From positions 1 to 64,000 of the forward strand of contig WRAH01000001.1 in the NCBI GenBank assembly GCA_009780315.1: DNA of 64,000 nucleotides. The letters run 5' to 3'. The notes below the pieces were generated by a model. That model made no database searches. It had not been told where the DNA came from and was given only the letters and a program-made list of their open reading frames with translations. The position numbers and the translations under genes were made by a program. Source of the DNA: Defluviitaleaceae bacterium. GTDB lineage: Bacteria > Bacillota > Clostridia > Lachnospirales > WQUN01. Shown piece after piece: positions 1 through 64,000 of this stretch. Every line of letters starts with the position of its first letter. Position 1 is the first letter of the stretch.

Positions 1-36
1 CATTTCTTGTCTCCCGCTCGGGGGGGAACGAGAGAT

Positions 37-65
37 AGTCTACCAAACATCTTTTGCTTTGTCAA
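37..65 (-). promoter_or_regulatory. Sigma-A promoter reading out of the window
   Basis: On the minus strand TTGACA (65-60) and TAGACT (42-37) are separated by exactly 17 nt. It points towards base 1, so it should serve a gene beyond the left edge. The DNA between it and the edge is short and contains a C-rich hairpin-like stretch. Confidence 0.55.
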
Positions 66-85
66 CACCCTTTTTAAAATTTTTT

Positions 86-607
86 TTATTTTTTTTTCTT
101 ATTACCACACAAACCCCCATTATCACTGCTTTTGTGGGGACTGCATATTACGACAAACTTCTTTTTAGTAAGTCTATGCGTCACTATTTTTTGGGAATAA
201 AACCCTGATTTCAAGCAAAGATTTATTGCTCTTTCATTAAACGAAGCAATGGTTGCACGAAAATAATTTGTGTTGAAATTCTTTCTGGCATAGTCTAAAC
301 AAATGTTTAAAAATAAACTTCCACGCTTTTTGCCAATTAAATCTGGGTGCATGTGTAACCCTATGTCTAAAAAATTGTCATCATATGCATTTTCTTCAAT
401 TGTTGGTATTCTTGCCTCTTTTCCAAAACAAAAATACCCTAGCAACATTCCGTCTCTATTTGTAAACGCAAAGTGCATTCCATCCATACATTCGTCTATA
501 AACCCATCATCATGATTGTATACAGCGTACATATCATCGTAAGCCCATGTGGAGATAAGCCGTGCATAGCCTGTTGTCATTTCTGAAACAATGATTGCCT
601 GATTCAT
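86..607 (-). CDS. GNAT-family N-acetyltransferase
   Basis: About 173 aa. The C-terminal half has the GNAT pattern: a beta strand ending in DIGLHMHP, a GKKRGS acetyl-CoA pyrophosphate loop, then NTNYFRATIASFNERAI and LCLKSGF, the usual beta5-alpha4 signature where the substrate amine meets acetyl-CoA. The substrate cannot be told. I place the start at 607 because an AAAGGA-like ribosome site lies about 11 nt upstream; the longer form from 664 has none and its first 19 residues are a basic, low-complexity tail. The protein ends in four lysines encoded in an A/T tract. It is divergent to the ABC exporter operon, and the region between them carries that operon's promoter. Confidence 0.75.
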   Translation of the reverse strand: MNQAIIVSEMTTGYARLISTWAYDDMYAVYNHDDGFIDECMDGMHFAFTNRDGMLLGYFCFGKEARIPTIEENAYDDNFLDIGLHMHPDLIGKKRGSLFLNICLDYARKNFNTNYFRATIASFNERAINLCLKSGFYSQKIVTHRLTKKKFVVICSPHKSSDNGGLCGNKKKK

Positions 608-650
608 ATTTTTTCTCGTCCTTTTTTGTTTTATTTTATGAAATGTGTTG

Positions 651-682
651 CTTGACTTTAGCATTGTGTCAAGGTTTATGAT
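651..682 (+). promoter_or_regulatory. MerR-type promoter with 19-bp spacer and dyad
   Basis: TTGACT (652-657) and TATGAT (677-682) are 19 nt apart, the over-long spacer typical of promoters activated by MerR-family proteins. A perfect inverted repeat CTTGAC-N11-GTCAAG (651-656 and 668-673) lies in the -35/spacer region. The operon it would drive ends with a MerR gene at 2237, so autoregulation together with the exporter is a reasonable inference. Confidence 0.6.
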
Positions 683-718
683 TGGATTATAAGCGTAAAC
701 GGGAGGAGTTATAAACCT

Positions 719-1452
719 ATGGCTATCAATATTAAAGGATTGTGTAAAAGTTTTGGGAATAAGGAAGTTTTGCGGGGATTGGACTTGGTTGTCCCTAATG
801 AAAAGGTTTTGCTTTGTTAGGACAAAATGGGGCGGGTAAAACTACAATGGTTAAGATTTTATCCACTTTATTAAATTTTGACAGTGGAAATGTACAAGTG
901 CTTTCGCATAAATTACCTGTTGAAAGTAATGCTGTACGAAAAAAAATTAGCTTGACAGGACAATATGTGGCACTGGATGAGGACTTAACAGGAGAGCAAA
1001 ATTTAATTTTGATTGGACGGCTTTTTGGATTTAAGAAAATTGATGCAAAAAAACGTGCGGCAGAGCTACTAAAGCAATTTAATTTGGTTGAGGCAGGAAA
1101 TAAGGCTGTAAAGACGTATTCTGGAGGAATGCATCGGCGTTTAGACATTGCGGCAAGTATTATAAAAACGCCCGAACTACTTTTTTTGGATGAACCCACT
1201 ACAGGGCTTGACCCGCGAAGCCGCAATGCAGTTTGGGAGTTTGTACGGGAACTTGCCGACAATGGTACAACAATTTTTCTCACAACACAATATTTAGAGG
1301 AAGCTGACAGACTGGCTGATTTGATTGCCGTCATTGAAGATGGCAAAATTGTTGCAGAAGGTACGCCCACCGAACTAAAAAATCTTGTAGGTGAACAAGC
1401 AACACTAGATGATGTGTTTTTAACATTTACTGGGATGGGGGGAAATGTTTGA
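719..1452 (+). pseudogene. ABC exporter ATPase, DrrA-like, frameshifted
   Basis: Drug/antibiotic-exporter type ATP-binding protein in two frames. An ATG at 719 after GGGAGGAG starts MAINIKGLCKSFGNKEVLRG and continues to a stop at 818-820. The rest (from about 808) is one base out of phase and carries Walker A GQNGAGKTT, signature YSGGMHRRLDIA and Walker B LLFLDEPTTGLD. One extra T in the T4 run at 807-810 would restore VPNEKVFALLGQNGAGKT. As read, neither part alone is a complete nucleotide-binding domain. The C-terminus is also short: the linker usually seen between the GTP-x-ELK stretch and the final TLDDVFLTFTG is nearly absent. This is either a real null mutation or a homopolymer sequencing error. 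The stop overlaps the permease start (TGATG). Confidence 0.75.
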
Positions 1453-2198
1453 TGATTGATTCAACACGTGTATTTTTATGGAGAACCATGTTAAAAATCA
1501 AAACTGCACCAGGTCAGATGATTTTTGATTCTGTGGTGGCCATTGTCTCAATGTTACTGTTTACATTTTTATTTGGCGGGGCAATTAGTGGGTCGCCCAG
1601 AGAATATGTACAGTTTTTATTGCCAGGAATGCTGTTTATGACAGTCCTTCCGATGACTGTTTACTCAGGAGCTGCTTTGTGCAAGGATATTTCTACAGGA
1701 GTATACGACCGCTTTCGCACTATTGGGTTTTGGCAGCCTGCACCAATTTTAGGTACGCTTATTGGTGATGTTTTAAAGTATGCAATGGCTATTATTGGAG
1801 TGGTCGCTACAGGTTTAGCTATTGGTTTTCGCCCAGAAGGAGGTATAATTGGGCTAATGCTTGGCATGTTGCTGGTTACTTTTTATGCCTTTAGTCTAAG
1901 TTGGGTGTTTGCAGCATTTGGTGTTGTCGCAAAAACACCAGACAGTGTAGCACAAAATGCTATGCTGATTCTTTATACTTCAATTTTTGCCAGTCATATT
2001 TTTACCGATATTGACACTATGCCAAGCTGGTTACAAACAGCGATTATGTTTAACCCAACTACCCATGTTGTAACTGCCACTCGACTGCTTATGCAAGGTT
2101 CATATCACAGCCTTTTGCCTGCTATTTTGGTTTGCGTTGGGTTGGTGGTGGTATTTGCACCATTAACTTTCATCATATACAGCAGAAAGGATAGATAA
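1452..2198 (+). CDS. ABC-2 type transporter permease
   Basis: About 248 aa with six hydrophobic segments and the ABC-2 layout: an N-terminal cytoplasmic stretch, TM1 near residues 20-45, a loop with GSPREYVQFLLPGML, and a cytoplasmic DRFRTIGFWQPAP segment before TM3. It is the membrane partner of the upstream ATPase in a DrrAB-like exporter; the substrate is unknown. I chose ATG 1452, which overlaps the ATPase stop by one base (TGATG) and implies translational coupling. If the ATPase is truly broken, this permease has no partner in the window. Confidence 0.85.
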   Translation: MIDSTRVFLWRTMLKIKTAPGQMIFDSVVAIVSMLLFTFLFGGAISGSPREYVQFLLPGMLFMTVLPMTVYSGAALCKDISTGVYDRFRTIGFWQPAPILGTLIGDVLKYAMAIIGVVATGLAIGFRPEGGIIGLMLGMLLVTFYAFSLSWVFAAFGVVAKTPDSVAQNAMLILYTSIFASHIFTDIDTMPSWLQTAIMFNPTTHVVTATRLLMQGSYHSLLPAILVCVGLVVVFAPLTFIIYSRKDR

Positions 2199-2236
2199 GA
2201 TGTTCACTCAAACCTATGTGAAGGAGCATTACTCAA

Positions 2237-3031
2237 ATGTTTAAAATTGGAACTTTTTCAAAAATGGTGCGTGTTTCAGCGCGAATGCTTAGATATTATG
2301 ATAAATTTGGAATTTTAAGCCCTGCTGAAGTTGATAAATTTACAGGATACCGCCTGTACAGTGCAGAGCAAATTCCATTACTGATGAAAATTATCGCTTT
2401 ACGTGACATGGGTTTTGGCGTGGAAGAAATTGAAGCACTACTCCCCCACTACAATGATGCAGCATTTATGAAACAAGCTCTTGAGCAAAAGCGTGTTCAA
2501 ATTAGTGCCGCCATTGCAGAGGAGCAAACCAAACTAGAAAAAATCAGAGAGGGACTAAATGCCATGGTTTATGAAGTCGAACTAAAGTCTATTCCCCCAG
2601 TTACTGTCATTTCCCTGAGAGAGAATATATCATCATTTGAAGCAGAACCTGCACAATGGGAAAAGCTATGGAAATTTATATCTTCAAATCATATCCAATG
2701 CACCAAAACTGGATATTCAATTTATCACGATGAAGCGTACAAGGATGAAGATGTTGATATAGAAATTGCTGTGCCAATTGACGTAAAAATAGAAAGCCAC
2801 GGAGATTTTATTTACAAAAATTTGGATTCCATTCCTCAAGCGGCAACAATTCGCTTTGCTGGGTCATATGAAAACTATTATGGTGCAATGGAAAAACTTG
2901 CGAAGTGGATTGAACAAAACGGTTATGTTTCTGACGGAGTGATTCGCGGTCACGCAATAGTTATGCCTGCCGAAGGCATACGCATTGAATACTGTCTAAC
3001 CGAGTTGCAAATTTCCGTATGTAAGCAGTAG
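2237..3031 (+). CDS. MerR-family regulator with GyrI-like effector domain
   Basis: 264 aa. The N-terminal winged helix reads FKIGTFSKMVRVSARMLRYY with the typical RYYDKFGIL recognition segment, followed by a coiled-coil dimerisation helix (about residues 75-110, rich in E, K, Q). The C-terminal 150 residues resemble a GyrI/SOUL-like ligand-binding domain as in BmrR: alternating strands, a conserved E in DEDVDIEIAVP and a terminal RGHAIVMPAEGIRIEYCLTELQ. Such proteins sense bulky hydrophobic compounds and activate exporters. The start is supported by AAGGAG 11 nt upstream. It lies 38 nt after the permease, in the same operon, and probably acts on the 19-bp-spacer promoter at 652-682. Confidence 0.85.
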   Translation: MFKIGTFSKMVRVSARMLRYYDKFGILSPAEVDKFTGYRLYSAEQIPLLMKIIALRDMGFGVEEIEALLPHYNDAAFMKQALEQKRVQISAAIAEEQTKLEKIREGLNAMVYEVELKSIPPVTVISLRENISSFEAEPAQWEKLWKFISSNHIQCTKTGYSIYHDEAYKDEDVDIEIAVPIDVKIESHGDFIYKNLDSIPQAATIRFAGSYENYYGAMEKLAKWIEQNGYVSDGVIRGHAIVMPAEGIRIEYCLTELQISVCKQ

Positions 3032-3041
3032 AAATATGTAT

Positions 3042-3092
3042 AATAGTAGAAACGGACAGGAAACTGATTTCCGATTCTGCTATTATTTTTTT
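3042..3092 (+). terminator. Intrinsic terminator of the MerR/ABC operon
   Basis: Imperfect stem of AATAGTAGAAACGG with CCGATTCTGCTATT around a short loop, followed by TATTTTTTT. Confidence 0.75.
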
Positions 3093-3109
3093 GCAAGGGG
3101 TGTGACATT

Positions 3110-4060
3110 TTATCCAACCAGTATCTGTCCTGTAATATTCAACAGTACAAAACTATAGGGATTATTGCTGTGGTCACGGTTAATGGCGAAAAAATACCGT
3201 TCCCCCGGCGCAACAGTAAATGTAATACCGCTCCAAGGCAAAGCATTTGCAACGACATATCCCGAAAGGTTAATACCTTCGCCCGGTTGCAGGGAATCCG
3301 AAATCCAAAGTTCATCTATAATTGTAAAACCATCTTCATTTGCGACACCATCCCAAATGTGTTCAAACATAACCAATGAAACATTGTAAATCTGCCTTGT
3401 TGCGCCAATCAGTAAATCTGCATGTTCAGCAGAAAGAACCCACGGGTAATGTAGTGAATAAATTACATTGAAGCTTTCAAGGTTAACATCTTCTGCTTGG
3501 TAGATGAAAAGTAGCGAATCGCTGAAAGGTACATAAAATCCTTGTTGCATATGGTTATTCTGTGGTATTTCCGCGTGTTCTCCTTGATGGAAAAACAGCG
3601 TTAAATTTATATCCTCGTCAGTACAGCAAGAGGTCACTTCAAAATCGCCATTAAACAAACGTACTTGTGATATATCGCTTACCACGCTTTCGTTGTACAT
3701 CCGCTCACCGAGGGCATTGTATCTAATCATCTCAATACCAACAGGAAATAGCCATACTCTGCTTTCCCCCACATCCCACATTATCTCTAAAACATATGCA
3801 CCGTTTGGGGTTCGTGTGATGTGACTAATGTTTGGCATAAAGAATACGATTGTTTCTCCTAATCTATTTGTCCATGCACCTTCTAACGCTATAGCTGGAG
3901 AAAATACCCCTGCGTCATAGGTTGCTGTCATGTTTGATGTAGTGATGTCCCTTGGCTGACTTACTGCGGGTTGGTTTAGATTACCGTCTGTGCCGTTGTT
4001 ACAGCCAGCAAAGGCCAATAGACCGATAATCCCTATGACTATGGCGATAAATTTTTTCAT
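3110..4060 (-). CDS. Predicted lipoprotein of unknown function
   Basis: 316 aa. The N-terminus MKKFIAIVIGIIGLLAFAGC is a lipoprotein signal with lipobox LAFAGC, so it should be anchored outside the membrane through that cysteine. The rest is beta-rich and polar, with tracts such as AIALEGAWTNRLGETIVFFM that suggest a lipocalin-like or carbohydrate-module fold, but I do not recognise a family. It precedes no obvious partner; the gene to its right (4091-5014) is also a leftward lipoprotein gene 30 nt away, so the two may be cotranscribed. Confidence 0.7.
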   Translation of the reverse strand: MKKFIAIVIGIIGLLAFAGCNNGTDGNLNQPAVSQPRDITTSNMTATYDAGVFSPAIALEGAWTNRLGETIVFFMPNISHITRTPNGAYVLEIMWDVGESRVWLFPVGIEMIRYNALGERMYNESVVSDISQVRLFNGDFEVTSCCTDEDINLTLFFHQGEHAEIPQNNHMQQGFYVPFSDSLLFIYQAEDVNLESFNVIYSLHYPWVLSAEHADLLIGATRQIYNVSLVMFEHIWDGVANEDGFTIIDELWISDSLQPGEGINLSGYVVANALPWSGITFTVAPGERYFFAINRDHSNNPYSFVLLNITGQILVG

Positions 4061-4090
4061 TTTCTCATGCCTCCATGTTTATCTGGTGAG

Positions 4091-5014
4091 TTAAGGACGC
4101 GAAGGGGTTAATTTTTTATGCACAGTACGGATTATCCTGTATATGGCAAAGGTGATAAGTCCTAAAATGGTTAGCGGAATAACTGCCCCTGCCAGAAATA
4201 CAATAATGTTTTGAAAACCATTGACAGTGGTATCAACAGAATCACCAAATGCTCCGCCAATACGCTCACCCAAAGTGGGGGCGGCGATAATCGTTGCTTG
4301 TTGAGAAATATCTTGAAGATGTACAATGATTGTTGAATAAGCAATTTGCCCTGCCAAGTTGTTTAGCTGTGCTTCATACTGCTGAATAACTTGGCGGGTA
4401 TTGCTTAGACGGGATTCTAGTGTCAATAACTCACTAATATTTTGCGTTGTATCAATAAGTTCTAAAATTCGTACTTCTTCAATTCGACGGGTTTCTAAAC
4501 TGCTTGCCATATCATAAAAACGGTCGGTCACATCTTCGGCACGTTGGGTTGTGGCACGAACATCTGCCAAGTTTTCCACTTGACGAAGCACTGTATCAAA
4601 ATACACCGATGGAACACGCAATACGATTGTAAACCTACGTCTGTTTTGTACGCTTAACATTTCCGACTCTACATATCCGTTTACATTCGGGGCAAGCTGG
4701 CGCAGGGTGGTTACGACTTCATCAAAATATTCTGTTTCCAATTCTACATTAGCCGTTTGAATGATATGACGCACGGCAGTACCCGCAACATCTTCCCAGT
4801 CAACGTGACCCATTTCACTATCATCTGCGACTTCACTCCAAGACATATAAAGCTCAGATGTTGCAACACTTCTTGGCACAGCAGGGGTTGCAACTGAGGT
4901 CTCCCATTCACTGGAGGAAAACATATTATCTTGGCTACTACCACAAGCCACAAACAAAAACATAATAAGCCCTAAGATAATTCCTACATACATTACATTG
5001 GGTCTATTTTTCAA
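4091..5014 (-). CDS. DUF4349 lipoprotein
   Basis: 307 aa. The N-terminal signal ends in the lipobox FLFVACGSS. The central region carries the DUF4349 pattern: IIQTANVELETEYFDEVV, then the coiled-coil helix with DVTDRFYDMASSLETRRIEEVR, and TLESRLSNTRQVIQQYEAQL, followed by a strand ending in STIIVHLQD. One C-terminal TM segment (about 270-295) is followed by a basic tail. The family is surface-exposed with unknown function. Its start overlaps the end of the upstream 5004-5780 gene by 11 nt, so translation is likely coupled. Confidence 0.85.
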   Translation of the reverse strand: MKNRPNVMYVGIILGLIMFLFVACGSSQDNMFSSSEWETSVATPAVPRSVATSELYMSWSEVADDSEMGHVDWEDVAGTAVRHIIQTANVELETEYFDEVVTTLRQLAPNVNGYVESEMLSVQNRRRFTIVLRVPSVYFDTVLRQVENLADVRATTQRAEDVTDRFYDMASSLETRRIEEVRILELIDTTQNISELLTLESRLSNTRQVIQQYEAQLNNLAGQIAYSTIIVHLQDISQQATIIAAPTLGERIGGAFGDSVDTTVNGFQNIIVFLAGAVIPLTILGLITFAIYRIIRTVHKKLTPSRP

Positions 5015-5780
5015 GATGTTTTACCCCTTTCTTTTTCCGCACACGAAAAACTACACTGCCTACCACCCCAAGAATCACAAGCCAAATTACAAGTGGAATT
5101 GACACACGCACAATAAACACAAGCAAATTTGCAGAAATCCGTTGCAATCCATGAAATGAGGTCATGAAACTACCCACAATTCTACTGCCGAAGGTAGGTG
5201 GGACAGGAACTGGCATATCTTCTGGAATTTCATGCAGTTGAATATTGATTACAGGATTATTTGCCTGTGACAAAAGTAGGTTACGAGTGCCTATTAAACT
5301 GTCACGGTCACGCATGACCCCACTTAAATGTGCGTCAATCATAATCAGTATATCTAAACTATCACTGGCAGCCATCATCAAGTTTAATCTTTCAATTTCT
5401 TGAGAAATTGCAGCAATGCGTACATCTACATCCATGATTTGCGCGCCCAAATGCTGTGCAGATTCTGACTCGGATGTGACTTCGCCTAATTCGCGCAAAA
5501 TTTCTTGTACATGACGAAATGCCCATGCATCCACCCGCCGTGTAAAATTTGCCCGCCTAACCTCACGTCCGTGTTGTTCCGTTGTAAAAACTGACACATC
5601 TAAATTAAATCCATTGAGTTCACGAATTATCTCTATTGCAGTATCTAAACATTCTACCTCAAGTTCAATCATATGTTGCTGCCTAAGCTGACGGTCAAAT
5701 TCCATTGCATTCACATGCATTGCCCATGTTGCAATAAAAACTATTGCAAAAACAAATCCAAAAGTTAAACGCATAAGCAC
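5004..5780 (-). CDS. DUF4349-like membrane protein, paralogue of the next gene
   Basis: 258 aa with an N-terminal hydrophobic signal/anchor, no lipobox cysteine, a DUF4349-like strand-helix region (ELEVECLDTAIEIIRELNGF), a long helix (AQIMDVDVRIAAISQEIERL) and one C-terminal TM with a Lys/Arg tail. A GTG at 5780 lies 6 nt after AGGAG; an ATG at 5774 in the same frame is an alternative. It is shorter and more divergent than the DUF4349 protein encoded directly downstream. The tandem, overlapping arrangement suggests duplication and perhaps a hetero-oligomer. Confidence 0.75.
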   Translation of the reverse strand: MLMRLTFGFVFAIVFIATWAMHVNAMEFDRQLRQQHMIELEVECLDTAIEIIRELNGFNLDVSVFTTEQHGREVRRANFTRRVDAWAFRHVQEILRELGEVTSESESAQHLGAQIMDVDVRIAAISQEIERLNLMMAASDSLDILIMIDAHLSGVMRDRDSLIGTRNLLLSQANNPVINIQLHEIPEDMPVPVPPTFGSRIVGSFMTSFHGLQRISANLLVFIVRVSIPLVIWLVILGVVGSVVFRVRKKKGVKHLEK

Positions 5781-5803
5781 GCCCCTCTCCTATTATGTAA
5801 GAA

Positions 5804-5821
5804 GAGCCGCTTCCGCGGCTC
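5804..5821 (-). terminator. Weak terminator hairpin after the amylase
   Basis: Perfect 7-bp stem GAGCCGC-TTCC-GCGGCTC lies 14 nt beyond the amylase stop. In the minus direction it is followed only by TTCTTAC, so termination may be partial and allow read-through into the DUF4349 pair. Confidence 0.5.
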
Positions 5822-5834
5822 AAATACTATAGTA

Positions 5835-7880
5835 TTACTGCACAAGTACTATTGCGCCTTGAATAGGAACAATCAACTTTACTTCGCCATTGTTCACAGC
5901 ATGTTTTTTTAAAGTTTCTCTAAAATTATCTCCACCTGTGGCAATGCGCTCCGTTAAACACCCGCTAGATACTCCAATTTTCCAAACAGGTAAAACAACT
6001 TCCATAGGACGAAGATTATTATTGATTGCAACAACTACTTTTTGTTTATCATCCCAACGTCCAAAGGAAATAAAGCCTTGGTTCATCCATAAAAATTCTA
6101 CAGAGCCTTTTCGCAAAACAGGAAGCTCCTGCCGCATTGCAATCAATATCTTATGCAAGTCCATAAGCACTGGGTCTTCATTGCCCCATGGAAATGTGCG
6201 GCGATTATCAGGGTCAGTCCAGCCATGAAGCCCTGCTTCATCGCCATAGTATACCGTTGGTGCCCCCGGCCAAGTCATTTGAAAAACTACGGCTTCCATC
6301 ATAATATTTTTATTTGTTCCACGTTCTGCGGCACGTGCGCCAACAGTATGCCAGCGACCTGTTGCACCACTTGTACGTGTCAAAAACCGTGAGTGGTCAT
6401 GATTAGAAAGCTGGTTCATTGCCGATTGCAAGGCATGAATGTTTAAGAGTGCCATATTATGCCGCATTGCACCTTCAAAAGCCATTGCATTGCCCCGCAT
6501 GTCAGAATTACCTTCTTCGCTATGCTTATTTACACCTGTTAAAAACCAAGTCAGCGGCTCCATAAATGCATCATAGTTCATAATCGTATCCCATTCGCGC
6601 CCATTCAACCAAGGGGATGGGTCGCCGTAATGTTCTGCAAGAATAATCGCTTCTGGGTTTGCACCCTTTACTGCGTCATGGAAGGCTCGCCAAAATTTAT
6701 GGTTCATTTCAGGACTTTGCCCCAAATCGGCAGCAACGTCCAAACGCCAACCGTCTACATTATAAGGAGGAGACACCCATTTTTTCCCTACTTCTAAAAT
6801 ATAATCAAATAGCTCTTGAGATGTTTCAAAACATAGTTTTGGATGGTTAGAGTTTGCCCACCATCCGTCATAGTGGTCGTTTTCCGGCCATTCCCCACCT
6901 TGGTGCCATAAGAAGAAATGATGATATGGGCTATCCTTGGAATGAAATGCACCTATCGGCTCACCTGATTCTTTGTAAAATCCTGCTACATCCAGCCATT
7001 TATTAAAACTACCACAATGATTAAATACCCCATCTAAAATAACCTTCATGCCGTGGGCATGTGCCAATGTAACAAACTCTGCAAACAAGGCATTGCTTGC
7101 TTCTAGGTTTTCCTTATCTGTGGTGCGCTTTATATATTTTGTGGCATGAATATTATTTACCTTTTCAAACTGCAAAGCATTGCCGCCATCATTTTTAATC
7201 ACGCCAAAATGTGGGTCAATATAATCATAGTCCTGCGTATCGTATTTGTGACTACTTGGTGAAACAAAAATAGGATTTAGATAAATAACCTCCACGCCAA
7301 GGCTTTTTAAATAAGGCATTTTTTCCATGATACCCTTCAAGTCTCCGCCATAGAAATTACAAAAATCCCCTACACCAATGTCCGCACCCCATTCCATTGC
7401 CATAGCGGTTTTTCCTAAATAAGCATATTCATGCTTTACCACATCATTGGTTTTGTCTCCATTGTAAAAGCGGTCAACAAAAATTTGATACATCACTGCC
7501 CCACGCGCCCAATCAGGCACACAAAGCCCAGGCACAAGCCTAAAATTGTAATGGGAATCAACCCGCGTACGCAGTCCGATTTTATTATAGTAAAGCGTTT
7601 CCCCTTCAATTTTTAAACTATAGTAGTACCTAATCGGCTTCGACTGTATTTGAATATCCACGGTAAAATAATCAAAAAGGTCATCACTTTTAGTCTTTCG
7701 CATTGGATATACCGCGCCTAATGCCCATGATGTTGGCACAATATGCAGTGCCGCTGTGCAAGTATCACCCTGCGCTACCCGCAAGCTAAATTGAACATGC
7801 TCCCCTGACTTGGGGTTATATGGTTTTATAAACTGCTCGGTTTCATCACTAAAAACTGCTGATTTATTAAAAAATTTCAT
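5835..7880 (-). CDS. Intracellular GH13 alpha-amylase/neopullulanase
   Basis: 681 aa glycoside hydrolase of the cyclomaltodextrinase/neopullulanase type. An N-terminal beta domain (about residues 1-125) is followed by the (beta/alpha)8 barrel: GVEVIYLNPIF, ILDGVFNHCG, VDGWRLDVA with the nucleophile Asp near 379, AIILAEHYGDP with the acid/base Glu near 415, and LSNHDHSRF with the third Asp near 494. No signal peptide is present, so it should act in the cytoplasm on imported maltodextrins or cyclodextrins. The start at 7880 has AAGGTGG 6 nt upstream; an upstream 61-codon extension lacks protein-like composition and crosses the promoter. It is divergent from hsdM. Confidence 0.9.
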   Translation of the reverse strand: MKFFNKSAVFSDETEQFIKPYNPKSGEHVQFSLRVAQGDTCTAALHIVPTSWALGAVYPMRKTKSDDLFDYFTVDIQIQSKPIRYYYSLKIEGETLYYNKIGLRTRVDSHYNFRLVPGLCVPDWARGAVMYQIFVDRFYNGDKTNDVVKHEYAYLGKTAMAMEWGADIGVGDFCNFYGGDLKGIMEKMPYLKSLGVEVIYLNPIFVSPSSHKYDTQDYDYIDPHFGVIKNDGGNALQFEKVNNIHATKYIKRTTDKENLEASNALFAEFVTLAHAHGMKVILDGVFNHCGSFNKWLDVAGFYKESGEPIGAFHSKDSPYHHFFLWHQGGEWPENDHYDGWWANSNHPKLCFETSQELFDYILEVGKKWVSPPYNVDGWRLDVAADLGQSPEMNHKFWRAFHDAVKGANPEAIILAEHYGDPSPWLNGREWDTIMNYDAFMEPLTWFLTGVNKHSEEGNSDMRGNAMAFEGAMRHNMALLNIHALQSAMNQLSNHDHSRFLTRTSGATGRWHTVGARAAERGTNKNIMMEAVVFQMTWPGAPTVYYGDEAGLHGWTDPDNRRTFPWGNEDPVLMDLHKILIAMRQELPVLRKGSVEFLWMNQGFISFGRWDDKQKVVVAINNNLRPMEVVLPVWKIGVSSGCLTERIATGGDNFRETLKKHAVNNGEVKLIVPIQGAIVLVQ

Positions 7881-7914
7881 TTTCGCCACCTTTGCTTGCA
7901 AAGTAATCACTATA

Positions 7915-7943
7915 ATAATATCATGTAACCTGACAAAGTCCAA
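7915..7943 (-). promoter_or_regulatory. Promoter of the amylase gene
   Basis: On the minus strand TTGGAC (7943-7938) and TATTAT (7920-7915) are spaced 17 nt apart, about 35 nt upstream of the ATG. A diverged partial copy of this segment occurs at 11829-11866. Confidence 0.5.
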
Positions 7944-7983
7944 GACGATAAATAAACAATTATATTGCAATACAGGAGGATTT

Positions 7984-10572
7984 ATGAATAAACAACAGTT
8001 AGCATCTAAAATTTGGCAGTCAGCCAACAAAATGCGGTCTAAAATTGAAGCAAATGAATACAAAGATTATATACTTGGCTTCATCTTCTACAAATTCCTA
8101 TCAGATAAGGAATTAAAGTTACTTAGAAATTATGAGATAACCCCAGATGAAATTAAAGCATTGACAGAAGATGATACAGATGCAGTGGGCTTAATCCAAA
8201 ATGACATTGGTTATTTTATAGCATATGATAATCTTTTTTCCACATGGCTTGAAAAAGGCTCTGATTTTACTGTTGATAATGTGCATGTTGCCCTGTCAGC
8301 ATTTGACCGTCACATTAGCATTGCCCATAAAAAAGTGTTTAAAGATATTTTTAACACACTGCAAACTGGCTTGAGCAAACTAGGAGATACGGCTGCGTCA
8401 CAAACAAAAGCAATCAAAGACCTTTTGGGGCTTATCAAAGATATACCGATGGACGGTAAACAGGACTATGATGTTTTGGGCTTTGTCTACGAATATCTTA
8501 TCAGCAACTTTGCCGCCAATGCAGGGAAAAAGGCAGGTGAGTTTTACACACCCCACGAGGTTTCTTTACTCATGTCAGAAATTGTGGCAGAGCATTTAAA
8601 AAACCATGAGAAAATTGCCATATACGACCCTACAAGCGGGTCAGGCTCATTGCTTATAAACATAGGACGGTCGGCGGCAAAATATATAGACAACAAAGAC
8701 AATATCACATACTTTGCCCAAGAACTCAAAGTCAATACTTTTAACCTTACACGGATGAATATTGTCATGAGGGATATTATTCCTGACAACATAAACATCC
8801 GCAATGCGGATACTTTAGAAGACGATTGGCCAAATATTAACAAGGAAGACCCTAACAATCTATTTAAGCCGCTGCTTTTGGACGCAGTTGTATCCAATCC
8901 ACCGTACTCCCAAGCTTGGGACCCCTCATACAAAGATACAGACTCTCGATATTCACGCTTTGGACTTGCGCCTAAGACGAAAGCGGATTTTGCATTTCTT
9001 TTACATGACCTTTATCATCTTAAACCCGACGGCATTATGACTATTGTTCTCCCCCACGGTGTACTTTTTCGCGGTGATGTAAACGGTGCAGACGGCGAAG
9101 GTAAAATTCGTAAGAACTTAATAGAAGAAAACCATATAGATGCCATTATCGGATTACCGCCTAATATCTTCTTTGGGACAGGTATTGCCACTATCATTAT
9201 AGTGCTAAAGCAAAGGCGGAAAAACGAAGATGTGTTATTTATTGATGCCTCAAAAGGTTTTGTTAAAGTCGGCAAAAACAATCAACTTCGTGCCTCGGAT
9301 ATTAAAAAAATTGCAGACACAATGGCAACCCGTGACGACATACCCAAATTTTCACGCAAGGTGAGCCGTGACGAAATTCGTAAAAATGGATGGAACTTGA
9401 ATATCCCTCGTTATGTAGATTCATCGGAAACAACCCAGTCATGGGATTTGTACGCCTCAATGTTTGGCGGCATACCGAAGGCAGAACTTTCGGAATTGGA
9501 AGCCTTTTGGATAGCGTTGCCCAATTTATGGACAACACTATTTAAAGACGAGGGTACACCTTTTGTAGAATTGGCAACAAATGATGTCCAGCAAATTATT
9601 AGTGATAATGCTGATGTTAAAGCATACCTTGCTAAGTTTGACGCAGTATTTAAGGATTTAGACAGCTATCTTAATGAGCGGCTTGTGCGTGGCATGAGTA
9701 CGCTCAACATCTCCAAAGAAGAAACCATTATCACTGAAAATATTTTTTCTCGATTAAAAAACATACCTCTTATTGACAAATACATGGGGTATCAAAGGCT
9801 CAATGACGAATGGGTCAAAACCGTTGTTGACCTTGAAATAATCCAGACAGAGGGGTTTGAGGCAGTAAAGGTCGTTGACCCCAACATGGTTATAAAGAAA
9901 AAAGGCGATGTTGAGTATGAAGGACAAGATGGGTGGATTGGGCGCATTATTCCTTTTGAATTGGTGCAGGGGACTATACTTAAAACAGAAACCAATGCCT
10001 TGCGTCAAAAGGAAAATCGAATTGCAGAGATAGCCGCCACATTGGACGAAGTATTTGAATCACTGACAGAGGAAGATAAGGAAGATTATAAGGAAGCATT
10101 TAATGATGACGGAGATTACATCAAGGCAAGTGTTATTTCGGTTGCTAAACAATTGAAAGCGACTGGAAATCATATCGAGGAATCTATTGAGTTTAAGCTG
10201 ATGCTTGCAAGCAAATTATTTGCCGAAGAAACAAAGCTAAAAAAAGAGGTCAAAGCAGAAGCGGCAGCTTTACATTTGCTTACAAAGACCACCATAGAGA
10301 ATCTAACCGATGAAGACGCTTTAATGCTCATAGACCTAAAATGGGTCAAGCCTATTGTTGTAGCCATGGATGTATTGCCACAAGAGACGATAAGGGAATT
10401 AGTGACAAAGGTTACAGATTTAGCGGATAAATATGCTGTGACTTATGTAGACGTGATGGAAAAAATCAGCAAAGCAAAAAATGAAGTGGCTACCCTCATA
10501 GACAAACTACAAGGAAATGCGTTTGACATGAAGGGGCTTGGTGCGTTGAAGTCGCTTTTGAAGAATGAATAA
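7984..10572 (+). CDS. hsdM: Type I restriction-modification methyltransferase subunit M
   Basis: 862 aa N6-adenine methyltransferase of the HsdM family. An N-terminal four-helix HsdM_N region (KIWQSANKMRSKIEANEYKDYILGFIFYKF, quoted here in part) is followed by EFYTPHE near 185, the AdoMet-binding motif YDPTSGSGSL near 213 and catalytic NPPY near 304. The 300-residue C-terminal part, rich in charged helices, makes it longer than the roughly 500-aa E. coli type; such long forms occur with HsdR in Firmicutes. The start follows AGGAGG with 6-nt spacing. It overlaps hsdS1 by 8 nt. With HsdS it methylates, and with HsdR it cleaves, a bipartite target. Confidence 0.95.
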   Translation: MNKQQLASKIWQSANKMRSKIEANEYKDYILGFIFYKFLSDKELKLLRNYEITPDEIKALTEDDTDAVGLIQNDIGYFIAYDNLFSTWLEKGSDFTVDNVHVALSAFDRHISIAHKKVFKDIFNTLQTGLSKLGDTAASQTKAIKDLLGLIKDIPMDGKQDYDVLGFVYEYLISNFAANAGKKAGEFYTPHEVSLLMSEIVAEHLKNHEKIAIYDPTSGSGSLLINIGRSAAKYIDNKDNITYFAQELKVNTFNLTRMNIVMRDIIPDNINIRNADTLEDDWPNINKEDPNNLFKPLLLDAVVSNPPYSQAWDPSYKDTDSRYSRFGLAPKTKADFAFLLHDLYHLKPDGIMTIVLPHGVLFRGDVNGADGEGKIRKNLIEENHIDAIIGLPPNIFFGTGIATIIIVLKQRRKNEDVLFIDASKGFVKVGKNNQLRASDIKKIADTMATRDDIPKFSRKVSRDEIRKNGWNLNIPRYVDSSETTQSWDLYASMFGGIPKAELSELEAFWIALPNLWTTLFKDEGTPFVELATNDVQQIISDNADVKAYLAKFDAVFKDLDSYLNERLVRGMSTLNISKEETIITENIFSRLKNIPLIDKYMGYQRLNDEWVKTVVDLEIIQTEGFEAVKVVDPNMVIKKKGDVEYEGQDGWIGRIIPFELVQGTILKTETNALRQKENRIAEIAATLDEVFESLTEEDKEDYKEAFNDDGDYIKASVISVAKQLKATGNHIEESIEFKLMLASKLFAEETKLKKEVKAEAAALHLLTKTTIENLTDEDALMLIDLKWVKPIVVAMDVLPQETIRELVTKVTDLADKYAVTYVDVMEKISKAKNEVATLIDKLQGNAFDMKGLGALKSLLKNE

Positions 10573-11797
10573 CATGATTGGTGAAAAAAAAGCTCCCAAG
10601 TTACGATTTGATGGGTTTACTGATAAGTGGGAAAAACGAAAATTGGGAGAACACACAAAGTTAATCACTAAAGGAACGACACCAAAAGATAAATCTGGTC
10701 ATGGTGACATTCACTTTGTTAAAGTTGAAAACATTATAAATGGACACATTATTCCTGTTTCCCGCATTACTGTAGACGAACATGAAAATTATTTGAGCCG
10801 CTCTAAACTAGAAAAAAATGATATATTATTTTCGATTGCAGGCACATTAGGGCGCACAGCATTGGTTTGCAAATCCATACTTCCGGCAAATACAAACCAA
10901 GCACTTGCCATAATCCGTGGTTATGATTTTGATATACAGTTCTTACTTGTGTCACTGGGTGGTAGTATGGTTATTGAGTACTTACAACGCAATCCAGTGG
11001 TAGGCGCGCAACCAAATCTTTCTCTTGCTCAAATTGGTGATTTAACGATTTGGACACCCAGCAAAGCCGAGCAAATCGCCATTGGTAACTTTTTTCACAT
11101 TCTTGATGAAATGATTATCCTTAAAAGACAACAATACGAACAAACGGCAAACATCAAAAAATCCATGCTTGAAAAAATGTTTCCTAAATCGGGTGCAGAT
11201 ATGCCAGAAATTCGCTTTGATGGGTTTACTGAACCATGGGCAATACGAAAACTGGGAGAACACACGAAGTTAATCACTAAAGGAACAACACCAAAAGATA
11301 AGTCTGGTCGTGGCGACATTCACTTTGTTAAAATTGAAAACATTATAAATGGACAAGTTATCCCTGTTTCCTGCATTTCTGTAGACGAACATGAAAATTA
11401 TTTGAGTCGCTCTAAACTAGAGGAAAACGATATATTGTTTTCGATTGCAGGTACGTTAGGGCGCACAGCATTGGTTTGCAAGTCCATACTTCCGGCAAAT
11501 ACAAATCAAGCACTTGCCATAATCCGTGGTTATGATTTTGATATACAGTTCTTACTTGTATCACTTAATAGTAGTATGGTTTTTGAGTACTTACAACGAA
11601 ATCCAGTGGTAGGTGCGCAACCAAACCTTTCCCTTGCTCAAATTGGCGATTTAACGATTCGGACACCCAGTAAAGCCGAGCAAATCGCTATAGGAAATTT
11701 CTTTTTCAATTTTGATATCCTTATTAAAGCCCAACAACAAGCACTCGAAAAACTCCAAAATATCAAAAATGCTTGCCTTAGTAAAATGTTCGTATAG
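10565..11797 (+). CDS. hsdS: Type I specificity subunit, copy 1 (both TRDs alike)
   Basis: 410 aa, or 407 if the ATG at 10574 is used; neither has a clear ribosome site, so coupling to hsdM is likely. It consists of two near-identical half-subunits. Each starts with a short LRFDGFT-type lead, a target-recognition domain of about 150 aa beginning LGEHTKLITKGTTPKDKSG and ending NLSLAQIGDLTI, then a dimerisation helix (KSMLEKMFPKSGAD and LQNIKNACLSKMFV). I call this TRD 'A'. With the same TRD twice the protein should recognise an inverted, palindromic bipartite site. The same TRD occurs a third time in hsdS2. Confidence 0.95.
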   Translation: MNNMIGEKKAPKLRFDGFTDKWEKRKLGEHTKLITKGTTPKDKSGHGDIHFVKVENIINGHIIPVSRITVDEHENYLSRSKLEKNDILFSIAGTLGRTALVCKSILPANTNQALAIIRGYDFDIQFLLVSLGGSMVIEYLQRNPVVGAQPNLSLAQIGDLTIWTPSKAEQIAIGNFFHILDEMIILKRQQYEQTANIKKSMLEKMFPKSGADMPEIRFDGFTEPWAIRKLGEHTKLITKGTTPKDKSGRGDIHFVKIENIINGQVIPVSCISVDEHENYLSRSKLEENDILFSIAGTLGRTALVCKSILPANTNQALAIIRGYDFDIQFLLVSLNSSMVFEYLQRNPVVGAQPNLSLAQIGDLTIRTPSKAEQIAIGNFFFNFDILIKAQQQALEKLQNIKNACLSKMFV

Positions 11798-12965
11798 AAA
11801 TCTACGTCACCATTGGTAGTTTTCTACCTTTGCTCGTAAAATCATATGTAATCTGACAAAGTTCAATGAAATATAATCATTTTTGAGGAGTGAGAAATAT
11901 GATTGATAATAAAAAATCCCCAGAAATACGATTTGATAGTTTCATTGAGCCATGGGAAATAAAGCATTTCCATGAGGTTTTAATAGTCAATTCAGGACGC
12001 GATTATAAACATTTAGATAAAGGCACAATTTCTGTATATGGAACAGGCGGGTATATGCTTAGTGTAAATGATAAACTGTCTGATGTTGATGGGGTTGGAA
12101 TTGGAAGAAAAGGCACAATAGATAAACCGCAATACTTGAAAGCGCCTTATTGGACAGTTGATACACTATTTTTTCTTACTACAAACAAAGCATATGACTT
12201 GATGTTCTTGTATTCAATGGCTCAGTGTATTGATTGGAAAATTTATAATGAAGCAACTGGTGTACCAAGTTTATCAAAAGTCGTTATTGAAAAAATCACT
12301 CAAAGGTTTCCTGTATACGATGAACAAATAATCATTGGCAACTTCTTTAGCTCACTTGATGATGCAATTGTCTCAAAAAAACAGGAATATGAAAAAACCA
12401 TAAACATCAAAAAATCCATGCTTGAAAAGATGTTTCCCACAAAGGGTGCAGATGTGCCAGAAATTCGCTTTGATGGGTTTACTGAACCATGGGAAATACG
12501 AAAACTGGGAGAACACACGAAGTTAATTACTAAAGGAACAACACCAAAAGATAAATCTGGTCATGGCGACATTCACTTTGTTAAAGTTGAAAACATCATA
12601 AATGGACAAATTATTCCTGTTTCCTGCATTTCTGTAGACGAACATGAAAATTATTTGAGCCGCTCTAAACTAGAAGAAAACGATATATTGTTTTCGATTG
12701 CAGGTACGTTAGGGCGCACAGCATTGGTTTGCAAGTCCATACTTCCAGCAAATACAAATCAAGCACTTGCCATAATCCGAGGTTATGATTTTGATATACA
12801 GTTTTTACTTGTATCACTTAATAGTAGTATGGTTGTTGAGTACTTACAACGAAATCCAGTGGTAGGTGCGCAACCAAATCTTTCCCTTGCTCAAATTGGC
12901 GATTTAACGATTCGGACACCCAGTAAAGCCGAACAAATTGCCATAGGAAACTTTTTCCTCACCCT
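10640..12965. repeat. hsdS: Three dispersed copies of one hsdS recognition-domain module
   Basis: Nearly identical segments of about 450 nt occur at roughly 10640-11090, 11255-11700 and 12500-12960, each encoding GEHTKLITKG through QIGDLTI. The second and third are closer to each other (both read SCISVDEHENYLSRSKLEEN) than to the first (SRITVDEHENYLSRSKLEKN). Direct repeats of this length are substrates for homologous recombination that would delete or reshuffle specificity modules. Confidence 0.9.
11829..11866. repeat. Diverged copy of the amylase-hsdM intergenic segment
   Basis: The gap between hsdS1 and hsdS2 contains ACCTTTGCTCGTAAA and, immediately after, ATCATATGTAATCTGACAAA with GTTCAA. 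These match the stretch upstream of hsdM (7888-7943: ACCTTTGCTTGCAAA ... ATCATGTAACCTGACAAA with GTCCAA), with about 18 nt missing in the middle. It looks like a relic left when hsdS2 was brought in, rather than a working promoter, because the -10 part is lost. Confidence 0.6.
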
Positions 12966-13059
12966 TGATACATTGATAGACACCAAACGACAAGCACTCA
13001 AAAAACTCCAAAACATTAAAAATGCCTGTCTCAATAAAATGTTTGTAATAGGAGCATGA
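11899..13059 (+). CDS. hsdS: Type I specificity subunit, copy 2
   Basis: 386 aa. The start is ATG 11899, 8 nt after GAGGAG. The first TRD ('B') begins after EIKHFHEVLIVNSGRD and contains VYGTGGYMLSVNDK, a Type I S domain motif; the second is TRD 'A', almost identical to those in hsdS1. The two helical spacers (KKSMLEKMFPTKGAD and LQNIKNACLNKMFV) are conserved with the other copies, so the protein can dock on the same HsdM. It ends in VIGA, a few codons past the usual KMFV, and is followed by a relic of the hsdR 5' end. Confidence 0.95.
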   Translation: MIDNKKSPEIRFDSFIEPWEIKHFHEVLIVNSGRDYKHLDKGTISVYGTGGYMLSVNDKLSDVDGVGIGRKGTIDKPQYLKAPYWTVDTLFFLTTNKAYDLMFLYSMAQCIDWKIYNEATGVPSLSKVVIEKITQRFPVYDEQIIIGNFFSSLDDAIVSKKQEYEKTINIKKSMLEKMFPTKGADVPEIRFDGFTEPWEIRKLGEHTKLITKGTTPKDKSGHGDIHFVKVENIINGQIIPVSCISVDEHENYLSRSKLEENDILFSIAGTLGRTALVCKSILPANTNQALAIIRGYDFDIQFLLVSLNSSMVVEYLQRNPVVGAQPNLSLAQIGDLTIRTPSKAEQIAIGNFFLTLDTLIDTKRQALKKLQNIKNACLNKMFVIGA

Positions 13060-13062
13060 CCA

Positions 13063-13095
13063 ATATTTAAACGTGAGGTTGATTTTAAGGGGTGA
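13063..13095 (+). pseudogene. Relic of the hsdR start between hsdS2 and hsdS3
   Basis: The sequence reads ATA-TTT-AAA-CGT and so on, encoding I-FKREVDFKG-stop, against MFKREADFEEA at the real hsdR start (14336). The match extends upstream through AGGAGC-TGACCA. About 24 of 31 aligned bases agree. hsdS2 was evidently once directly followed by hsdR, as hsdS3 is now. Confidence 0.8.
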
Positions 13096-13100
13096 ATAAC

Positions 13101-14324
13101 ATGGTTGATAATAAAAAAACACCTGAAATAAGATTTGATGGGTTTAATATAGATTGGAGTACTGATGTATTAGGTGAATTAACTAATGTACATGATGGAA
13201 CGCATCAAACGCCTGTATACACTGAATCAGGTATAATGTTTTTGTCTGTCGAAAACATTAAAACGCTTGTTTCTGAGAAATTCATATCGAATGAAGCGTT
13301 TATTAGAGATTTCAAAATTTTTCCTCAAGAGGGCGATGTCTTGATGACACGTATTGGTGATATTGGCACTGCTAATGTTATAGAATCAAATGACCCTGTA
13401 GCTTATTATGTAAGTCTTGCATTGCTTAAACAAAAAGAGCTTGACCCATATTTTTTAAAAAGCAGTATTCATTCAGATTCTGTCAAAAAAGACCTTTGGC
13501 ATAGAACCTTACACATTGCCTTTCCTAAGAAAATAAATAAAAATGAAATTGAGAAAGTTCTTATAAACTATCCCCTAGAGCGAGATGAGCAAGCCATTAT
13601 TGGCAAATTTTTTCGCTCAATTGATGATACGATGACTCTGAAAAGACAACAATACGAGCAAACGGTAAACATCAAAAAATCCATGCTTGAAAAAATGTTT
13701 CCTAAAACGGGTGCAGATGTGCCAGAAATTCGCTTTGATGGGTTTACTGAACCATGGGAAATACGAAAATTGGGAGAGATTTCTCCTTTACGGGGTGGAT
13801 TTGCATTTCAAAGTGAAAAATTCTGTAGTTCTGGTATCCCTATTGTTAAGATTTCAAATATACTTCCTTCTGGAAATGTGGGTGGAGATTTTGAGTATTA
13901 TCAAGAACAGCCAGAAGATGAACATTATTGTTTACCCAATAAGGCGGCTTTATTAGCCATGTCGGGAGCAACCACTGGCAAAGTATCCATTCTCAATAAT
14001 CCTCACAATTTAAAATACTATCAAAATCAACGGGTGGGTTTCTTTTCAGACTGTAAAATTGCTGACTATGGATTTATTTCTACATTGGTTCGTTCCAATT
14101 TTTTTACTTACAAGTTGCATTCAATTTTACTGGCTGGTGCGCAACCCAATGTATCATCAAAAGAGATTGACGCACTTGAATTTTATTTTCCAACCCAAGT
14201 TGAGGAACAAGCCGCTATAGGCAATTTTTTCCTCACCCTTGATACATTGATAGAAGCTCAACGACAAGCACTTGAAAAACTCCAAAACATCAAAAATGCA
14301 TGTCTTAATAAAATGTTCGTATAG
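13101..14324 (+). CDS. hsdS: Type I specificity subunit, copy 3
   Basis: 407 aa from ATG 13101, which lies 8 nt after AAGGGG. It has two recognition domains, 'C' (VLGELTNVHDGTHQTPVY...) and 'D' (KLGEISPLRGGFAFQSEKFC...), different from each other and from TRDs A and B, joined by the same helical spacers as the other copies (KSMLEKMFPKTGAD; LQNIKNACLNKMFV). TRD C has the GTHQTP motif seen in many HsdS domains. Expression of all three S subunits with one HsdM would give up to three methylation motifs. Confidence 0.95.
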   Translation: MVDNKKTPEIRFDGFNIDWSTDVLGELTNVHDGTHQTPVYTESGIMFLSVENIKTLVSEKFISNEAFIRDFKIFPQEGDVLMTRIGDIGTANVIESNDPVAYYVSLALLKQKELDPYFLKSSIHSDSVKKDLWHRTLHIAFPKKINKNEIEKVLINYPLERDEQAIIGKFFRSIDDTMTLKRQQYEQTVNIKKSMLEKMFPKTGADVPEIRFDGFTEPWEIRKLGEISPLRGGFAFQSEKFCSSGIPIVKISNILPSGNVGGDFEYYQEQPEDEHYCLPNKAALLAMSGATTGKVSILNNPHNLKYYQNQRVGFFSDCKIADYGFISTLVRSNFFTYKLHSILLAGAQPNVSSKEIDALEFYFPTQVEEQAAIGNFFLTLDTLIEAQRQALEKLQNIKNACLNKMFV

Positions 14325-14335
14325 GAGCGTGACCA

Positions 14336-17300
14336 ATGTTTAAGCGCGAAGCTGATTTTGAAGAAGCCCTTGTGCAATTACTGCTTACAGAAAAGGGATG
14401 GCAAGAGGTTTTAACAAACCCAACAGAAAAAGACCTAGTCAATAACTGGGCAAACATCTTGTATGAAAACAACAGCGGTGTAGACAGGCTAAATGGTCAA
14501 CCGCTAACTGATGGGGAAATGGCACAAATTCTTGAGAAAATCAACCACCTTAAAACACCACTTCAGCTCAACGGTTTTATCAATGGTAAATCCGTATCCA
14601 TTGTCCGTGATAATCCAATGGACACTTTACATTTTGGCAAAGAAGTCAGCCTTACAATTTATGACCGCATGGAAATTGCCGCAGGACAAAGCCGTTATCA
14701 AATTGCAAGGCAACCTCAATTTCCCACAAAATCAGCCATAAAAAGCAATCGCAAAGGGGACTTAATGCTACTTATCAACGGTATGCCTGTTTTTCATATC
14801 GAACTTAAAAAGAGCGGAAGCCCTGTAAGTCAGGCAACAAATCAAATTGAGTTTTACGCCAAAAACGATATTTTTACGGGACTGTTTTCATTAGTGCAGA
14901 TTTTTGTTGCCATGACTCCCGAAGATACGGTTTATTTTGCAAACCCAGGTCCAGAAGGCAAGTTTAACCCAGCCTTTTACTTTAATTGGGCAGATGTAAA
15001 TAACGAACCTGAAAAAAATTGGGAAAGTATCGCGTCAAATCTTATTTCTATTCCCATGGCTCACCAGCTTATAGGCTTTTATACCGTTGCTGATAAAGAG
15101 GAGGGTATTTTAAAAGTCATGCGTAGTTACCAATTTTGGGCGGCACATGCTATTACAGACCGTGTAACAAAAATTAAATGGGATGAATGTGACGCACTAG
15201 GGGGTTATATTTGGCACACGACAGGTTCAGGTAAAACCATGACCAGTTTTAAATCTGCACAACTTATCGCCAATTCAAAAGATGCAGACAAAGTCATATT
15301 CCTTATGGATAGAATCGAACTTGGCACCCAATCATTAAAAGAGTATCGTGCCTTTGCAGAAGAAAGTGAGGCAATTCAAGACACAGAAAATTCAGGTATT
15401 TTGATTGCAAAGTTAAAAAGCACCCTTTCATCAGATACACTCATCGTTACATCTATTCAAAAAATGAGCCAAATTAAAGATGAAGAAGGGGAAAAAATTG
15501 CTAAAGATATTGAAATGATAAACAATAAACGTATCGTGATTATTGTTGACGAAGCCCACCGTTCCACATTTGGAAAAATGCTTTTGACCATTAAAGATAC
15601 ATTCCCCCATGCCGTATTCTTTGGTTTTACAGGCACGCCAATACATGACGAGAACCGCAAAAAAGACAATACGACCGCTGATGTTTTTGGTAATGAATTA
15701 CACCGTTATAGTATTGCAGATGGTATAAGAGATAAAAACGTACTTGGCTTTGACCCCAACATGGTTACAACGTTTAAGGACAAAGATGTACGTATTGCCG
15801 TGGCGCTGGATAAGGCAAAAGCCACTGGAGGTACTACAGAGGAAAAAATAAAAGATGTACTGGCTAATGCAAATAAGAAAAAAATTTACGACAAATATAT
15901 GTATGATTTAGAGATGGCAGGAAAACCAGATACAAACAATGAATATATCAAAGGCATTGAAGATTACTTACCCAATACACAATATGGGGAAATACACCGT
16001 GAAATGGTAGTTGAAAATATTATTGAAAATTGGCTGACACTAAGCCAAAACAGCAAATTTCACGCCATTTTTGCTACCCACAGCATACCTCAAGCCATTG
16101 CATATTATAGACTGCTAAAAACTAAGAAGCCCGATTTGAAAGTCACAGCACTTTTTGACCCCAGTATAGACTTTGATGATAGCCCCGACAATTCCAGAAT
16201 TAAGGAAGATGGGCTTGTCGAAATCATTACGGATTACAACCACATATTTAATAAGACCTTCACCATTGCTAATCATGGGAAATTCAAAAAGGACATTGCT
16301 TTAAGATTAGCACATAAAGAGACTTACAAAGGAATTAACCATTTACCAGAAGAACAGCTTGATATTTTGATAGTGGTTGACCAAATGCTTACAGGTTTTG
16401 ATTCTAAGTGGGTAAACACTCTTTACATGGATAAGGTCATACAGTATGCAGAAATTATACAAGCGTTTTCAAGAACCAATAGGCTTTTTGGCCCAGACAA
16501 GCCTTTTGGAAATATCCGTTATTACCGCAAACCCCATACGATGAAGCGAAACATTAAAGATGCCGTCAAATTATATTCTGGTGATAAGTCATTTGGTCTT
16601 TTCGTTGACAAACTTGAAGGCAATATAAGCATGATAAATTTTACCTTTGAAGAAATCAAAATGGTTTTTACCAGTGCAGGTGTTCCTGATTTTATTAAGC
16701 TGCCTGATGATAATGAATCCAGAGGTAAGTTTGCAAAACTATTTAAAGCATTAACTGCCTACTTAGAAGCAGCTAAAATACAAGGCTTCAAATGGGAGCA
16801 AACAAAATATGTAATGAGTCTTAACGAACAAACGTATTCTATTTTAGCAGTAAGATACAAGGAATTGTTTAACGAAAGCGTTGGCAGCAAAGGTAATGAC
16901 GATGTACCATACGACTTGGACGGTTATCTTACTGAAATTGATACAGGTATGATTGATACAAACTATATGAACGCACACTTTGAAAAATACCTTAAAACTC
17001 TTCGCTCATCAGATACCAAAGCAACCGAAGAAGCATTAAACAATTTGCACAAGACGTTTGCCACATTGACACAAGAAGAGCAGCGGTACGCCAACATCTT
17101 TCTCCGTGATATTCGGCGTGGTGATGCCAATATCGAAGACGGTAAATCTCTACGGGACTATATTACAGAGTATCAAATAGGAGAAAAAAGTGCCCAGATT
17201 AAAAAGGTTGCAATGATTTTCGGCTTAGATGAAAATTTATTACTAGAATTAACAAAATTACAACTGACTGAATCCAATATTAACGAATTTGGACGTTTTA

Positions 17301-17467
17301 AACGGTTAATGGATTCAGTAGATAGAACTAAAGCAAAAGCTTATTTTGAAAAAATTGAAGGCATATCTATTTCCGTATTTGTTACAAACGGCAAAATTGA
17401 TAAATTGCTAAGGGAATTTTTACTCAAAGGCGGTTTTGATTTGGATGAAGGGGACATCAAAGTATAG
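14336..17467 (+). CDS. hsdR: Type I restriction endonuclease subunit R
   Basis: 1043 aa, the motor and nuclease subunit. The N-terminal nuclease domain carries PVFHIELKKSG near 153, the E-x-K of the PD-(D/E)xK core. Superfamily 2 helicase motifs follow: Walker A TTGSGKT near 295, VDEAHRS near 404, GFTGTP after it, then VVDQMLTGFDSKW and QAFSRTNR. The C-terminal third is the helical HsdR-assembly region. AGGAG lies 9 nt before the ATG, 12 nt after hsdS3. The ORF is intact, so the system can plausibly restrict as well as modify. Confidence 0.95.
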   Translation: MFKREADFEEALVQLLLTEKGWQEVLTNPTEKDLVNNWANILYENNSGVDRLNGQPLTDGEMAQILEKINHLKTPLQLNGFINGKSVSIVRDNPMDTLHFGKEVSLTIYDRMEIAAGQSRYQIARQPQFPTKSAIKSNRKGDLMLLINGMPVFHIELKKSGSPVSQATNQIEFYAKNDIFTGLFSLVQIFVAMTPEDTVYFANPGPEGKFNPAFYFNWADVNNEPEKNWESIASNLISIPMAHQLIGFYTVADKEEGILKVMRSYQFWAAHAITDRVTKIKWDECDALGGYIWHTTGSGKTMTSFKSAQLIANSKDADKVIFLMDRIELGTQSLKEYRAFAEESEAIQDTENSGILIAKLKSTLSSDTLIVTSIQKMSQIKDEEGEKIAKDIEMINNKRIVIIVDEAHRSTFGKMLLTIKDTFPHAVFFGFTGTPIHDENRKKDNTTADVFGNELHRYSIADGIRDKNVLGFDPNMVTTFKDKDVRIAVALDKAKATGGTTEEKIKDVLANANKKKIYDKYMYDLEMAGKPDTNNEYIKGIEDYLPNTQYGEIHREMVVENIIENWLTLSQNSKFHAIFATHSIPQAIAYYRLLKTKKPDLKVTALFDPSIDFDDSPDNSRIKEDGLVEIITDYNHIFNKTFTIANHGKFKKDIALRLAHKETYKGINHLPEEQLDILIVVDQMLTGFDSKWVNTLYMDKVIQYAEIIQAFSRTNRLFGPDKPFGNIRYYRKPHTMKRNIKDAVKLYSGDKSFGLFVDKLEGNISMINFTFEEIKMVFTSAGVPDFIKLPDDNESRGKFAKLFKALTAYLEAAKIQGFKWEQTKYVMSLNEQTYSILAVRYKELFNESVGSKGNDDVPYDLDGYLTEIDTGMIDTNYMNAHFEKYLKTLRSSDTKATEEALNNLHKTFATLTQEEQRYANIFLRDIRRGDANIEDGKSLRDYITEYQIGEKSAQIKKVAMIFGLDENLLLELTKLQLTESNINEFGRFKRLMDSVDRTKAKAYFEKIEGISISVFVTNGKIDKLLREFLLKGGFDLDEGDIKV

Positions 17468-17469
17468 TT

Positions 17470-17499
17470 ATCATTTATTCATCAAATGATTAGCTTTTT
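17470..17499 (+). terminator. Weak terminator after hsdR
   Basis: Seven-base stem ATCATTT/AAATGAT with a 7-nt loop, then TAGCTTTTT. It sits just before the convergent PPTase gene end. Confidence 0.45.
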
Positions 17500-17513
17500 C
17501 GTTGAGGAAATAT

Positions 17514-18167
17514 TTATAATTTTCCAATGTTTTGCATTAGTTCTACACTATCAATCATGCGAATGGTTGGCACTGTGCTATTTAACGAACAAGTGTGGCA
17601 TACAACTTCGGTATTTTCAAATACTTTATGATAGTACACCCGCCCTTGCTCATTTGCGTCAAATACACTAAAAGAGGCTAGTGGTATATGCAGTCCTTTG
17701 CCCTCTAACTTAATTCGACTCTCTTTCTTTGTCCAAATCTCATAAAATCGAGTTAATTTATTGCCTGCGACTATGTAGCTGATTTCATCAGGTGAAAAGA
17801 ATCTCTCAGCGATTTTTAGATCCACAGGCTGCATAACTTCTATGTCGATTCCAACAGGGGCGTTGGACAGCGCGCAAGCAATATAGTTACCTGTGTGTGA
17901 AATGTTATAGAAGCATTTAGGAAAGGACGTTAAATGGGGTTTTCCAAATTGATTGGTTGAAAATTCAAGTTGATGATGATACAGTCCAAAGGCACGACTA
18001 ATTTCTAAGCGGGATAAGACATCACCTAATAAGCAATTTCGAGCATCTTGAAAGAAATGAAATTTTTTTATACGCACTTGCTTTTCTTTCGCAACGAGAG
18101 ATAAAAGCTCCGCAAATTTTTCATAAGGCAATTCGGGCATAATTTCAAGAATCACAACGTCTAACAT
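17514..18167 (-). CDS. Sfp-type 4'-phosphopantetheinyl transferase
   Basis: 217 aa. The family motifs are in order: FGKPHL, FYNISHTGNYIACALS, the Mg-binding VGIDIEVM (Asp/Glu pair) and FYEIWTKKESRIKLEGKGL. The enzyme moves phosphopantetheine from CoA to a serine of acyl- or peptidyl-carrier proteins. No carrier protein, polyketide or peptide synthetase gene is in the window, so the partner is elsewhere or it serves the housekeeping carrier protein. The start follows GTGAGA only weakly; it lies 3 nt after the upstream membrane-protein gene, so translation may be coupled. Confidence 0.9.
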   Translation of the reverse strand: MLDVVILEIMPELPYEKFAELLSLVAKEKQVRIKKFHFFQDARNCLLGDVLSRLEISRAFGLYHHQLEFSTNQFGKPHLTSFPKCFYNISHTGNYIACALSNAPVGIDIEVMQPVDLKIAERFFSPDEISYIVAGNKLTRFYEIWTKKESRIKLEGKGLHIPLASFSVFDANEQGRVYYHKVFENTEVVCHTCSLNSTVPTIRMIDSVELMQNIGKL

Positions 18168-18170
18168 TTC

Positions 18171-18521
18171 TCACAAAACTGTTTTATCGTTTTTTAATAA
18201 AAACCCAATAAGGGCAAGACCAATAAATGTGCAGACATATACCAGCGCGTGAGTGTAGCTTCTTATCCAATAGGTAGCGAACATGAAGCCTGCCCCGCCA
18301 GCGGCAATCAGCGGAAACAGAAAACGCTTTACCGCACGTTCTTCCCGTGCCTTGAACATAAAGCAAATGTAAATCGGCACAAGCATGGCAAAAAAGCTAA
18401 AATTATAAAAATCTGGCAGACTGAAAATAAAACCGCCGAACCAGCCATTGTTGCTTGCAAAAATAACTCCAAGCCAAAGGAAGCTAATGCCCACAGCCAT
18501 GACCATACTGTTGTTTGGCAC
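18171..18521 (-). CDS. Small integral membrane protein, unknown
   Basis: 116 aa from GTG 18521 (an ATG at 18506 is an alternative; neither has a strong ribosome site). Four hydrophobic segments: MVMAVGISFLWLGVIFA, NFSFFAMLVPIYICFMF, FLFPLIAAGGAGFMFATYW and ALVYVCTFIGLALIGFLL. A basic loop AREERAVKR follows the second. I recognise no family. It lies between the larC terminator and the PPTase and is probably transcribed with the latter. Confidence 0.65.
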   Translation of the reverse strand: MPNNSMVMAVGISFLWLGVIFASNNGWFGGFIFSLPDFYNFSFFAMLVPIYICFMFKAREERAVKRFLFPLIAAGGAGFMFATYWIRSYTHALVYVCTFIGLALIGFLLKNDKTVL

Positions 18522-18583
18522 ATTTGTGTTTTATGATGCTATTATGCTCCTTGAAAAGCTTAATTCTAAGAAACTACTAAACT

Positions 18584-18621
18584 AAAAGCGCGAGCTGGTA
18601 TCCCTTAGCCCGCGCTTTTTT
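18584..18621 (-). terminator. Bidirectional-looking terminator after larC
   Basis: AAAAGCGCGAGCT pairs with AGCCCGCGCTTTT around a 10-nt loop. In the minus direction the tail is TTTTAG; in the plus direction TTTTTTAT. Confidence 0.7.
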
Positions 18622-18633
18622 ATGTTTATTTTG

Positions 18634-19923
18634 TTAACTATACTTCATGATTTCTGCATGAACCTCTGCAATGGAAATGTTATTGTCATCAGCTATTTTA
18701 GCGATATCTTCATGCTCCAGCTTTGTCTTTTTTACACCATAACCACTGGAAGTTTTTATCCGTACCGAACCATATTTTGTTTTGACTTCCGAATGTTCTT
18801 TTTTCAAAGTGTATCGACGGCTTGCATATTCTCTAACACCAAGGGTTGATGTGTGTTTGAACATTAACTTTAACATTTTTTCTTTATCACCTATACGGCA
18901 CATACAAGTGAACAGCAACCCTGCACGGCCTTTTTTCATGCCTATGGGTGATGTATAAACATCTAATGCACCCTCTTGCATGAGTACCTTTTGTGCATAT
19001 GCTATGGCTTCGGCAGTCATGTCGTCAATATTACAAGCAAGTTCTACAACGTCCTCCAAATGGTTTTCAGATTCTCCGATGAATGCACGTACACAATTTG
19101 CCTTGGCAAAATCCTTTGTACCCATACCATAACCTATTTCGGAAATATTCATTTCCGGCAATGTGCGAAACTCACTTGCAAAATGCTTTAATATTGCCGC
19201 ACCTGTTGGCGTGCAAAGCTCACCTTTAATCATGGGGTCACTGTAAATTGGCACACCTTTCATGATAAATGCCGTGGCAGGGGCAGGCACGGGTAAAATA
19301 CCATGAGAGCATTTAACATGCCCACTGCCAACATTGACAGGAGATGCCACTATTTTTTCAGGGGCAAGTGCTTCCATTAACATGCATACGCCTGTAATGT
19401 CTGCCACAGCATCCATTTCCCCCACTTCGTGAAAATGAACTTGTGTCACAGGCACGCCATGGGCGTGACTTTCTGCCTCGGCAATAAGATTATAAATACT
19501 TAAAATGTTTTCTTTAACAACATCTGACACTGCCAAGTGGCTAATTAAATGCTTAATTTCATCAAAACTACCATGAGCATGTCCACTTTTATCATGGGTG
19601 TGAGCATGACTATGTGAATGCTCATGGTGGTGGTCGTGTTCGTGATGATGATGGTGATGTTCGTGGTCATGGCTATGGTCATGCCCATGATGCTCGTGAT
19701 GGTGGTCATGAGATTCTTCTTCACGCCCATTGACTTTAACGCGCACTTTTGTGCCTGTTATTCCGCATTTTACACTTTTTTCACGGCTAACAATAACATT
19801 CGGAATCCCTACATTGTTTAGTCTTTTGATAAAATCGTCTGGGTCTGTATGCAATTCTAACAATGCCGCCATAATCATATCTCCAGCCGCACCCATATTG
19901 CATTCAAAATATAATGTTTTCAA
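18634..19923 (-). CDS. larC: LarC, nickel insertion for the pincer cofactor
   Basis: 429 aa. LarC inserts Ni into pyridinium-3,5-bisthiocarboxylic acid mononucleotide, using CTP, to make the nickel-pincer cofactor of lactate racemase-type enzymes. Visible signatures are the N-terminal FECNMGAAGDMIMAALLEL, a roughly 45-residue His/Asp-rich segment (about residues 72-117) likely to hold nickel, VHFHEVGEMDAVADI, GELCTPTGAAIL, and the C-terminal CNIDDMTAEAIAY domain. Both halves are in one frame, unlike Lactiplantibacillus where larC is split and read by frameshifting. It directly follows larB. Confidence 0.95.
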   Translation of the reverse strand: MKTLYFECNMGAAGDMIMAALLELHTDPDDFIKRLNNVGIPNVIVSREKSVKCGITGTKVRVKVNGREEESHDHHHEHHGHDHSHDHEHHHHHHEHDHHHEHSHSHAHTHDKSGHAHGSFDEIKHLISHLAVSDVVKENILSIYNLIAEAESHAHGVPVTQVHFHEVGEMDAVADITGVCMLMEALAPEKIVASPVNVGSGHVKCSHGILPVPAPATAFIMKGVPIYSDPMIKGELCTPTGAAILKHFASEFRTLPEMNISEIGYGMGTKDFAKANCVRAFIGESENHLEDVVELACNIDDMTAEAIAYAQKVLMQEGALDVYTSPIGMKKGRAGLLFTCMCRIGDKEKMLKLMFKHTSTLGVREYASRRYTLKKEHSEVKTKYGSVRIKTSSGYGVKKTKLEHEDIAKIADDNNISIAEVHAEIMKYS

Positions 19924-20688
19924 TTAGCTCACACTCCTTCTGGGGTGGTTTATCATACTGGCAAGATATCCACCACCAAAACCATTGTCAATATTCATGG
20001 TACAAACACCGCTTGCACAGGAGTTTAACATGGTTAAAAGTGCTGAAAGCCCACCAAAGTTTGCGCCATATCCAATGCTTGTTGGTACAGCAATCACTGG
20101 ACAATCTGCAAGTCCACCCATTACACTTGGTAACGCGCCTTCCATGCCTGCCACAGCTACAATGGCCTGTGCTTGCATAACTATTTCAATTTTAGAAAGC
20201 AATCTGTGAAGCCCTGCAACACCAACGTCGTATAGACGAATCACCTCATTGCCTAAAGCTTCGGCAGTGAGTGCCGCCTCTTCTGCAACAGGCAAATCTG
20301 TTGTACCGCCAGTGGCCACTACTATTTTGCCAACACCATTGGGGGTAGGTATATCACCAACTATACCCACACGGGCAAGTTCATGATAGTTGATTTCATG
20401 GGTTTTTCCAACCACGTCAGCAGCCTCTTTTGACATTCTGGTTATCAAAATTGTCTTTTGATTTTTTGCCCTCATGGCAGATACGATTCCGCTGATTTGT
20501 TCAGGGGTTTTGCCTTCACCATAAATCACTTCTGCAATGCCTTGACGCAACTCGCGGTGATGGTCGATTCTGGCATATCCAAGGTCTTCATAAGGCTGCA
20601 AACGTAGTTTTAGCATGGCATCCTCTGGGGAAAGTGTCCCTTTTTTTACATCTCTTAAAATATCCAGCGATGGGTTTGTACTCATCAT
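19924..20688 (-). CDS. larB: LarB, carboxylase/hydrolase for pincer cofactor
   Basis: 254 aa. LarB carboxylates nicotinic acid adenine dinucleotide and releases AMP, giving the P2CMN precursor. The N-terminal helical region (SPEDAMLKLRLQPYEDLGYARID) is followed by a PurE-like core: EVIYGEGKTPEQI, VATGGTTDLPVAEEA, IVAVAGMEGALPSVMGGL, and GYGANFGGLSALLTMLNSC near the end. It overlaps larE by one base at 20688 and is one base away from larC, so all three are one transcript. Confidence 0.95.
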   Translation of the reverse strand: MMSTNPSLDILRDVKKGTLSPEDAMLKLRLQPYEDLGYARIDHHRELRQGIAEVIYGEGKTPEQISGIVSAMRAKNQKTILITRMSKEAADVVGKTHEINYHELARVGIVGDIPTPNGVGKIVVATGGTTDLPVAEEAALTAEALGNEVIRLYDVGVAGLHRLLSKIEIVMQAQAIVAVAGMEGALPSVMGGLADCPVIAVPTSIGYGANFGGLSALLTMLNSCASGVCTMNIDNGFGGGYLASMINHPRRSVS

Positions 20689-21431
20689 TATCTTGCCTCC
20701 ATATCAAATAAAATTATTGGAAAATGTGGTTTGATGGCATTTAAAATGGCTTCTCTTTTTTCTATTACATTTGAAATTTGATTTTGCGGAAATTGCAGAC
20801 GTGCGGCATCATGATATACGCGCACCCTAAAATCTGAAAATCCTAGTGAAAATAATGCATCTTCTGCCCCTTCAACTTTTTGAAGCAGTGCCGCCGTAAT
20901 GATTTGATTGGCTGGGATACGGGTTGCCAAACATGCATATGATGGTTTATCCCAAGTAAATAACCCTGCTTCTTTTGAAAGACGGCGAATTTCATCTTTA
21001 GTCAGCCCACATTCCCGCAAAGGTGAACGAACATGCATTTCTGCCAAAGCTTTCATGCCAGGGCGGTCATCTGCATCATCTGACGCATTTGTGCCGTCAA
21101 TGATTAGCGAATAGCCATCGGCTTTGGCACGCTCCACCAATGAGCCAAAGATTGCGCATTTACAGTGATAACAACGGTCAGGCGGATTGGCCAGTACTGT
21201 TTTATTTTCCATCACATCTAAATTTAAGACAGTCATATCTGCGCCAATGAGATTTGCCAGTTTTTTTGCTTCTTCAAACTCAAACTTAGGCTGAAATGCT
21301 GCCTGTACATAGTACGCCTTCACATCTGCACCATATCTTAGCCCTGCAAACAGTAAGTAAGACGAATCCACTCCGCCAGAAAACCCAATGGCAACCTTAG
21401 GATTTTCCTTGAAAAATTGTGCCAATGTCAA
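20688..21431 (-). CDS. larE: LarE, sulfur transferase for pincer cofactor
   Basis: 247 aa. LarE adenylates the carboxylates of P2CMN and swaps in sulfur. The PP-loop SGGVDSS is near residue 20, the cysteine cluster PPDRCYHCKC near 85, followed by DGTNASDDADDRPG and PSYACLATRIP. Whether it is the sacrificial-cysteine or the iron-sulfur type I cannot settle from reading. The likely start is TTG at 21431 with AAGGAG 10 nt upstream; out-of-frame ATGs lie between. The lactate racemase gene larA is not in the window. Confidence 0.93.
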   Translation of the reverse strand: MTLAQFFKENPKVAIGFSGGVDSSYLLFAGLRYGADVKAYYVQAAFQPKFEFEEAKKLANLIGADMTVLNLDVMENKTVLANPPDRCYHCKCAIFGSLVERAKADGYSLIIDGTNASDDADDRPGMKALAEMHVRSPLRECGLTKDEIRRLSKEAGLFTWDKPSYACLATRIPANQIITAALLQKVEGAEDALFSLGFSDFRVRVYHDAARLQFPQNQISNVIEKREAILNAIKPHFPIILFDMEAR

Positions 21432-21437
21432 AAAACA

Positions 21438-21551
21438 TCATCTCCTTTTCATCAAAAAAATAATGCCAAAAAGTACTTGCGCTCCTTCATGTAGCACAAG
21501 ATACCCTTTGGCATCATTAAAAATTTGTTTAACCTGTGAAATTTCGCACAT
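21438..21551 (-). CDS. Putative 37-aa ORF in the larE leader
   Basis: Reads MCEISQVKQI then FNDAKGYLVL, HEGAQVLFGI and IFLMKRR. The composition looks like a real protein, with an amphipathic start and a hydrophobic, then basic, end. Its TGA overlaps the larE ribosome site (AAGGAGATGA), an arrangement typical of translational coupling. No clear ribosome site precedes it; ATG 21557 or GTG 21566 would lengthen it by 2 or 5 residues. A terminator-like hairpin lies inside it. It could be a leader peptide, a genuine small protein or chance. I recognise no family. Confidence 0.4.
   Translation of the reverse strand: MCEISQVKQIFNDAKGYLVLHEGAQVLFGIIFLMKRR
21454..21512 (-). terminator. Attenuator-like terminator just upstream of larE
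   Basis: On the minus strand GCCAAA pairs with TTTGGC, and above it GTATCTTGTGCT pairs with AGCGCAAGTAC (one bulge, one G-U). The helix is followed by ATTATTTTTTT. It lies 20-80 nt before the larE start with no complete minus-strand gene that obviously needs it, so it could control read-through into larEBC. Translation of the overlapping 37-codon ORF would prevent it from folding. Confidence 0.6.
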
Positions 21552-21573
21552 CTTCATGACATGCACTAGCCAT

Positions 21574-21617
21574 ATTATGACATATACTTATCTCATTGTC
21601 TATAGGCACTTGCCTAT
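21574..21617 (-). promoter_or_regulatory. Candidate lar promoter with operator palindrome
   Basis: TAGACA (21602-21597) and CATAAT (21579-21574) on the minus strand are 17 nt apart. Directly upstream and touching the -35 is the dyad ATAGGC-AAGT-GCCTAT (21617-21602). A repressor bound there would block the promoter. The dyad contains the stop codon of the 48-aa upstream gene. Confidence 0.5.
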
Positions 21618-21760
21618 GCGGTAAACTCAACAGATTGGGGATTATGCGCCTTGCAATTTTGACGGGAAAAATACACACAACTCTGACACTCTGCTTTGGG
21701 GTGGCAATGATGTGATTGTGCGTTTGTAGGTTTTGGCTTGTATTTTTTACAATTCTGCAT
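21614..21760 (-). CDS. 48-aa Cys/His-rich small protein upstream of lar
   Basis: MQNCKKYKPKPTNAQSHHCH starts the protein; the rest holds ECQSCVYF and NCKAHN. Cysteines are at 4, 19, 25, 28 and 36 (C-x5-C-x2-C-x7-C for the last four) with His at 17, 18, 20 and 39, which suggests metal binding, possibly Zn or Ni. A clean AAGGAG lies 8 nt before the ATG, so translation is credible. Its stop lies about 180 nt from larE in the same orientation. I recognise no family; the link to nickel is inferred from position and composition only. Confidence 0.65.
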   Translation of the reverse strand: MQNCKKYKPKPTNAQSHHCHPKAECQSCVYFSRQNCKAHNPQSVEFTA

Positions 21761-21822
21761 TTTTATTTGCTCCTTAAAAATCATTTTACACATATTATCC
21801 CCATTTCTTTATATGTTATTAC

Positions 21823-21851
21823 TTGGACATAGACTTAGCACATGTTATAAT
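21823..21851 (+). promoter_or_regulatory. Promoter of the DUF624-epimerase gene
   Basis: TTGGAC (21823-21828) and TATAAT (21846-21851) with a 17-nt spacer, 21 nt upstream of the start codon. Confidence 0.65.
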
Positions 21852-21872
21852 GACAGGGTAAGGAGGTTTCAC

Positions 21873-23555
21873 ATGCGCGAATTTTTTAGCCTTGACGGGG
21901 CGTTTAATAAGTACGGCGGTTTTGTTGCTGACATGATTATTCTAAGCCTTATGTGGATTTTATTTAGCATTCCTATTATTACCATTGGTGCGGCAACGAC
22001 AGCCATGTTTTTTGTATCTACACGGCGTATTTCTAATCGTGAAGGCTATATTACAGGAGACTTTTGGGCTTCTTTTAAAGCAAACTTTAAACGTGCCACA
22101 CTGCTATGGCTGATGATTCTTGCCATTGGAGGAGTTTTAGTTTTTAACCTTCGTCATATCGACATTGTGGGTGATGGTATCGTGCGGATTATCATGCCAG
22201 CACAGGTGGTTTTTTTGATTGCGCTTACATTCATGACCATATATATTTTTCCAATAACCGCCCGCTTTGACATGAGTTTTGGACAAACATTAAAAAGTGC
22301 TTTTTTCATGGCAAATCGACACTTTTTAACTTCAATCATTTGTGCTGCTTTAATTTTGGCTGCAATTTTTGGAAGCCTTCTTATGCCCCCTGTCTTCTTT
22401 ATTGCACCAGGGGTTTATGCAATGCTTACGTCCTTTATGTTTATGCGTATTTTTAAAAAATATCGTCCAGAAATGGACCGAGACCCAGCACTTGAACTTG
22501 CAGAGATAGAAGCTGAAAGAGCCGAAGCCCGCCGCCGCGGGGGTATTTCAACTATAGAATCAGGAGGTCATATAATGTTAAAAACTTTAAGTATGAGAAA
22601 CAAAAATGGTATGGCGTTGACTGTCACAAATTTAGGATGCGCCATTATTTCATTGGTCATTCCTACTAAAGAAAAACCTACCGATGTAGTCCTTGGCTTT
22701 GACCATGCAGAAGATTACAAAAAACTTCACCCCTCTTTTGGCGTAGTATGCGGACGGGTTGCAAACCGTATTGGCAACGGAAAATTTCAACTTGAAGGCA
22801 AGACCTATCAACTTGAAATCAACCATGGTATTCATCATCTCCACGGCGGCACACAAGGGTTTGACAAAAAAGTATGGACAATTGAATCCGCACAGGACAA
22901 CAAAATTATTTTTACCCTAGAAAGCCCTGATGGTGACAGCGGATATCCTGCAAAATTACAAGCCCGTGTCACCTACACCCTGTCAGATGAAAATATTTTG
23001 CGGATTGATTACGCCGCAACTGCTGATGATACCACCATTTGCAATATGACAAATCACAGCTATTTCAATTTATGCGGACATGATACACCCAATATTTATG
23101 AGCAAACCATGCAAATCTTTTCTGACAAAATCACCGCAGTAGATGATGGGCTTATTCCCACAGGTGAATTGATGGACATAGCAGGTACACCCTTTGACTT
23201 CACAAGCCCAAAACCGCTTGGTAAAGATATTGAAGCCGCAGGCAAGATGAACGACACAGATGGTTACGACCACAACTATGTGCTTCGTCAATCGGGTACT
23301 GCCGCTATCGCCCATTCGCCTACGACGGGTATTACCATGACTGTTTCTACAAACAGCCCAGGTGTTCAGCTATATACAGCAAACTCTATAGACGGCACAC
23401 TTTCCGGCAAGGGCGTAACTTATCAAAAACATAGTGCGTTCTGCTTAGAAACACAATACTTCCCTGACGCTGTAAATAAGCCAAGTTTCCCTTCGCCCAT
23501 CATCAGAAAAGGCGAAACGCAACAAGCTTATACGGAATTTAAGTTTGAATGGTAA
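21873..23555 (+). CDS. DUF624 membrane domain fused to aldose 1-epimerase
   Basis: 560 aa as one open frame. Residues 1-215 are a YesL-like DUF624 protein: FNKYGGFVADMIILSLMWIL, then five TM segments and a charged tail. From residue 235 (ATG 22575) it is a complete galactose mutarotase: NLGCAIISLVIP, CGRVANRIGNGKF, NHGIHHLHGG, MTNHSYFNL with the catalytic His region, GYDHNYVL and an ETQYFPDA end with the catalytic Glu. AGGAGG lies 7 nt before ATG 22575, so the epimerase can also be started on its own. Lack of any stop between the two may mean a real fusion, or two genes that happen to be in phase. The first start has AAGGAGG 6 nt upstream. Confidence 0.85.
   Translation: MREFFSLDGAFNKYGGFVADMIILSLMWILFSIPIITIGAATTAMFFVSTRRISNREGYITGDFWASFKANFKRATLLWLMILAIGGVLVFNLRHIDIVGDGIVRIIMPAQVVFLIALTFMTIYIFPITARFDMSFGQTLKSAFFMANRHFLTSIICAALILAAIFGSLLMPPVFFIAPGVYAMLTSFMFMRIFKKYRPEMDRDPALELAEIEAERAEARRRGGISTIESGGHIMLKTLSMRNKNGMALTVTNLGCAIISLVIPTKEKPTDVVLGFDHAEDYKKLHPSFGVVCGRVANRIGNGKFQLEGKTYQLEINHGIHHLHGGTQGFDKKVWTIESAQDNKIIFTLESPDGDSGYPAKLQARVTYTLSDENILRIDYAATADDTTICNMTNHSYFNLCGHDTPNIYEQTMQIFSDKITAVDDGLIPTGELMDIAGTPFDFTSPKPLGKDIEAAGKMNDTDGYDHNYVLRQSGTAAIAHSPTTGITMTVSTNSPGVQLYTANSIDGTLSGKGVTYQKHSAFCLETQYFPDAVNKPSFPSPIIRKGETQQAYTEFKFEW
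22562..22577 (+). promoter_or_regulatory. Internal ribosome site for a free aldose epimerase
   Basis: AGGAGG (22562-22567), 7 nt, then ATG 22575, in frame inside the DUF624-epimerase ORF and exactly at the expected start of the epimerase domain (MLKTLSMRNKNG). Confidence 0.7.
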
Positions 23556-24424
23556 TGGATTTTTTACAAGATTTTGCATTGCGAAATAACACTATCATAG
23601 GGGCTTGCCATGCCGCACCATTAGACCCATCGCGACTAATGGCAAGCCCCTTTGTACCCTTTGTCACCCCTCATATTGAAAAGAGAATAAATCCTGCAAC
23701 CAGCTTAAAAAATGTGCAAAGTATCATTGTCATAGGTGTTCCCCCTACCCCAAGTCAACCCCATCATTCCGTACCTGACACTGAATCCCCCAAGGCGTAC
23801 CTATCGTCTTTGGGTGCTAATGCCGATTATCACTTTCATGTGAAAACTTTATTGCGCAACCTTGTTGACCCATTAAAGTCTATATACGGCGATTTTAAAT
23901 ACAAGCTTTTGGTAGATAGTTCTGGATTAGACGAGCGTACCCTCGCATATCGTGCAGGGTTAGGTTTTTTTGGGCGAAATGGGTTAATCATTTCTCAAAA
24001 ATTCGGCTCAAGATTTAATATTGGCTGTATGCTTACGAGTATTTCTCTGGACGATATCAGTACCAACATACCCAAAGTGCAACATTGCCCGCCACAATGC
24101 CGTCAATGTATTGAAGCGTGTCCAACCAATGCACTAGAAAAAGATTATCTAAGGGCTGAAAGATGTATTTCTTATTTAACACAAAAAGAAGAACTTACGC
24201 CGCAGGAATCAGTCCTTCTGCATAATCAACTATATGGTTGCGATATTTGTCAAAATGTATGTCCTTTTAATACCCCTGAAAAAACAGTTGCCATTCATCC
24301 AGAAGACTGGTTAGTTATGGATGAAGCCACATTAACAAAGCAATATGCTCATACTGCGATGATGTGGCGTGGTGCGACAATCTTGCATCGTAATGCAAAA
24401 ATTGCAAAAAAAAGCTTGACATAA
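23549..24424 (+). CDS. queG: Epoxyqueuosine reductase
   Basis: 291 aa. QueG reduces epoxyqueuosine in tRNA to queuosine using cobalamin and two 4Fe-4S clusters. Both ferredoxin-type motifs are present, CRQCIEACPTNAL and CDICQNVCPFNTPE, plus the upstream LVDSSGLDERTLAYRAGLGF active-site region (here quoted at 20 residues). It is shorter than the 379-aa E. coli protein because the C-terminal HEAT-like part is missing, as in other short Firmicute forms. It overlaps the epimerase stop by 7 nt; ATG 23555 is an alternative start. Confidence 0.9.
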   Translation: MVMDFLQDFALRNNTIIGACHAAPLDPSRLMASPFVPFVTPHIEKRINPATSLKNVQSIIVIGVPPTPSQPHHSVPDTESPKAYLSSLGANADYHFHVKTLLRNLVDPLKSIYGDFKYKLLVDSSGLDERTLAYRAGLGFFGRNGLIISQKFGSRFNIGCMLTSISLDDISTNIPKVQHCPPQCRQCIEACPTNALEKDYLRAERCISYLTQKEELTPQESVLLHNQLYGCDICQNVCPFNTPEKTVAIHPEDWLVMDEATLTKQYAHTAMMWRGATILHRNAKIAKKSLT

Positions 24425-24444
24425 CCTAACCTATCCATTAGAAT
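24416..24444 (+). promoter_or_regulatory. Promoter of tRNA-Leu
   Basis: TTGACA (24416-24421) and TAGAAT (24439-24444), 17-nt spacer, ending 9 nt before the tRNA. It overlaps the last codons of queG. Confidence 0.75.
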
Positions 24445-24453
24445 AATATCCGC

Positions 24454-24533
24454 GCCCGGTTGGCGGAATTGGCAGACGCACCAGATTTAGGTTCTGGCGG
24501 GAAACCGTGCAGGTTCAAGTCCTGTTCCGGGCA
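24454..24533 (+). tRNA. tRNA-Leu (anticodon UAG)
   Basis: Acceptor GCCCGG with CCGGGC, D-arm GGCGGAATTGGCAGACGC, anticodon stem CCAGA/TCTGG around TTTAGGT (anticodon TAG), a short type II variable arm (CGGGAAACCGT) and T-arm GCAGGTTCAAGTCCTGT. Position 7-66 is a U-U mismatch. CCA is not encoded. Confidence 0.95.
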
Positions 24534-24541
24534 TATCAAAA

Positions 24542-24577
24542 ATGAGCTTTCCAAGAAATTGGAAGGCTCATTTTTTT
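24542..24577 (+). terminator. Terminator after tRNA-Leu
   Basis: ATGAGC-T-TTCCAA / TTGGAA-G-GCTCAT around GAAA, followed by seven T. Confidence 0.9.
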
Positions 24578-24726
24578 ACTAAAATTTTCTACTCAAGAAG
24601 GATATGTATTACCCTCCATTGATTTTACAATCCTTTTATTTTTGGACATTTTCTTTAATATTTTATCAAAATAGATTTTGTACTGCAATAAGGTCAAAAT
24701 CAAGTTGCAGATTTTTTTCATTTATA

Positions 24727-24755
24727 TTGCTTCCAAGACATTTTCTACATATAAT
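24727..24755 (+). promoter_or_regulatory. Promoter of the 24795 gene and pgcA
   Basis: TTGCTT (24727-24732) and TATAAT (24750-24755), 17-nt spacer. Confidence 0.55.
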
Positions 24756-24794
24756 AGGTGTTGCAAGATTATATATCCAAAGAGGAGGCAAGTT

Positions 24795-25289
24795 ATGTTT
24801 GGACTTGGAATATGGGACATTGTAATTTTGGTGTCAATTATTTTGGTGTTGCTGGGTGTGGGGATTTACTTCCTAAACAGATGGGCAGGAAAACGCCAAG
24901 CACAGCAAAGTGATATGGTGGCACAGCACAAGCAAACCATGTCAATTTACATCATTGATAAGAAAAAAGATAAAATCACCAATGCAAATTTTCCAAAAGC
25001 AATTACAGACCAAATGCCGCGTATGAGTAAACTCATGAAAATGCCCTTGGTTAAAGCCAAAATAGGGCCACAAATCATGACGCTCATTGCAGATGCATCT
25101 GTTTTTGATGCCCTGCCTGTGAAAAAAACAGTAACGGTAGAGTTGGCTGGCGCGTACATCGTAAGCATGAAAGGGCAAAAAACAAAAATGGAAATGGAAG
25201 CCATGCGCAAAAACCGCCGAAAAGGTGCTTCCGAAGCCGAAGCCCCTAAAAAATGGCATGAAAACTTATTAGATAGATTTAGGAGGTAG
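24795..25289 (+). CDS. Membrane-anchored cytoplasmic protein, unknown
   Basis: 164 aa starting at ATG 24795 with AGAGGAGG 6 nt upstream. One N-terminal TM (about residues 8-28, IVILVSIILVLLGVGIYFL) and then a basic, mostly alpha/beta cytoplasmic domain with repeated Met and Lys (MPRMSKLMKMPLVKAKIGPQ) and the strand KKTVTVELAGAYIVSMKG. The end is basic (RKNRRKGASEAEAPKKW). I do not recognise the family. It lies 6 nt from pgcA and shares its transcript. Confidence 0.8.
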   Translation: MFGLGIWDIVILVSIILVLLGVGIYFLNRWAGKRQAQQSDMVAQHKQTMSIYIIDKKKDKITNANFPKAITDQMPRMSKLMKMPLVKAKIGPQIMTLIADASVFDALPVKKTVTVELAGAYIVSMKGQKTKMEMEAMRKNRRKGASEAEAPKKWHENLLDRFRR

Positions 25290-25295
25290 GGGAAA

Positions 25296-27020
25296 ATGGA
25301 TTTCAAAGCTGTATATGAAAAGTGGCTTACAGACCCAAATATAGATGAGGGCACAAAGCAGGAGTTAGCACACATTAAAAGTGACACAAAGGAAATTGAA
25401 GACCGCTTTTTTAAAGAGTTAGAATTTGGCACAGGTGGAATGCGTGGTGTGCTGGGTGCAGGCACAAACCGTTTAAATATTTATACTGTTCGCCGTGCAA
25501 CCCAAGGGCTTGCCAACTACATTTTAGCCAGCGATGCATACAAGCCTGGAATGGGTGTGGCAATTGCCCATGACTGCCGTCGCATGTCACCAGAGTTTTC
25601 TACAGAAGCAGCACTTGTTTTAAATGCCAATGGCATAAAAACCTATACATTTGAAAGTCTCCGCCCAACCCCTTTACTATCCTTTGCAGTGCGTGAACTA
25701 GGCTGTGTTTCGGGTATTGTTGTCACTGCCAGTCATAATCCGCCAGAGTACAATGGTTACAAAGTCTATTGGTCAGACGGCGGGCAATGCCCATATCCCC
25801 GAGACGAAGCCATTATTGCAGAAGTCAACAAAATTACGGACTTTTCCATGGTAAAAACAATGAAAAAAGCCAAAGCCATGGCAAAAGGTTTATTTAACAT
25901 TGCTTCATCAACAGTAGATGATACATTTATTACCCATGTAAAAAATCAATGTTTAAACCCTGAAATTATCCCTGAGTCAGATATTAAAATCGTATTTACC
26001 CCTCTACATGGTGCGGGAAATGAAAGTGTCCAACGCACATTAAAAGAAGTGGGCTTCAAAAATGTTTATGTGGTCAAAGCACAAGAATCCCCTGACGGAA
26101 ATTTCCCTACGGTTTCATATCCAAACCCCGAAGACCGCGCCGCATTTACTTTAGCTCTTGAACTGGCAAAAGAAAAAGATGGGGATATTGTCATTGCCAC
26201 CGACCCAGACTGTGACCGTGTTGGTGTGGCTGTAAAAGACGGCGATGATTATGCATTGCTTACAGGCAATATGACAGGTGTTTTATTGACCGAGTACATG
26301 GTTACACAAATGAAAGCAAAAAATAAACTTCCTGACAATGGTGTCATTATCTCTACCATTGTCAGCACCAATATGACACGTGCCATTGCAGAAGCCAATC
26401 ATCTCGCCTATATGGAAGTCCTTACAGGGTTTAAATACATTGGCGAAAAAATTAAAGCCTTTGAAGAAACAGGCAGTCATACTTACATTCTAGGCTTTGA
26501 GGAGAGCTATGGTTATTTAACAGGAACTTACGCTCGGGACAAAGACGCAGTAGCGGCAAGTTTGCTCATTTGCGAAGCGGCGGCTTTCTATCGCAAGCAA
26601 GGGCTTTCACTGAAAGATGTTTTAAACAATATGTATGAAAAATACGGCATGTATAAGGAAACCATTGAAGCCATTACCTTAAAAGGCGTGGACGGCTTAC
26701 AGCAAATTGCAAAAATCATGGAAGCCCTGCGCGAAGTGCCGCCAACGGCTATTGGTGGTTCAAAGGTTATAGAAGCCCGTGACTATAAACACCGTACCAT
26801 TAAAAACCTAGTCACAGGTGCTGTAGACCCAGCAACCCTTCCCGTATCTGATGTGCTATACTTCGCCACAGAAGATGGGTCATGGGCATGTGTACGCCCT
26901 TCTGGTACAGAGCCAAAAATCAAACTATACTTTGGCGCAAAGCTTCCCACTGGTGCAACCTCAGCTGACGCAGATAATAAACTTGCTGAAATGATAAAAG
27001 ACATGAAAGGCTTTATTTAA
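25296..27020 (+). CDS. pgcA: Alpha-phosphoglucomutase/phosphomannomutase
   Basis: 574 aa phosphohexomutase interconverting glucose-1-phosphate and glucose-6-phosphate. Motifs in order: GTGGMRGVLGAGTNRLN, the phosphoserine loop VTASHNPPEYNGYKVYW, metal-binding ATDPDCDRVGVAV, sugar-binding GFEESYGYLTGTY and the phosphate-binding RPSGTEPKIKLYF. Length is normal for the PgcA type. The ribosome site is AGGAGGTAGGGG before the ATG. Its stop overlaps the vapB start (TAATG), so the toxin-antitoxin pair is cotranscribed with it. Confidence 0.95.
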   Translation: MDFKAVYEKWLTDPNIDEGTKQELAHIKSDTKEIEDRFFKELEFGTGGMRGVLGAGTNRLNIYTVRRATQGLANYILASDAYKPGMGVAIAHDCRRMSPEFSTEAALVLNANGIKTYTFESLRPTPLLSFAVRELGCVSGIVVTASHNPPEYNGYKVYWSDGGQCPYPRDEAIIAEVNKITDFSMVKTMKKAKAMAKGLFNIASSTVDDTFITHVKNQCLNPEIIPESDIKIVFTPLHGAGNESVQRTLKEVGFKNVYVVKAQESPDGNFPTVSYPNPEDRAAFTLALELAKEKDGDIVIATDPDCDRVGVAVKDGDDYALLTGNMTGVLLTEYMVTQMKAKNKLPDNGVIISTIVSTNMTRAIAEANHLAYMEVLTGFKYIGEKIKAFEETGSHTYILGFEESYGYLTGTYARDKDAVAASLLICEAAAFYRKQGLSLKDVLNNMYEKYGMYKETIEAITLKGVDGLQQIAKIMEALREVPPTAIGGSKVIEARDYKHRTIKNLVTGAVDPATLPVSDVLYFATEDGSWACVRPSGTEPKIKLYFGAKLPTGATSADADNKLAEMIKDMKGFI

Positions 27021-27220
27021 TGCGCACAAATATAGTCATAGATGATGATTTAATGGAAAAAGCCCTAGAGGTTTCAGGTTGCAAGACAAAAAAAGATGTA
27101 GTAGAACTAGCCCTCCGCGAACTTATCATTGCCAATTCCCGCATGGATTTATCAGACTTAAAGGGGAAAATCACCTTTGCAGAGGGTTATGACTACAAGA
27201 CATTGCGGGAGGGCCGCTAA
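27020..27220 (+). CDS. vapB: VapB-type antitoxin
   Basis: 66 aa. MRTNIVIDDDLMEKALEVSG followed by KTKKDVVELALRELI is the ribbon-helix-helix of the DUF2191/VapB family; the C-terminal DLSDLKGKITFAEGYDY would wrap round the toxin and block its active site. It overlaps pgcA by one base upstream and vapC by one base downstream. Confidence 0.9.
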   Translation: MRTNIVIDDDLMEKALEVSGCKTKKDVVELALRELIIANSRMDLSDLKGKITFAEGYDYKTLREGR

Positions 27221-27627
27221 TGATTTTAGTCGATACTTCCGTAATATTTCAGTTCTTAAAGGGTGAAAACAATAAAAAAACCGCGCTATTAGAAAGGATA
27301 ATAGCGCGGGATATTCCTTATGGTATTGCAACCTACACTTTCCAAGAACTTTTGCAGGGCACACGTAGCGAAAACGAATTTATTACTTTAAAAATGTACT
27401 TAGCAACCCAAACTGTTTACTATCTTCCCCAAAGTACCCAAACTTACGAAGCCGCCGCCAGCATGTATTTAAACCTTCGCCGCGAAGGCATAGAACCCAA
27501 AAGCACCATAGACATTTTAATCGCATTAACTGCCATAAAAAATGATTTAATGCTGTTACACAACGACAAAGATTTTGATGCACTTGTTGAAAAAATTGAC
27601 GCACTAAGGTCTGTTGAAAATCTTTAA
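27220..27627 (+). CDS. vapC: VapC-type PIN-domain toxin
   Basis: 135 aa PIN ribonuclease. The acidic residues expected at the active site are visible: MILVDTSVIFQF (D4), TFQELLQG (Glu), STIDILIALTA (Asp) and LLHNDKDFD (Asp). Targets in the family are tRNAs or rRNA. It shares TAATG with vapB. No separate promoter is evident, so control may depend on the pgcA transcript. Confidence 0.92.
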   Translation: MILVDTSVIFQFLKGENNKKTALLERIIARDIPYGIATYTFQELLQGTRSENEFITLKMYLATQTVYYLPQSTQTYEAAASMYLNLRREGIEPKSTIDILIALTAIKNDLMLLHNDKDFDALVEKIDALRSVENL

Positions 27628-27638
27628 ATGACAAGTAT

Positions 27639-27952
27639 AAAAAAAGCGTGCAAGGATGGTATCCATCACCCACACACTTGATTATGTAAACTCAAGCCAA
27701 GCTTCCTGTGTCGCACACGCCAGATGTTTAATCCGATTTCTATATCGTAAGGCGCAGACCCACTTGAAAAAGGTACACCTCATGATGTATAATCGGTAAG
27801 CCGTGGTGGCAGGTTAACCTGTTTATGTCGGGTGATGGGCTTAGTCATCATCCTTGATATAAAGTCGATTGGCAGTTTGCAGACATACCTTTCGACCACT
27901 GCGGCGTTTTTATTACTGTATTCCCGCCGACAGCTACACTATATCATAGTTT
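27639..27952 (-). ncRNA. Structured RNA element, copy 1
   Basis: About 314 nt, about 93 % like the copy at 38334-38648 but inverted. The RNA sense is minus. The 5' end has AACTATGATATAGTGTA; the 3' end is a G-U-rich terminator helix followed by seven T running to 27639. Internal helices match copy 2, and most stem substitutions keep pairing only in this sense. Downstream it meets the convergent vapC end, so it is not a leader of any gene. I cannot assign a family. Confidence is for a structured non-coding element, not for expression. Confidence 0.7.
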
Positions 27953-28033
27953 TGTAATTATGGAAAGATTTTTTTACATATTTCTCACAGCTTCTTTATT
28001 CGTCTTAACCTATTGGATAAACCACAAGAAAAA

Positions 28034-28071
28034 AATAAGCCGCCCACGGGAATGGTTCGGCTTATTTTTTT
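28034..28071. terminator. Bidirectional terminator
   Basis: AATAAGCCG and CGGCTTATT pair around a 15-nt loop, flanked by A and T runs on both sides. It insulates the ncRNA copy 1 region from the SASP gene. Between 27976 and 28033 I see no gene. Confidence 0.7.
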
Positions 28072-28124
28072 AGTCTATAGTTTTTTCAAAATTAGCAAGT
28101 TTTCATTTTCCAAAAATCTACCAA

Positions 28125-28153
28125 GCATAAAAAACATGCAAATACTCATACTA
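28125..28153 (+). promoter_or_regulatory. Sigma-G-like promoter of the SASP gene
   Basis: GCATA (28125-28129) and CATACTA (28147-28153) with a 17-nt spacer fit the forespore sigma-G pattern (GnATR, CATnnTA), 55 nt before the SASP start. Confidence 0.7.
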
Positions 28154-28208
28154 GGTTTGTAATGGCACAACTGCCATAAACACAACCGTATAAAAGGAGA
28201 AATTCACA

Positions 28209-28433
28209 ATGAATAACACAACTTCTAACAAAACATCTGTACCCGAAGCGCGCGCGGCACTTAACCAGTTTAAATATGAAGTAGCTAACGAAATTGGTGT
28301 GCCTTTAAAACAAGGCTACAACGGTGACTTAACCTCTGCCCAAGCTGGATATGTTGGCGGATATATGGTTAAAAAAATGATTGAAGCCCAAGAGCGTCAA
28401 ATGGCTGGTCAAGGCGGCAACGGCGGGTACTAA
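28209..28433 (+). CDS. Alpha/beta-type small acid-soluble spore protein
   Basis: 74 aa DNA-binding spore protein. The conserved core is present: ALNQFKYEVANEIGVPL (including the Glu-Ile GPR protease site region) and GYNGDLTSAQAGYVGGYMVK, followed by KMIEAQERQMAGQ and a Gly-rich end. It saturates spore DNA and protects it against UV. AAGGAGAA lies 8 nt upstream of the ATG. Confidence 0.97.
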   Translation: MNNTTSNKTSVPEARAALNQFKYEVANEIGVPLKQGYNGDLTSAQAGYVGGYMVKKMIEAQERQMAGQGGNGGY

Positions 28434-28468
28434 GCTTTCGTGTATCTTAAAATAAGATAATTCGTCCT

Positions 28469-28513
28469 AAAAAAGGCCTGTTTTGTGACTAATTCCAAAG
28501 CGGGCTTTTTTTT
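28469..28513 (+). terminator. Terminator after the SASP gene
   Basis: AAAAAAGGCCTG and CGGGCTTTTTTTT pair imperfectly round a 20-nt loop. Confidence 0.65.
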
Positions 28514-28540
28514 GACAATATCCCTTTTATGAAATAAAAT
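28512..28540 (+). promoter_or_regulatory. Promoter of the hybrid kinase
   Basis: TTGACA (28512-28517) and TAAAAT (28535-28540) with a 17-nt spacer; it starts within the T tract of the SASP terminator. Confidence 0.6.
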
Positions 28541-28593
28541 ATATAAGACAAATTCGTAATACTATTGAGATTTTTAATCAGTAGGTGATGATA

Positions 28594-30510
28594 TTGAATA
28601 CGCTTGAAAATAATCTAACACATTCTTGTGAAACATGCCCATTTAGGCTTGCATATGAAAATGAAATGACACCCCAAGAAGCCACTGCCCTTATTAAAGA
28701 ATCACAAAGTAACAGCGAGGCAAAAAGTAGATTTTTGGCGCGGATGAGCCATGAACTTCGCACGCCTATTACAGCGGTTTTGGGTATTTCAGAAATTCAA
28801 ATGCAAAATCCAATCGCTACCGCCCAAGTCAAAGATGCCTTTAGCAAAATTCATAGTTCGTCCAAAATGCTTCTTGGGCTTGTTAACGATATCTTGGATA
28901 TTACAAAAATTGAAGCAGGCAAAATGGTTTTATTGCAAGAGGAATACGAAGTTGCTGCGCTCATAAGCAATGCGTCTCTCTTGCACCTTACATACCTTGG
29001 TGACAAGGATGTGGAGTTTGTACTAGACATTGACCCAAATATCCCTGCATACATGGTAGGCGATACCATGCGTATAGAGCAGATTGCTAATAATGTACTG
29101 TCAAATGCTTTTAAATATACAGAAAGCGGTACGGTTAAATTATCATTCAATTGCACTGTCTGGATGCCTCTTGAACTTTTGGACGAGGACAATGTCAATC
29201 CTGACGTATACACCTATGCCACATTTACACTGTCTGTAAGCGATACAGGCGTTGGGATGTCTAAAGAACAATTGGAAACTATTTTTAAAGATTACACCCG
29301 CTTTTATGAAGACCAAGACCCAAGCATTAGCGGCACAGGGTTGGGCATGTCTATCGTGTATAACCTCATAGATATGATGGGCGCGTCTGTAAGTATGGAC
29401 AGCGAAGTAGGAAAAGGCACAACAGTGTCCATTGACATTCCGCAAAAAGTCATTCGTCCTAGTATTCTGGGTGAGGAAACTGTGGCACAATTGCAACAGT
29501 TTAAAGCAAAGTTAAATACTGAATCAAATACTTTTCAACCAGAAAGTATGCCCTATGGCAAAGTTTTAGTGGTTGATGATGTTGATGCGAATTTATATGT
29601 AGCCCGCGGAATGCTGGAACTCTACGACCTTACTGTTGAAACTTGTAACAGTGGACGCGAAACTTTAGAAAAAATAGCCCAAGGCAATGTTTACGATTTA
29701 ATTTTTATGGACCATATGATGCCAGTCATGAACGGTACAAAAACTATGCAAGCCTTGCGTGAAAAGGGATATCACCATCCTATTGTGGTGTTTACGGCAA
29801 ACGCAATGGTTGGACGTGCAGAAGGGTTTATCAAAAAAGGTTTTGACGGCTACATTTCCAAGCCCATTCAGGCAAAACATTTACATGAAACGCTGTACGA
29901 GCATATCCGAAGCAAGCAAAAGCCAGAAACGATTAACGCAGCAGCAGAAGCCGCTTTGACACGCCCAAAAGAAGAAAAATCAAGAGCCAACGCCATAGAC
30001 GATTATCAAAACAGTTCAGACTTATTAGATACTTTGCGTACAGATTTTGCAATGAAACAAAAAAATATAGTATCAGAAATAAAAAATGCCCTGGACGATG
30101 ATGATATTGAAACTGCCCACCGCTTGGCACATACCCTAAAAGGGCTTGCAAATTTAATTCACGAGTCAGAACTTGCACAAGCCGCGTACTATGTTGAGTG
30201 TCTATTAGAGGAAGAAAAAATACCGCCAGAGGATGTTTTGCTGGCTTTGGAAGTCAAAACTGCACAAGTCATTGAGCAAATTCAAGTACATTTACCAGAA
30301 AAACCTGCTGACAATGTAAAAGAAAATGCAATAGCTTTACTTGAAAAACTATTACCCATGTTGGAACTTCGTAAATCTGAATGCAGAGATTTACTTGGGG
30401 AACTCCGTCCAATTCCTGAGGCTGCAATTTTAGTAAAGCAAGTTGAAAGGTTTAAATTTAAAGACGCGATAGCAAGCCTTATTATTTTAAAAGATATTTT
30501 AATGCAGTAA
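28594..30510 (+). CDS. Soluble hybrid histidine kinase with REC and HPt
   Basis: About 638 aa. There is no TM or sensory domain beyond the first 45 residues, which contain a SCETCPF stretch. The HisKA H-box FLARMSHELRTPITAVLG is near 47, followed by the HATPase boxes (NNVLSNAFKYTESG, DTGVGM, SGTGLGMSIV), a receiver with DLIFMDHMMP (Asp near 371) and a C-terminal HPt with AHRLAHTLKGL (His near 512). All relay steps are in one chain, so the final receiver must be elsewhere. The start is uncertain: TTG 28594 has AGGTGATG upstream, GTG 28585 and ATG 28588 are in frame. Confidence 0.9.
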   Translation: MNTLENNLTHSCETCPFRLAYENEMTPQEATALIKESQSNSEAKSRFLARMSHELRTPITAVLGISEIQMQNPIATAQVKDAFSKIHSSSKMLLGLVNDILDITKIEAGKMVLLQEEYEVAALISNASLLHLTYLGDKDVEFVLDIDPNIPAYMVGDTMRIEQIANNVLSNAFKYTESGTVKLSFNCTVWMPLELLDEDNVNPDVYTYATFTLSVSDTGVGMSKEQLETIFKDYTRFYEDQDPSISGTGLGMSIVYNLIDMMGASVSMDSEVGKGTTVSIDIPQKVIRPSILGEETVAQLQQFKAKLNTESNTFQPESMPYGKVLVVDDVDANLYVARGMLELYDLTVETCNSGRETLEKIAQGNVYDLIFMDHMMPVMNGTKTMQALREKGYHHPIVVFTANAMVGRAEGFIKKGFDGYISKPIQAKHLHETLYEHIRSKQKPETINAAAEAALTRPKEEKSRANAIDDYQNSSDLLDTLRTDFAMKQKNIVSEIKNALDDDDIETAHRLAHTLKGLANLIHESELAQAAYYVECLLEEEKIPPEDVLLALEVKTAQVIEQIQVHLPEKPADNVKENAIALLEKLLPMLELRKSECRDLLGELRPIPEAAILVKQVERFKFKDAIASLIILKDILMQ

Positions 30511-30571
30511 ATCACCCGTTAGCGTGTCCTATCATATAATACCTGATAGATAATTATTCTGGAGGTATTTC

Positions 30572-31150
30572 ATGGAAATTAAAGGGGTAAAGTTTACCCA
30601 TGACACCAAGGTCGTTAGCCGCAAACAGTTTGACGACCACATGATACTGTACAATGGATATGTGTCAAAAACCAATGAAACCACCAAAGTACTCAAGACT
30701 AACCCTGAATATTCTAGTGCAAATGCGACAGGAGGGCATTATCGCGGCTGGAAAAAAACTGAGACATATGCAATAAACGGGGTCATATTACATGAATTAT
30801 ATTTCCAAAATCTAGTGTCTACAAATGTGCCAATGGGCAAAAAAACACAACATTTAATTGAAAAGTACTTTGGCAGTGTGGACAATTGGAAAAAAGATTT
30901 TATCGCCTGTGCAACTTCTGCACGGGGATGGTGTACGCTAGTGTATGAGCAACGCACCGCTACATGCCGCAATATTTTGCTAGACTCTCACGAAGACGGC
31001 AACATTGTTACAGCTTTTCCAATCATTGTTTTAGATATGTATGAACACGCATATTTCCTAGACTATGGTACAGACAAAGCAACCTACATCAATACTTTCA
31101 TAAAAAACATCCCATGGGATGTTATAGAAAAACGTGCAAAGGCAGTGTAA
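30572..31150 (+). CDS. Divergent Fe/Mn superoxide dismutase
   Basis: 192 aa. The expected metal ligands can be seen: His in DDHMILYNGYV, His in ILHELYFQNL, and Asp and His in VLDMYEHAYFLDYG; the C-terminal YINTFIKNIPWDVIEKR matches the family. The N-terminal half differs strongly from the classical HHxxYVxxLN pattern, so substrate or metal use could differ. GGAGG precedes the ATG. An ATAATTAT core (30550-30557) just upstream resembles half of a PerR/Fur box, but weakly. Confidence 0.85.
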   Translation: MEIKGVKFTHDTKVVSRKQFDDHMILYNGYVSKTNETTKVLKTNPEYSSANATGGHYRGWKKTETYAINGVILHELYFQNLVSTNVPMGKKTQHLIEKYFGSVDNWKKDFIACATSARGWCTLVYEQRTATCRNILLDSHEDGNIVTAFPIIVLDMYEHAYFLDYGTDKATYINTFIKNIPWDVIEKRAKAV

Positions 31151-31152
31151 AT

Positions 31153-31389
31153 GTGATAAAAATAGACATAAGCAGAATCCACACAACACCACTGGGTATC
31201 CAGCGCATTAAAAAAAACCTTAACTTAGCTGTTGATGATGTTGTGGCTTGGTGTAAAGAAGAAATTGCAAAAGCTTCCAGTGAATCTATTGTGCAAAAGG
31301 GTAAAAATTATTACGTCCATGGTAGCTGGTATGTGCTAACAATCAATATGAGCAGTCATGGAATCATTACGGCGCACAAGAAAAAGTGA
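31153..31389 (+). CDS. DUF3781 family protein
   Basis: 78 aa from GTG 31153. The family pattern is clear: IDISRIHTTPLGIQRIKKNL, DVVAWCKEEI and YVHGSWYVLTIN near the end. The function is unknown. The start lies 3 nt after the dismutase stop, so translation is presumably coupled and the two may work together. An out-of-frame ATG overlaps the start. Confidence 0.85.
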   Translation: MIKIDISRIHTTPLGIQRIKKNLNLAVDDVVAWCKEEIAKASSESIVQKGKNYYVHGSWYVLTINMSSHGIITAHKKK

Positions 31390-31393
31390 CCTT

Positions 31394-31435
31394 AAAAAGA
31401 TGTCTCGTTAAAAAAAAAACGAGACATCTTTTTTT
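31394..31435 (+). terminator. Strong terminator after DUF3781
   Basis: AAAAAGATGTCTCGTT pairs perfectly with AACGAGACATCTTTTT round an A-rich loop. Confidence 0.95.
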
Positions 31436-31498
31436 GTGTAAACAAAGTCTACAGGGTCTTTTCACAGGGGATAATATCCAATAAAAGGAGTGGATTTT

Positions 31499-31672
31499 AT
31501 GATGGCTGGATACATGAAAAAAATCATTGTGGTGATACTACTGATACTGTTGACAGTGACCGCAGTAGCTATTTTTATTTATGAACCACAGGCAGAAGAA
31601 CAAGGGTTTCAAGGGATATTTATAGATAATCAAGTTGAAAATCGTTTCAGTCTTCATGAGAAAACGGCTTAA
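31499..31672 (+). CDS. 57-aa single-span membrane peptide
   Basis: MMAGYMKKIIVVILLILLTV begins with Lys-Lys and a strongly hydrophobic helix, and the short tail ends in ENRFSLHEKTA. AAAGGAG lies 10 nt before the ATG. Sequence after the stop contains a CGGCTTAAAGCCG palindrome. It precedes spoVAA in the same orientation. I recognise no family. Confidence 0.6.
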   Translation: MMAGYMKKIIVVILLILLTVTAVAIFIYEPQAEEQGFQGIFIDNQVENRFSLHEKTA

Positions 31673-31738
31673 AGCCGCCGATTTTCCCCTTTGCCTTCAA
31701 CTGTTTTCAACTAGGATGACTATATATAAGGAGTTCTA

Positions 31739-32374
31739 ATGATGGATATTTACATCAAACCGAAAAAGAAGGCAACCTTAGCAGGCAGGCGTGAGATTTT
31801 AATATCTGATGTGGCAGATGTTGTTGCAACAGATAAAGTGGCAGCATCAGTGAAGAATTTAAGACTGCAAAAGATTGAAACAGATGGTGAGCAGAAGAAA
31901 ACCTATGTGATAAGTATAACGGATATTATTCGCGTAGTCACCAATCACCACCCTAATTGTACTGTAGTCAATGTAGGCGAAATGGACACGTTAGTACAAC
32001 ATGCCGTCGGTAAAAGCCATGATAGGCGATGGTTAAAGTGGCTAAAAGTCGCATTTGTCGCATTGGTTTTAATGATTGGTTCTGCCACAGCCATTATGAG
32101 CTTTCACACGGATGGTCAAATTCCTAAAATTTTTGAGCGATACTATCAAATGTTCTATGGGCATGAAATGAGCAATCCACGTATCATCAATATTCCATAT
32201 TCTATTGGGCTGGCTGTGGGTATTTTAGTTTTTTATAACCATTTCCTTGGTAGAAAATTAACCGATGACCCAACACCCATTGATGTAGAAGTTGAGCTGT
32301 ACGACAACGACATTACAGAAGCTTTGGTAGATATGATTAGCCGAAAAAATGAGGCAAACCATGACAATGATTAA
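31739..32374 (+). CDS. spoVAA: Stage V sporulation protein AA
   Basis: About 211 aa. An N-terminal soluble domain (DIYIKPKKKATLAG, then ILISDVADVVA) is followed by two TM segments (about 100-125 and 145-165) and an acidic tail. It belongs to the SpoVA channel that moves dipicolinic acid into the forespore and out at germination. AAGGAG precedes the start; ATGATG gives two possible starts. It overlaps spoVAB. Confidence 0.9.
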   Translation: MMDIYIKPKKKATLAGRREILISDVADVVATDKVAASVKNLRLQKIETDGEQKKTYVISITDIIRVVTNHHPNCTVVNVGEMDTLVQHAVGKSHDRRWLKWLKVAFVALVLMIGSATAIMSFHTDGQIPKIFERYYQMFYGHEMSNPRIINIPYSIGLAVGILVFYNHFLGRKLTDDPTPIDVEVELYDNDITEALVDMISRKNEANHDND

Positions 32375-32801
32375 AAATGCAGCGGCAATTATTATTGGGT
32401 TTTCATCAGGCGTTATTGTAGCGGGGGCTGTTTTTGCATTTATTACTGCGGTTGGCGTTGTGTCAAGGTTGGCACAAAAAACCAAAACACAAAAATATGC
32501 AAGAATTTATGAAATGGCCATTGGCGCAGGAGGGTTATTCAGCGCAATTGCCATGACAACACAAGTATATTTGCCAATAGGGACACCCATGGTCATTATG
32601 CTTAGTTTGTTTGTGGGCGTTTTCATGGGCTGTTTAGCCATGTCTTTAGCAGAAGTGTTAAATGTAATTCCTATTTTTACCCGTCGTGTACGCCTTCAAA
32701 AAGGATTGTTCTTTCTAGTATTAGCTATTGCCATAGGCAAGCTGGCGGGTGCTTTAATGTACTTTTTAATACCTGGATTTTTTGATACAGGGTCTTCGTG
32801 A
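32361..32801 (+). CDS. spoVAB: Stage V sporulation protein AB
   Basis: 146 aa with four TM segments and the family stretch SSGVIVAGAVFAFITAVGVV; the central FMGCLAMSLAEVLNVIPIF and RRVRLQKG motifs are typical. I chose ATG 32361, with GAGG 6 nt upstream; an ATG at 32349 is in frame. It overlaps spoVAA by 14 nt. Confidence 0.9.
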   Translation: MTMIKNAAAIIIGFSSGVIVAGAVFAFITAVGVVSRLAQKTKTQKYARIYEMAIGAGGLFSAIAMTTQVYLPIGTPMVIMLSLFVGVFMGCLAMSLAEVLNVIPIFTRRVRLQKGLFFLVLAIAIGKLAGALMYFLIPGFFDTGSS

Positions 32802-32818
32802 AATTAAAATTCAACCCA

Positions 32819-32900
32819 TCGCGCAACGCGGGATACCGCGGGAGTGTAGCAGGATTCATTCCTGCAAAGCGAGGGGGCTTGGGCGTGTAACCCCCATTGG
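32819..32900 (+). other. GC-rich hairpin cluster between spoVAB and spoVAC
   Basis: Three to four adjacent hairpins in 80 nt: CGCG-CAA-CGCG (32820-32830), GCAGGA-TTCAT-TCCTGC (32849-32865) and GGGGG...CCCCC (32873-32877 with 32891-32895). No T run follows. The rest of the operon is tightly packed, so this is either a regulatory or processing RNA structure or a small repeat insertion. Confidence 0.55.
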
Positions 32901-32914
32901 AATGGAGTGATACT

Positions 32915-33364
32915 ATGAATCAAACAGAATCAAATAAACAGGTTTATGATGCAATGGTGAAAGAGGCTTCGCCTAGCAGTGCAATTTTTATGAACAGTTT
33001 ACGGGCATTTTTTGTAGGAGGAACTATTTGCGCCATTGGTGAGATTATTCACAGCATTTTAACGAATGTTGGACTTTCTCGGGATGACGCAGGGCTTGTG
33101 ACAGGTGCAGTGCTTATTGTGACGGCGATTTTGCTTACGGCACTAGGGCTTTATGGAAAACTTGGACGTTTTGCTGGTGCAGGCTCTATTGTGCCTATCA
33201 CAGGTTTTGCAAACGCCATTGCCGCCCCTGCAATTGAGCATAAAAAAGAAGGCCTAGTGATTGGGCTTAGTGCAAAGATGTTTGTCATTGCAGGCCCAGT
33301 GATTGTATATGGCACACTCGCCTCTGTTATTGTTGGATTGATATATTATTTTGTGAGGTCATGA
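32915..33364 (+). CDS. spoVAC: Stage V sporulation protein AC
   Basis: 149 aa from ATG 32915 (TGGAGTGA upstream). Hydrophobic with FVGGTICAIGEIIHSIL near the start and GRFAGAGSIVPITGFANAI, the signature of the SpoVAC/AE membrane family. In Bacillus, SpoVAC forms a mechanosensitive channel that lets dipicolinate through. Its stop overlaps the spoVAD start. Confidence 0.95.
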   Translation: MNQTESNKQVYDAMVKEASPSSAIFMNSLRAFFVGGTICAIGEIIHSILTNVGLSRDDAGLVTGAVLIVTAILLTALGLYGKLGRFAGAGSIVPITGFANAIAAPAIEHKKEGLVIGLSAKMFVIAGPVIVYGTLASVIVGLIYYFVRS

Positions 33365-34380
33365 TGATGTTAAAACGTAAAGGTGTTTCAAGTGTAAAAT
33401 TGTCTAACCCGCCATCCATTATAAGTGCGGCAACTATTGTTGGAGAAAAGGAAGGGGAAGGGCCCTTATCATCATACTTTGATGAAATTTCCCAAGACTC
33501 ATTGTTTGGAAAAGAAACTTGGGAACAGGCAGAAAGTGAACTCATGCGCCGTACTGTAGAACTTGCTGTACAAAAATCTGGTTTAAAAATGGAAGATATC
33601 CATTACATTTTTGCAGGAGATTTGCTGAACCAAACCAGTGGTTCAGTGTATGGTGCGCGTTCTCTTGGCCGTCCTTTTTTTGGACTGTTTGGGGCTTGCT
33701 CGTCTATGGGAAGCGGCATGGGGCTTGGGGCTATGATGATTGACGGAGGCTTTGCCGAATATACCATTGCCAGTGCGTCCAGCCATTATTGCGGGGCAGA
33801 AAAAACTTTTCGTTTTCCCCTCGAACTTGGCACACAGCGCACCCCCACAGCTTCATGGACAGTGACAGGTGATGGGGCGGTTTTACTTGCCGCCAATGGA
33901 GATGGGCCCTATGTCACTGCCGTCACCACAGGCACGATAGTGGATATGGGTCAGAAGGATGTGAACAATATGGGTGCGGCAATGGCACCTGCCGCGGCAG
34001 ATGTGATAGCAAAACATTTTCGTGATTTAGCACTCACCCCTGACTATTATGATGTTATTGCAACAGGAGACCTTGGCACGATTGGTTCGGATTTACTTGT
34101 ACAGCTTTTACAGCAAGAGGGGTTTGACATAAAAGACCGTCATCAGGATTGTGGTGTCATGATTTACGACATTGAAAAACAAGGGGTACACGCAGGGGGA
34201 AGCGGCTGTGGATGTTGCGCATCAGTTTTTGCAGGGTATTTTTACAATAAGCTAAAAAGCGGAGTCATTGAAAAAATGCTCTTTGTGCCAACAGGGGCAT
34301 TGCACAGTGTCGTAACCATCCAACAAGGTGAAACTATACCTGGAATAGCCCATGCGGTGGCTATAGAAAGAACACTTTAA
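33361..34380 (+). CDS. spoVAD: Stage V sporulation protein AD, DPA-binding
   Basis: 339 aa. A thiolase-fold soluble protein that binds dipicolinic acid: PPSIISAATIVGEKEGEGPL, FAGDLLNQTSGS, the GACSSMGSGMGLGAMM region and HAGGSGCGCCASVFAGYF. Three Met codons open the frame (ATGATGATG, 33361); which is used cannot be told. It overlaps spoVAC by 4 nt. Confidence 0.95.
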   Translation: MMMLKRKGVSSVKLSNPPSIISAATIVGEKEGEGPLSSYFDEISQDSLFGKETWEQAESELMRRTVELAVQKSGLKMEDIHYIFAGDLLNQTSGSVYGARSLGRPFFGLFGACSSMGSGMGLGAMMIDGGFAEYTIASASSHYCGAEKTFRFPLELGTQRTPTASWTVTGDGAVLLAANGDGPYVTAVTTGTIVDMGQKDVNNMGAAMAPAAADVIAKHFRDLALTPDYYDVIATGDLGTIGSDLLVQLLQQEGFDIKDRHQDCGVMIYDIEKQGVHAGGSGCGCCASVFAGYFYNKLKSGVIEKMLFVPTGALHSVVTIQQGETIPGIAHAVAIERTL

Positions 34381-34398
34381 AAAGAGGAGTATTTTAAA

Positions 34399-34755
34399 AT
34401 GAACTTATTTTGGGCATTTGTCATTGGCGGACTCATTTGTGTTGTTGGGCAGTTGCTTATTGACCTGACAAAACTTACCCCTGCACGTATTCTTGTATCC
34501 TTTGTAGTTATCGGATGTATTTTAGGCGGGCTGGGTTGGTATGACAGACTGGTAGAGTTTGCAGGGGCAGGCGCAACGGTTCCCTTGCCTGGCTTCGGAA
34601 ATGTTTTAGCACGGGGCGTTAGAAGAGCCGTAGATGAGCGGGGGCTAATTGGCGTAGTGACTGGGGGTTTTACCGCAATGGCTGGGGGTGTAACTGTAGC
34701 CATTGTTTTCGGTTATCTGTCGGCATTGGTCAGTTCGCCTAAGGCTAAAGAATAA
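34399..34755 (+). CDS. spoVAE: Stage V sporulation protein AE
   Basis: 118 aa, three to four TM segments, FVIGGLICVVGQLLIDLTKL at the start and GAGATVPLPGFGNVLARGV, the same signature as in SpoVAC. AGAGGAG lies about 10 nt before the ATG. It is the last gene of the operon; no spoVAF or spoVAEA follows. Confidence 0.93.
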   Translation: MNLFWAFVIGGLICVVGQLLIDLTKLTPARILVSFVVIGCILGGLGWYDRLVEFAGAGATVPLPGFGNVLARGVRRAVDERGLIGVVTGGFTAMAGGVTVAIVFGYLSALVSSPKAKE

Positions 34756-34793
34756 AAAAAATTTACCCCCTGATATCAGGGGGTAAATTTTTT
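34754..34793. terminator. Bidirectional terminator, spoVA and ABC importer
   Basis: AAATTTACCCCCTGA and TCAGGGGGTAAATTT pair perfectly, with A and T runs outside; it lies between two convergent operons. Confidence 0.95.
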
Positions 34794-34801
34794 GTCTCAC
34801 A

Positions 34802-36343
34802 TTATCTTGAAGCATAAAAGACTTGTAACTGCCTATTGAGTTCAGCAAGTACTTCATCTACACCATTGGCTCTTAGTGCCGCCAAGTATTCTGGTACAGT
34901 GGTGGCAGGGTCAACTGCACCTACGGTTAATGTGCCGTGGAACTGGTCACGCACACCAGCCAACGCACCCATTTGTACTGAAACAGGTTCGGTGTCAAAT
35001 ACAAACCCTAGAAGGGCAGTACCAATACCTGCCGCGTTGTAAGCTTGGAATCTTTCAAAATAACCAGGGCCGTCTACATCGGTGGGAGGCAAGATAAAAA
35101 TATTCCCCATGCCAAAACGCCAAGGATTGTATATAGCAGAAGCATCTTCTGCACGGGTAATTGTGCCGTCTGCATTGGTGGTAAAATGAGTACCTTCAAC
35201 GCCATAAGCAAGGATTGTAGCCAGTTCACTATCCGTATACCACGCGTTCATCAATTGCATAGCGGCAGCTTGGTTTTGTGAATACACAGAAATAGCAAAT
35301 CCAGAACCTGCCGCAGAGCCTGTTGAAACAATCGGATGACTTATGCGTGGGAAGCGGGCATCAATACCACGGTCATTAGCGGCTTGAGAACCATGTCCAT
35401 AAGCATACACAATGGCAGAGAATAAATAATTTCCAGTATTGCGGGACTCTACTACAACAGAGCTGGATTCACCTGATATGGCAACACGAGGGTCAATAAA
35501 GCCCATATTCCAGAAGTGGTGCATTCTGTCCAGTACACGCAAATACAAGTCATTTTCTAAGTTCAGCCCAATGTCTGGGTTCACAGGCAGTGCTGGATTG
35601 GCTGGGTCAAATCCAAGATGAAAAACATGGATTTCAGTCATATCACGGTCAGCATTGGCTAATGCACGCACAAACAATTCAGGTTCAGGCACAAGAGGGA
35701 AAAATGTTGGGCCCCACATTGCCTGTGCCGCAACCATGGCCGCTTCAAATTGAGGGTCAAAGAAAACATTGTAATTGAATCCGTCTGGGTCAAACATTTC
35801 ATCAAAATCAAAGCCTAGTTCTGCAAGGCGGGTGTTGTTTACATCCCATGTATACATTTGCGCATAATCCTTGTACCCTGGAATCCCATAAATACCTGTG
35901 CCAGAAGGCCCTGCGGTCGTAAACGCATTCCAAAGGGTATCAGGTACAGCATTGCGCATATCCTGCCCGTACTGTGCCAGCAGATTGTTGTCTGGGTTGT
36001 CTAAACGCACAAAATTACCTACAGCAGCATTGGTGTAAAAGTTAAGCCCCCAAGAGCCTGCCCAAAAAACATCAACACTGGTGTCACCTGTATCCAGCGC
36101 AACTTGTGCCGCGTCGCCCATACTCCAGCCACCAGTCCACACAGGGTTAATGGCAATGTTTAAGTCTAATGCTTGCAACCGTGCATTGGCCGCCGCAATC
36201 ACATCTGAATCATCGGCAACTGTGCCGCCCATAAACCAAACCGTTACTGTAGTGGTGTCGTTACTGCCGCCAACAAGTCCACAACCGATAAACAATACAA
36301 GTGCCATGCTAGCGCACAGCACTAAACCTAAAATTCTTTTCAT
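34802..36343 (-). CDS. Carbohydrate ABC importer, solute-binding lipoprotein
   Basis: 513 aa. The signal ends in the lipobox VLFIGCG. The body has the family 1 solute-binding fold (TTTVTVWFMGG, AINPVWTGGWSM, VDVFWAGSWGLNFYTN) and GIYGIPGYKDYAQMYTWDVN, as in LplA/YtcQ-type proteins; the last 140 residues resemble DUF3502. Aromatic residues near the pocket fit an oligosaccharide. It is the last gene of a leftward operon after two permeases. Confidence 0.9.
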   Translation of the reverse strand: MKRILGLVLCASMALVLFIGCGLVGGSNDTTTVTVWFMGGTVADDSDVIAAANARLQALDLNIAINPVWTGGWSMGDAAQVALDTGDTSVDVFWAGSWGLNFYTNAAVGNFVRLDNPDNNLLAQYGQDMRNAVPDTLWNAFTTAGPSGTGIYGIPGYKDYAQMYTWDVNNTRLAELGFDFDEMFDPDGFNYNVFFDPQFEAAMVAAQAMWGPTFFPLVPEPELFVRALANADRDMTEIHVFHLGFDPANPALPVNPDIGLNLENDLYLRVLDRMHHFWNMGFIDPRVAISGESSSVVVESRNTGNYLFSAIVYAYGHGSQAANDRGIDARFPRISHPIVSTGSAAGSGFAISVYSQNQAAAMQLMNAWYTDSELATILAYGVEGTHFTTNADGTITRAEDASAIYNPWRFGMGNIFILPPTDVDGPGYFERFQAYNAAGIGTALLGFVFDTEPVSVQMGALAGVRDQFHGTLTVGAVDPATTVPEYLAALRANGVDEVLAELNRQLQVFYASR

Positions 36344-36378
36344 AAAATTTCCTCCCTTTATTTTTACTTTACAAATCC

Positions 36379-37296
36379 TTATTCTTTAATTGCACCAACA
36401 GTTAACCCAGAAATGATATACCGTTGAAAGAAAGGATATGCAAAAGCAATAGGTAAAACAATAATGACCGCCAATGCCATACGCAAGCCTTCACCAGGAA
36501 GGTCTGCTAAACTAACGCCCCCTGCCACACCAATCATGGTCAGGTTTCTCCGCAAAAACTCAATATTTTGCTGCATTTCCATCAGCAAAAATTGCAATGG
36601 AAATAAGTTGCGGTCACGGACAAATAAAAGTGCAAGATACCAGTCATTCCAATAATTGATGGCGGTTAAAAGACCTACGGTAGCAATGCCTGGCTTTGCA
36701 AGGGGAATCACAATGGTAAACAAGGTACGAAACTCTCCACTGCCATCTAAACTCGCAGATTCAATGAGAGAATCAGGAATAGAGGTTTTAAAAAACGTGC
36801 GCATAATAATAACGTGAAAAGGAATCATCAGCGCAGGAACAATCAACGCGCCTAAAGTATCACCCAAACCAAGTAAATTACGAATCACCACAACCGTAGG
36901 CACAAGCCCCCCGCCAAACACCATGGTGAAGAAAACAAAGAATGCAAAAAAATGTCGTAAAGGATAATCTTTTCTAAACAACCCATAAGCATATAAGATG
37001 GTCATAAGCAGTGAGAAAAACGTACCCACCACCGTGACAACCATACTATTAAAGAAACTACGCCACAAAGTATCCCCTAAATCAAATGCCGCCCTAAAGG
37101 ATGTCAATGTCCATTCTGTAGGAAGAAATGAATACCCCACAGTGCGTAAGCTTTCCGCGCTGGAGAAAGAAATAATCACAATAAACAAAAACGGAACGAT
37201 ACAAGCAATGGCAAACCCGCCAACAATAAGATGAATAAGCACTTCAGAAAAAGGGCTTACCCGATTGATACGCAGTTTTTTATTCCTCTTCATCAC
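36379..37296 (-). CDS. Carbohydrate ABC importer permease, LplC-like
   Basis: 305 aa, six TM segments. The EAA loop that docks with the ATPase reads LIESASLDGSGEFRTLFTIVIP, shown here in two parts: LIESASLDGSGEF and RTLFTIVIPLAKPG. VHSVGYSFLPTEWTL-type LplC/YtcP features are present. It follows the other permease by 15 nt. Confidence 0.92.
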   Translation of the reverse strand: MMKRNKKLRINRVSPFSEVLIHLIVGGFAIACIVPFLFIVIISFSSAESLRTVGYSFLPTEWTLTSFRAAFDLGDTLWRSFFNSMVVTVVGTFFSLLMTILYAYGLFRKDYPLRHFFAFFVFFTMVFGGGLVPTVVVIRNLLGLGDTLGALIVPALMIPFHVIIMRTFFKTSIPDSLIESASLDGSGEFRTLFTIVIPLAKPGIATVGLLTAINYWNDWYLALLFVRDRNLFPLQFLLMEMQQNIEFLRRNLTMIGVAGGVSLADLPGEGLRMALAVIIVLPIAFAYPFFQRYIISGLTVGAIKE

Positions 37297-37311
37297 ACTA
37301 ATTCACGCCCC

Positions 37312-38223
37312 TTAGAACATCGCGTTGTCGCGGTCAAACTTGCGCACAAGTGTATTCGCGCTCATGATACAAATAAAACCAATAACATTTTGAAACAATC
37401 CTGCCGCCGTGGCCATGCCCATAGAGCCAGCAATGGGCGACTGCATGACCCTAAATACATAAGTATCAAAAACTTCTGTTACCCCTTGCAAAGGCCCCAT
37501 GTTCATGGGAATATTCCAGAAAAGCCCGAAGTCTGCATTAAAAATACGCCCAACTGCCATGATAAACAACATGATAATCATAGGCTTAATACTGGGGATG
37601 GTAATAGACCACACTTGCCGCCACTTAGAAGCCCCATCAATGGCGGCGGCTTCATACATGCCTTGGTCAATGCCTGTAATTGCGGCAAAGTAAATAATAC
37701 AATTGAAACCAAGAGTCTTCCACAAGTGGGCAATGGTTAAAATAATGGGCCACCCTGTAGGGTCTAAGTACCAGTTTCTAACACCTGAAAGCACACCAAA
37801 CGTCGGGTCAAGAAAGGCAAAAACAAAATAACTAGCCACCACCCAGCTAATAAAAAAGGGAAAGAACATTAAGGTTTGATAAAACTTCGCAAAAAATTTC
37901 TTGCCAATTTCATTTAAACCAATAGCCAGTGCAATAGAAAGCACTGTGGTTAATACAATAAACACCCCATTATACGCCAAAGTGTTACGAATCATATTCC
38001 ACGCACGGTCTGTGGCGAATATAAAGCGGAAGTTTTCAAGCCCTACAAACTGACTGTTGAGAATATTGTTAATGAGTGTAGGATTGGGCGGATGGGGGCG
38101 GTAATCTTGAAAAGCAATGACAATACCTGCCATAGGGATATACCTAAGCACAAGCAGCCACAATGCGCCAGGTAACATCATGAGTGTAATCGCTAATGTT
38201 TTCTTATATTTGGGTGAAATCAT
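37312..38223 (-). CDS. Carbohydrate ABC importer permease, LplB-like
   Basis: 303 aa, six TM segments, EAA loop MYEAAAIDGASKWRQVWSI and PGALWLLVLRYIPMAGIVIA near the start, as in LplB/YteP. It is the first gene of the operon. No ATP-binding gene accompanies the operon, so it probably uses a shared MsmX-type ATPase. Confidence 0.92.
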   Translation of the reverse strand: MISPKYKKTLAITLMMLPGALWLLVLRYIPMAGIVIAFQDYRPHPPNPTLINNILNSQFVGLENFRFIFATDRAWNMIRNTLAYNGVFIVLTTVLSIALAIGLNEIGKKFFAKFYQTLMFFPFFISWVVASYFVFAFLDPTFGVLSGVRNWYLDPTGWPIILTIAHLWKTLGFNCIIYFAAITGIDQGMYEAAAIDGASKWRQVWSITIPSIKPMIIMLFIMAVGRIFNADFGLFWNIPMNMGPLQGVTEVFDTYVFRVMQSPIAGSMGMATAAGLFQNVIGFICIMSANTLVRKFDRDNAMF

Positions 38224-38250
38224 AAGTCACCTACTTTATATAAAATATAC

Positions 38251-38294
38251 GTGCTATGTCATAGCACTGTAACTTTTTACTAAGAATTTGTCAA
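38251..38294 (-). promoter_or_regulatory. Promoter and 17-bp palindromic operator of the importer
   Basis: TTGACA (38294-38289) and TACAGT (38271-38266) lie 17 nt apart on minus. The perfect palindrome GTGCTATGtCATAGCAC (38251-38267) begins inside the -10 and covers the start site. This is a classic repressor position; the regulator is not in the window. Confidence 0.75.
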
Positions 38295-38309
38295 GGAATT
38301 TTCAACATA

Positions 38310-38340
38310 AAAAAATAGCTTCCCAAAGTTGAGAAACTAT
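38310..38340 (-). terminator. Minus-strand terminator-like hairpin next to ncRNA copy 2
   Basis: On the minus strand TAGTTTCTCAA pairs with TTGGGAAGCTA (two G-U) and is followed by TTTTTTT. It would stop transcription entering from the right before it reaches the importer promoter. The matching place beside copy 1 keeps the T run but not the strong stem. Confidence 0.55.
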
Positions 38341-38648
38341 GATATAGTGTAACAGACGGCGAATACACGGTAACAAAAACGCCGCAGTGGTCGAAAGGCA
38401 TGTCTCCCAACTGCCAATCGACTTTATATCAAGGATGATGATACCACCCATCACCCGACATAAACAGGTTAACCTGCCACCACGGCTTACCGATTATACA
38501 TCATGAGGCGTACCCTTTTCAAGTGGGTCTGTGCCTTACGATATAGAAATCGGATTAAACATCTGGCGTGTGCGGCACAGGAAGCTTGGCTTGAGTTTAC
38601 ATAATCAAGTGTGTGGGTGATGGATACCATCCTTGCACGCTTTTTTTT
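38334..38648 (+). ncRNA. Structured RNA element, copy 2
   Basis: About 315 nt, the inverted partner of 27639-27952. Helices I can see: CGGCG/CGCCG (38357-38361, 38380-38384); GTCGA/TCGAC (38390-38394, 38418-38422) enclosing GGCA/TGCC (38397-38400, 38412-38415); the palindrome CAGGTTAACCTG (38465-38476); GGCGTACCC/GGGTCTGTGCC (38507-38515, 38524-38534); and a terminal helix GTGTGTGGGTGATGG/CCATCCTTGCACGC followed by eight T. In copy 1 the pairs change as C-G to U-G, G-U to G-C and C-G to U-G. An EamA gene starts 30 nt after the terminator; since copy 1 has no downstream gene, a riboswitch role is unlikely. Confidence 0.72.
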
Positions 38649-38677
38649 ATAGCGTAAAACAAAGGGGTTTAAAAGAT

Positions 38678-39559
38678 ATGGAATTATGGTTTTTATACGC
38701 TGTAGGCGCAGCTGTATTTGCGGCACTCACCACGATTTTAGCAAAAATCGGCATAAAAAATGTAGACTCTCACTTGGCTACAGCCATACGCACAGTGGTT
38801 GTGGTGGTTTTTGCTTGGCTCATGGTATTTATAGCCGATGCACAAAACAGTATTGGCGATATACAAGGGCGAACATGGATATTTCTTGTGTTGTCGGGGC
38901 TTGCAACAGGCGGCTCATGGTTATTCTTTTTCCACGCCCTCAAACTTGGCAATGTGAATAAAGTGTCCCCATTAAAAAAGAGCAGTACCATTCTTACCAT
39001 GGTTTTAGCTTTTATTTTTTTAAGAGAAGCCATGCATTGGGTGACAGTGGTGGGCATGGTACTTATCGGCATAGGCACATGGCTCATGCTGGAACTCAAG
39101 AAAAAAAGTGTAGACGATAAAGAAAAAACCAACAACACTTGGTTAATCTTTGCCCTATTGGCGGCAGTTTTTGCAAGCCTTGTGGCTATTTTCGGCAGAA
39201 TTGGCGTTGCAGACATGGACGCAAACCTTTGGACAGCCATAAGAACTATGGTGGTTGTGCCTTTAAGTTTGGTTATGGTTTTTATGGTAGGCAGTCAAAA
39301 AACAATAAAAAATATTGACCTTAAAAGTTGGGTATTCCTCATATTATCAGGCATAGCCACTGGTGCAAGCTGGCTATTTTTCTACCATGCCTTACAACTT
39401 GGAAACGCTATCCATGTTGTACCCATTGATAAGTTAAGCATTGTATTTACAATGGGCTTTGCCCGCTTATTCTTAGGCGAAAGATTTTCAAAGCAAAGCC
39501 TTATTGGGCTTGGACTGTTGGTATTGGGTACATTGTTGCCTGTTTTGCTTACCTTTTAA
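38678..39559 (+). CDS. EamA/DMT-family transporter
   Basis: 293 aa with ten TM segments in two EamA repeats. The repeats are clearly homologous: TILAKIGIKNVDSHLATAIRT and AIFGRIGVADMDANLWTAIRT (each shortened here by reading), and twice GLATGGSWLFFFHALKLGN / GIATGASWLFFYHALQLGN. Drug/metabolite exporter superfamily; the substrate is unknown. AAAGGGG lies 10 nt before the ATG. It ends 11 nt inside the convergent murJ gene. Confidence 0.9.
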   Translation: MELWFLYAVGAAVFAALTTILAKIGIKNVDSHLATAIRTVVVVVFAWLMVFIADAQNSIGDIQGRTWIFLVLSGLATGGSWLFFFHALKLGNVNKVSPLKKSSTILTMVLAFIFLREAMHWVTVVGMVLIGIGTWLMLELKKKSVDDKEKTNNTWLIFALLAAVFASLVAIFGRIGVADMDANLWTAIRTMVVVPLSLVMVFMVGSQKTIKNIDLKSWVFLILSGIATGASWLFFYHALQLGNAIHVVPIDKLSIVFTMGFARLFLGERFSKQSLIGLGLLVLGTLLPVLLTF

Positions 39560-41153
39560 AAAGCGCATGAACCCGTGTCCACGCTAGATTAACCACAAAC
39601 TGGGCTTCATGTACCTGCAAAATCAATGTCCCCACCATGTATACCACTGCCCCTACTGCCGCGGGTACAGCAACCATGATAACCCGTGTCAAGAAATTTA
39701 CGTCTGCAAAGAAAGTTTCAACCACACCCAAAACATATCTCGCAACAAAGAAAATAATCACTGCCATCACGCCCATTTTAATAAAATCCATTATCATTGC
39801 CCATGTTAAAATGCTGTATCCTTTCAATTTGCGTCTCAGCATAATCAAAAGCCCTACTGCCGCTGTGCTGATAGAAATGGCAGAAGCCAATGCAACCCCG
39901 CCAATGTCCCACATGGGTGCAAGGGTAAATGACAATATAAAATTTAAAACCATTGCAACAATAGCCGTCACAAGAGGGGCGCGTCCATCCTGCAAAGCAT
40001 AACACGCACGGCTTAAAATAATTTGCAGTCCAAAGCCTAAAATCCCCGTAGATAAAAAGAACAGAGCCTGTGATGTAATAAAAACAGAGGTTTCATCAAA
40101 CTGCCCCCGCTCAAAAACTAAACTCACCAATGGGCGGGCAATGGCCATCATACCCAAAGCCATGGGCAAAAGCATAAACATTAAACTGCGTAAACTTGCC
40201 TGTAAAAACCCTACATATGCACTTAAATCACCCTTTGCCGCCAAAGTAGACAACTTTGGTAAAAGCACATTGGCCAAGGACAGCACAAATAATCCTGTAA
40301 TAATGGTATAAAGGGTATTGGCAAACCGAATGGCCATAAACCCATGTTCCCCACCATATAAGTCTAACGCGGCACGGCTATTCACTAATAAATTTACAGG
40401 CGCAAGCCAGGTTGCTACCATGACAGGCAAAGTTAACCGCCCAATCTTACCCATTTCTTCATAACGAAAAGACCGCCAAAATGCTAAGGCGTTTAAGTTT
40501 AATCTAAAACCCTGCTTTATCAAAAACGGCACTTGAATTAAAATTTGCACAAGCCAGCCAATTAAAAAGGCGACTGCCAACCCATAAACACCAAAATACT
40601 CAATAAAAAAGAAAAAGTACAATAAAATAACCCCATTGGATGCCACACTCATAAACGCAGGAATATTAAACTCCCCTAAAGATTGTAATACGCTGGCAAG
40701 GGAAAAGGCTAATCCACTAAGCACCATAAGGGGAAACATCAATTGCAAAAGTTGAATCCCCAGTGTGCGAATTTCTGATGACGCATAATTTCCTTCAAAA
40801 AATATAGCATAAAGGGGTACGGCAAATAGAATCCCCAGCACTGTAATCACCAAAGTTAAAAAACCAATGACGGCAATAAATCGGGCGGCTAAATCAAAAG
40901 CCGCTTTTTTGCCCTTTTTCGTCAAAAGTTCACTAAACACAGGGATAAAACTTGCAGAAAACACCGCCGCAAACACAATATCCAAAAACAACAAGGGCAG
41001 CATCCCTGCTTGGGTAAATGCAATGCCCTCAATACTGTCCGTACCATAGTGGGCGGCTATCATGCTGTCACGTACAAGCCCCATCACCTTACCTGCAAGG
41101 GCAATTATCATCATCATGCCCACTGTTGCAAAGGTTGATTTTTTTGTGGTCAT
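39549..41153 (-). CDS. murJ: MurJ/MviN-type lipid-linked sugar flippase
   Basis: 534 aa, about 14 TM segments. The MurJ/MviN signature is present: GLVRDSMIAAHYGT, GMLPLLFLDIVFAAVFSASF, FIPVFSEL near the start and FETSVFITSQ-like segments (FDETSVFITSQALFFLSTG). It turns lipid II or a similar undecaprenyl-linked glycan to the outside. As it is the last gene of an operon with a glycosyltransferase and O-antigen ligases, it could serve the polysaccharide made there rather than peptidoglycan. Confidence 0.92.
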   Translation of the reverse strand: MTTKKSTFATVGMMMIIALAGKVMGLVRDSMIAAHYGTDSIEGIAFTQAGMLPLLFLDIVFAAVFSASFIPVFSELLTKKGKKAAFDLAARFIAVIGFLTLVITVLGILFAVPLYAIFFEGNYASSEIRTLGIQLLQLMFPLMVLSGLAFSLASVLQSLGEFNIPAFMSVASNGVILLYFFFFIEYFGVYGLAVAFLIGWLVQILIQVPFLIKQGFRLNLNALAFWRSFRYEEMGKIGRLTLPVMVATWLAPVNLLVNSRAALDLYGGEHGFMAIRFANTLYTIITGLFVLSLANVLLPKLSTLAAKGDLSAYVGFLQASLRSLMFMLLPMALGMMAIARPLVSLVFERGQFDETSVFITSQALFFLSTGILGFGLQIILSRACYALQDGRAPLVTAIVAMVLNFILSFTLAPMWDIGGVALASAISISTAAVGLLIMLRRKLKGYSILTWAMIMDFIKMGVMAVIIFFVARYVLGVVETFFADVNFLTRVIMVAVPAAVGAVVYMVGTLILQVHEAQFVVNLAWTRVHALFKR

Positions 41154-42256
41154 GATAGAATACTCCGATACAAGCTTTCTATATCCCGTGTCATTTTGCT
41201 TGCATGGTAGTTTGCATGATAGTCTGCCACCGCCTCAGCCGATAACTTTTGATAAAGTGCCGTATCCTTTTTTAATGAAAGCACTGCGTCAGCCATGGCT
41301 TGAGCGTCGCGTACAGGCACAAGCAACCCATTTTTACCATGGGAGATGATTTGCGGATTTCCGCCAACATGGGTTGCTACAGAGGGTACACCTGCACTAA
41401 GCCCTTCCAAAAGGGACAAACATGCCGCTTCTGTAAAAGACGCGTTTATTTGTACATCAGTGATTCCAAAAATCTCATCAACATCTGAAACAAAACCTGC
41501 CATGCGCACATTTTTAATCTTTTCATCGGCTATCCGCTGGTTAATATGGGCTTCCATTGGGCCGTCACCTGCCAAAAGTACAACAATGCTGGAATCTTTG
41601 GCTAAAATTTTCGCCGTATCAAGGGTATAATCATGCCCTTTCACTTCAGAAAGCCGTGCAATTTGCGTCACCACAAAATCATCAGGCTTTATACCAAATC
41701 TTCCGCGTACCGTTGCTTTTTCATCGGCTGAAAGCTTCCGTACAGGGGTCACGCCATTGGGAATAAGGGCAATATGCTCTGCCCGTGTGCCTGTTTCTAT
41801 CAGCCCTTTTTTAACCTCTGACGCAACAGCCACAATAGCATGACTAAAAAAGTGATTAACAAACCCTGCCGCCTGTTTAAAAGGGAAACGGGTAGACCTT
41901 CGGGACGGAGGATACACACAATAATGCCGCGAATGTACAATTTTGCACCTGCAAAGCTTCGCCCCAATACGCCCAGCCAAAGACGCGTGGGTATGCACCA
42001 AATCAGGCTGGCGCATTTTAATAAAATGATAGAGAACACTCATTCCGTTCCATGAAAATGAGGATTCTGCCATATTGGGCAACTCCGTATATTCCACACC
42101 CAATGCGCCAATATAAGCACTTAAAGCCGAACCTTGGGGTAAAACCACTTCTACATCAAAAGCACTGCGGTCGTATTCCTTTAAAAAAGCCAGCAACAAC
42201 CGCCCTGCCCCACCGATATTTGAATCGGTTATCACGTGCATTATTCTTTTACCCAT
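41150..42256 (-). CDS. GT4-family glycosyltransferase
   Basis: 368 aa, GT-B fold. N-terminal HVITDSNIGGAGRLLLAFLK (acceptor side), then VAVASEVKKGLIE, IALIPNGVTPVRKLS, and in the donor domain QIARLSEVKGHDYTLD, VLLAGDGPMEA and the EX7E region ASFTEAACLSLLEGLSAGVP. It likely adds a sugar to a lipid-linked or wall glycan at the inner membrane face. It overlaps both neighbours (4 nt with murJ, 16 nt with the ligase). Confidence 0.93.
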   Translation of the reverse strand: MGKRIMHVITDSNIGGAGRLLLAFLKEYDRSAFDVEVVLPQGSALSAYIGALGVEYTELPNMAESSFSWNGMSVLYHFIKMRQPDLVHTHASLAGRIGAKLCRCKIVHSRHYCVYPPSRRSTRFPFKQAAGFVNHFFSHAIVAVASEVKKGLIETGTRAEHIALIPNGVTPVRKLSADEKATVRGRFGIKPDDFVVTQIARLSEVKGHDYTLDTAKILAKDSSIVVLLAGDGPMEAHINQRIADEKIKNVRMAGFVSDVDEIFGITDVQINASFTEAACLSLLEGLSAGVPSVATHVGGNPQIISHGKNGLLVPVRDAQAMADAVLSLKKDTALYQKLSAEAVADYHANYHASKMTRDIESLYRSILS

Positions 42257-43716
42257 GTTACCGCACTCCCTAATCCAAGCACCAAAAAGAATGCCAGCAT
42301 AATACTATAATTGTGAAAAGGAAAATCAAACAATCCCATCACCAAAAAACCAACCACGGCAGAAACAAAAGCCCCCGAAAGTATCCTGCGCCGTGAATCT
42401 GCAACCCGACCCATAAAAGAAAATTGCCTATGAAAAAACAGTATCAACACCGACATAAATGTAATAAATCCAACAATACCTGTTTCTAAAAACACCTGCA
42501 AAAATAAATTATGGGAATGGGCAGCGTAAACCCCTGCCAAGGAATGTAGCGGCGCGGCGCGGTTATAAGCATCCATCCCCTGGCCTATGCCAAACATCCA
42601 AAAGTCACCAATCAACCGTAATGTGCCTCTATATATTGCAAACCGATACATCGTAGACGTATCTGAAAAATCTAATATGCTTAAAAATCGGCTTAAAATC
42701 GCTGGGGGCAAAATAAATGGTGAAACAAAAACCCCGCCTACATAAGCAATAATCAACCTTTTTTCCAAAATCAACAGAAAAAGTGCAATCCCAACTGCCA
42801 CAGCAAGATAACTCCCCCGTGAAAATGTCAGCCCCAATGCAATCATCAACAACCCTACAATGCCAATAGCGCAAAGTTTTAACATGAGATGTTTGGCATA
42901 AAAAATAAGCGCGACCCCAATGGGAATCACCAACACTAGAAAAGTACCATACACATTTGGATTACCAAAAGTACTTGTTGCACGAAAAGGAACGTCTGCA
43001 CGCTGGGCTATATCCACCCATGCGTCATCGGCAGTATATCCTACCAACCACTGATACAATGCTACAAGCCCAGTTAGCCCCCCAGAAACAACAAACCCCC
43101 AAAGGGCAACATCCAAAGCCTTTACCGACTGAAAACAAGCCCGAATCAACAGATAAGAAAATGCCAAGATAATCATCAGTAAGGCAATAAAAAGACTGGT
43201 TTCACGAGAAAGAGACACAAAACCAGCCACAAGGGAAATAAGCATAAAAAAAACCAACGCCGCCCCTGCCAAGTCCAGCTCAAATCTAAACCGAAAAATA
43301 GCAAGAAGCAAAATACCCGCTAACAATCCTCCAAAAATCATTGTAGGCATAAAAGCCGCACCTACAATAATAAAAACCATTCCCCACACAGGAAGCCCAG
43401 CAAAAAACCACTTTGCCCAATTTTTAAAAGTGTTTGTTTGCGGTAGGGGATTATCTAAATCGGCTGTTAGCAGACGGACAATCACACTATGGCTTACCCG
43501 CCCTTCTGCTTGTCCGTCTATTTTAGGTACAAAATTAAGCCCGCCTTCAACCAGTCTAATAAATAAACTGCGTTTAAGCCGAGCATTATCATAATCAATA
43601 GAAAAAAGTCCAATAATAAAACTTCCCCTGCACACAGCAAGAAAAGCATTAAACAGCCAAATCACCGCGCGAAGTATGACACTGCCACTTATCCAGCCAG
43701 AAATTTTGTCCTTCAT
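42241..43716 (-). CDS. O-antigen ligase/Wzy-like membrane protein 1
   Basis: 491 aa with about 12 TM segments and the Wzy_C/WaaL pattern: FGNPNVYGTFLVLVIPIGVA, FSRGSYLAVAVGIALF, GIGQGMDAYNRAAPLHSL and YAAHSHNLFLQVFLETGIVG (the periplasmic loop with the essential His). The N-terminal 110 residues are an extra cytoplasmic or membrane-proximal part. It is a paralogue of the protein at 45277-46818. Such enzymes join glycans on the outer face; in a Gram-positive the acceptor could be a wall polymer or a protein. Confidence 0.9.
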   Translation of the reverse strand: MKDKISGWISGSVILRAVIWLFNAFLAVCRGSFIIGLFSIDYDNARLKRSLFIRLVEGGLNFVPKIDGQAEGRVSHSVIVRLLTADLDNPLPQTNTFKNWAKWFFAGLPVWGMVFIIVGAAFMPTMIFGGLLAGILLLAIFRFRFELDLAGAALVFFMLISLVAGFVSLSRETSLFIALLMIILAFSYLLIRACFQSVKALDVALWGFVVSGGLTGLVALYQWLVGYTADDAWVDIAQRADVPFRATSTFGNPNVYGTFLVLVIPIGVALIFYAKHLMLKLCAIGIVGLLMIALGLTFSRGSYLAVAVGIALFLLILEKRLIIAYVGGVFVSPFILPPAILSRFLSILDFSDTSTMYRFAIYRGTLRLIGDFWMFGIGQGMDAYNRAAPLHSLAGVYAAHSHNLFLQVFLETGIVGFITFMSVLILFFHRQFSFMGRVADSRRRILSGAFVSAVVGFLVMGLFDFPFHNYSIMLAFFLVLGLGSAVTWVKE

Positions 43717-44289
43717 TCATTCGCTCCATTCATCAGGAGGGGCTTCTGTTAAGGCGGCAAAAACACGCTGATAGATACTGCTGTAGTTTGCATTCCAGTT
43801 GGCTTGTATTTGCTTTGCTTGCTCGCGAGTGACGACAGGCACAGTAATTTCCATCAGCATTGAACCGCGCTTGTCATCATACGCACCGCATTTTACGATA
43901 AACTCATCATTTTCTATGTTAGGGAAATAATGGGCTGTTTTTTCAAAGCCCTTGCGGATTTTCCCTCGATTGTCCTCTACATATCGGTCTATCACCTGTT
44001 TGACAGGACGGGAAAGATGGTCGCCGAGTATTTCTAGTTGCATACTGCCATCCTCTGTCAAGGTATAGCGTGTTGTACTTACATCTTGTGCGTTTTCGTT
44101 GGTTGCTTCTAAAAATCCACCCTCTACCATGTCAGCAAGGGTTTTCTCCAAGACAAAGTTATTCATCCAGTCTTTAGACAACACAAAATCATGAATCTGT
44201 GAACGAGACATCGGCAAGTCCATCAAATTGACAAGGTACAAAAGCAGAAGTTTATTTTCAATATCTTTATATTCTATGACAATTCCCAT
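43717..44289 (-). CDS. DUF4364 winged-helix protein
   Basis: 190 aa. The N-terminal half is a PadR-like winged helix (LLLLYLVNLMDLPMSRSQI, ADMVEGGFLEA, TRYTLTEDGSMQLE), then helix-strand to the end. The family is found in Clostridia and is predicted to bind DNA; targets are unknown. It might regulate the operon it sits in. Its stop abuts the ligase start. Confidence 0.85.
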   Translation of the reverse strand: MGIVIEYKDIENKLLLLYLVNLMDLPMSRSQIHDFVLSKDWMNNFVLEKTLADMVEGGFLEATNENAQDVSTTRYTLTEDGSMQLEILGDHLSRPVKQVIDRYVEDNRGKIRKGFEKTAHYFPNIENDEFIVKCGAYDDKRGSMLMEITVPVVTREQAKQIQANWNANYSSIYQRVFAALTEAPPDEWSE

Positions 44290-44294
44290 GATAA

Positions 44295-44792
44295 TTAAGG
44301 CCTTTCCCGTCCCACATAATAGGCTGTGACAGTGGGCAGATACATCATATTAGTGACTGCAACCACTTCCATGCCTGAGGCAATGTGGTCTATTCCATTG
44401 ACAAAATATCCTGTGTTTGTGATACTTCCGCGGGATTCAAGGGTTATCACAACACGGTATCTGTCTTCCATTTCTGCAACAATGGCTGTGCCGTCAGTCA
44501 GGCGCATGATTTGTGTGGCAGGATGTACTTCAATGTCTACCACTGTGCCCATAGGGTCGCGTCCATGTAAGCGAAATACCATGTCGCCAATCTCTAGGGA
44601 TTCAAAAGCCACACCCCGTACTCTATTGGTTTCAAGGACAATATAAAAAGGCTCATTGGCATTAAGCACCGTCCCCAGTTGTTCAGATGTTTGACGAAAG
44701 GCAAAGCCGATACCCAATGCCAAAACCGCGACTAGGATTAAAATATCTATTATGCTAATGCGTCCAAATAATTTTCCGTTTTTATCAATCAT
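44295..44792 (-). CDS. DUF4330 protein 1
   Basis: 165 aa. A short cytoplasmic N-terminus (MIDKNGKLFGRISIIDILI) leads to one TM, then an extracellular beta-rich domain (FESLEIGDMVFRLHG, TVVDIEVHPATQIM, ITNTGYFVNGIDHIASGMEV). Family function is unknown. It is followed 5 nt later by DUF4364 and preceded by a second DUF4330 gene, both between two O-antigen ligases. Confidence 0.88.
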   Translation of the reverse strand: MIDKNGKLFGRISIIDILILVAVLALGIGFAFRQTSEQLGTVLNANEPFYIVLETNRVRGVAFESLEIGDMVFRLHGRDPMGTVVDIEVHPATQIMRLTDGTAIVAEMEDRYRVVITLESRGSITNTGYFVNGIDHIASGMEVVAVTNMMYLPTVTAYYVGRERP

Positions 44793-44807
44793 TTTGTAAT
44801 GTGCCTC

Positions 44808-45284
44808 CTATTGAATTTCTATACGTGCAACAATACCCTGCCCGCCAAAATCACGGCTGCGCGGGAAAATTTGCTGGTTGGTACGCAATTGAAACTGTCC
44901 AATTTGTATTGCATAATCGGTAATATTTGCATTGGCTTCAATCACCACATGGGTGGCTTCCCGCCCTTCCAAAGGTACACGGCGAAAAATACCATTGGCT
45001 TCATCAGGTGCATCTTCCAAAGCCTGTGTGGCAAATACATCCACCACATAACCAATGTGAAGCCCGCGCACACTATCCAGCACTGCCGCACCAGGTTCTA
45101 TGCCCAAATGGAAACCTTCTGGGCGATTGGTAAATTCAATGGTGTAGTGTATCACCTGCCCACCAGCGGCGGCAGTTTGCTGTGGCATAGAGAAAACATA
45201 CAGCCCCCACACAATGGCAATAATGGCGGCAACAATCAACACATCAATGGGATTGATAAAACCAAAAAGACGATACTTACGCAT
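44808..45284 (-). CDS. DUF4330 protein 2
   Basis: 158 aa from ATG 45284, with AAAGGAG 9 nt upstream. Same architecture as its neighbour: KYRLFGFINPIDVLIVAAII, one TM, outside domain with PEGFHLGIEPGAAVLDSVRG. It overlaps the end of the upstream ligase gene by 8 nt. Two DUF4330 proteins in a row suggest a hetero-oligomer or one partner for each ligase. Confidence 0.85.
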   Translation of the reverse strand: MRKYRLFGFINPIDVLIVAAIIAIVWGLYVFSMPQQTAAAGGQVIHYTIEFTNRPEGFHLGIEPGAAVLDSVRGLHIGYVVDVFATQALEDAPDEANGIFRRVPLEGREATHVVIEANANITDYAIQIGQFQLRTNQQIFPRSRDFGGQGIVARIEIQ

Positions 45285-46818
45285 TTTCTTGCACTCCTTT
45301 TTTATCATAAATTTTTGCAAATGCAATGCCTAGCCCTAGGAAAATATAAAAAACCAGCAATAATCTAAAGTTATAAAATACATAATCCATCATCCCTTGG
45401 GACAGAAATCCAATGACGGCAGATATCATGGCAGCTGCCATCATACGCAGACGAAGTTCTGTCTGACGGCGCATAAAGTTCACCATTATTTTAAAATAAC
45501 AAGCCAGCACTCCAATAAATACAATCAGTCCTACTATCCCAAGTTCTAACATTATCTGCAAGATTAAATTATGAGAATGTTCTGCAAAAGTAGCGGCAGG
45601 GGCATAGTATGGAAAAATCCGATTAAATGCTTCTGCACCTTGCCCAATGCCGCTCATCCAAAAATCTTGAATAATGCGAACAGACCCACGCCAGATACTG
45701 ACCCTAAACGCCGCAGAAGTATCCGTCATGTCAAAAATAGAAAGCAGACGATTCAGCATTGCAGGGGGTAATAGAAACGGCACGGCAAGTAAAGCAGGGA
45801 TGAATAACACAACAAAACGCTTTTCCATCATCAGCACAAAAACACCAATGACCAGTGCCAATGCAAGATATGACCCGCGAGAATAAGTGAGCAATACATT
45901 AGCCACAAGCAACACGGTCAGTCCCCCGCTGCAAAGCTTCAAAAACGGGTGCTTTAGAAAAAACACACATGCGGCGGCAATAGGGGTTGTAAGCACCAGA
46001 AACATACCATAAACATTAGGGTTGCCAAGTGTGGACACAATACGAAAGCGAATATCACCAAAAGTCTGCACATCTACATACACTTGCCCTGCGTACCCTG
46101 CCACAAATTGATAAAACCCAACAATACCAGCAAAGCCCGCCCCTGCCAAAAACACTAGGAAAAAGAAATCCACAGTTTCTCTAGTGGAAATCAGTGCGGG
46201 AAGTATCACAGCCGTCAGCATAAACAATGATACAAGCATTGCAATTTGAATACTGGATGAAGGGGTAGCCGACAAAAAGCCTGCAACAAAATTGATACCA
46301 ATAAACAATAGTAATGTGATGACAAGGGGATTGATGTCAACCTTGCGGCTTAATATTGTAAAAATAAGCACAGGCACAAGTAAGCCAGCCACAATCATTG
46401 TGGGTAAAGCAGGGGCAGTCAATATCACCACAGCCATCAACCACACAGGCAGTGCATAAAACGCCCAAACCAGTGCAGATTTTATCCCGCCTTTTCCACG
46501 ATGAACCCCTAAAGGAATAGGTGTACCTAAACCATTGGCCACGGTACTTAAAAGCCAGCTACCCTTCACCAGATTAGACAAACCACTAAACCAATCATTC
46601 GGCGGTTTAAATGGTTTGGGAAGCCCATTAAAAATTTTGTCTGCAAGCCATGGGAAAAACCCTATCCTTGCCCCATTGGCTGTATCTTCCCCTGTAAAAA
46701 AGCCAACGATAAAACTACCCATGGCAACCTGTTTAAAGAAATTCAAAAAAGCCGTTAGTCCACGAAAAAATAAACTTCCGTCCATCCAGTTAAATATCAC
46801 ATTAGACAGTTTAGACAA
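45277..46818 (-). CDS. O-antigen ligase/Wzy-like membrane protein 2
   Basis: 513 aa, about 12 TM segments. LGNPNVYGMFLVLTTPIAAA, LTYSRGSYLALALVIGVFVL, GIGQGAEAFNRIFPYYAPAA and FAEHSHNLILQIMLELGIVG match the family and closely mirror the paralogue at 42241-43716, including the extra N-terminal region with GSFIVGFF. The start overlaps the upstream gene by 8 nt. Confidence 0.9.
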   Translation of the reverse strand: MSKLSNVIFNWMDGSLFFRGLTAFLNFFKQVAMGSFIVGFFTGEDTANGARIGFFPWLADKIFNGLPKPFKPPNDWFSGLSNLVKGSWLLSTVANGLGTPIPLGVHRGKGGIKSALVWAFYALPVWLMAVVILTAPALPTMIVAGLLVPVLIFTILSRKVDINPLVITLLLFIGINFVAGFLSATPSSSIQIAMLVSLFMLTAVILPALISTRETVDFFFLVFLAGAGFAGIVGFYQFVAGYAGQVYVDVQTFGDIRFRIVSTLGNPNVYGMFLVLTTPIAAACVFFLKHPFLKLCSGGLTVLLVANVLLTYSRGSYLALALVIGVFVLMMEKRFVVLFIPALLAVPFLLPPAMLNRLLSIFDMTDTSAAFRVSIWRGSVRIIQDFWMSGIGQGAEAFNRIFPYYAPAATFAEHSHNLILQIMLELGIVGLIVFIGVLACYFKIMVNFMRRQTELRLRMMAAAMISAVIGFLSQGMMDYVFYNFRLLLVFYIFLGLGIAFAKIYDKKGVQENA

Positions 46819-47419
46819 TTTGATACCCGCCTCTAACCATAATCCATGCAGCGGTAGTAAATGTCACACCCCGTCCGTCTGTTGCAGGTACCATCATCAG
46901 ATGATTGGTGCTTACCTCTTGATTATTACCCACATCACGCCCTGCGGTTACGTCTACAATGCCATTTTCTCCTGCAACCACACGCCCTTGCCCTGTACGC
47001 ATAATAAATTCCGCACCGCCTTCAAAAACGACTGTTCTGCCTGCGGGGATAAGGTGTACGGTAAACGGCACAACATCCCCAGTATTTGCGGCGGCATCAC
47101 GCAACAAGTCGCCATACATCAGCTCAAAATACAACATGACTTCTGCAAACAGTGCGTCTGCTTCTGCCGACCCTATCCCACCAGGGATATTTGATGTACC
47201 GCTGGGCAATGTGCCACCTGGGGGCATTCCTGTAATAAGGTGCTGTAAAACCGCAATTTGCTCTTCAAGTTGGCTGATTCTGTCATCTACATAACGGCGC
47301 GTAACCAACGGGTCATTATGATCACCCGGTTGCGCAATAATTGGCATATACAAATATGCCATTGCAGAAACTGCCAACACTGTCACCACTGCAATAATCC
47401 CTAAAGTTTTCTTTTTCAT
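46811..47419 (-). CDS. Exported, membrane-anchored protein, unknown
   Basis: 202 aa. MKKKTLGIIAVVTVLAVSAM is an uncleaved or cleaved signal, followed by DPLVTRRYVDDRISQLEEQI, a coiled coil, then a Gly/Pro linker and a beta-rich outside domain (VVFEGGAEFIMRTGQGRVVA). Such proteins recur next to O-antigen ligase/DUF4330 genes in my recollection of clostridial genomes, but I know no function. It overlaps ligase 2 by 8 nt and dusB by 4 nt. Confidence 0.7.
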   Translation of the reverse strand: MKKKTLGIIAVVTVLAVSAMAYLYMPIIAQPGDHNDPLVTRRYVDDRISQLEEQIAVLQHLITGMPPGGTLPSGTSNIPGGIGSAEADALFAEVMLYFELMYGDLLRDAAANTGDVVPFTVHLIPAGRTVVFEGGAEFIMRTGQGRVVAGENGIVDVTAGRDVGNNQEVSTNHLMMVPATDGRGVTFTTAAWIMVRGGYQIV

Positions 47420-48360
47420 GCCTCAATCCTCCTTAATATTGCTTCCATCTCATCTGCTGAGTTCGCATTATTTATTTTTTTGCGGGCATCGGCTGAACCA
47501 TGCATTCCTTTTGTGTACCAGCTTAGATGTTTCCGCATTTCTTGAATCCGCATAAATTCGTGGGTTTCCACAGCACGTAAGTGCTTTATTGCTGTTTCTA
47601 TGATTTCTGTATGGGTTGGCGGAGGAGGAAGTTTGCCTGTTTCCATCAAAGCGACTGTTCGTGAAAACAACCAGGGATTACCCATCGCACCACGGGCAAT
47701 CAGCAAACCATCACAAACTTTTAACCGCTCGGCGGCAATTTCAGGTGTAAAAACATCACCGTTTCCGAATACAGGAATAGATACAGCATCCTTCACAGCG
47801 GCAATAGCATCCCAATCTGCAACCCCTGTGTAAAACTGGTCACGGGTACGCCCATGCACTGCCACCAGCACCGCACCTGATTCTTGCGCAATTTTTGCCA
47901 CTTCTACTGCGTTTTGTGTGGCAGGGGTAAAACCCTTGCGAATTTTCACTGTTACAGGACGATGGGAAGCTTTCACTGCCGCTTCAATCATTTGCCCTGC
48001 CAGTTTTGGATTTTGCATGAGTGCCGCACCTTCACCGTTTTTTGTGATTTTTGGCATAGGACAACCCATGTTAATATCCACAATATCAAAAGGATAGTCT
48101 TCCAGCTTTTTGATGGCTTCCGACAACACCTCTGGTTCATGCCCAAAAAACTGTATTGACCAAGGACGTATATGGTTAGCATTTTCCATAAGACGGAGGG
48201 TGTTTTTATTATTGTACACAAGGCTTTTTGCACTAACCATTTCGCTCACAGTAAGCCCTGCACCATGTTCCCACACAAGCTCCCGAAAAAATACATCCGT
48301 TACACCTGCCATAGGGGCCATGACTAAATTATTTCTCATTTCAATATTGCCAAGTTTCAA
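47416..48360 (-). CDS. dusB: tRNA-dihydrouridine synthase
   Basis: 314 aa FMN enzyme that reduces uridines in the tRNA D-loop. Motifs: VMAPMAGVTDVFFREL, DINMGCPMPKITKNGEGAAL with the catalytic Cys, VKIRKGF, VAVHGRTRDQFYTG and FGNGDVFTPE. It begins in an ATGA overlap with the upstream surface-protein gene; a second Met (residue 8) is possible. A housekeeping gene embedded in an envelope operon. Confidence 0.95.
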   Translation of the reverse strand: MKLGNIEMRNNLVMAPMAGVTDVFFRELVWEHGAGLTVSEMVSAKSLVYNNKNTLRLMENANHIRPWSIQFFGHEPEVLSEAIKKLEDYPFDIVDINMGCPMPKITKNGEGAALMQNPKLAGQMIEAAVKASHRPVTVKIRKGFTPATQNAVEVAKIAQESGAVLVAVHGRTRDQFYTGVADWDAIAAVKDAVSIPVFGNGDVFTPEIAAERLKVCDGLLIARGAMGNPWLFSRTVALMETGKLPPPPTHTEIIETAIKHLRAVETHEFMRIQEMRKHLSWYTKGMHGSADARKKINNANSADEMEAILRRIEA

Positions 48361-50492
48361 TGAAACACCACCAAATCACTTTGCCAACCGCCTATATGGA
48401 CGAAGTGCAAATAATAAATATCCATTCTGTTGTGGGATATCTCAATGCGGGGTTGTCCACCACCCGTATGAGATACACCAAGGGTACGCAGGGCTGTTGT
48501 AACATCCCGTACATTTGCATCTTCAAAGAATTGCAAAGTCATAGCCGCCACTGGGATAGATAGTTGAAGGACATGCCCAGGTTCACCATACCCACGGGCT
48601 GAATTTACAATGATACCTTGGGGATGGATAATATCTGCCATAACCAAGATACTACTTTCACCTACAGGAAATTCCAAAAACACGGGGGACATGCCTGTTC
48701 CGGGTGGAAGTGCAAGGGTTACATATTCACTTATAGAATCATTCAGCTTGATAAATAACTCATTGGTTGCACCACTTGCATCAATTGTGACGCTTCCGCC
48801 AACGGAAATTCTCACAGCCGATGGAAAATTGCTGACATTAAATACGCTGCCCCTTTCCCCTGTGATGGTTATTCCCCCAAGGTCTACATATGGGCTGACT
48901 ATCGGCAAGGGGGGTGTTACATTAGACATATCCAAACTCATATTTGCACTGCTTCCAAGCCGAATATCCAGTGGTGTACCAGAATCAATAAAGTCATCAT
49001 CTATATTTATGCTAATCGGGTTTCCGTTTTCAATAATGATTGCAGCGATATTACCGTCCGCGTCCGTTTCTACATAAACACCTTCGATAAGTTCTCCATT
49101 ATTCATTAAATTAGAAAATACATTATCTAACTGGGGTGGAATAATGATTGGCGGAGGTGTTGGAATTGGCGTTGGGGTAGGTTCTGGTGCTGGAGTGGGT
49201 TCTGGCGTTGATGAAGGGGTTGGCGGAGGTGTTGGTATCGGAGATGGTGTAGGGGTCGGGGATGGTACAGGGGTTGGCGTGGGTGTAGGGTCTGGCGTTG
49301 GCAGTGGGGTGGATTGCGGCGTTGGCGTAGGGGTTAAAAATGCACTGGATTCATCTTCTAAGGAATCCGCTTCCAAAGCTAATTGGATGGGGCGTGGTGT
49401 AGGGCTTGGCAAAGGAATGTCTACAGCTGGGGTGGTCAGCTCAACCATATGCCCTTTTCCAATAATTTTGGAGTAAATTTGCCCAATTCCGAAAACATGT
49501 CCGTACTCACTTTCGGCAATAAGCGAATCAACCACACCATCTACTTGCAAAACAAATCCATTCGCTGTTTCTGCAATTTCAAATAATTGTACAGCCACAT
49601 CCATTCCTATTGTAACATTGGCATTTTCTGCAATGATAGTCACGCGGTCAACCGTTCCGCCTATAATAGTCACAGGAACAGACGTGTTGATGACTATATT
49701 GGCATAGTATCCCCACAATTGGACTTCACCCATTCCATCGGTTATGTAAACCGTGTTGGGCGCATTATTTTGTGCAGTCATATTCAGCGCACCTGTTGGG
49801 TGAATTTCAACATGGGGTATATCACTATCTAAAATAATCAAGTCACCATGGACATGGGTTATTAAACGCTTTGCACTGGTGTGTTCAAAGAAAATAAAAC
49901 GACCACTTGGATTTTCAGGAATTAAAACTTGCCCGCTTATATTGGCATTTTCAAAAAGCACTGTGTCTGAAGTGACCAGTACATTTGACTGTATCTCACC
50001 AGTCATTACACTTTCTGATTCAGAAACAATCGTCCCTGCCCCATTCATTAGAAAAGATGCCGCTTGTCCATAGGTCATCGTTGCAAATGGAGAAAGGGTT
50101 AAAACATCATATGTTTCATAATGTCCGCGGACTATACCTGCGGCAACTGCCGCCGCCACAGCTTCACGATGTTCAGTAGGAATCAAATAATAATCAGGGA
50201 AAATCTCTAAAATTTTTGGATTTCCATTGGGCAAATGAAAAACATTCACCATCCAAAGTATTCCATCCAAACGTGTCAGTGGCGCGTCATGTACATCTTG
50301 TGCTTCCCGCGCAAACATGCGTGCAAGTAAATACTCCACATTAGCAAATGTGACCGAATCATCCAGTAATGGATGTTCTGCTGGAAGCACATCATAAGTA
50401 TCTAATGCTTCAATAAAAGCATCTGCCCAATGAGGTGTAGCCGCTACAAAAGAAACCACCAGTGCAACCGCAATTGTTTTCAAAATGTTCAT
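48357..50492 (-). CDS. Secreted protein, SLH-like N-terminus, Pro-Thr linker
   Basis: 711 aa. A signal peptide (MNILKTIAVALVVSFVAATP) is followed by a region with degenerate SLH-like features (LLDDSVTFANVEYLLARMF; AAVAAGIVRGHYE; SPFATMTYGQAASFLMNG), a beta-helix-like stretch (VLVTSDTVLFENANISGQV), a long Pro-Thr-rich linker (about 380-470, repeated PTPTP units) and a C-terminal beta domain. Probably bound to the cell wall. The start is fixed by the promoter: an upstream ATG at 50510 lies inside the -10 box. First gene of the leftward operon. Confidence 0.8.
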   Translation of the reverse strand: MNILKTIAVALVVSFVAATPHWADAFIEALDTYDVLPAEHPLLDDSVTFANVEYLLARMFAREAQDVHDAPLTRLDGILWMVNVFHLPNGNPKILEIFPDYYLIPTEHREAVAAAVAAGIVRGHYETYDVLTLSPFATMTYGQAASFLMNGAGTIVSESESVMTGEIQSNVLVTSDTVLFENANISGQVLIPENPSGRFIFFEHTSAKRLITHVHGDLIILDSDIPHVEIHPTGALNMTAQNNAPNTVYITDGMGEVQLWGYYANIVINTSVPVTIIGGTVDRVTIIAENANVTIGMDVAVQLFEIAETANGFVLQVDGVVDSLIAESEYGHVFGIGQIYSKIIGKGHMVELTTPAVDIPLPSPTPRPIQLALEADSLEDESSAFLTPTPTPQSTPLPTPDPTPTPTPVPSPTPTPSPIPTPPPTPSSTPEPTPAPEPTPTPIPTPPPIIIPPQLDNVFSNLMNNGELIEGVYVETDADGNIAAIIIENGNPISINIDDDFIDSGTPLDIRLGSSANMSLDMSNVTPPLPIVSPYVDLGGITITGERGSVFNVSNFPSAVRISVGGSVTIDASGATNELFIKLNDSISEYVTLALPPGTGMSPVFLEFPVGESSILVMADIIHPQGIIVNSARGYGEPGHVLQLSIPVAAMTLQFFEDANVRDVTTALRTLGVSHTGGGQPRIEISHNRMDIYYLHFVHIGGWQSDLVVFH

Positions 50493-50505
50493 ATAGCCCC
50501 CCATA

Positions 50506-50533
50506 ATCATACCATTTGTAGGATTTTTGTCAA
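50506..50533 (-). promoter_or_regulatory. Promoter of the ten-gene envelope operon
   Basis: TTGACA (50533-50528) and TATGAT (50511-50506) with a 16-nt spacer. No terminator was seen between here and murJ, and all ten genes abut or overlap. Confidence 0.75.
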
Positions 50534-50593
50534 AACCTTAGTAAAAGTCATGCCTTGCCCTCCTTTTTATCATTTTCCGCGCAAAATTGCAAG

Positions 50594-50622
50594 TTGCAGT
50601 TTGAATGCATCTGTCATAAAAT
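50594..50622 (+). promoter_or_regulatory. Promoter of the DUF6110/P-type ATPase operon
   Basis: TTGCAG (50594-50599) and TAAAAT (50617-50622), 17-nt spacer. Confidence 0.5.
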
Positions 50623-50659
50623 AATGTAATAAACACAGACTATTTCCTAGGAGGGTCAT

Positions 50660-50890
50660 ATGAACCTATTAAAAAACGAGAAATTTCTTTATTTCATGGG
50701 CGGTGTTGCCGCCACGCTTTATGGTGCTTATGTAATCAAAAGCGGCAAAGCGCGCAAGTGCGCCGTCAAAGGGCTTGCAACAGGCATGAAGCTACAAAAA
50801 GAAGCTTACGAAAACTTCCAAAACATTAAAGAAGATGCAGCCGACATGATGATTGAAGCGGCAAAAGAAGCCACACAAGAAAATGCCTAA
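50660..50890 (+). CDS. DUF6110-like small membrane protein
   Basis: 76 aa. One hydrophobic helix (FLYFMGGVAATLYGAYVI) followed by KSGKARKCAVKGLATGMK and an amphipathic, acidic C-terminal helix. Proteins of this type sit directly before HMA_2-containing P-type ATPases. AGGAGGG lies 6 nt before the ATG. It overlaps the ATPase gene by 8 nt. Confidence 0.8.
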   Translation: MNLLKNEKFLYFMGGVAATLYGAYVIKSGKARKCAVKGLATGMKLQKEAYENFQNIKEDAADMMIEAAKEATQENA

Positions 50891-52988
50891 ATTCCGTTAT
50901 CACATTGCATATGATAAGCCAGAGCGAATCCGCTTGCGTATAGGCTGGGCAGCATTTACCCCAGAAGAAGGTTATGGAATAGAAACCATGCTTCTCTCAC
51001 ACCCCTGGATAACCTTTGCACAAGCCACCCCAGCCAATGGCGGTATTTTAATTTGCTATAAAGAAGATGGTGTTTCAAACCGCCGCAAAGCCATTCTTGC
51101 CCTCATTGACACCCTTGACCCATGCAATTTGCCAAAAGCAGAGCCGCGAGACGAAAATATCATTCATGCATTGGATGAAAAGTTTTTCTTCTCTTTGGCA
51201 GGCTTGTTATGTAAGTATGTTGTCAAGCGTCTATTTCTTCCTGCACCCATCCGTGTCATGCTTACCCTTAAAAGTGCCGTTGCATATTGGCGTGAAGGTG
51301 TTTTTGCACTGGCACAAGGCAAGCTAAATGTGCATGTCTTAGACGCAGCGGCGATTGGTGCCGCCATTGTGCAAAAAGATTTTATAACCGCAGCGTCAAT
51401 TATGACTTTGCTAAAAATTACAGACATTTTGGAGGACTATACACGCAAAAAAGCCCACCACAGCCTGTCACGCAGTTTAGAACTTAACATTGATAATGTG
51501 TGGGTGGTCAGCAAAGACAGCGAAACAGATATACACATGCCTTTATCACAAGTGCAAATCGGCGATATTGTGCGGATACGCTCTGGCTGGGTGGTTCCCC
51601 TTGACGGTGAAGTGTACGAAGGGGAGGCCCTCGTCAATGAAGCATCTATGACTGGTGAGCCGTTGGCAGTTTTGCGCAAAGAAGGACATAGTGTATATGC
51701 CGGCACGGTGGTGGAAGAAGGCAGTATCGCTATTCGTGTACGCACTTTGGCAGACAATACCCGTATTCAGCAAATTGTCTCCATGATTGACCATTCTGAA
51801 GCATTAAAAGCAAGTATTCAAGGCAAAGCAGAAAAACTTGCTGATGCTATTGTACCTTATAGTTTTCTTGCTTTTGCCGCTACCCTTGCATTAACAGGCA
51901 ATGTGGCAAAAGCCATGAGTGTACTCATGGTGGATTATTCTTGTGCCATTAAACTCACCACACCCATATGTATCATTTCGTCTATACGTGAAGCGGCAAA
52001 TAAGCGCATTCTTGTCAAAGGCGGGAAACATCTTGAAGCTTTTGCCACAGCCGACATTATCGTTTTTGATAAAACAGGGACACTCACCGCCGCTTGTCCT
52101 CAAGTTGCCAAAGTGGTGCCCATTGGCGGGCATAGCCGCGAAGAAGTACTAAAAATTTCTGCCTGTTTAGAAGAACATTTCCCCCACAGTGTAGCAAGGG
52201 CAATTGTGCGTCAAGCAGAAATAGAAGACCTCCATCATTCAGAAGAACATGCCGAAGTGGAATATATTGTTGCCCATGGTATCGCTTCAACTTTAGATGG
52301 TGAGCGCGTACTCATTGGAAGCAGTCACTTTATTTTTGAAGACGAGGGTATTCCTTGGCCAAAAGATGAAGGGGCAAAAATTGCCGCCGAAGCAGAAGGA
52401 TATTCTGGCATATATTTGGCCATTGGCGGAAAAGCCGCAGGGCTTATTTGTGTAGAAGACCCTGTGCGGGAAGATGCAAAAGAAATACTGTCACAGCTTA
52501 ATACCCTAGGGCTTTCCCGTGTCATCATGCTTACAGGTGACGGGCTTTCAGCCGCAACCGCTGCAAGCGAATCACTGGGAGTCACAGAATTTCATGCCCA
52601 TATGCTACCTGAAGACAAAGCTGACTTTGTACGTGAGTTAAAAGAACAAGGTCACACTGTTATTATGGTTGGGGATGGGGTCAATGACTCCCCTGCCCTG
52701 TCTTGTGCAGATGTTTCTGTTGCCATGAAAGATGGGTCAGACATTGCAAGGGAAGTCGCTGACATTTCTTTACTGGATGAAAGCCTTGAAGGGTTGGTAA
52801 CTTTGCGAAAACTCAGTCAATCCTTAATCAACCGTGTCCAGTCAAATTATTATTGGATTATTGGTATCAATACAGCGTTGCTTGGTTTAGGTCTTACAGG
52901 CGCAATTACAGCTTCCACCTCCGCAGTGATTCACAATACATCTACGATGGCACTCAGCGGGCTTAGTATGCGCCGATATATTCAGTGA
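50883..52988 (+). CDS. P1B-type metal ATPase with Ser-Cys-Ala membrane motif
   Basis: 701 aa from ATG 50883. An HMA_2-like N-terminal domain lacks the CxxC metal motif (PERIRLRIGWAAFTPEEGYG). Core motifs are intact: TGEP near 256, DKTGTLT near 395, MLTGD and GDGVNDSPAL near 597. The usual CPC in the sixth membrane helix is replaced by DYSCAIKLTTPI (near 350), so the ion cannot be read from the standard table. The last helix region reads HNTSTMALSGLSMRRY. DUF6110 is its likely partner. Confidence 0.92.
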   Translation: MPKFRYHIAYDKPERIRLRIGWAAFTPEEGYGIETMLLSHPWITFAQATPANGGILICYKEDGVSNRRKAILALIDTLDPCNLPKAEPRDENIIHALDEKFFFSLAGLLCKYVVKRLFLPAPIRVMLTLKSAVAYWREGVFALAQGKLNVHVLDAAAIGAAIVQKDFITAASIMTLLKITDILEDYTRKKAHHSLSRSLELNIDNVWVVSKDSETDIHMPLSQVQIGDIVRIRSGWVVPLDGEVYEGEALVNEASMTGEPLAVLRKEGHSVYAGTVVEEGSIAIRVRTLADNTRIQQIVSMIDHSEALKASIQGKAEKLADAIVPYSFLAFAATLALTGNVAKAMSVLMVDYSCAIKLTTPICIISSIREAANKRILVKGGKHLEAFATADIIVFDKTGTLTAACPQVAKVVPIGGHSREEVLKISACLEEHFPHSVARAIVRQAEIEDLHHSEEHAEVEYIVAHGIASTLDGERVLIGSSHFIFEDEGIPWPKDEGAKIAAEAEGYSGIYLAIGGKAAGLICVEDPVREDAKEILSQLNTLGLSRVIMLTGDGLSAATAASESLGVTEFHAHMLPEDKADFVRELKEQGHTVIMVGDGVNDSPALSCADVSVAMKDGSDIAREVADISLLDESLEGLVTLRKLSQSLINRVQSNYYWIIGINTALLGLGLTGAITASTSAVIHNTSTMALSGLSMRRYIQ

Positions 52989-52996
52989 TAGGAATG

Positions 52997-53026
52997 AAAA
53001 AAGCCCCTTGATTAAGGGGCTTTTTT
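52997..53026 (+). terminator. Terminator after the P-type ATPase
   Basis: AAAAAAGCCCCTT-GATT-AAGGGGCTTTTTT, perfect and nearly symmetric, so it can also stop the convergent tRNA-Arg transcript. Confidence 0.95.
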
Positions 53027-53032
53027 CGTTCT

Positions 53033-53105
53033 TGTGTCCGGCGGGAATCGAACCCACGACCTTTCGCTCCGGAGGCGAACGCTCTATCCCCTGAGCTACG
53101 GACAC
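53033..53105 (-). tRNA. tRNA-Arg (anticodon CCG)
   Basis: 73 nt on the minus strand: acceptor GTGTCCG/CGGACAC, D-arm GCTCAGGGGATAGAGC, anticodon loop CTCCGGA within TTCGC/GCGAA, variable AGGTC and T-arm GTGGGTTCGATTCCCGC. Discriminator A; CCA not encoded. Confidence 0.97.
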
Positions 53106-53186
53106 AATTTTAAGATGTAATCTTGTAAAACCTCACGTTTACAACATATGAATTTTCGCATAAGTTCATCATGTAGTCAAGTATAT

Positions 53187-53215
53187 TTGCCAGAACCATA
53201 AAATTCCGTTATAAT
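53187..53215 (+). promoter_or_regulatory. Promoter of the CNNM/CorC gene
   Basis: TTGCCA (53187-53192) and TATAAT (53210-53215), 17-nt spacer. Confidence 0.7.
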
Positions 53216-53248
53216 GTGACTTAAACTTAGACTTTAAATAAGGAGTAG

Positions 53249-54580
53249 ATGATCCACATGGATCCGTTTTTATTGAATTTAATCTCTGTTGCATTTCTTC
53301 TTTTGTTATTGTTATTTGGTACATTTTTTAGTGCAGCAGAAATGGCGTTTGCATCCCTCAACCGCGCCCGCATTAAAAGTTTGGCAGAAAGTGATGGGGC
53401 AGGAAGCAAGCGGGCAAAGCTTGTCATGAATCTTTACGAGCAACGGTTTGATGAAATCATTTCCACCTTGCTTATCTGCAATAACACTGTAGCCATTACA
53501 TCTGCAACAGTTTCTGTTGCGTTGTTTACGCGGCTTATTGGCGACGTTGGATATCTTCTTTCAACAGTTGTTATCAGTGCAATCGTTATTGTACTTACAG
53601 ACATTTTTCCTAAAAGCTTGAGCAAAGGTTCGCCAGAAAAAGTGGCTATGGCTTGCGCACCATTTGTACGGGTACTTATGGCACTTTGCCGCCCCATGAA
53701 CATAGGTATCATCAAAATGAAAAATAGCTTGGGTGCAAATTTCTTCACAAAACCAGAAGAAAATGAAACCGAGCAACAAAATATGATTAACCAAGAGATT
53801 CTTTTTATGGTAGAAGAAGCTGAAAAAGATGGGGCAATGAATGAAGATGATTCACTGCTCATCACCAATGCCATAGAGTTTAATGACGTACTGGCGTGGG
53901 ATATCCTTACCCCCCGTGTTAATATTGTCAGTATTCCCATGGGCGCAAGTATAGAGGAAATTGCCGAACTTTTCCTAGAAAGCGGATATTCACGTATGCC
54001 TGTTTATGAGGATTCGTTGGATACCATTCGCGGAATCATTCACATTCGTGACTTTTTAAAATGTATGGCATCAGGTGCAGGTGGCGGCAAACCTGTCAGT
54101 GTTGAAGATATCATCACACCTGCGGTTTTTACCGTAACCAGCGCACGGGTTACAGATGTTTTGACAGTGCTAAAAAAAGAAAAAAGCCACATGGCAATTG
54201 TCGCCGATGAATACGGCGGAACAGAAGGTCTTGTGACGATGGAAGATATTTTAGAGCAACTGGTAGGGGATATTTGGGATGAAAATGATGAAGTCATTGA
54301 GGAGTTTCTTCCCCTTGGCAACAATAAGCATAAAGTCTTATGCACCGCTGGTGTGGACAAAATGTTTGAATATTTTGACATGGAAGCTGAGTCTGAATCA
54401 AATACAGTCAGCGGTTGGATAACAGATATGTTCCGCCACCTGCCCGAAGTTGGTGAAAGTTTCACTTTTGAAAAACTCACCGTGACCGTAACTAAAATTG
54501 ATGGCCCCCGCGTGGAAGAATGTGAAGTGGAAGTTGTCGAACCAGAAGAAGAAACGAACGAAGATAGTAGCAACAGTTAA
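53249..54580 (+). CDS. CNNM/hemolysin C-family transporter with CBS pair
   Basis: 443 aa. An N-terminal DUF21 (CNNM) membrane domain with three to four TM (LLLFGTFFSAAEMAFASLNR, then ICNNTVAITSATVSVALFTR and LTDIFPKSLSKGSPEK) precedes a CBS pair (LTPRVNIVSIP, SRMPVYEDSLDTIRGIIHIR, DEYGGTEGLVTMEDILEQLV) and a CorC_HlyC domain. It is thought to export Mg or Co. ATG 53249 is very near its AAGGAG (3 nt), so ATG 53258 may be used. Confidence 0.92.
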   Translation: MIHMDPFLLNLISVAFLLLLLLFGTFFSAAEMAFASLNRARIKSLAESDGAGSKRAKLVMNLYEQRFDEIISTLLICNNTVAITSATVSVALFTRLIGDVGYLLSTVVISAIVIVLTDIFPKSLSKGSPEKVAMACAPFVRVLMALCRPMNIGIIKMKNSLGANFFTKPEENETEQQNMINQEILFMVEEAEKDGAMNEDDSLLITNAIEFNDVLAWDILTPRVNIVSIPMGASIEEIAELFLESGYSRMPVYEDSLDTIRGIIHIRDFLKCMASGAGGGKPVSVEDIITPAVFTVTSARVTDVLTVLKKEKSHMAIVADEYGGTEGLVTMEDILEQLVGDIWDENDEVIEEFLPLGNNKHKVLCTAGVDKMFEYFDMEAESESNTVSGWITDMFRHLPEVGESFTFEKLTVTVTKIDGPRVEECEVEVVEPEEETNEDSSNS

Positions 54581-54646
54581 ATTTATATTCCATAGACAGT
54601 TAGCATATCCAGATAGAAAATGAGCCATTAGGTTTGGTTAATTAGA

Positions 54647-55387
54647 CTAAACCACACCCCCATCTAATGGAATCACTTGTCCTGTTAAATAACCCGCCTT
54701 TTGAGAAGCAAGAAAAACAGCCAAGTCACCTGCTTCATGAGATAATCCAAAACGCCCTAGGGGAATTTCCTCCGTAAAGGCGTTTTTTTCTTCATCAGAA
54801 AGCCGTGCATTCATGCGGGTTTCAAATGCCCCACAAGCAATGGCATTCACACGTATTCCCGACGGTGCGAGTTCTTTTGCAAGGGATTTTGTTAATCCAA
54901 TAACTCCCGCTTTAGCCACAGCATATACAACTTCGCAAGACGCACCAACTATCCCCCAAATAGACGTTATATTGATGATACAGCCTGCTTTTTTTCGTAC
55001 CATAAAAGGCACTGCTTGATGTGACGCATAAAGTGCTGTGCTTAAATTAGCATTTAAAATATTCTGCATTTCAAAGGGGTTCATGTCAGTAAACAATCCA
55101 AAGTGTGCCACCCCTGCATTGTTTACAAGCACGTCTACCCCTCCAAATTCTTCTTCAATCTGCATAAAAATTTTCTCACAGGTTTTATAGTCAGATAAAT
55201 CCCCAAGCATACCTGTAATCCGCTCTGCCTTTTGCGGAAACTCCTCACGCAATGTTTTCACAGCCCATTTAAGTTGCGCGACATCTTCTCGTCCATTTAA
55301 TACAACAACATCATTTTCCATAATAAAAGCACGGGCAATGCCTAACCCAATGCCACGGGACGAACCCGAAATAAAAACTACGCGCAT
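54647..55387 (-). CDS. SDR-family oxidoreductase, FabG-like
   Basis: 246 aa. NAD(P) site SGSSRGIGLGIARAF, VLVNNAGVAHFG, catalytic Ser/Tyr/Lys in NITSIWGIVGASCEVVYAVAK, then RVNAIACGAFETRM and a C-terminal YLTGQVIPLDGGVV. Ketoacyl-ACP reductase or another alcohol/ketone reductase; no fatty acid genes are adjacent. The start at 55387 has GGAGGAG upstream; a longer reading from 55420 crosses the rpsU terminator region. Confidence 0.9.
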   Translation of the reverse strand: MRVVFISGSSRGIGLGIARAFIMENDVVVLNGREDVAQLKWAVKTLREEFPQKAERITGMLGDLSDYKTCEKIFMQIEEEFGGVDVLVNNAGVAHFGLFTDMNPFEMQNILNANLSTALYASHQAVPFMVRKKAGCIINITSIWGIVGASCEVVYAVAKAGVIGLTKSLAKELAPSGIRVNAIACGAFETRMNARLSDEEKNAFTEEIPLGRFGLSHEAGDLAVFLASQKAGYLTGQVIPLDGGVV

Positions 55388-55410
55388 ACTGTATACTCCT
55401 CCATTATGCA

Positions 55411-55442
55411 AAAAGGTCACGGATTTTCACACCCGTGACCTT
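55411..55442 (-). terminator. Terminator after rpsU
   Basis: AAGGTCACGG and CCGTGACCTT pair; on the minus strand CCTTTTTGC follows. It separates rpsU from the SDR gene. Confidence 0.8.
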
Positions 55443-55452
55443 AATATTTTCA

Positions 55453-55626
55453 CTAAAATTTACGCTTACGTGCTGCTTCAGATTTCTTCTTGCGCTTTAC
55501 GCTTGGTTTGTCATAATGTTCGCGCTTGCGTATTTCACCCATGATTCCCGCTTTTGCGCAATTTCGCTTAAAACGCCGAAGCGCGTTGTCCAGGGTCTCG
55601 TTATCTTTTATAACTACCTCTGACAT
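55453..55626 (-). CDS. rpsU: 30S ribosomal protein bS21
   Basis: 57 aa: [20 protein letters not shown], then [20 protein letters not shown], and an end rich in Lys and Arg ([17 protein letters not shown]). This is the full bS21 pattern, and the length is normal. GGGAGGG lies 9 nt before the ATG. The gene is easy to miss because it is short. Confidence 0.97.
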
Positions 55627-55668
55627 TGGACTTCCCTCCCCTCGGCCTGTGCATATAATGGTTCAGAC

Positions 55669-55697
55669 ATCATACACCACTTCTGGCAATGCGTCAA
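55669..55697 (-). promoter_or_regulatory. Promoter of rpsU
   Basis: TTGACG (55697-55692) and TATGAT (55674-55669) with a 17-nt spacer on the minus strand. Confidence 0.7.
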
Positions 55698-55782
55698 TAA
55701 AAAATTAAAGTAAGCCAAGATAATTTGTGCAGTGCATTGGCATATAGTGAAATACACCTATCAAAAAGAGGTTGATTTTTCC

Positions 55783-56214
55783 ATGAGACAACTACATATA
55801 TACACCACAAAATATGAAAAAGAACTGCGTAACTTTGCAGCACAAGCCATGGCTACAGGAACGATTGCAATAAAAGACATTAAAACTTGTGAAAATCGAA
55901 AAGTCTTTGAGCTTAAACTCATGAACATGGACGAAAAAAATTTGCCAAACGCATTGACGGCTTTGTTAATGGATATTGTAGAAATTGAAAACCCTGTATA
56001 CAAGCACTCACCTAGGCTTAGAAAAATGGCACAAACTGCACGCAACTCGTCAATTTACAAAAGAGAAGTACAACGCATGAAAACATTTTTAGAGGAAAAC
56101 AAAGCATTACATCTGGAAGGTTATGCAACATTCCGCCTTAGTGAATACCGTGAAAAACTAGACACAATGATATATCAGCTTGTGAAAAAAATAAAATTTA
56201 GCCAAGGGGACTAG
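55783..56214 (+). CDS. YtxC-like sporulation protein
   Basis: 143 aa. The C-terminal half has the pattern ENKALHLEGYATFRLSEYRE and LDTMIYQLVKKI, as in the putative sporulation protein YtxC; the N-terminal part (MRQLHIYTTKYEKELRNFAA) is not recognisable. It is shorter than Bacillus YtxC. The start is ATG 55783 after AAAGAGG; an upstream in-frame ATG at 55732 lacks a ribosome site. It precedes the V-ATPase cluster by about 50 nt. Confidence 0.65.
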   Translation: MRQLHIYTTKYEKELRNFAAQAMATGTIAIKDIKTCENRKVFELKLMNMDEKNLPNALTALLMDIVEIENPVYKHSPRLRKMAQTARNSSIYKREVQRMKTFLEENKALHLEGYATFRLSEYREKLDTMIYQLVKKIKFSQGD

Positions 56215-56267
56215 CAATATATGGTATATTAGAGTATAATAGTAATAAATTACCAAGGGAGTTGCAT

Positions 56268-56585
56268 ATGGACAACTTAATTGAATATTTAGTTGCAATT
56301 GAAACCGACGCACAAGATGCCATGCATGTGATGGTCAAAGAAACCGCAGAACTTACACGAAAAGCTCAAGAATCTTTAGCCGAAAAAATAGCACATATTG
56401 AGCAAAATACCATACATGCAATCCGTCAAATAGAACGTGAAGCAGACTTGGATGCTGCAAGAAAAATCACTGAAATACACGAAGCCTATGCGCATAAATG
56501 GCAAACACTAGAAAATCATTTTAATGTCAACAAAAATGAACTGGTTGAAAAAATTACAAAGGAAGTTTTACAAGGTACGTCATGA
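56268..56585 (+). CDS. V-type ATPase subunit G/H-like coiled coil
   Basis: 105 aa, almost wholly helical (ETDAQDAMHVMVKETAELTR, AEKIAHIEQNTIHAIRQIER), rich in Ala, Glu and Lys, as in the peripheral-stalk G/H subunit. AAGGGAG lies 6 nt before ATG 56268. TATAAT at 56235-56240 may be a promoter. It overlaps the C subunit gene (ATGA). Confidence 0.7.
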   Translation: MDNLIEYLVAIETDAQDAMHVMVKETAELTRKAQESLAEKIAHIEQNTIHAIRQIEREADLDAARKITEIHEAYAHKWQTLENHFNVNKNELVEKITKEVLQGTS

Positions 56586-57313
56586 ATTATATTACTGCAA
56601 AAACAAAAATAAAAGCCATGAGCGCAAAGCTTTTATCTACCAGTGATTACGATAAACTCTGCCGCACACCAACTTATGATACCCTCCTTACACGTATTGA
56701 TGTACACATAAGCCTTCTTGAAGCATTTGAACGGATTTCATCCTACGTATATCTCAAGCCTGTCCGAAAATTTTTAAAAATCATGACCAATGCTTTAAAC
56801 GGAAGAGGACAAGAAGACTTGGAAATAACCCATTGGACATATATTTTATGGTGCAAGCTTCACCTATTGGACAAGCCCAGTCGTGATTCACTTCGCTGTG
56901 TACTTGGTACAGAAATAGACTTACGAAATATTTTGTGGATTTACCGTCTCAAGCGATTTCACAAAGTTGAAGGCAGTGGAGCCATTGGATATTTACTGCC
57001 CGTTCGCTATCGCCTAAACAATGACACTTTAACTGCTTTATTAACCTGCAAGGATATCACTTCACTTATAGAGGTGCTTTCACAAAGTCCTTACCGTAAA
57101 ATTTTTGCAAGCACTAAGGACTTTCATCTAGGAGAGCAACGCGTGGCAAATAAAGTTAAAGCACAATTTCAAAAGGAAAGCTTTGGTGTAAATGCCACCT
57201 GTATTTGTAAGTATTTGTACGAAAAACATCTGGAAATACGAAATATCCAAGCCATATCCGAAGGTGTGAAATTTGGATTTGCACCAGAAGAAATCCTTTT
57301 ACGACTTTACTAG
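56582..57313 (+). CDS. ntpC: V-type ATPase subunit C (AC39-like), short
   Basis: 243 aa. MNYITAKTKIKAMSAKLLST, TYDTLLTRIDVHISLLEAFE and LGTEIDLRNILWIYRLKRFH follow the V0D/AC39 pattern (an entirely helical funnel that couples the rotor to the membrane ring). Normal subunits are about 330 aa, so one repeat's worth is missing. The overlap with the preceding gene is 4 nt. Confidence 0.85.
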   Translation: MNYITAKTKIKAMSAKLLSTSDYDKLCRTPTYDTLLTRIDVHISLLEAFERISSYVYLKPVRKFLKIMTNALNGRGQEDLEITHWTYILWCKLHLLDKPSRDSLRCVLGTEIDLRNILWIYRLKRFHKVEGSGAIGYLLPVRYRLNNDTLTALLTCKDITSLIEVLSQSPYRKIFASTKDFHLGEQRVANKVKAQFQKESFGVNATCICKYLYEKHLEIRNIQAISEGVKFGFAPEEILLRLY

Positions 57314-57328
57314 CAAGGGGTGGATTGT

Positions 57329-59215
57329 ATGATAGCCAAAATGAAATACATAAGTATAACAGGGCATATTGCAAGCATGAATCATGTGGTAAACCGCTAT
57401 TTATCACGTTATGATATTCAGCTAGAGCAATCATCAAATGCACTTATGACACCATTTACAACACTCAACCCCTATGGGCAAACTTTGCGAAAAGCAGAGC
57501 AGTTTGCAGAAACTATAGGCGCACCGCCCCTTGCATATGTTCCAATGCCGTCGGCAGAAGCAGTAAATCTTGTAGAAGCCGCCGCAACTGCATATGAACA
57601 GCGGGACGAGCAGCTTCAAAATTTAGAAAAAGATTTAGCCGAAGCACAAAGGAAAATTGAAGCCCTGCAAAACTTCACATCATTCAATATCCCACTAGAA
57701 GCGGCAACACATTGGGCGTTTATTCATTGTAAATTTGGACAGTTAACCGCCACTGGCTTCCGACGTTATGAAAGATTTTTGCAAAATGATGAAAAAATTA
57801 TTTTTCTCATTGCAAAGCGAGAAAATGACTATATATACGGCGCGTACTTCACGCCAGCGACTCACCAAGATGAAACCGATGCGGCATTTGCCGCGCTTGA
57901 GTTCCAACCGCTGGATATACCCTCATCAAAATCAACGCCTGCCGCCATGCTTCATCAACTGGGTTTAGAAATACAACAGTTAACCCATGAAATTACAGCA
58001 CTCACATACAGCACTTTAGACCAAGTGTGCAAAAGGGACAAGCTGGCAATTGCTTGCGCAAAGGTGCAAAGCTTATACGCCGCTTTTGATATAAAAAAAT
58101 ATGCGGCAATAAGCCATGGACGCAGAGTTTTCACTTTCTCTGGCTGGATGAGCCAAGATGATGCCACAAAGCTTGAAGCCGAAATAGACAGTGATGATTT
58201 GGCTGTATTCACCCATGATGCAACCCGTGATAAAAACAATGAAAAACTTGAGCCAAGCCGTCCGCCTACGCTACTAAAAAACCTGCCCATCATCCGCCAG
58301 TTTGAATTTTTTACCCGTCTTTATGGCTTGCCAAACTATGGGGAAATCGACCCTACGCCCATTTTAGCCATCACATACACTTTGCTTTTTGGGCTGATGT
58401 TTGGTGATATTGGACATGGGCTGGTGCTGGCGTTCTTGGGCATTTTAGTTCAACGGCGATGGCATTCTGACCTTGGTGGAATCATGACTATCGTAGGCAT
58501 ATCTGCGGCAGGATTTGGTGTGCTGTATGGCAGTATTTTTGGCTTTGAGTTTAATCCCTTGTGGATGCGTCCACAGGCAGACATTATGACCACACTTATT
58601 TTTGCCGCAGCATTGGGCGCGGGGCTTATCACACTTTCAATGTTTCTTAATATGTACAACGCTTTTAGACGCGGACGTGTTGGGGAACTTCTATTTGGCA
58701 CAAATGGTCTTGCAGGGTTAATGTTTTATGGCGCAGTGTTATGGATTCTTGTACGTGTACTGGTACATGGACAAGCCCTTACTTTGCCAGTGATTATTCT
58801 GGCAATATTGCCGCTGGCGTTTGTTTCCTTCAAACACCCTTTAGAAAATTTAATGGCAGGGCGACCGTTTTTCAACCTAAAAGAAGGCATTGGACAGTTT
58901 ATTTTTAACACAATCATTGAAACCTTTGAAACACTTTTAACCTACGCTACAAACACCATTTCTTTTGTGCGAGTAGGTGCATTTGCCGTTAGTCACGCTG
59001 GCATGATGCATGTTGTACTGCAATTATCAAGCAGTGCGGCTGGCACACAAAATATATTTATTTTGGTGCTTGGCAACGTACTTGTTATCGGTATCGAAGG
59101 ATTACTCGTAGGTATACAAGTGCTTAGGTTAGATTTTTATGAAATGTTTAGCCGTTTTTATCATGGCGGCGGACGCGCATTTGAATCCACATCAAAACCA
59201 ACGAAGGGGTATTAA
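57329..59215 (+). CDS. ntpI: V-type ATPase membrane subunit I
   Basis: 628 aa. The N-terminal cytoplasmic half has two long helices (EQRDEQLQNLEKDLAEAQRK) and an alpha/beta lobe; the C-terminal half has seven to eight TM (ILAITYTLLFGLMFGDIGHG, then TNTISFVRVGAFAVSHAGMM with the essential Arg). It carries the half-channels for H+ or Na+. Nearly normal length. ATG 57329 follows AAGGGGTGG. Confidence 0.95.
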   Translation: MIAKMKYISITGHIASMNHVVNRYLSRYDIQLEQSSNALMTPFTTLNPYGQTLRKAEQFAETIGAPPLAYVPMPSAEAVNLVEAAATAYEQRDEQLQNLEKDLAEAQRKIEALQNFTSFNIPLEAATHWAFIHCKFGQLTATGFRRYERFLQNDEKIIFLIAKRENDYIYGAYFTPATHQDETDAAFAALEFQPLDIPSSKSTPAAMLHQLGLEIQQLTHEITALTYSTLDQVCKRDKLAIACAKVQSLYAAFDIKKYAAISHGRRVFTFSGWMSQDDATKLEAEIDSDDLAVFTHDATRDKNNEKLEPSRPPTLLKNLPIIRQFEFFTRLYGLPNYGEIDPTPILAITYTLLFGLMFGDIGHGLVLAFLGILVQRRWHSDLGGIMTIVGISAAGFGVLYGSIFGFEFNPLWMRPQADIMTTLIFAAALGAGLITLSMFLNMYNAFRRGRVGELLFGTNGLAGLMFYGAVLWILVRVLVHGQALTLPVIILAILPLAFVSFKHPLENLMAGRPFFNLKEGIGQFIFNTIIETFETLLTYATNTISFVRVGAFAVSHAGMMHVVLQLSSSAAGTQNIFILVLGNVLVIGIEGLLVGIQVLRLDFYEMFSRFYHGGGRAFESTSKPTKGY

Positions 59216-59216
59216 A

Positions 59217-59666
59217 ATGTTCATATTACTTGCACTATTTTTGCTGACAGTTGCCGCGCCTATAGGATTTTATTATATCAAACGGGAACATGGACATGAA
59301 TGTAAGCATAAGTATATTAAAAATGTTAAACGGGGAAAATGGGCGTTGGCTTTAAATCTTGGCGGGTTTACATTGGTATTCCTGCTTTCAACAGTGCTGA
59401 TTTTTACAGGACGTGTCTATGGCAATGCGCCCCCTTCCGAAGCTTCCGACATGGCATTAGCCGCGGCATTTATTGCGGCAGGGTTGGTGACTGGGCTTGG
59501 CGCAATTGGCACGGGCATTGCAGTGAGTTCTGCCGCGGCGGCGGCTATTGGCGCAATTAGCGAAAATGAAAACAATTTTGGCAAATCCATGATTTTTGTA
59601 GCCATGGCAGAAGGTATCGCAATTTATGGGCTACTTATTTCATTTATGATTTTGGGGCGGGTGTAA
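59217..59666 (+). CDS. ntpK: V-type ATPase rotor ring subunit K
   Basis: 149 aa with four TM. Only the second hairpin has the clear proteolipid pattern: GLGAIGTGIAVSSAAAAAIG, then FGKSMIFVAMAEGIAIYGLL with the ion-binding Glu. The first two helices are hydrophobic but carry no carboxylate, with a basic loop containing GHECKHKY between them. The Gln/Pro before the Glu seen in Na+-type K subunits is absent. AAGGGG precedes the ATG 2 nt after the I stop. Confidence 0.85.
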   Translation: MFILLALFLLTVAAPIGFYYIKREHGHECKHKYIKNVKRGKWALALNLGGFTLVFLLSTVLIFTGRVYGNAPPSEASDMALAAAFIAAGLVTGLGAIGTGIAVSSAAAAAIGAISENENNFGKSMIFVAMAEGIAIYGLLISFMILGRV

Positions 59667-59667
59667 A

Positions 59668-60051
59668 GTGGAAGCGAAGCTAAATTATTTCACAGAAGCC
59701 ATTGCCCGAGAAGTGGAAATACGAAAGCAACGTAAAAAACATCAACTCGCCAACGACCTCAGTGCGGAAACAGCCACCGCATTAGAAACCGCAGAGAACC
59801 GCGCTAATTTTCAAATAGAAGCCACACGCCAAAAACTTAAACGGGAAATGAATAAAAAAACAGCCGCCGCCATAACAGAAGCGCGCGCGGCTTTTGCAAT
59901 AAAACGCGAAGCATTAGCAAACCAGCTCATCAGTGAAGCTAAAAAGCAATTAGAACTTTTAAGCCATGATTATGACCCTGATTTATTAAGACAAATTGCC
60001 CAAACTTTGTTAATAGGAGTGCATATCCATGCCAATCATTCATGGGATTAA
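59668..60051 (+). CDS. ntpE: V-type ATPase subunit E-like, C-terminally short
   Basis: 127 aa from GTG 59668, helical with NFQIEATRQKLKREMNKKTA, typical of the stalk subunit E N-terminal helix. The globular C-terminal domain (normally about 70 residues more) is absent. The 3' end overlaps the A gene by 23 nt. Confidence 0.7.
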   Translation: MEAKLNYFTEAIAREVEIRKQRKKHQLANDLSAETATALETAENRANFQIEATRQKLKREMNKKTAAAITEARAAFAIKREALANQLISEAKKQLELLSHDYDPDLLRQIAQTLLIGVHIHANHSWD

Positions 60052-61543
60052 CGGCCCTGTACTCACGATAAAAGACGGAAAATTTTCCGTGGCGGAAATG
60101 GTTAATGTCAAAGCCATGCGTGGTGAAGTTATCGCCTTAAATGCTCAAAACGCAACGGTTCAAGTGTATGAAAACACAGCAGGGCTGAAACCAGGAATGG
60201 AAGTGTACGGCACAGGAAAACCAATGTCTGTCACCATGCGCCCAGGCATTTTAGGACAAATCTTTGATGGAATCATGCGTCCATTGCAAAAAATAGACAA
60301 GACAACATACCCTGTGAAAATTCTAGTAGCCCAAGGACAACCCTTACACCATGGTGAAATTTTTGCAACAGTGGAAGAAACACCACTCATTACATATAAA
60401 GCCACAGTACCCCCAAATATCTCAGGTGTGGTTACTCACCGTGTTGCAAACGGGGATTACAATGTCACCGACCCAATCATCACCTTAGATGATGAGACGC
60501 AATTATCCCTTTCACAAACATGGGCAATCCGCACGCCCCGTCCTGTAAAAAACCGCCTACCTGCAAATATCCCTTTGATTACAGGACAACGGATAATAGA
60601 CAGTCTTTTCCCAATAGCCAAGGGCGGTGCATGTGCCATTCCAGGGGGGTTTGGCACAGGAAAAACCATGACACAACATCAAATTGCGAAATGGTGTGAC
60701 GCAGACATTATTGTTTACATCGGTTGCGGAGAGCGCGGCAACGAAATGACAGAAGTGCTAGAAAGCTTTGCAAAGCTCATCGACCCCCGAAGCGGACAAC
60801 CGCTACTGTCCCGCACAGTGCTTATTGCCAATACATCAGATATGCCCGTAGCCGCACGAGAAGCCAGTATCTATACAGGTATCACCGTAGCCGAATTTTA
60901 CCGCGACATGGGCTATCACGTGGCACTCATGGCAGATTCCACCTCCCGTTGGGCAGAAGCCTTGCGCGAGCTTTCCAGCCGTTTAGAAGAAATCCCAGCG
61001 GAAGAAGGTTATCCAGCTTATCTTGCCACACGATTGGCGGCATTCTATGGGCGCGCAGGATATGTAGAAAACTTAAATGAAACCCTTGGTTCTATAACCA
61101 TTATAGGCGCAGTATCCCCTCAAGGCGCAGATTTTTCCGAACCTGTGACTTTGCACACAAAACGATTTACACGATGTTATTGGGCATTAGACCGCCGCCT
61201 AGCTTATGCACGTCATTTTCCTGCCATAGACTGGATGCAAAGCTACAGCGGCTATACCACCGACCTTGAAACATGGTTTGCCACCAATATTTCACCCCAA
61301 TTCCCAATGTATCGCAAGGAAATATTAAAAATCCTGCAAGAAGAAAACGCCTTGCAGGAAATTGTAAAACTTATCGGCTCAGAATCCCTTTCTGACATGC
61401 AACGTACAACATTAAATATTGCACGGGTCATCCGTCAAGATTTTGTACAGCAAAATGCTTACGACCCCGCAGATACTTACACAGCACTACCCCAGCAATT
61501 TGAAATGATGAAAGCCATCCATTATCTTATGACCCAGCCTTAA
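60029..61543 (+). CDS. ntpA: V-type ATPase catalytic subunit A, short
   Basis: 504 aa against about 580-600 normally. Catalytic parts are intact: P-loop GGFGTGKT near 206 (GPFGSGKT is usual), GCGERGNEMTEVLE near 232, ALMADSTSRWAEALREL near 300 and EEIPAEEGYPAYLATRLAAF. The non-homologous bulge region is shortened and the last roughly 55 residues, after DTYTALPQQFEMMKAI, are missing. No B, D or F subunit gene follows; the next gene is convergent and overlaps by 17 nt. AGGAG lies 9 nt before the ATG. Confidence 0.9.
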   Translation: MPIIHGINGPVLTIKDGKFSVAEMVNVKAMRGEVIALNAQNATVQVYENTAGLKPGMEVYGTGKPMSVTMRPGILGQIFDGIMRPLQKIDKTTYPVKILVAQGQPLHHGEIFATVEETPLITYKATVPPNISGVVTHRVANGDYNVTDPIITLDDETQLSLSQTWAIRTPRPVKNRLPANIPLITGQRIIDSLFPIAKGGACAIPGGFGTGKTMTQHQIAKWCDADIIVYIGCGERGNEMTEVLESFAKLIDPRSGQPLLSRTVLIANTSDMPVAAREASIYTGITVAEFYRDMGYHVALMADSTSRWAEALRELSSRLEEIPAEEGYPAYLATRLAAFYGRAGYVENLNETLGSITIIGAVSPQGADFSEPVTLHTKRFTRCYWALDRRLAYARHFPAIDWMQSYSGYTTDLETWFATNISPQFPMYRKEILKILQEENALQEIVKLIGSESLSDMQRTTLNIARVIRQDFVQQNAYDPADTYTALPQQFEMMKAIHYLMTQP

Positions 61544-61784
61544 ATCTTTCACGTATTTCTTTTTCAATGATTTTATCAGGAATAAGGGGTGATAACTTTT
61601 TTGTTATGACTATTTGAATATAGTCTGCAAAAACTTCATAACGCCCTTCTGTTCCCAATACAGTAATAACACCTTTTGATTCATCCCCTACCAGCTTACC
61701 ATTGTAAGCTGCAAGCTCTTCTTGAAACTTACCAAACGTATACTTTACATCCGCTGGCTTGGCTACTTTAAATGAAAATGACAT
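61527..61784 (-). CDS. Small cytoplasmic protein, unknown
   Basis: 85 aa: SFSFKVAKPADVKYTFGKFQ, then GVITVLGTEGRYEVFADYIQ and IVITKKLSPLIPDKIIEKEI. Alternating strands and a helix suggest a compact alpha/beta domain; its arrangement recalls the PHA-system-like small proteins, but I cannot identify it. Its end overlaps the 3' end of the A subunit gene by 17 nt on the other strand. Confidence 0.65.
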   Translation of the reverse strand: MSFSFKVAKPADVKYTFGKFQEELAAYNGKLVGDESKGVITVLGTEGRYEVFADYIQIVITKKLSPLIPDKIIEKEIRERFKAGS

Positions 61785-61967
61785 ACTACAACCCCCAATA
61801 TTCTCCAGAAATACTATACACTATTTATATAGTACATGTAAACCTCTAAAGAAAATTTCCTAATATGCCGAAATAATTATTGCATGGATGCGCCTAGGTA
61901 AATTGGAATGGCTCTAGCCTAACTAATTTTGTAAGGGGCATTTTTATTTTAGAGAGGGGCAGTTTCA

Positions 61968-63254
61968 ATGTCCATAAACGGAATTTCATCCCAAGGCATT
62001 AGAATGACACATACAATGCATACATTAGGGGGCGTGCGCGGGCCAGGGTCTTCGCTTATGGGAATGCCCCAAGCCGACAACCGCCAGCTTAACACTATGC
62101 TTTTAAACGCAGCCGCCTTTGTTCACCACGCACCAAGGCAAGCGGCGCAATTACAAACCACCCTTACCAATGTACAAGGTGTTATTGACAGACTGGGTGC
62201 AGTATCCAGCAATTCAGCAGCGGTTCAAGTGCGAGAATTTACCAGCAGTACCGTACCTAATGTATCCATTCAAGTTGAGCAAATTGCCACGCCTCAACGC
62301 AATCAAGGTACAGACATGCGGGCAGATGAGCGCACTATGCCCGCAGGCGTATATCGTTTTGAAGTGGCAATTGACGGGGAAACCCATACGATTTCCTTCA
62401 CTGCCACAGAAGGCATGACAAACCGCGCCTTTCAACAAGCAATGACAGACGCTATATTGGAAGCTGATATAGGCATTACAGCATCCATCACCACAATTGA
62501 TAACCGCAGCGTCATCCATCTTGCATCATCAACCACTGGTGCAAGTCAAGATGATACCCCGCGCTTTACCATCCGCGACACCCAAGGCAATGCAGTAGAA
62601 GCTATGGGGGTAGGCGAAATGACCCATGAGGGGCAAAACGCAATTTTTACCATAGATGATGGGGAACCACAAGAATCTGCTACAAACGATATTAACCTAG
62701 GTGACGGATTAGAAGTCACCCTGCGCAGAGCCACAGAAGAACCTGTAACATTCTCTCCTGGGCGCGACTCCGCAGGAATGCGCATTAGCGTTCGCAACAT
62801 GGTTAGTCAGTTTAATGCCTTACTTGAAACTGCAAGAGAGAATAGTGCAGATATTCGCACGCGTCAGCTTATTCGTGAATTAGAGAGTGTAATGCGTAGA
62901 AGCAGAAGGTCTTTGCAAGAAATTGGCGTGACAATGAACCCACGTACAGGACTACTTGAAATTAACGAAACCGCATTAACAGAAGCTTCTGAAAGTGACG
63001 CAATTGAGCGTTTTCTTGGCGAAAGTGAAAGTGGACGTAGAAGCCCATTTATTGCGGCAGTCACAAGAATCACAGACACTGTCCGAACAAATCCTACAAG
63101 GCACATTAGCCCACATGCTGCAAGATTCCCAACTTTCCACTTGGCATTAAATGCTGTAGCCAATGGTAACACTTTAGCCAATGAACCACACACACCCTTT
63201 GACGCATTTATGCTTAATGACATGGTTGGAAGTTTATTCAACACAACACAATAA
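61968..63254 (+). CDS. FliD-like flagellar cap/hook-associated protein
   Basis: 428 aa. The FliD_N-like part has SIQVEQIATPQRNQGTD and MPAGVYRFEVAIDGETHTIS; the central part shows GQNAIFTIDDGEPQESATND, GLEVTLRRATEEPVTFSPGR and SVRNMVSQFNALLETAREN. The C-terminal helix EIGVTMNPRTGLLEINETAL replaces the usual FliD_C end. No flagellar genes adjoin. GAGAGGGG is about 7 nt before the ATG. Upstream, 61800-61967 has no gene that I can see. Confidence 0.7.
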   Translation: MSINGISSQGIRMTHTMHTLGGVRGPGSSLMGMPQADNRQLNTMLLNAAAFVHHAPRQAAQLQTTLTNVQGVIDRLGAVSSNSAAVQVREFTSSTVPNVSIQVEQIATPQRNQGTDMRADERTMPAGVYRFEVAIDGETHTISFTATEGMTNRAFQQAMTDAILEADIGITASITTIDNRSVIHLASSTTGASQDDTPRFTIRDTQGNAVEAMGVGEMTHEGQNAIFTIDDGEPQESATNDINLGDGLEVTLRRATEEPVTFSPGRDSAGMRISVRNMVSQFNALLETARENSADIRTRQLIRELESVMRRSRRSLQEIGVTMNPRTGLLEINETALTEASESDAIERFLGESESGRRSPFIAAVTRITDTVRTNPTRHISPHAARFPTFHLALNAVANGNTLANEPHTPFDAFMLNDMVGSLFNTTQ

Positions 63255-63264
63255 TGGTTCAAAT

Positions 63265-63296
63265 AAAAAAGAATCGCCAAGTGGCGATTCTTTTTT
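63265..63296. terminator. Bidirectional terminator
   Basis: AAAAAAGAATCGCCA-AG-TGGCGATTCTTTTTT between the FliD-like gene and the convergent binding-protein gene. Confidence 0.95.
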
Positions 63297-63312
63297 ATTT
63301 ACTTCAATGTTT

Positions 63313-64000
63313 TTAGTATGGTGCAGGTGCGGTTAATCCAATAAGGTGCATATTATGCCATGTTGACGTACCCATGTTACCGGGTTGACCACTTCTGTTA
63401 TCGTTACGCACACGGCTATAGTTTGCTACTCTGTTATTTACAGCAACAAGGTCTAAGTTCCATGTGAATGGTATAGCAGGTACTTCATCATGGAAAGCTT
63501 GCTCCCAACGCGCATATGCGTCCGCTAAGAACTCAGGATTCCAAGCTTCTTCAGATGCTATGTCGTCAAGGATTTGTTGGAATGTTGGGCTGGCGTAGCG
63601 TGGCACATTATGCATTGAGCCAGGACCCCAAAGTGAATCTGGGTTTGGGTTAGAGCCTAAGTTCCATCCCATAGACATAATGTCAATAGGCCCAACACCA
63701 TCACCATGGATAACAATGTCTGTAAACACGTTCCAGTCCGCAAAGTCACCTTCAAACATTTCAACACGAAGACCAATGAGACCCCAGTTTTGAATGTTTA
63801 ACGGAACCATAACTTCATGGGTTGGGTTTTGATGTTGACCATAAATAAATGTCATTGGCTCGCCATTTAAGTTCAGTCTGAAACCATCAGCATCACGTTC
63901 TGTAAATCCAGCTTCATCAAGAATTGCATTGGCATGGTCTAAGTCAAATCTAAAACCATCCCGTGTAATATCCATGAAAGAAGCCGCGTTAAATGGATGC
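63313..64000 (-). CDS. Peptide ABC transporter binding protein (3' part)
   Basis: The last 229 residues or so of a family 5 solute-binding protein (OppA/DppA-like). It is open to the window edge, since HPFNAASF continues upstream of residue M at 63975. Typical features are DLDHANAILDEAGFTERDADGFR, VEMFEGDFADWN, GPIDIMSMGWNLG-type Asp-Gly pocket and AIPFTWNLDLVAVNNRV near the end. Aromatic residues suggest an oligopeptide ligand. No transporter permease is in the window. Confidence 0.85.
   Translation of the reverse strand, partial: HPFNAASFMDITRDGFRFDLDHANAILDEAGFTERDADGFRLNLNGEPMTFIYGQHQNPTHEVMVPLNIQNWGLIGLRVEMFEGDFADWNVFTDIVIHGDGVGPIDIMSMGWNLGSNPNPDSLWGPGSMHNVPRYASPTFQQILDDIASEEAWNPEFLADAYARWEQAFHDEVPAIPFTWNLDLVAVNNRVANYSRVRNDNRSGQPGNMGTSTWHNMHLIGLTAPAPY

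Follow-up and report, generated by a model that had tools for sequence, protein, structure and literature searches.

A family of structured leaders before larE and other nickel genes in Clostridia, probable transcription attenuators with DUF3842 as a candidate regulator

The larE gene of this Defluviitaleaceae bacterium is preceded by a leader that we judge probably to belong to an unnamed family of cis-acting attenuators for nickel acquisition and synthesis of the nickel-pincer nucleotide (NPN), antiterminated by a trans-acting factor, most likely DUF3842. That the family is a conserved, structured cis element, apparently unnamed, is in our view almost certain; that it is a default-off attenuator requiring a trans-acting factor is likely.

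The window, that is, the whole 64,000-nucleotide stretch analyzed, encodes larE (20688..21431, TTG start at 21431; ATP-dependent sacrificial sulfur transferase, TIGR00268, 244 bits against a cut-off of 150), larB (19924..20688; AIR carboxylase-like, PF00731), and larC (18634..19923; Ni insertion, PF01969, 445 bits), all on the minus strand, as are the other window features given here. A sigma-70-type promoter (21574..21602), consisting of TAGACA (21602-21597), a 17-nt spacer, and a TG-extended CATAAT (21579-21574), predicts a transcript start at about 21567. The 5' end of the transcript folds into hairpin P1, GCAUGUC-AUGAA-GAUGUGC (21546..21564), supported by covariation. It is followed by the putative antiterminator hairpin P2', GAUGCC-AAAG-GGUAUC (21500..21515), whose 5' arm is common to a long, imperfect intrinsic terminator hairpin (21462..21518, supported by folding and covariation) with outer arms AAUGAUGCCAAAGGGUA / UACUUUUUGGCAUU, an inner helix at 21500-21476, and the apex C-AUGAA-G. 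A T7 tail (21454..21460) and the AGGAG ribosome-binding site of larE (21442..21446), both read from the sequence, complete the leader. The original prediction of a hairpin with a T7 tail just before the larE ribosome site is borne out: the hairpin folds at -32.3 kcal/mol with z = -7.1, far from chance, since none of 200 shuffles equaled it, and the entire leader gives z = -5.2. P1 (21564-21546), the most informative part of the leader, was absent from that prediction. BLASTN found no second copy of the leader in its own genome, indicating that it is not a repeat or a mobile palindrome. Also on this strand, immediately 5' of the promoter of larE, lies a 48-codon Cys/His-rich ORF (MQNCKKYKPKPTNAQSHHCHPKAECQSCVYFSRQNCKAHNPQSVEFTA, 21760-21614) with a good AAGGAG site, possibly encoding a small metal-binding protein.

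The hairpin is also present upstream of larE in relatives, since larE genes about 80% identical, from termite-gut Clostridia, share the same leader; in operons in which an ABC transporter precedes larE, the leader has shifted to the head of that longer unit. Covariance models grown from the window sequence (3, then 6, then 13 sequences) were searched against 392 genomes of the order and 391 of the class, together with targeted reading of gene neighborhoods, and 51 leaders in Clostridia were kept by eye on their structure and downstream gene. The genome-wide scans were strictly filtered and miss weak members; most leaders of NikM-type operons were found only by reading DUF3842 neighborhoods. 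About a dozen raw model matches were rejected by their downstream gene as plain terminators. A match at G000:C18 was likewise rejected as a plain terminator, and one in genome G013, made of near-identical GGTACCATACGGTACC repeats, as a repeat.

Across the family, the P1 loop C-[A]NGAA-G is conserved, and the stem sequences are wholly different among leaders. The 33 P1 loops measured comprise AUGAA (12), UGAA (6), CGAA (5), ACGAA (4), AGAA (4), and AGGAA (2), and the closing pair is C-G in 29. Stem pairs such as GUUAAC/GUUAAC, GCCGAC/GUCGGC, UUCCGC/GCGGAA, and CUUGGC/GUCAAG can be checked directly. P1 covaries, among 13 sequences, with two-sided compensatory change in 7/7 pairs and 98.8% of cells paired; the outer helix of the terminator is 94% paired with two-sided change at 4 pairs, and its inner helix scores 10/10 pairs, counts that lean towards the model because the alignments behind them were fitted to it. 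The covariation score for P1 plus terminator is 0.613 versus 0.305, exceeding all 500 shuffles, with slid controls at or below 0.16, and that for P1 plus P2' alone is 0.584 versus 0.251. In 27 of the 32 leaders measured, a consensus -10 lies 8 to 13 nt ahead of P1, suggesting that P1 is the first element transcribed. P2', whose usual form is (A)UACC-AYGAA-GGUA(U), repeats the P1-type hairpin inside the 5' arm of the terminator, and the linker between the two hairpins, measured in 20 leaders, is unconserved and spans 29 to 59 nt. Two or more NGAA-loop hairpins occur in 30/51 leaders, compared with 0.6% of dinucleotide shuffles. A strand-swap pairing between P1 and P2, judged by eye, came to just 4 to 5 bp, found no further support, and was discarded.

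P2' and the terminator share a 5' arm and are mutually exclusive. In the 40 of 51 leaders in which P2' could be placed, its 5' arm is paired into the terminator, which is favored by a mean of 8.2 kcal/mol; in the window, forcing P2' costs 13.3 kcal/mol relative to the terminator fold. The preference for the terminator implies that the leader terminates without help, so that its default state, as modeled, is probably OFF. A promoter, a terminator, and an exclusive P2' are thus conserved before larEBC and before other nickel genes, the general arrangement of a transcription attenuator with a gene downstream, in which regulated read-through is our prediction. The earlier suggestion that the larE operon is controlled by transcription attenuation is hence supported.

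Nickel is the thread common to the genes controlled by these leaders. They precede larEBC directly, or larEBC behind a FecBCD-type ABC transporter, behind a NikB/NikA-type (Nik-type) ABC transporter, or behind FmdE and then FecBCD. Others precede NikM (CbiM with a PDGLE domain) with CbiQ, a methyltransferase with NikA (599 bits against a cut-off of 393), or larC followed by an ECF S-component and a kinase (L069). Most often, the target is an ECF S-component accompanied by a uridine/nucleoside-kinase-type P-loop kinase, separate or fused.

The pairing of this ECF S-component (LPMHIPVLLCG family) with a nucleoside-kinase-like P-loop protein is regular (L069:3262-4390, L068, L071, and L116-L135), and the kinase-like protein is either separate from it or fused to an IQDxVKLIYQNEFAGGH domain. 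As a working hypothesis, the pair could serve to salvage dephosphorylated NPN, since it follows larC in the L069 operon and some genomes of this kind have LarA without LarC. Several genomes with ECF-type leaders lack both LarA and LarC, which means that NPN cannot be the sole purpose of the system; NPN as the only ligand is accordingly doubtful. Three genomes of the window's family (G000, G007, and G016, 93 to 96% complete) carry larB, larC, and larE, and LarA (PF09861) was undetected in them, so they seem to make the nickel-pincer cofactor without a known user. Another genome (G133) has 2 leaders and 8 PF09861 matches, of which 7 are LarA-family racemases above the family cut-off. An azaaromatic (yjdF) riboswitch lies directly 3' of the FmdE gene in one leader-controlled ABC operon (L073:6088-6186, minus strand).

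Which factor would hold these hairpins? The candidate is DUF3842 (PF12953), found in 135/391 genomes of the class sample (34%). There it occurs in 23/23 genomes with curated leaders versus 112/368 others (Fisher p = 6e-12, or 2.8e-8 with all 27 raw matches, both computed ignoring kinship between genomes), and the only match genomes that lack it (G521, G646, G706, and G743) had already been read as carrying plain terminators. The gene falls within the neighborhood of 19/33 leaders. In lar operons it immediately precedes the leader, beside ECF-S/kinase operons it sits just downstream in convergent orientation, and it is nearly always outside the leader-controlled unit; the window genome has a single DUF3842 gene on another contig. 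In one genome, a leader of the family stands before DUF3842 itself (L136:3972-4088, minus strand) and another before the following NikA, which suggests autoregulation in that genome. Conversely, 112/135 DUF3842 genomes gave no model match. About half of 39 DUF3842 neighborhoods without a model match hold NikM, Nik ABC, FecCD, LarB, or ECF-S genes, and a leader was found by eye or at low E-value in at least a dozen of the 39.

An AlphaFold2 model of DUF3842 from a two-sequence alignment has a Rossmann-like alpha/beta fold (pLDDT 80.5, pTM 0.80) with weak, generic matches to PDB structures, and comparison of the structure model found no RNA-binding relative. The median pI is 5.9. Sequence comparison with PDB entries gave no match, no relatives were found in viral contigs, and no paper on DUF3842 was found in the open-access literature. 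A nucleotide-binding fold would suit NPN sensing, and RNA binding is not evident from it. That DUF3842 works the leader as an RNA-binding regulator is a serious proposal, to which we give slightly less than even odds. More tentatively still, DUF3842 may be the first member of a novel class of antiterminators that bind RNA and sense nickel, or sense NPN by way of the Rossmann-like fold. Acting on tandem [A]NGAA hairpins, such a protein would govern the entire nickel regulon in many Clostridia, comprising the transporters, NPN synthesis, and the predicted NPN-nucleoside salvage by ECF-S plus kinase.

In the mechanism we propose, transcription would begin just before P1, and by default the long terminator would form and stop transcription before larE. 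A trans-acting factor, most likely DUF3842, would hold the tandem C-[A]NGAA-G hairpins P1 and P2', occupying the 5' arm of the terminator and allowing read-through; it would act when nickel or NPN is scarce and let go of the RNA when they are plentiful. Both the direction of control and the identity of the ligand, nickel or NPN, are what we infer. The termite-gut lar group, including the window, fits this scheme less simply. Its P2' loop is AAAG, AAAA, AAGA, or AAGAA (AAAG in the window), degenerate relative to the family consensus AYGAA, and it is the terminator that carries an NGAA loop at its apex, C-AUGAA-G in the window, so that binding of the factor would not obviously antiterminate. Either recognition of P2' is relaxed in this group or the factor uses P1 and the terminator apex.

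The hairpins might instead be read without a protein, with Ni2+, NPN, or a related small molecule binding the tandem NGAA hairpins directly and stabilizing P2' or the terminator, and DUF3842 merely a coregulated or pathway protein. Small tandem-hairpin riboswitches such as guanidine-II are known, some leaders (G539a and G616) contain a single hairpin, and DUF3842 resembles a Rossmann-type nucleotide-binding or metabolic protein. However, a loop of 4 to 5 nt with its closing pair, next to an unconserved linker, offers little for a selective pocket, a ligand that turns genes ON through P2' must signal need rather than sufficiency, and the co-occurrence of DUF3842 would be left unexplained, so we consider a riboswitch unlikely, though worth keeping in mind.

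Less probable again is that another RNA-binding protein, such as an ANTAR-like or other dimeric antiterminator encoded elsewhere, binds the hairpins, with DUF3842 being a linked enzyme or a protein that handles nickel. The layout matches ANTAR targets, with two hairpins sharing a common loop and the second overlapping the terminator (PMC3369931, PMC8934654), but the loops and linkers differ from those of ANTAR targets, as set out below, and the neighborhoods read showed no other regulator gene recurring near the leaders.

A strong hairpin with a T tract could also be an ordinary constitutive terminator, or a mobile palindrome, that regulates nothing, and about a dozen raw matches were indeed plain terminators, but covariation of the P1 and P2' loops and stems, a fixed distance to the promoter, one functional gene set, and, against a mobile palindrome, the single genomic copy make this very improbable for the family. 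Least credible of all is the peptide reading with which the hairpin was first interpreted, either attenuation that depends on a translated leader ORF or a larE-coupled small protein: the 37-codon ORF (MCEISQV..., 21438..21551) does overlap P1 and the terminator, and its frame stays open up to the larE ribosome site in the window, where its TGA touches AGGAG, but in relatives of larE the reading frame that opens at the equivalent ATG ends after 7 to 10 codons (MKVCACK*, MKVCKLTENQ*, MKVCNVLSK*, and MKVCAGL*), it is closed in nearly all other leaders as well, many P1 loops (UGAA, CGAA, and AGAA) lack the ATG, and P1, as the extreme 5' end of the transcript, leaves no room for a ribosome site ahead of the ORF. 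The conserved, translated ORF overlapping a terminator that marks leader-peptide attenuators was thus not seen on comparing relatives, and neither version of the original proposal finds support. Relatives that keep the same leader have the frame closed, which means that the RNA and not the peptide is conserved; we therefore judge the ORF a non-gene and regard the peptide reading, by sequence comparison, as already refuted.

The proposed default-off attenuator, worked by a trans-acting factor, would bear on the control of nickel uptake in Clostridia without a known nickel regulator and on the control of nickel-pincer cofactor synthesis outside lactobacilli. It brings together a single RNA element, a defined regulon, and a candidate regulator, and, if true, a role would follow for DUF3842, a protein encoded by a third of the sampled class genomes.

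The novelty of the family was judged against Rfam 15 and the open-access literature, in which nothing relevant was found on larE, NPN, or nickel leaders or riboswitches. The guanidine-II (mini-ykkC) riboswitch likewise consists of tandem small hairpins with a repeated loop, but the loops of the nickel family are not ACGR and are not self-complementary. The TwoAYGGAY motif (RF01731) also has two hairpins with a common loop consensus, a consensus that differs from the one described here, and it was absent from the Rfam matches of the leaders scanned even at E of 5 to 10. Rfam families, including guanidine-II, NiCo, Moco, and TwoAYGGAY, gave no gathering-score match in the window leader and 8 neighborhoods, and permissive scans of 3 relatives were also without a match. 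The NiCo (czcD) riboswitch and repression by NikR resemble the family in linking gene control to nickel, but the Rfam NiCo model has no match in the leaders scanned. NikR, a repressor, occurs in fewer than half of the organisms that have NikABCDE, and nickel control independent of NikR was therefore expected (PMC2667541). The family also resembles the ANTAR-target leaders (eutP/G/S/A with EutV, nasF with NasR, and amiE with AmiR), which share dual common-loop hairpins, a second hairpin that excludes the terminator, and default termination; in the window, P2' can form with its degenerate loop. In ANTAR targets, the loops have six bases, with A1 and G4, and the linkers in eut leaders are 5 to 12 nt (PMC3369931, PMC8934654), whereas the nickel family has a 4- to 5-nt [A]NGAA loop with a C-G closing pair and nickel genes as targets, the A1/G4 hexaloop being absent from the 33 P1 loops measured and the short linker from the 20 leaders with 29- to 59-nt linkers. 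The leader thus resembles an ANTAR target in the way it works, but its loop and its linker place it outside that class.
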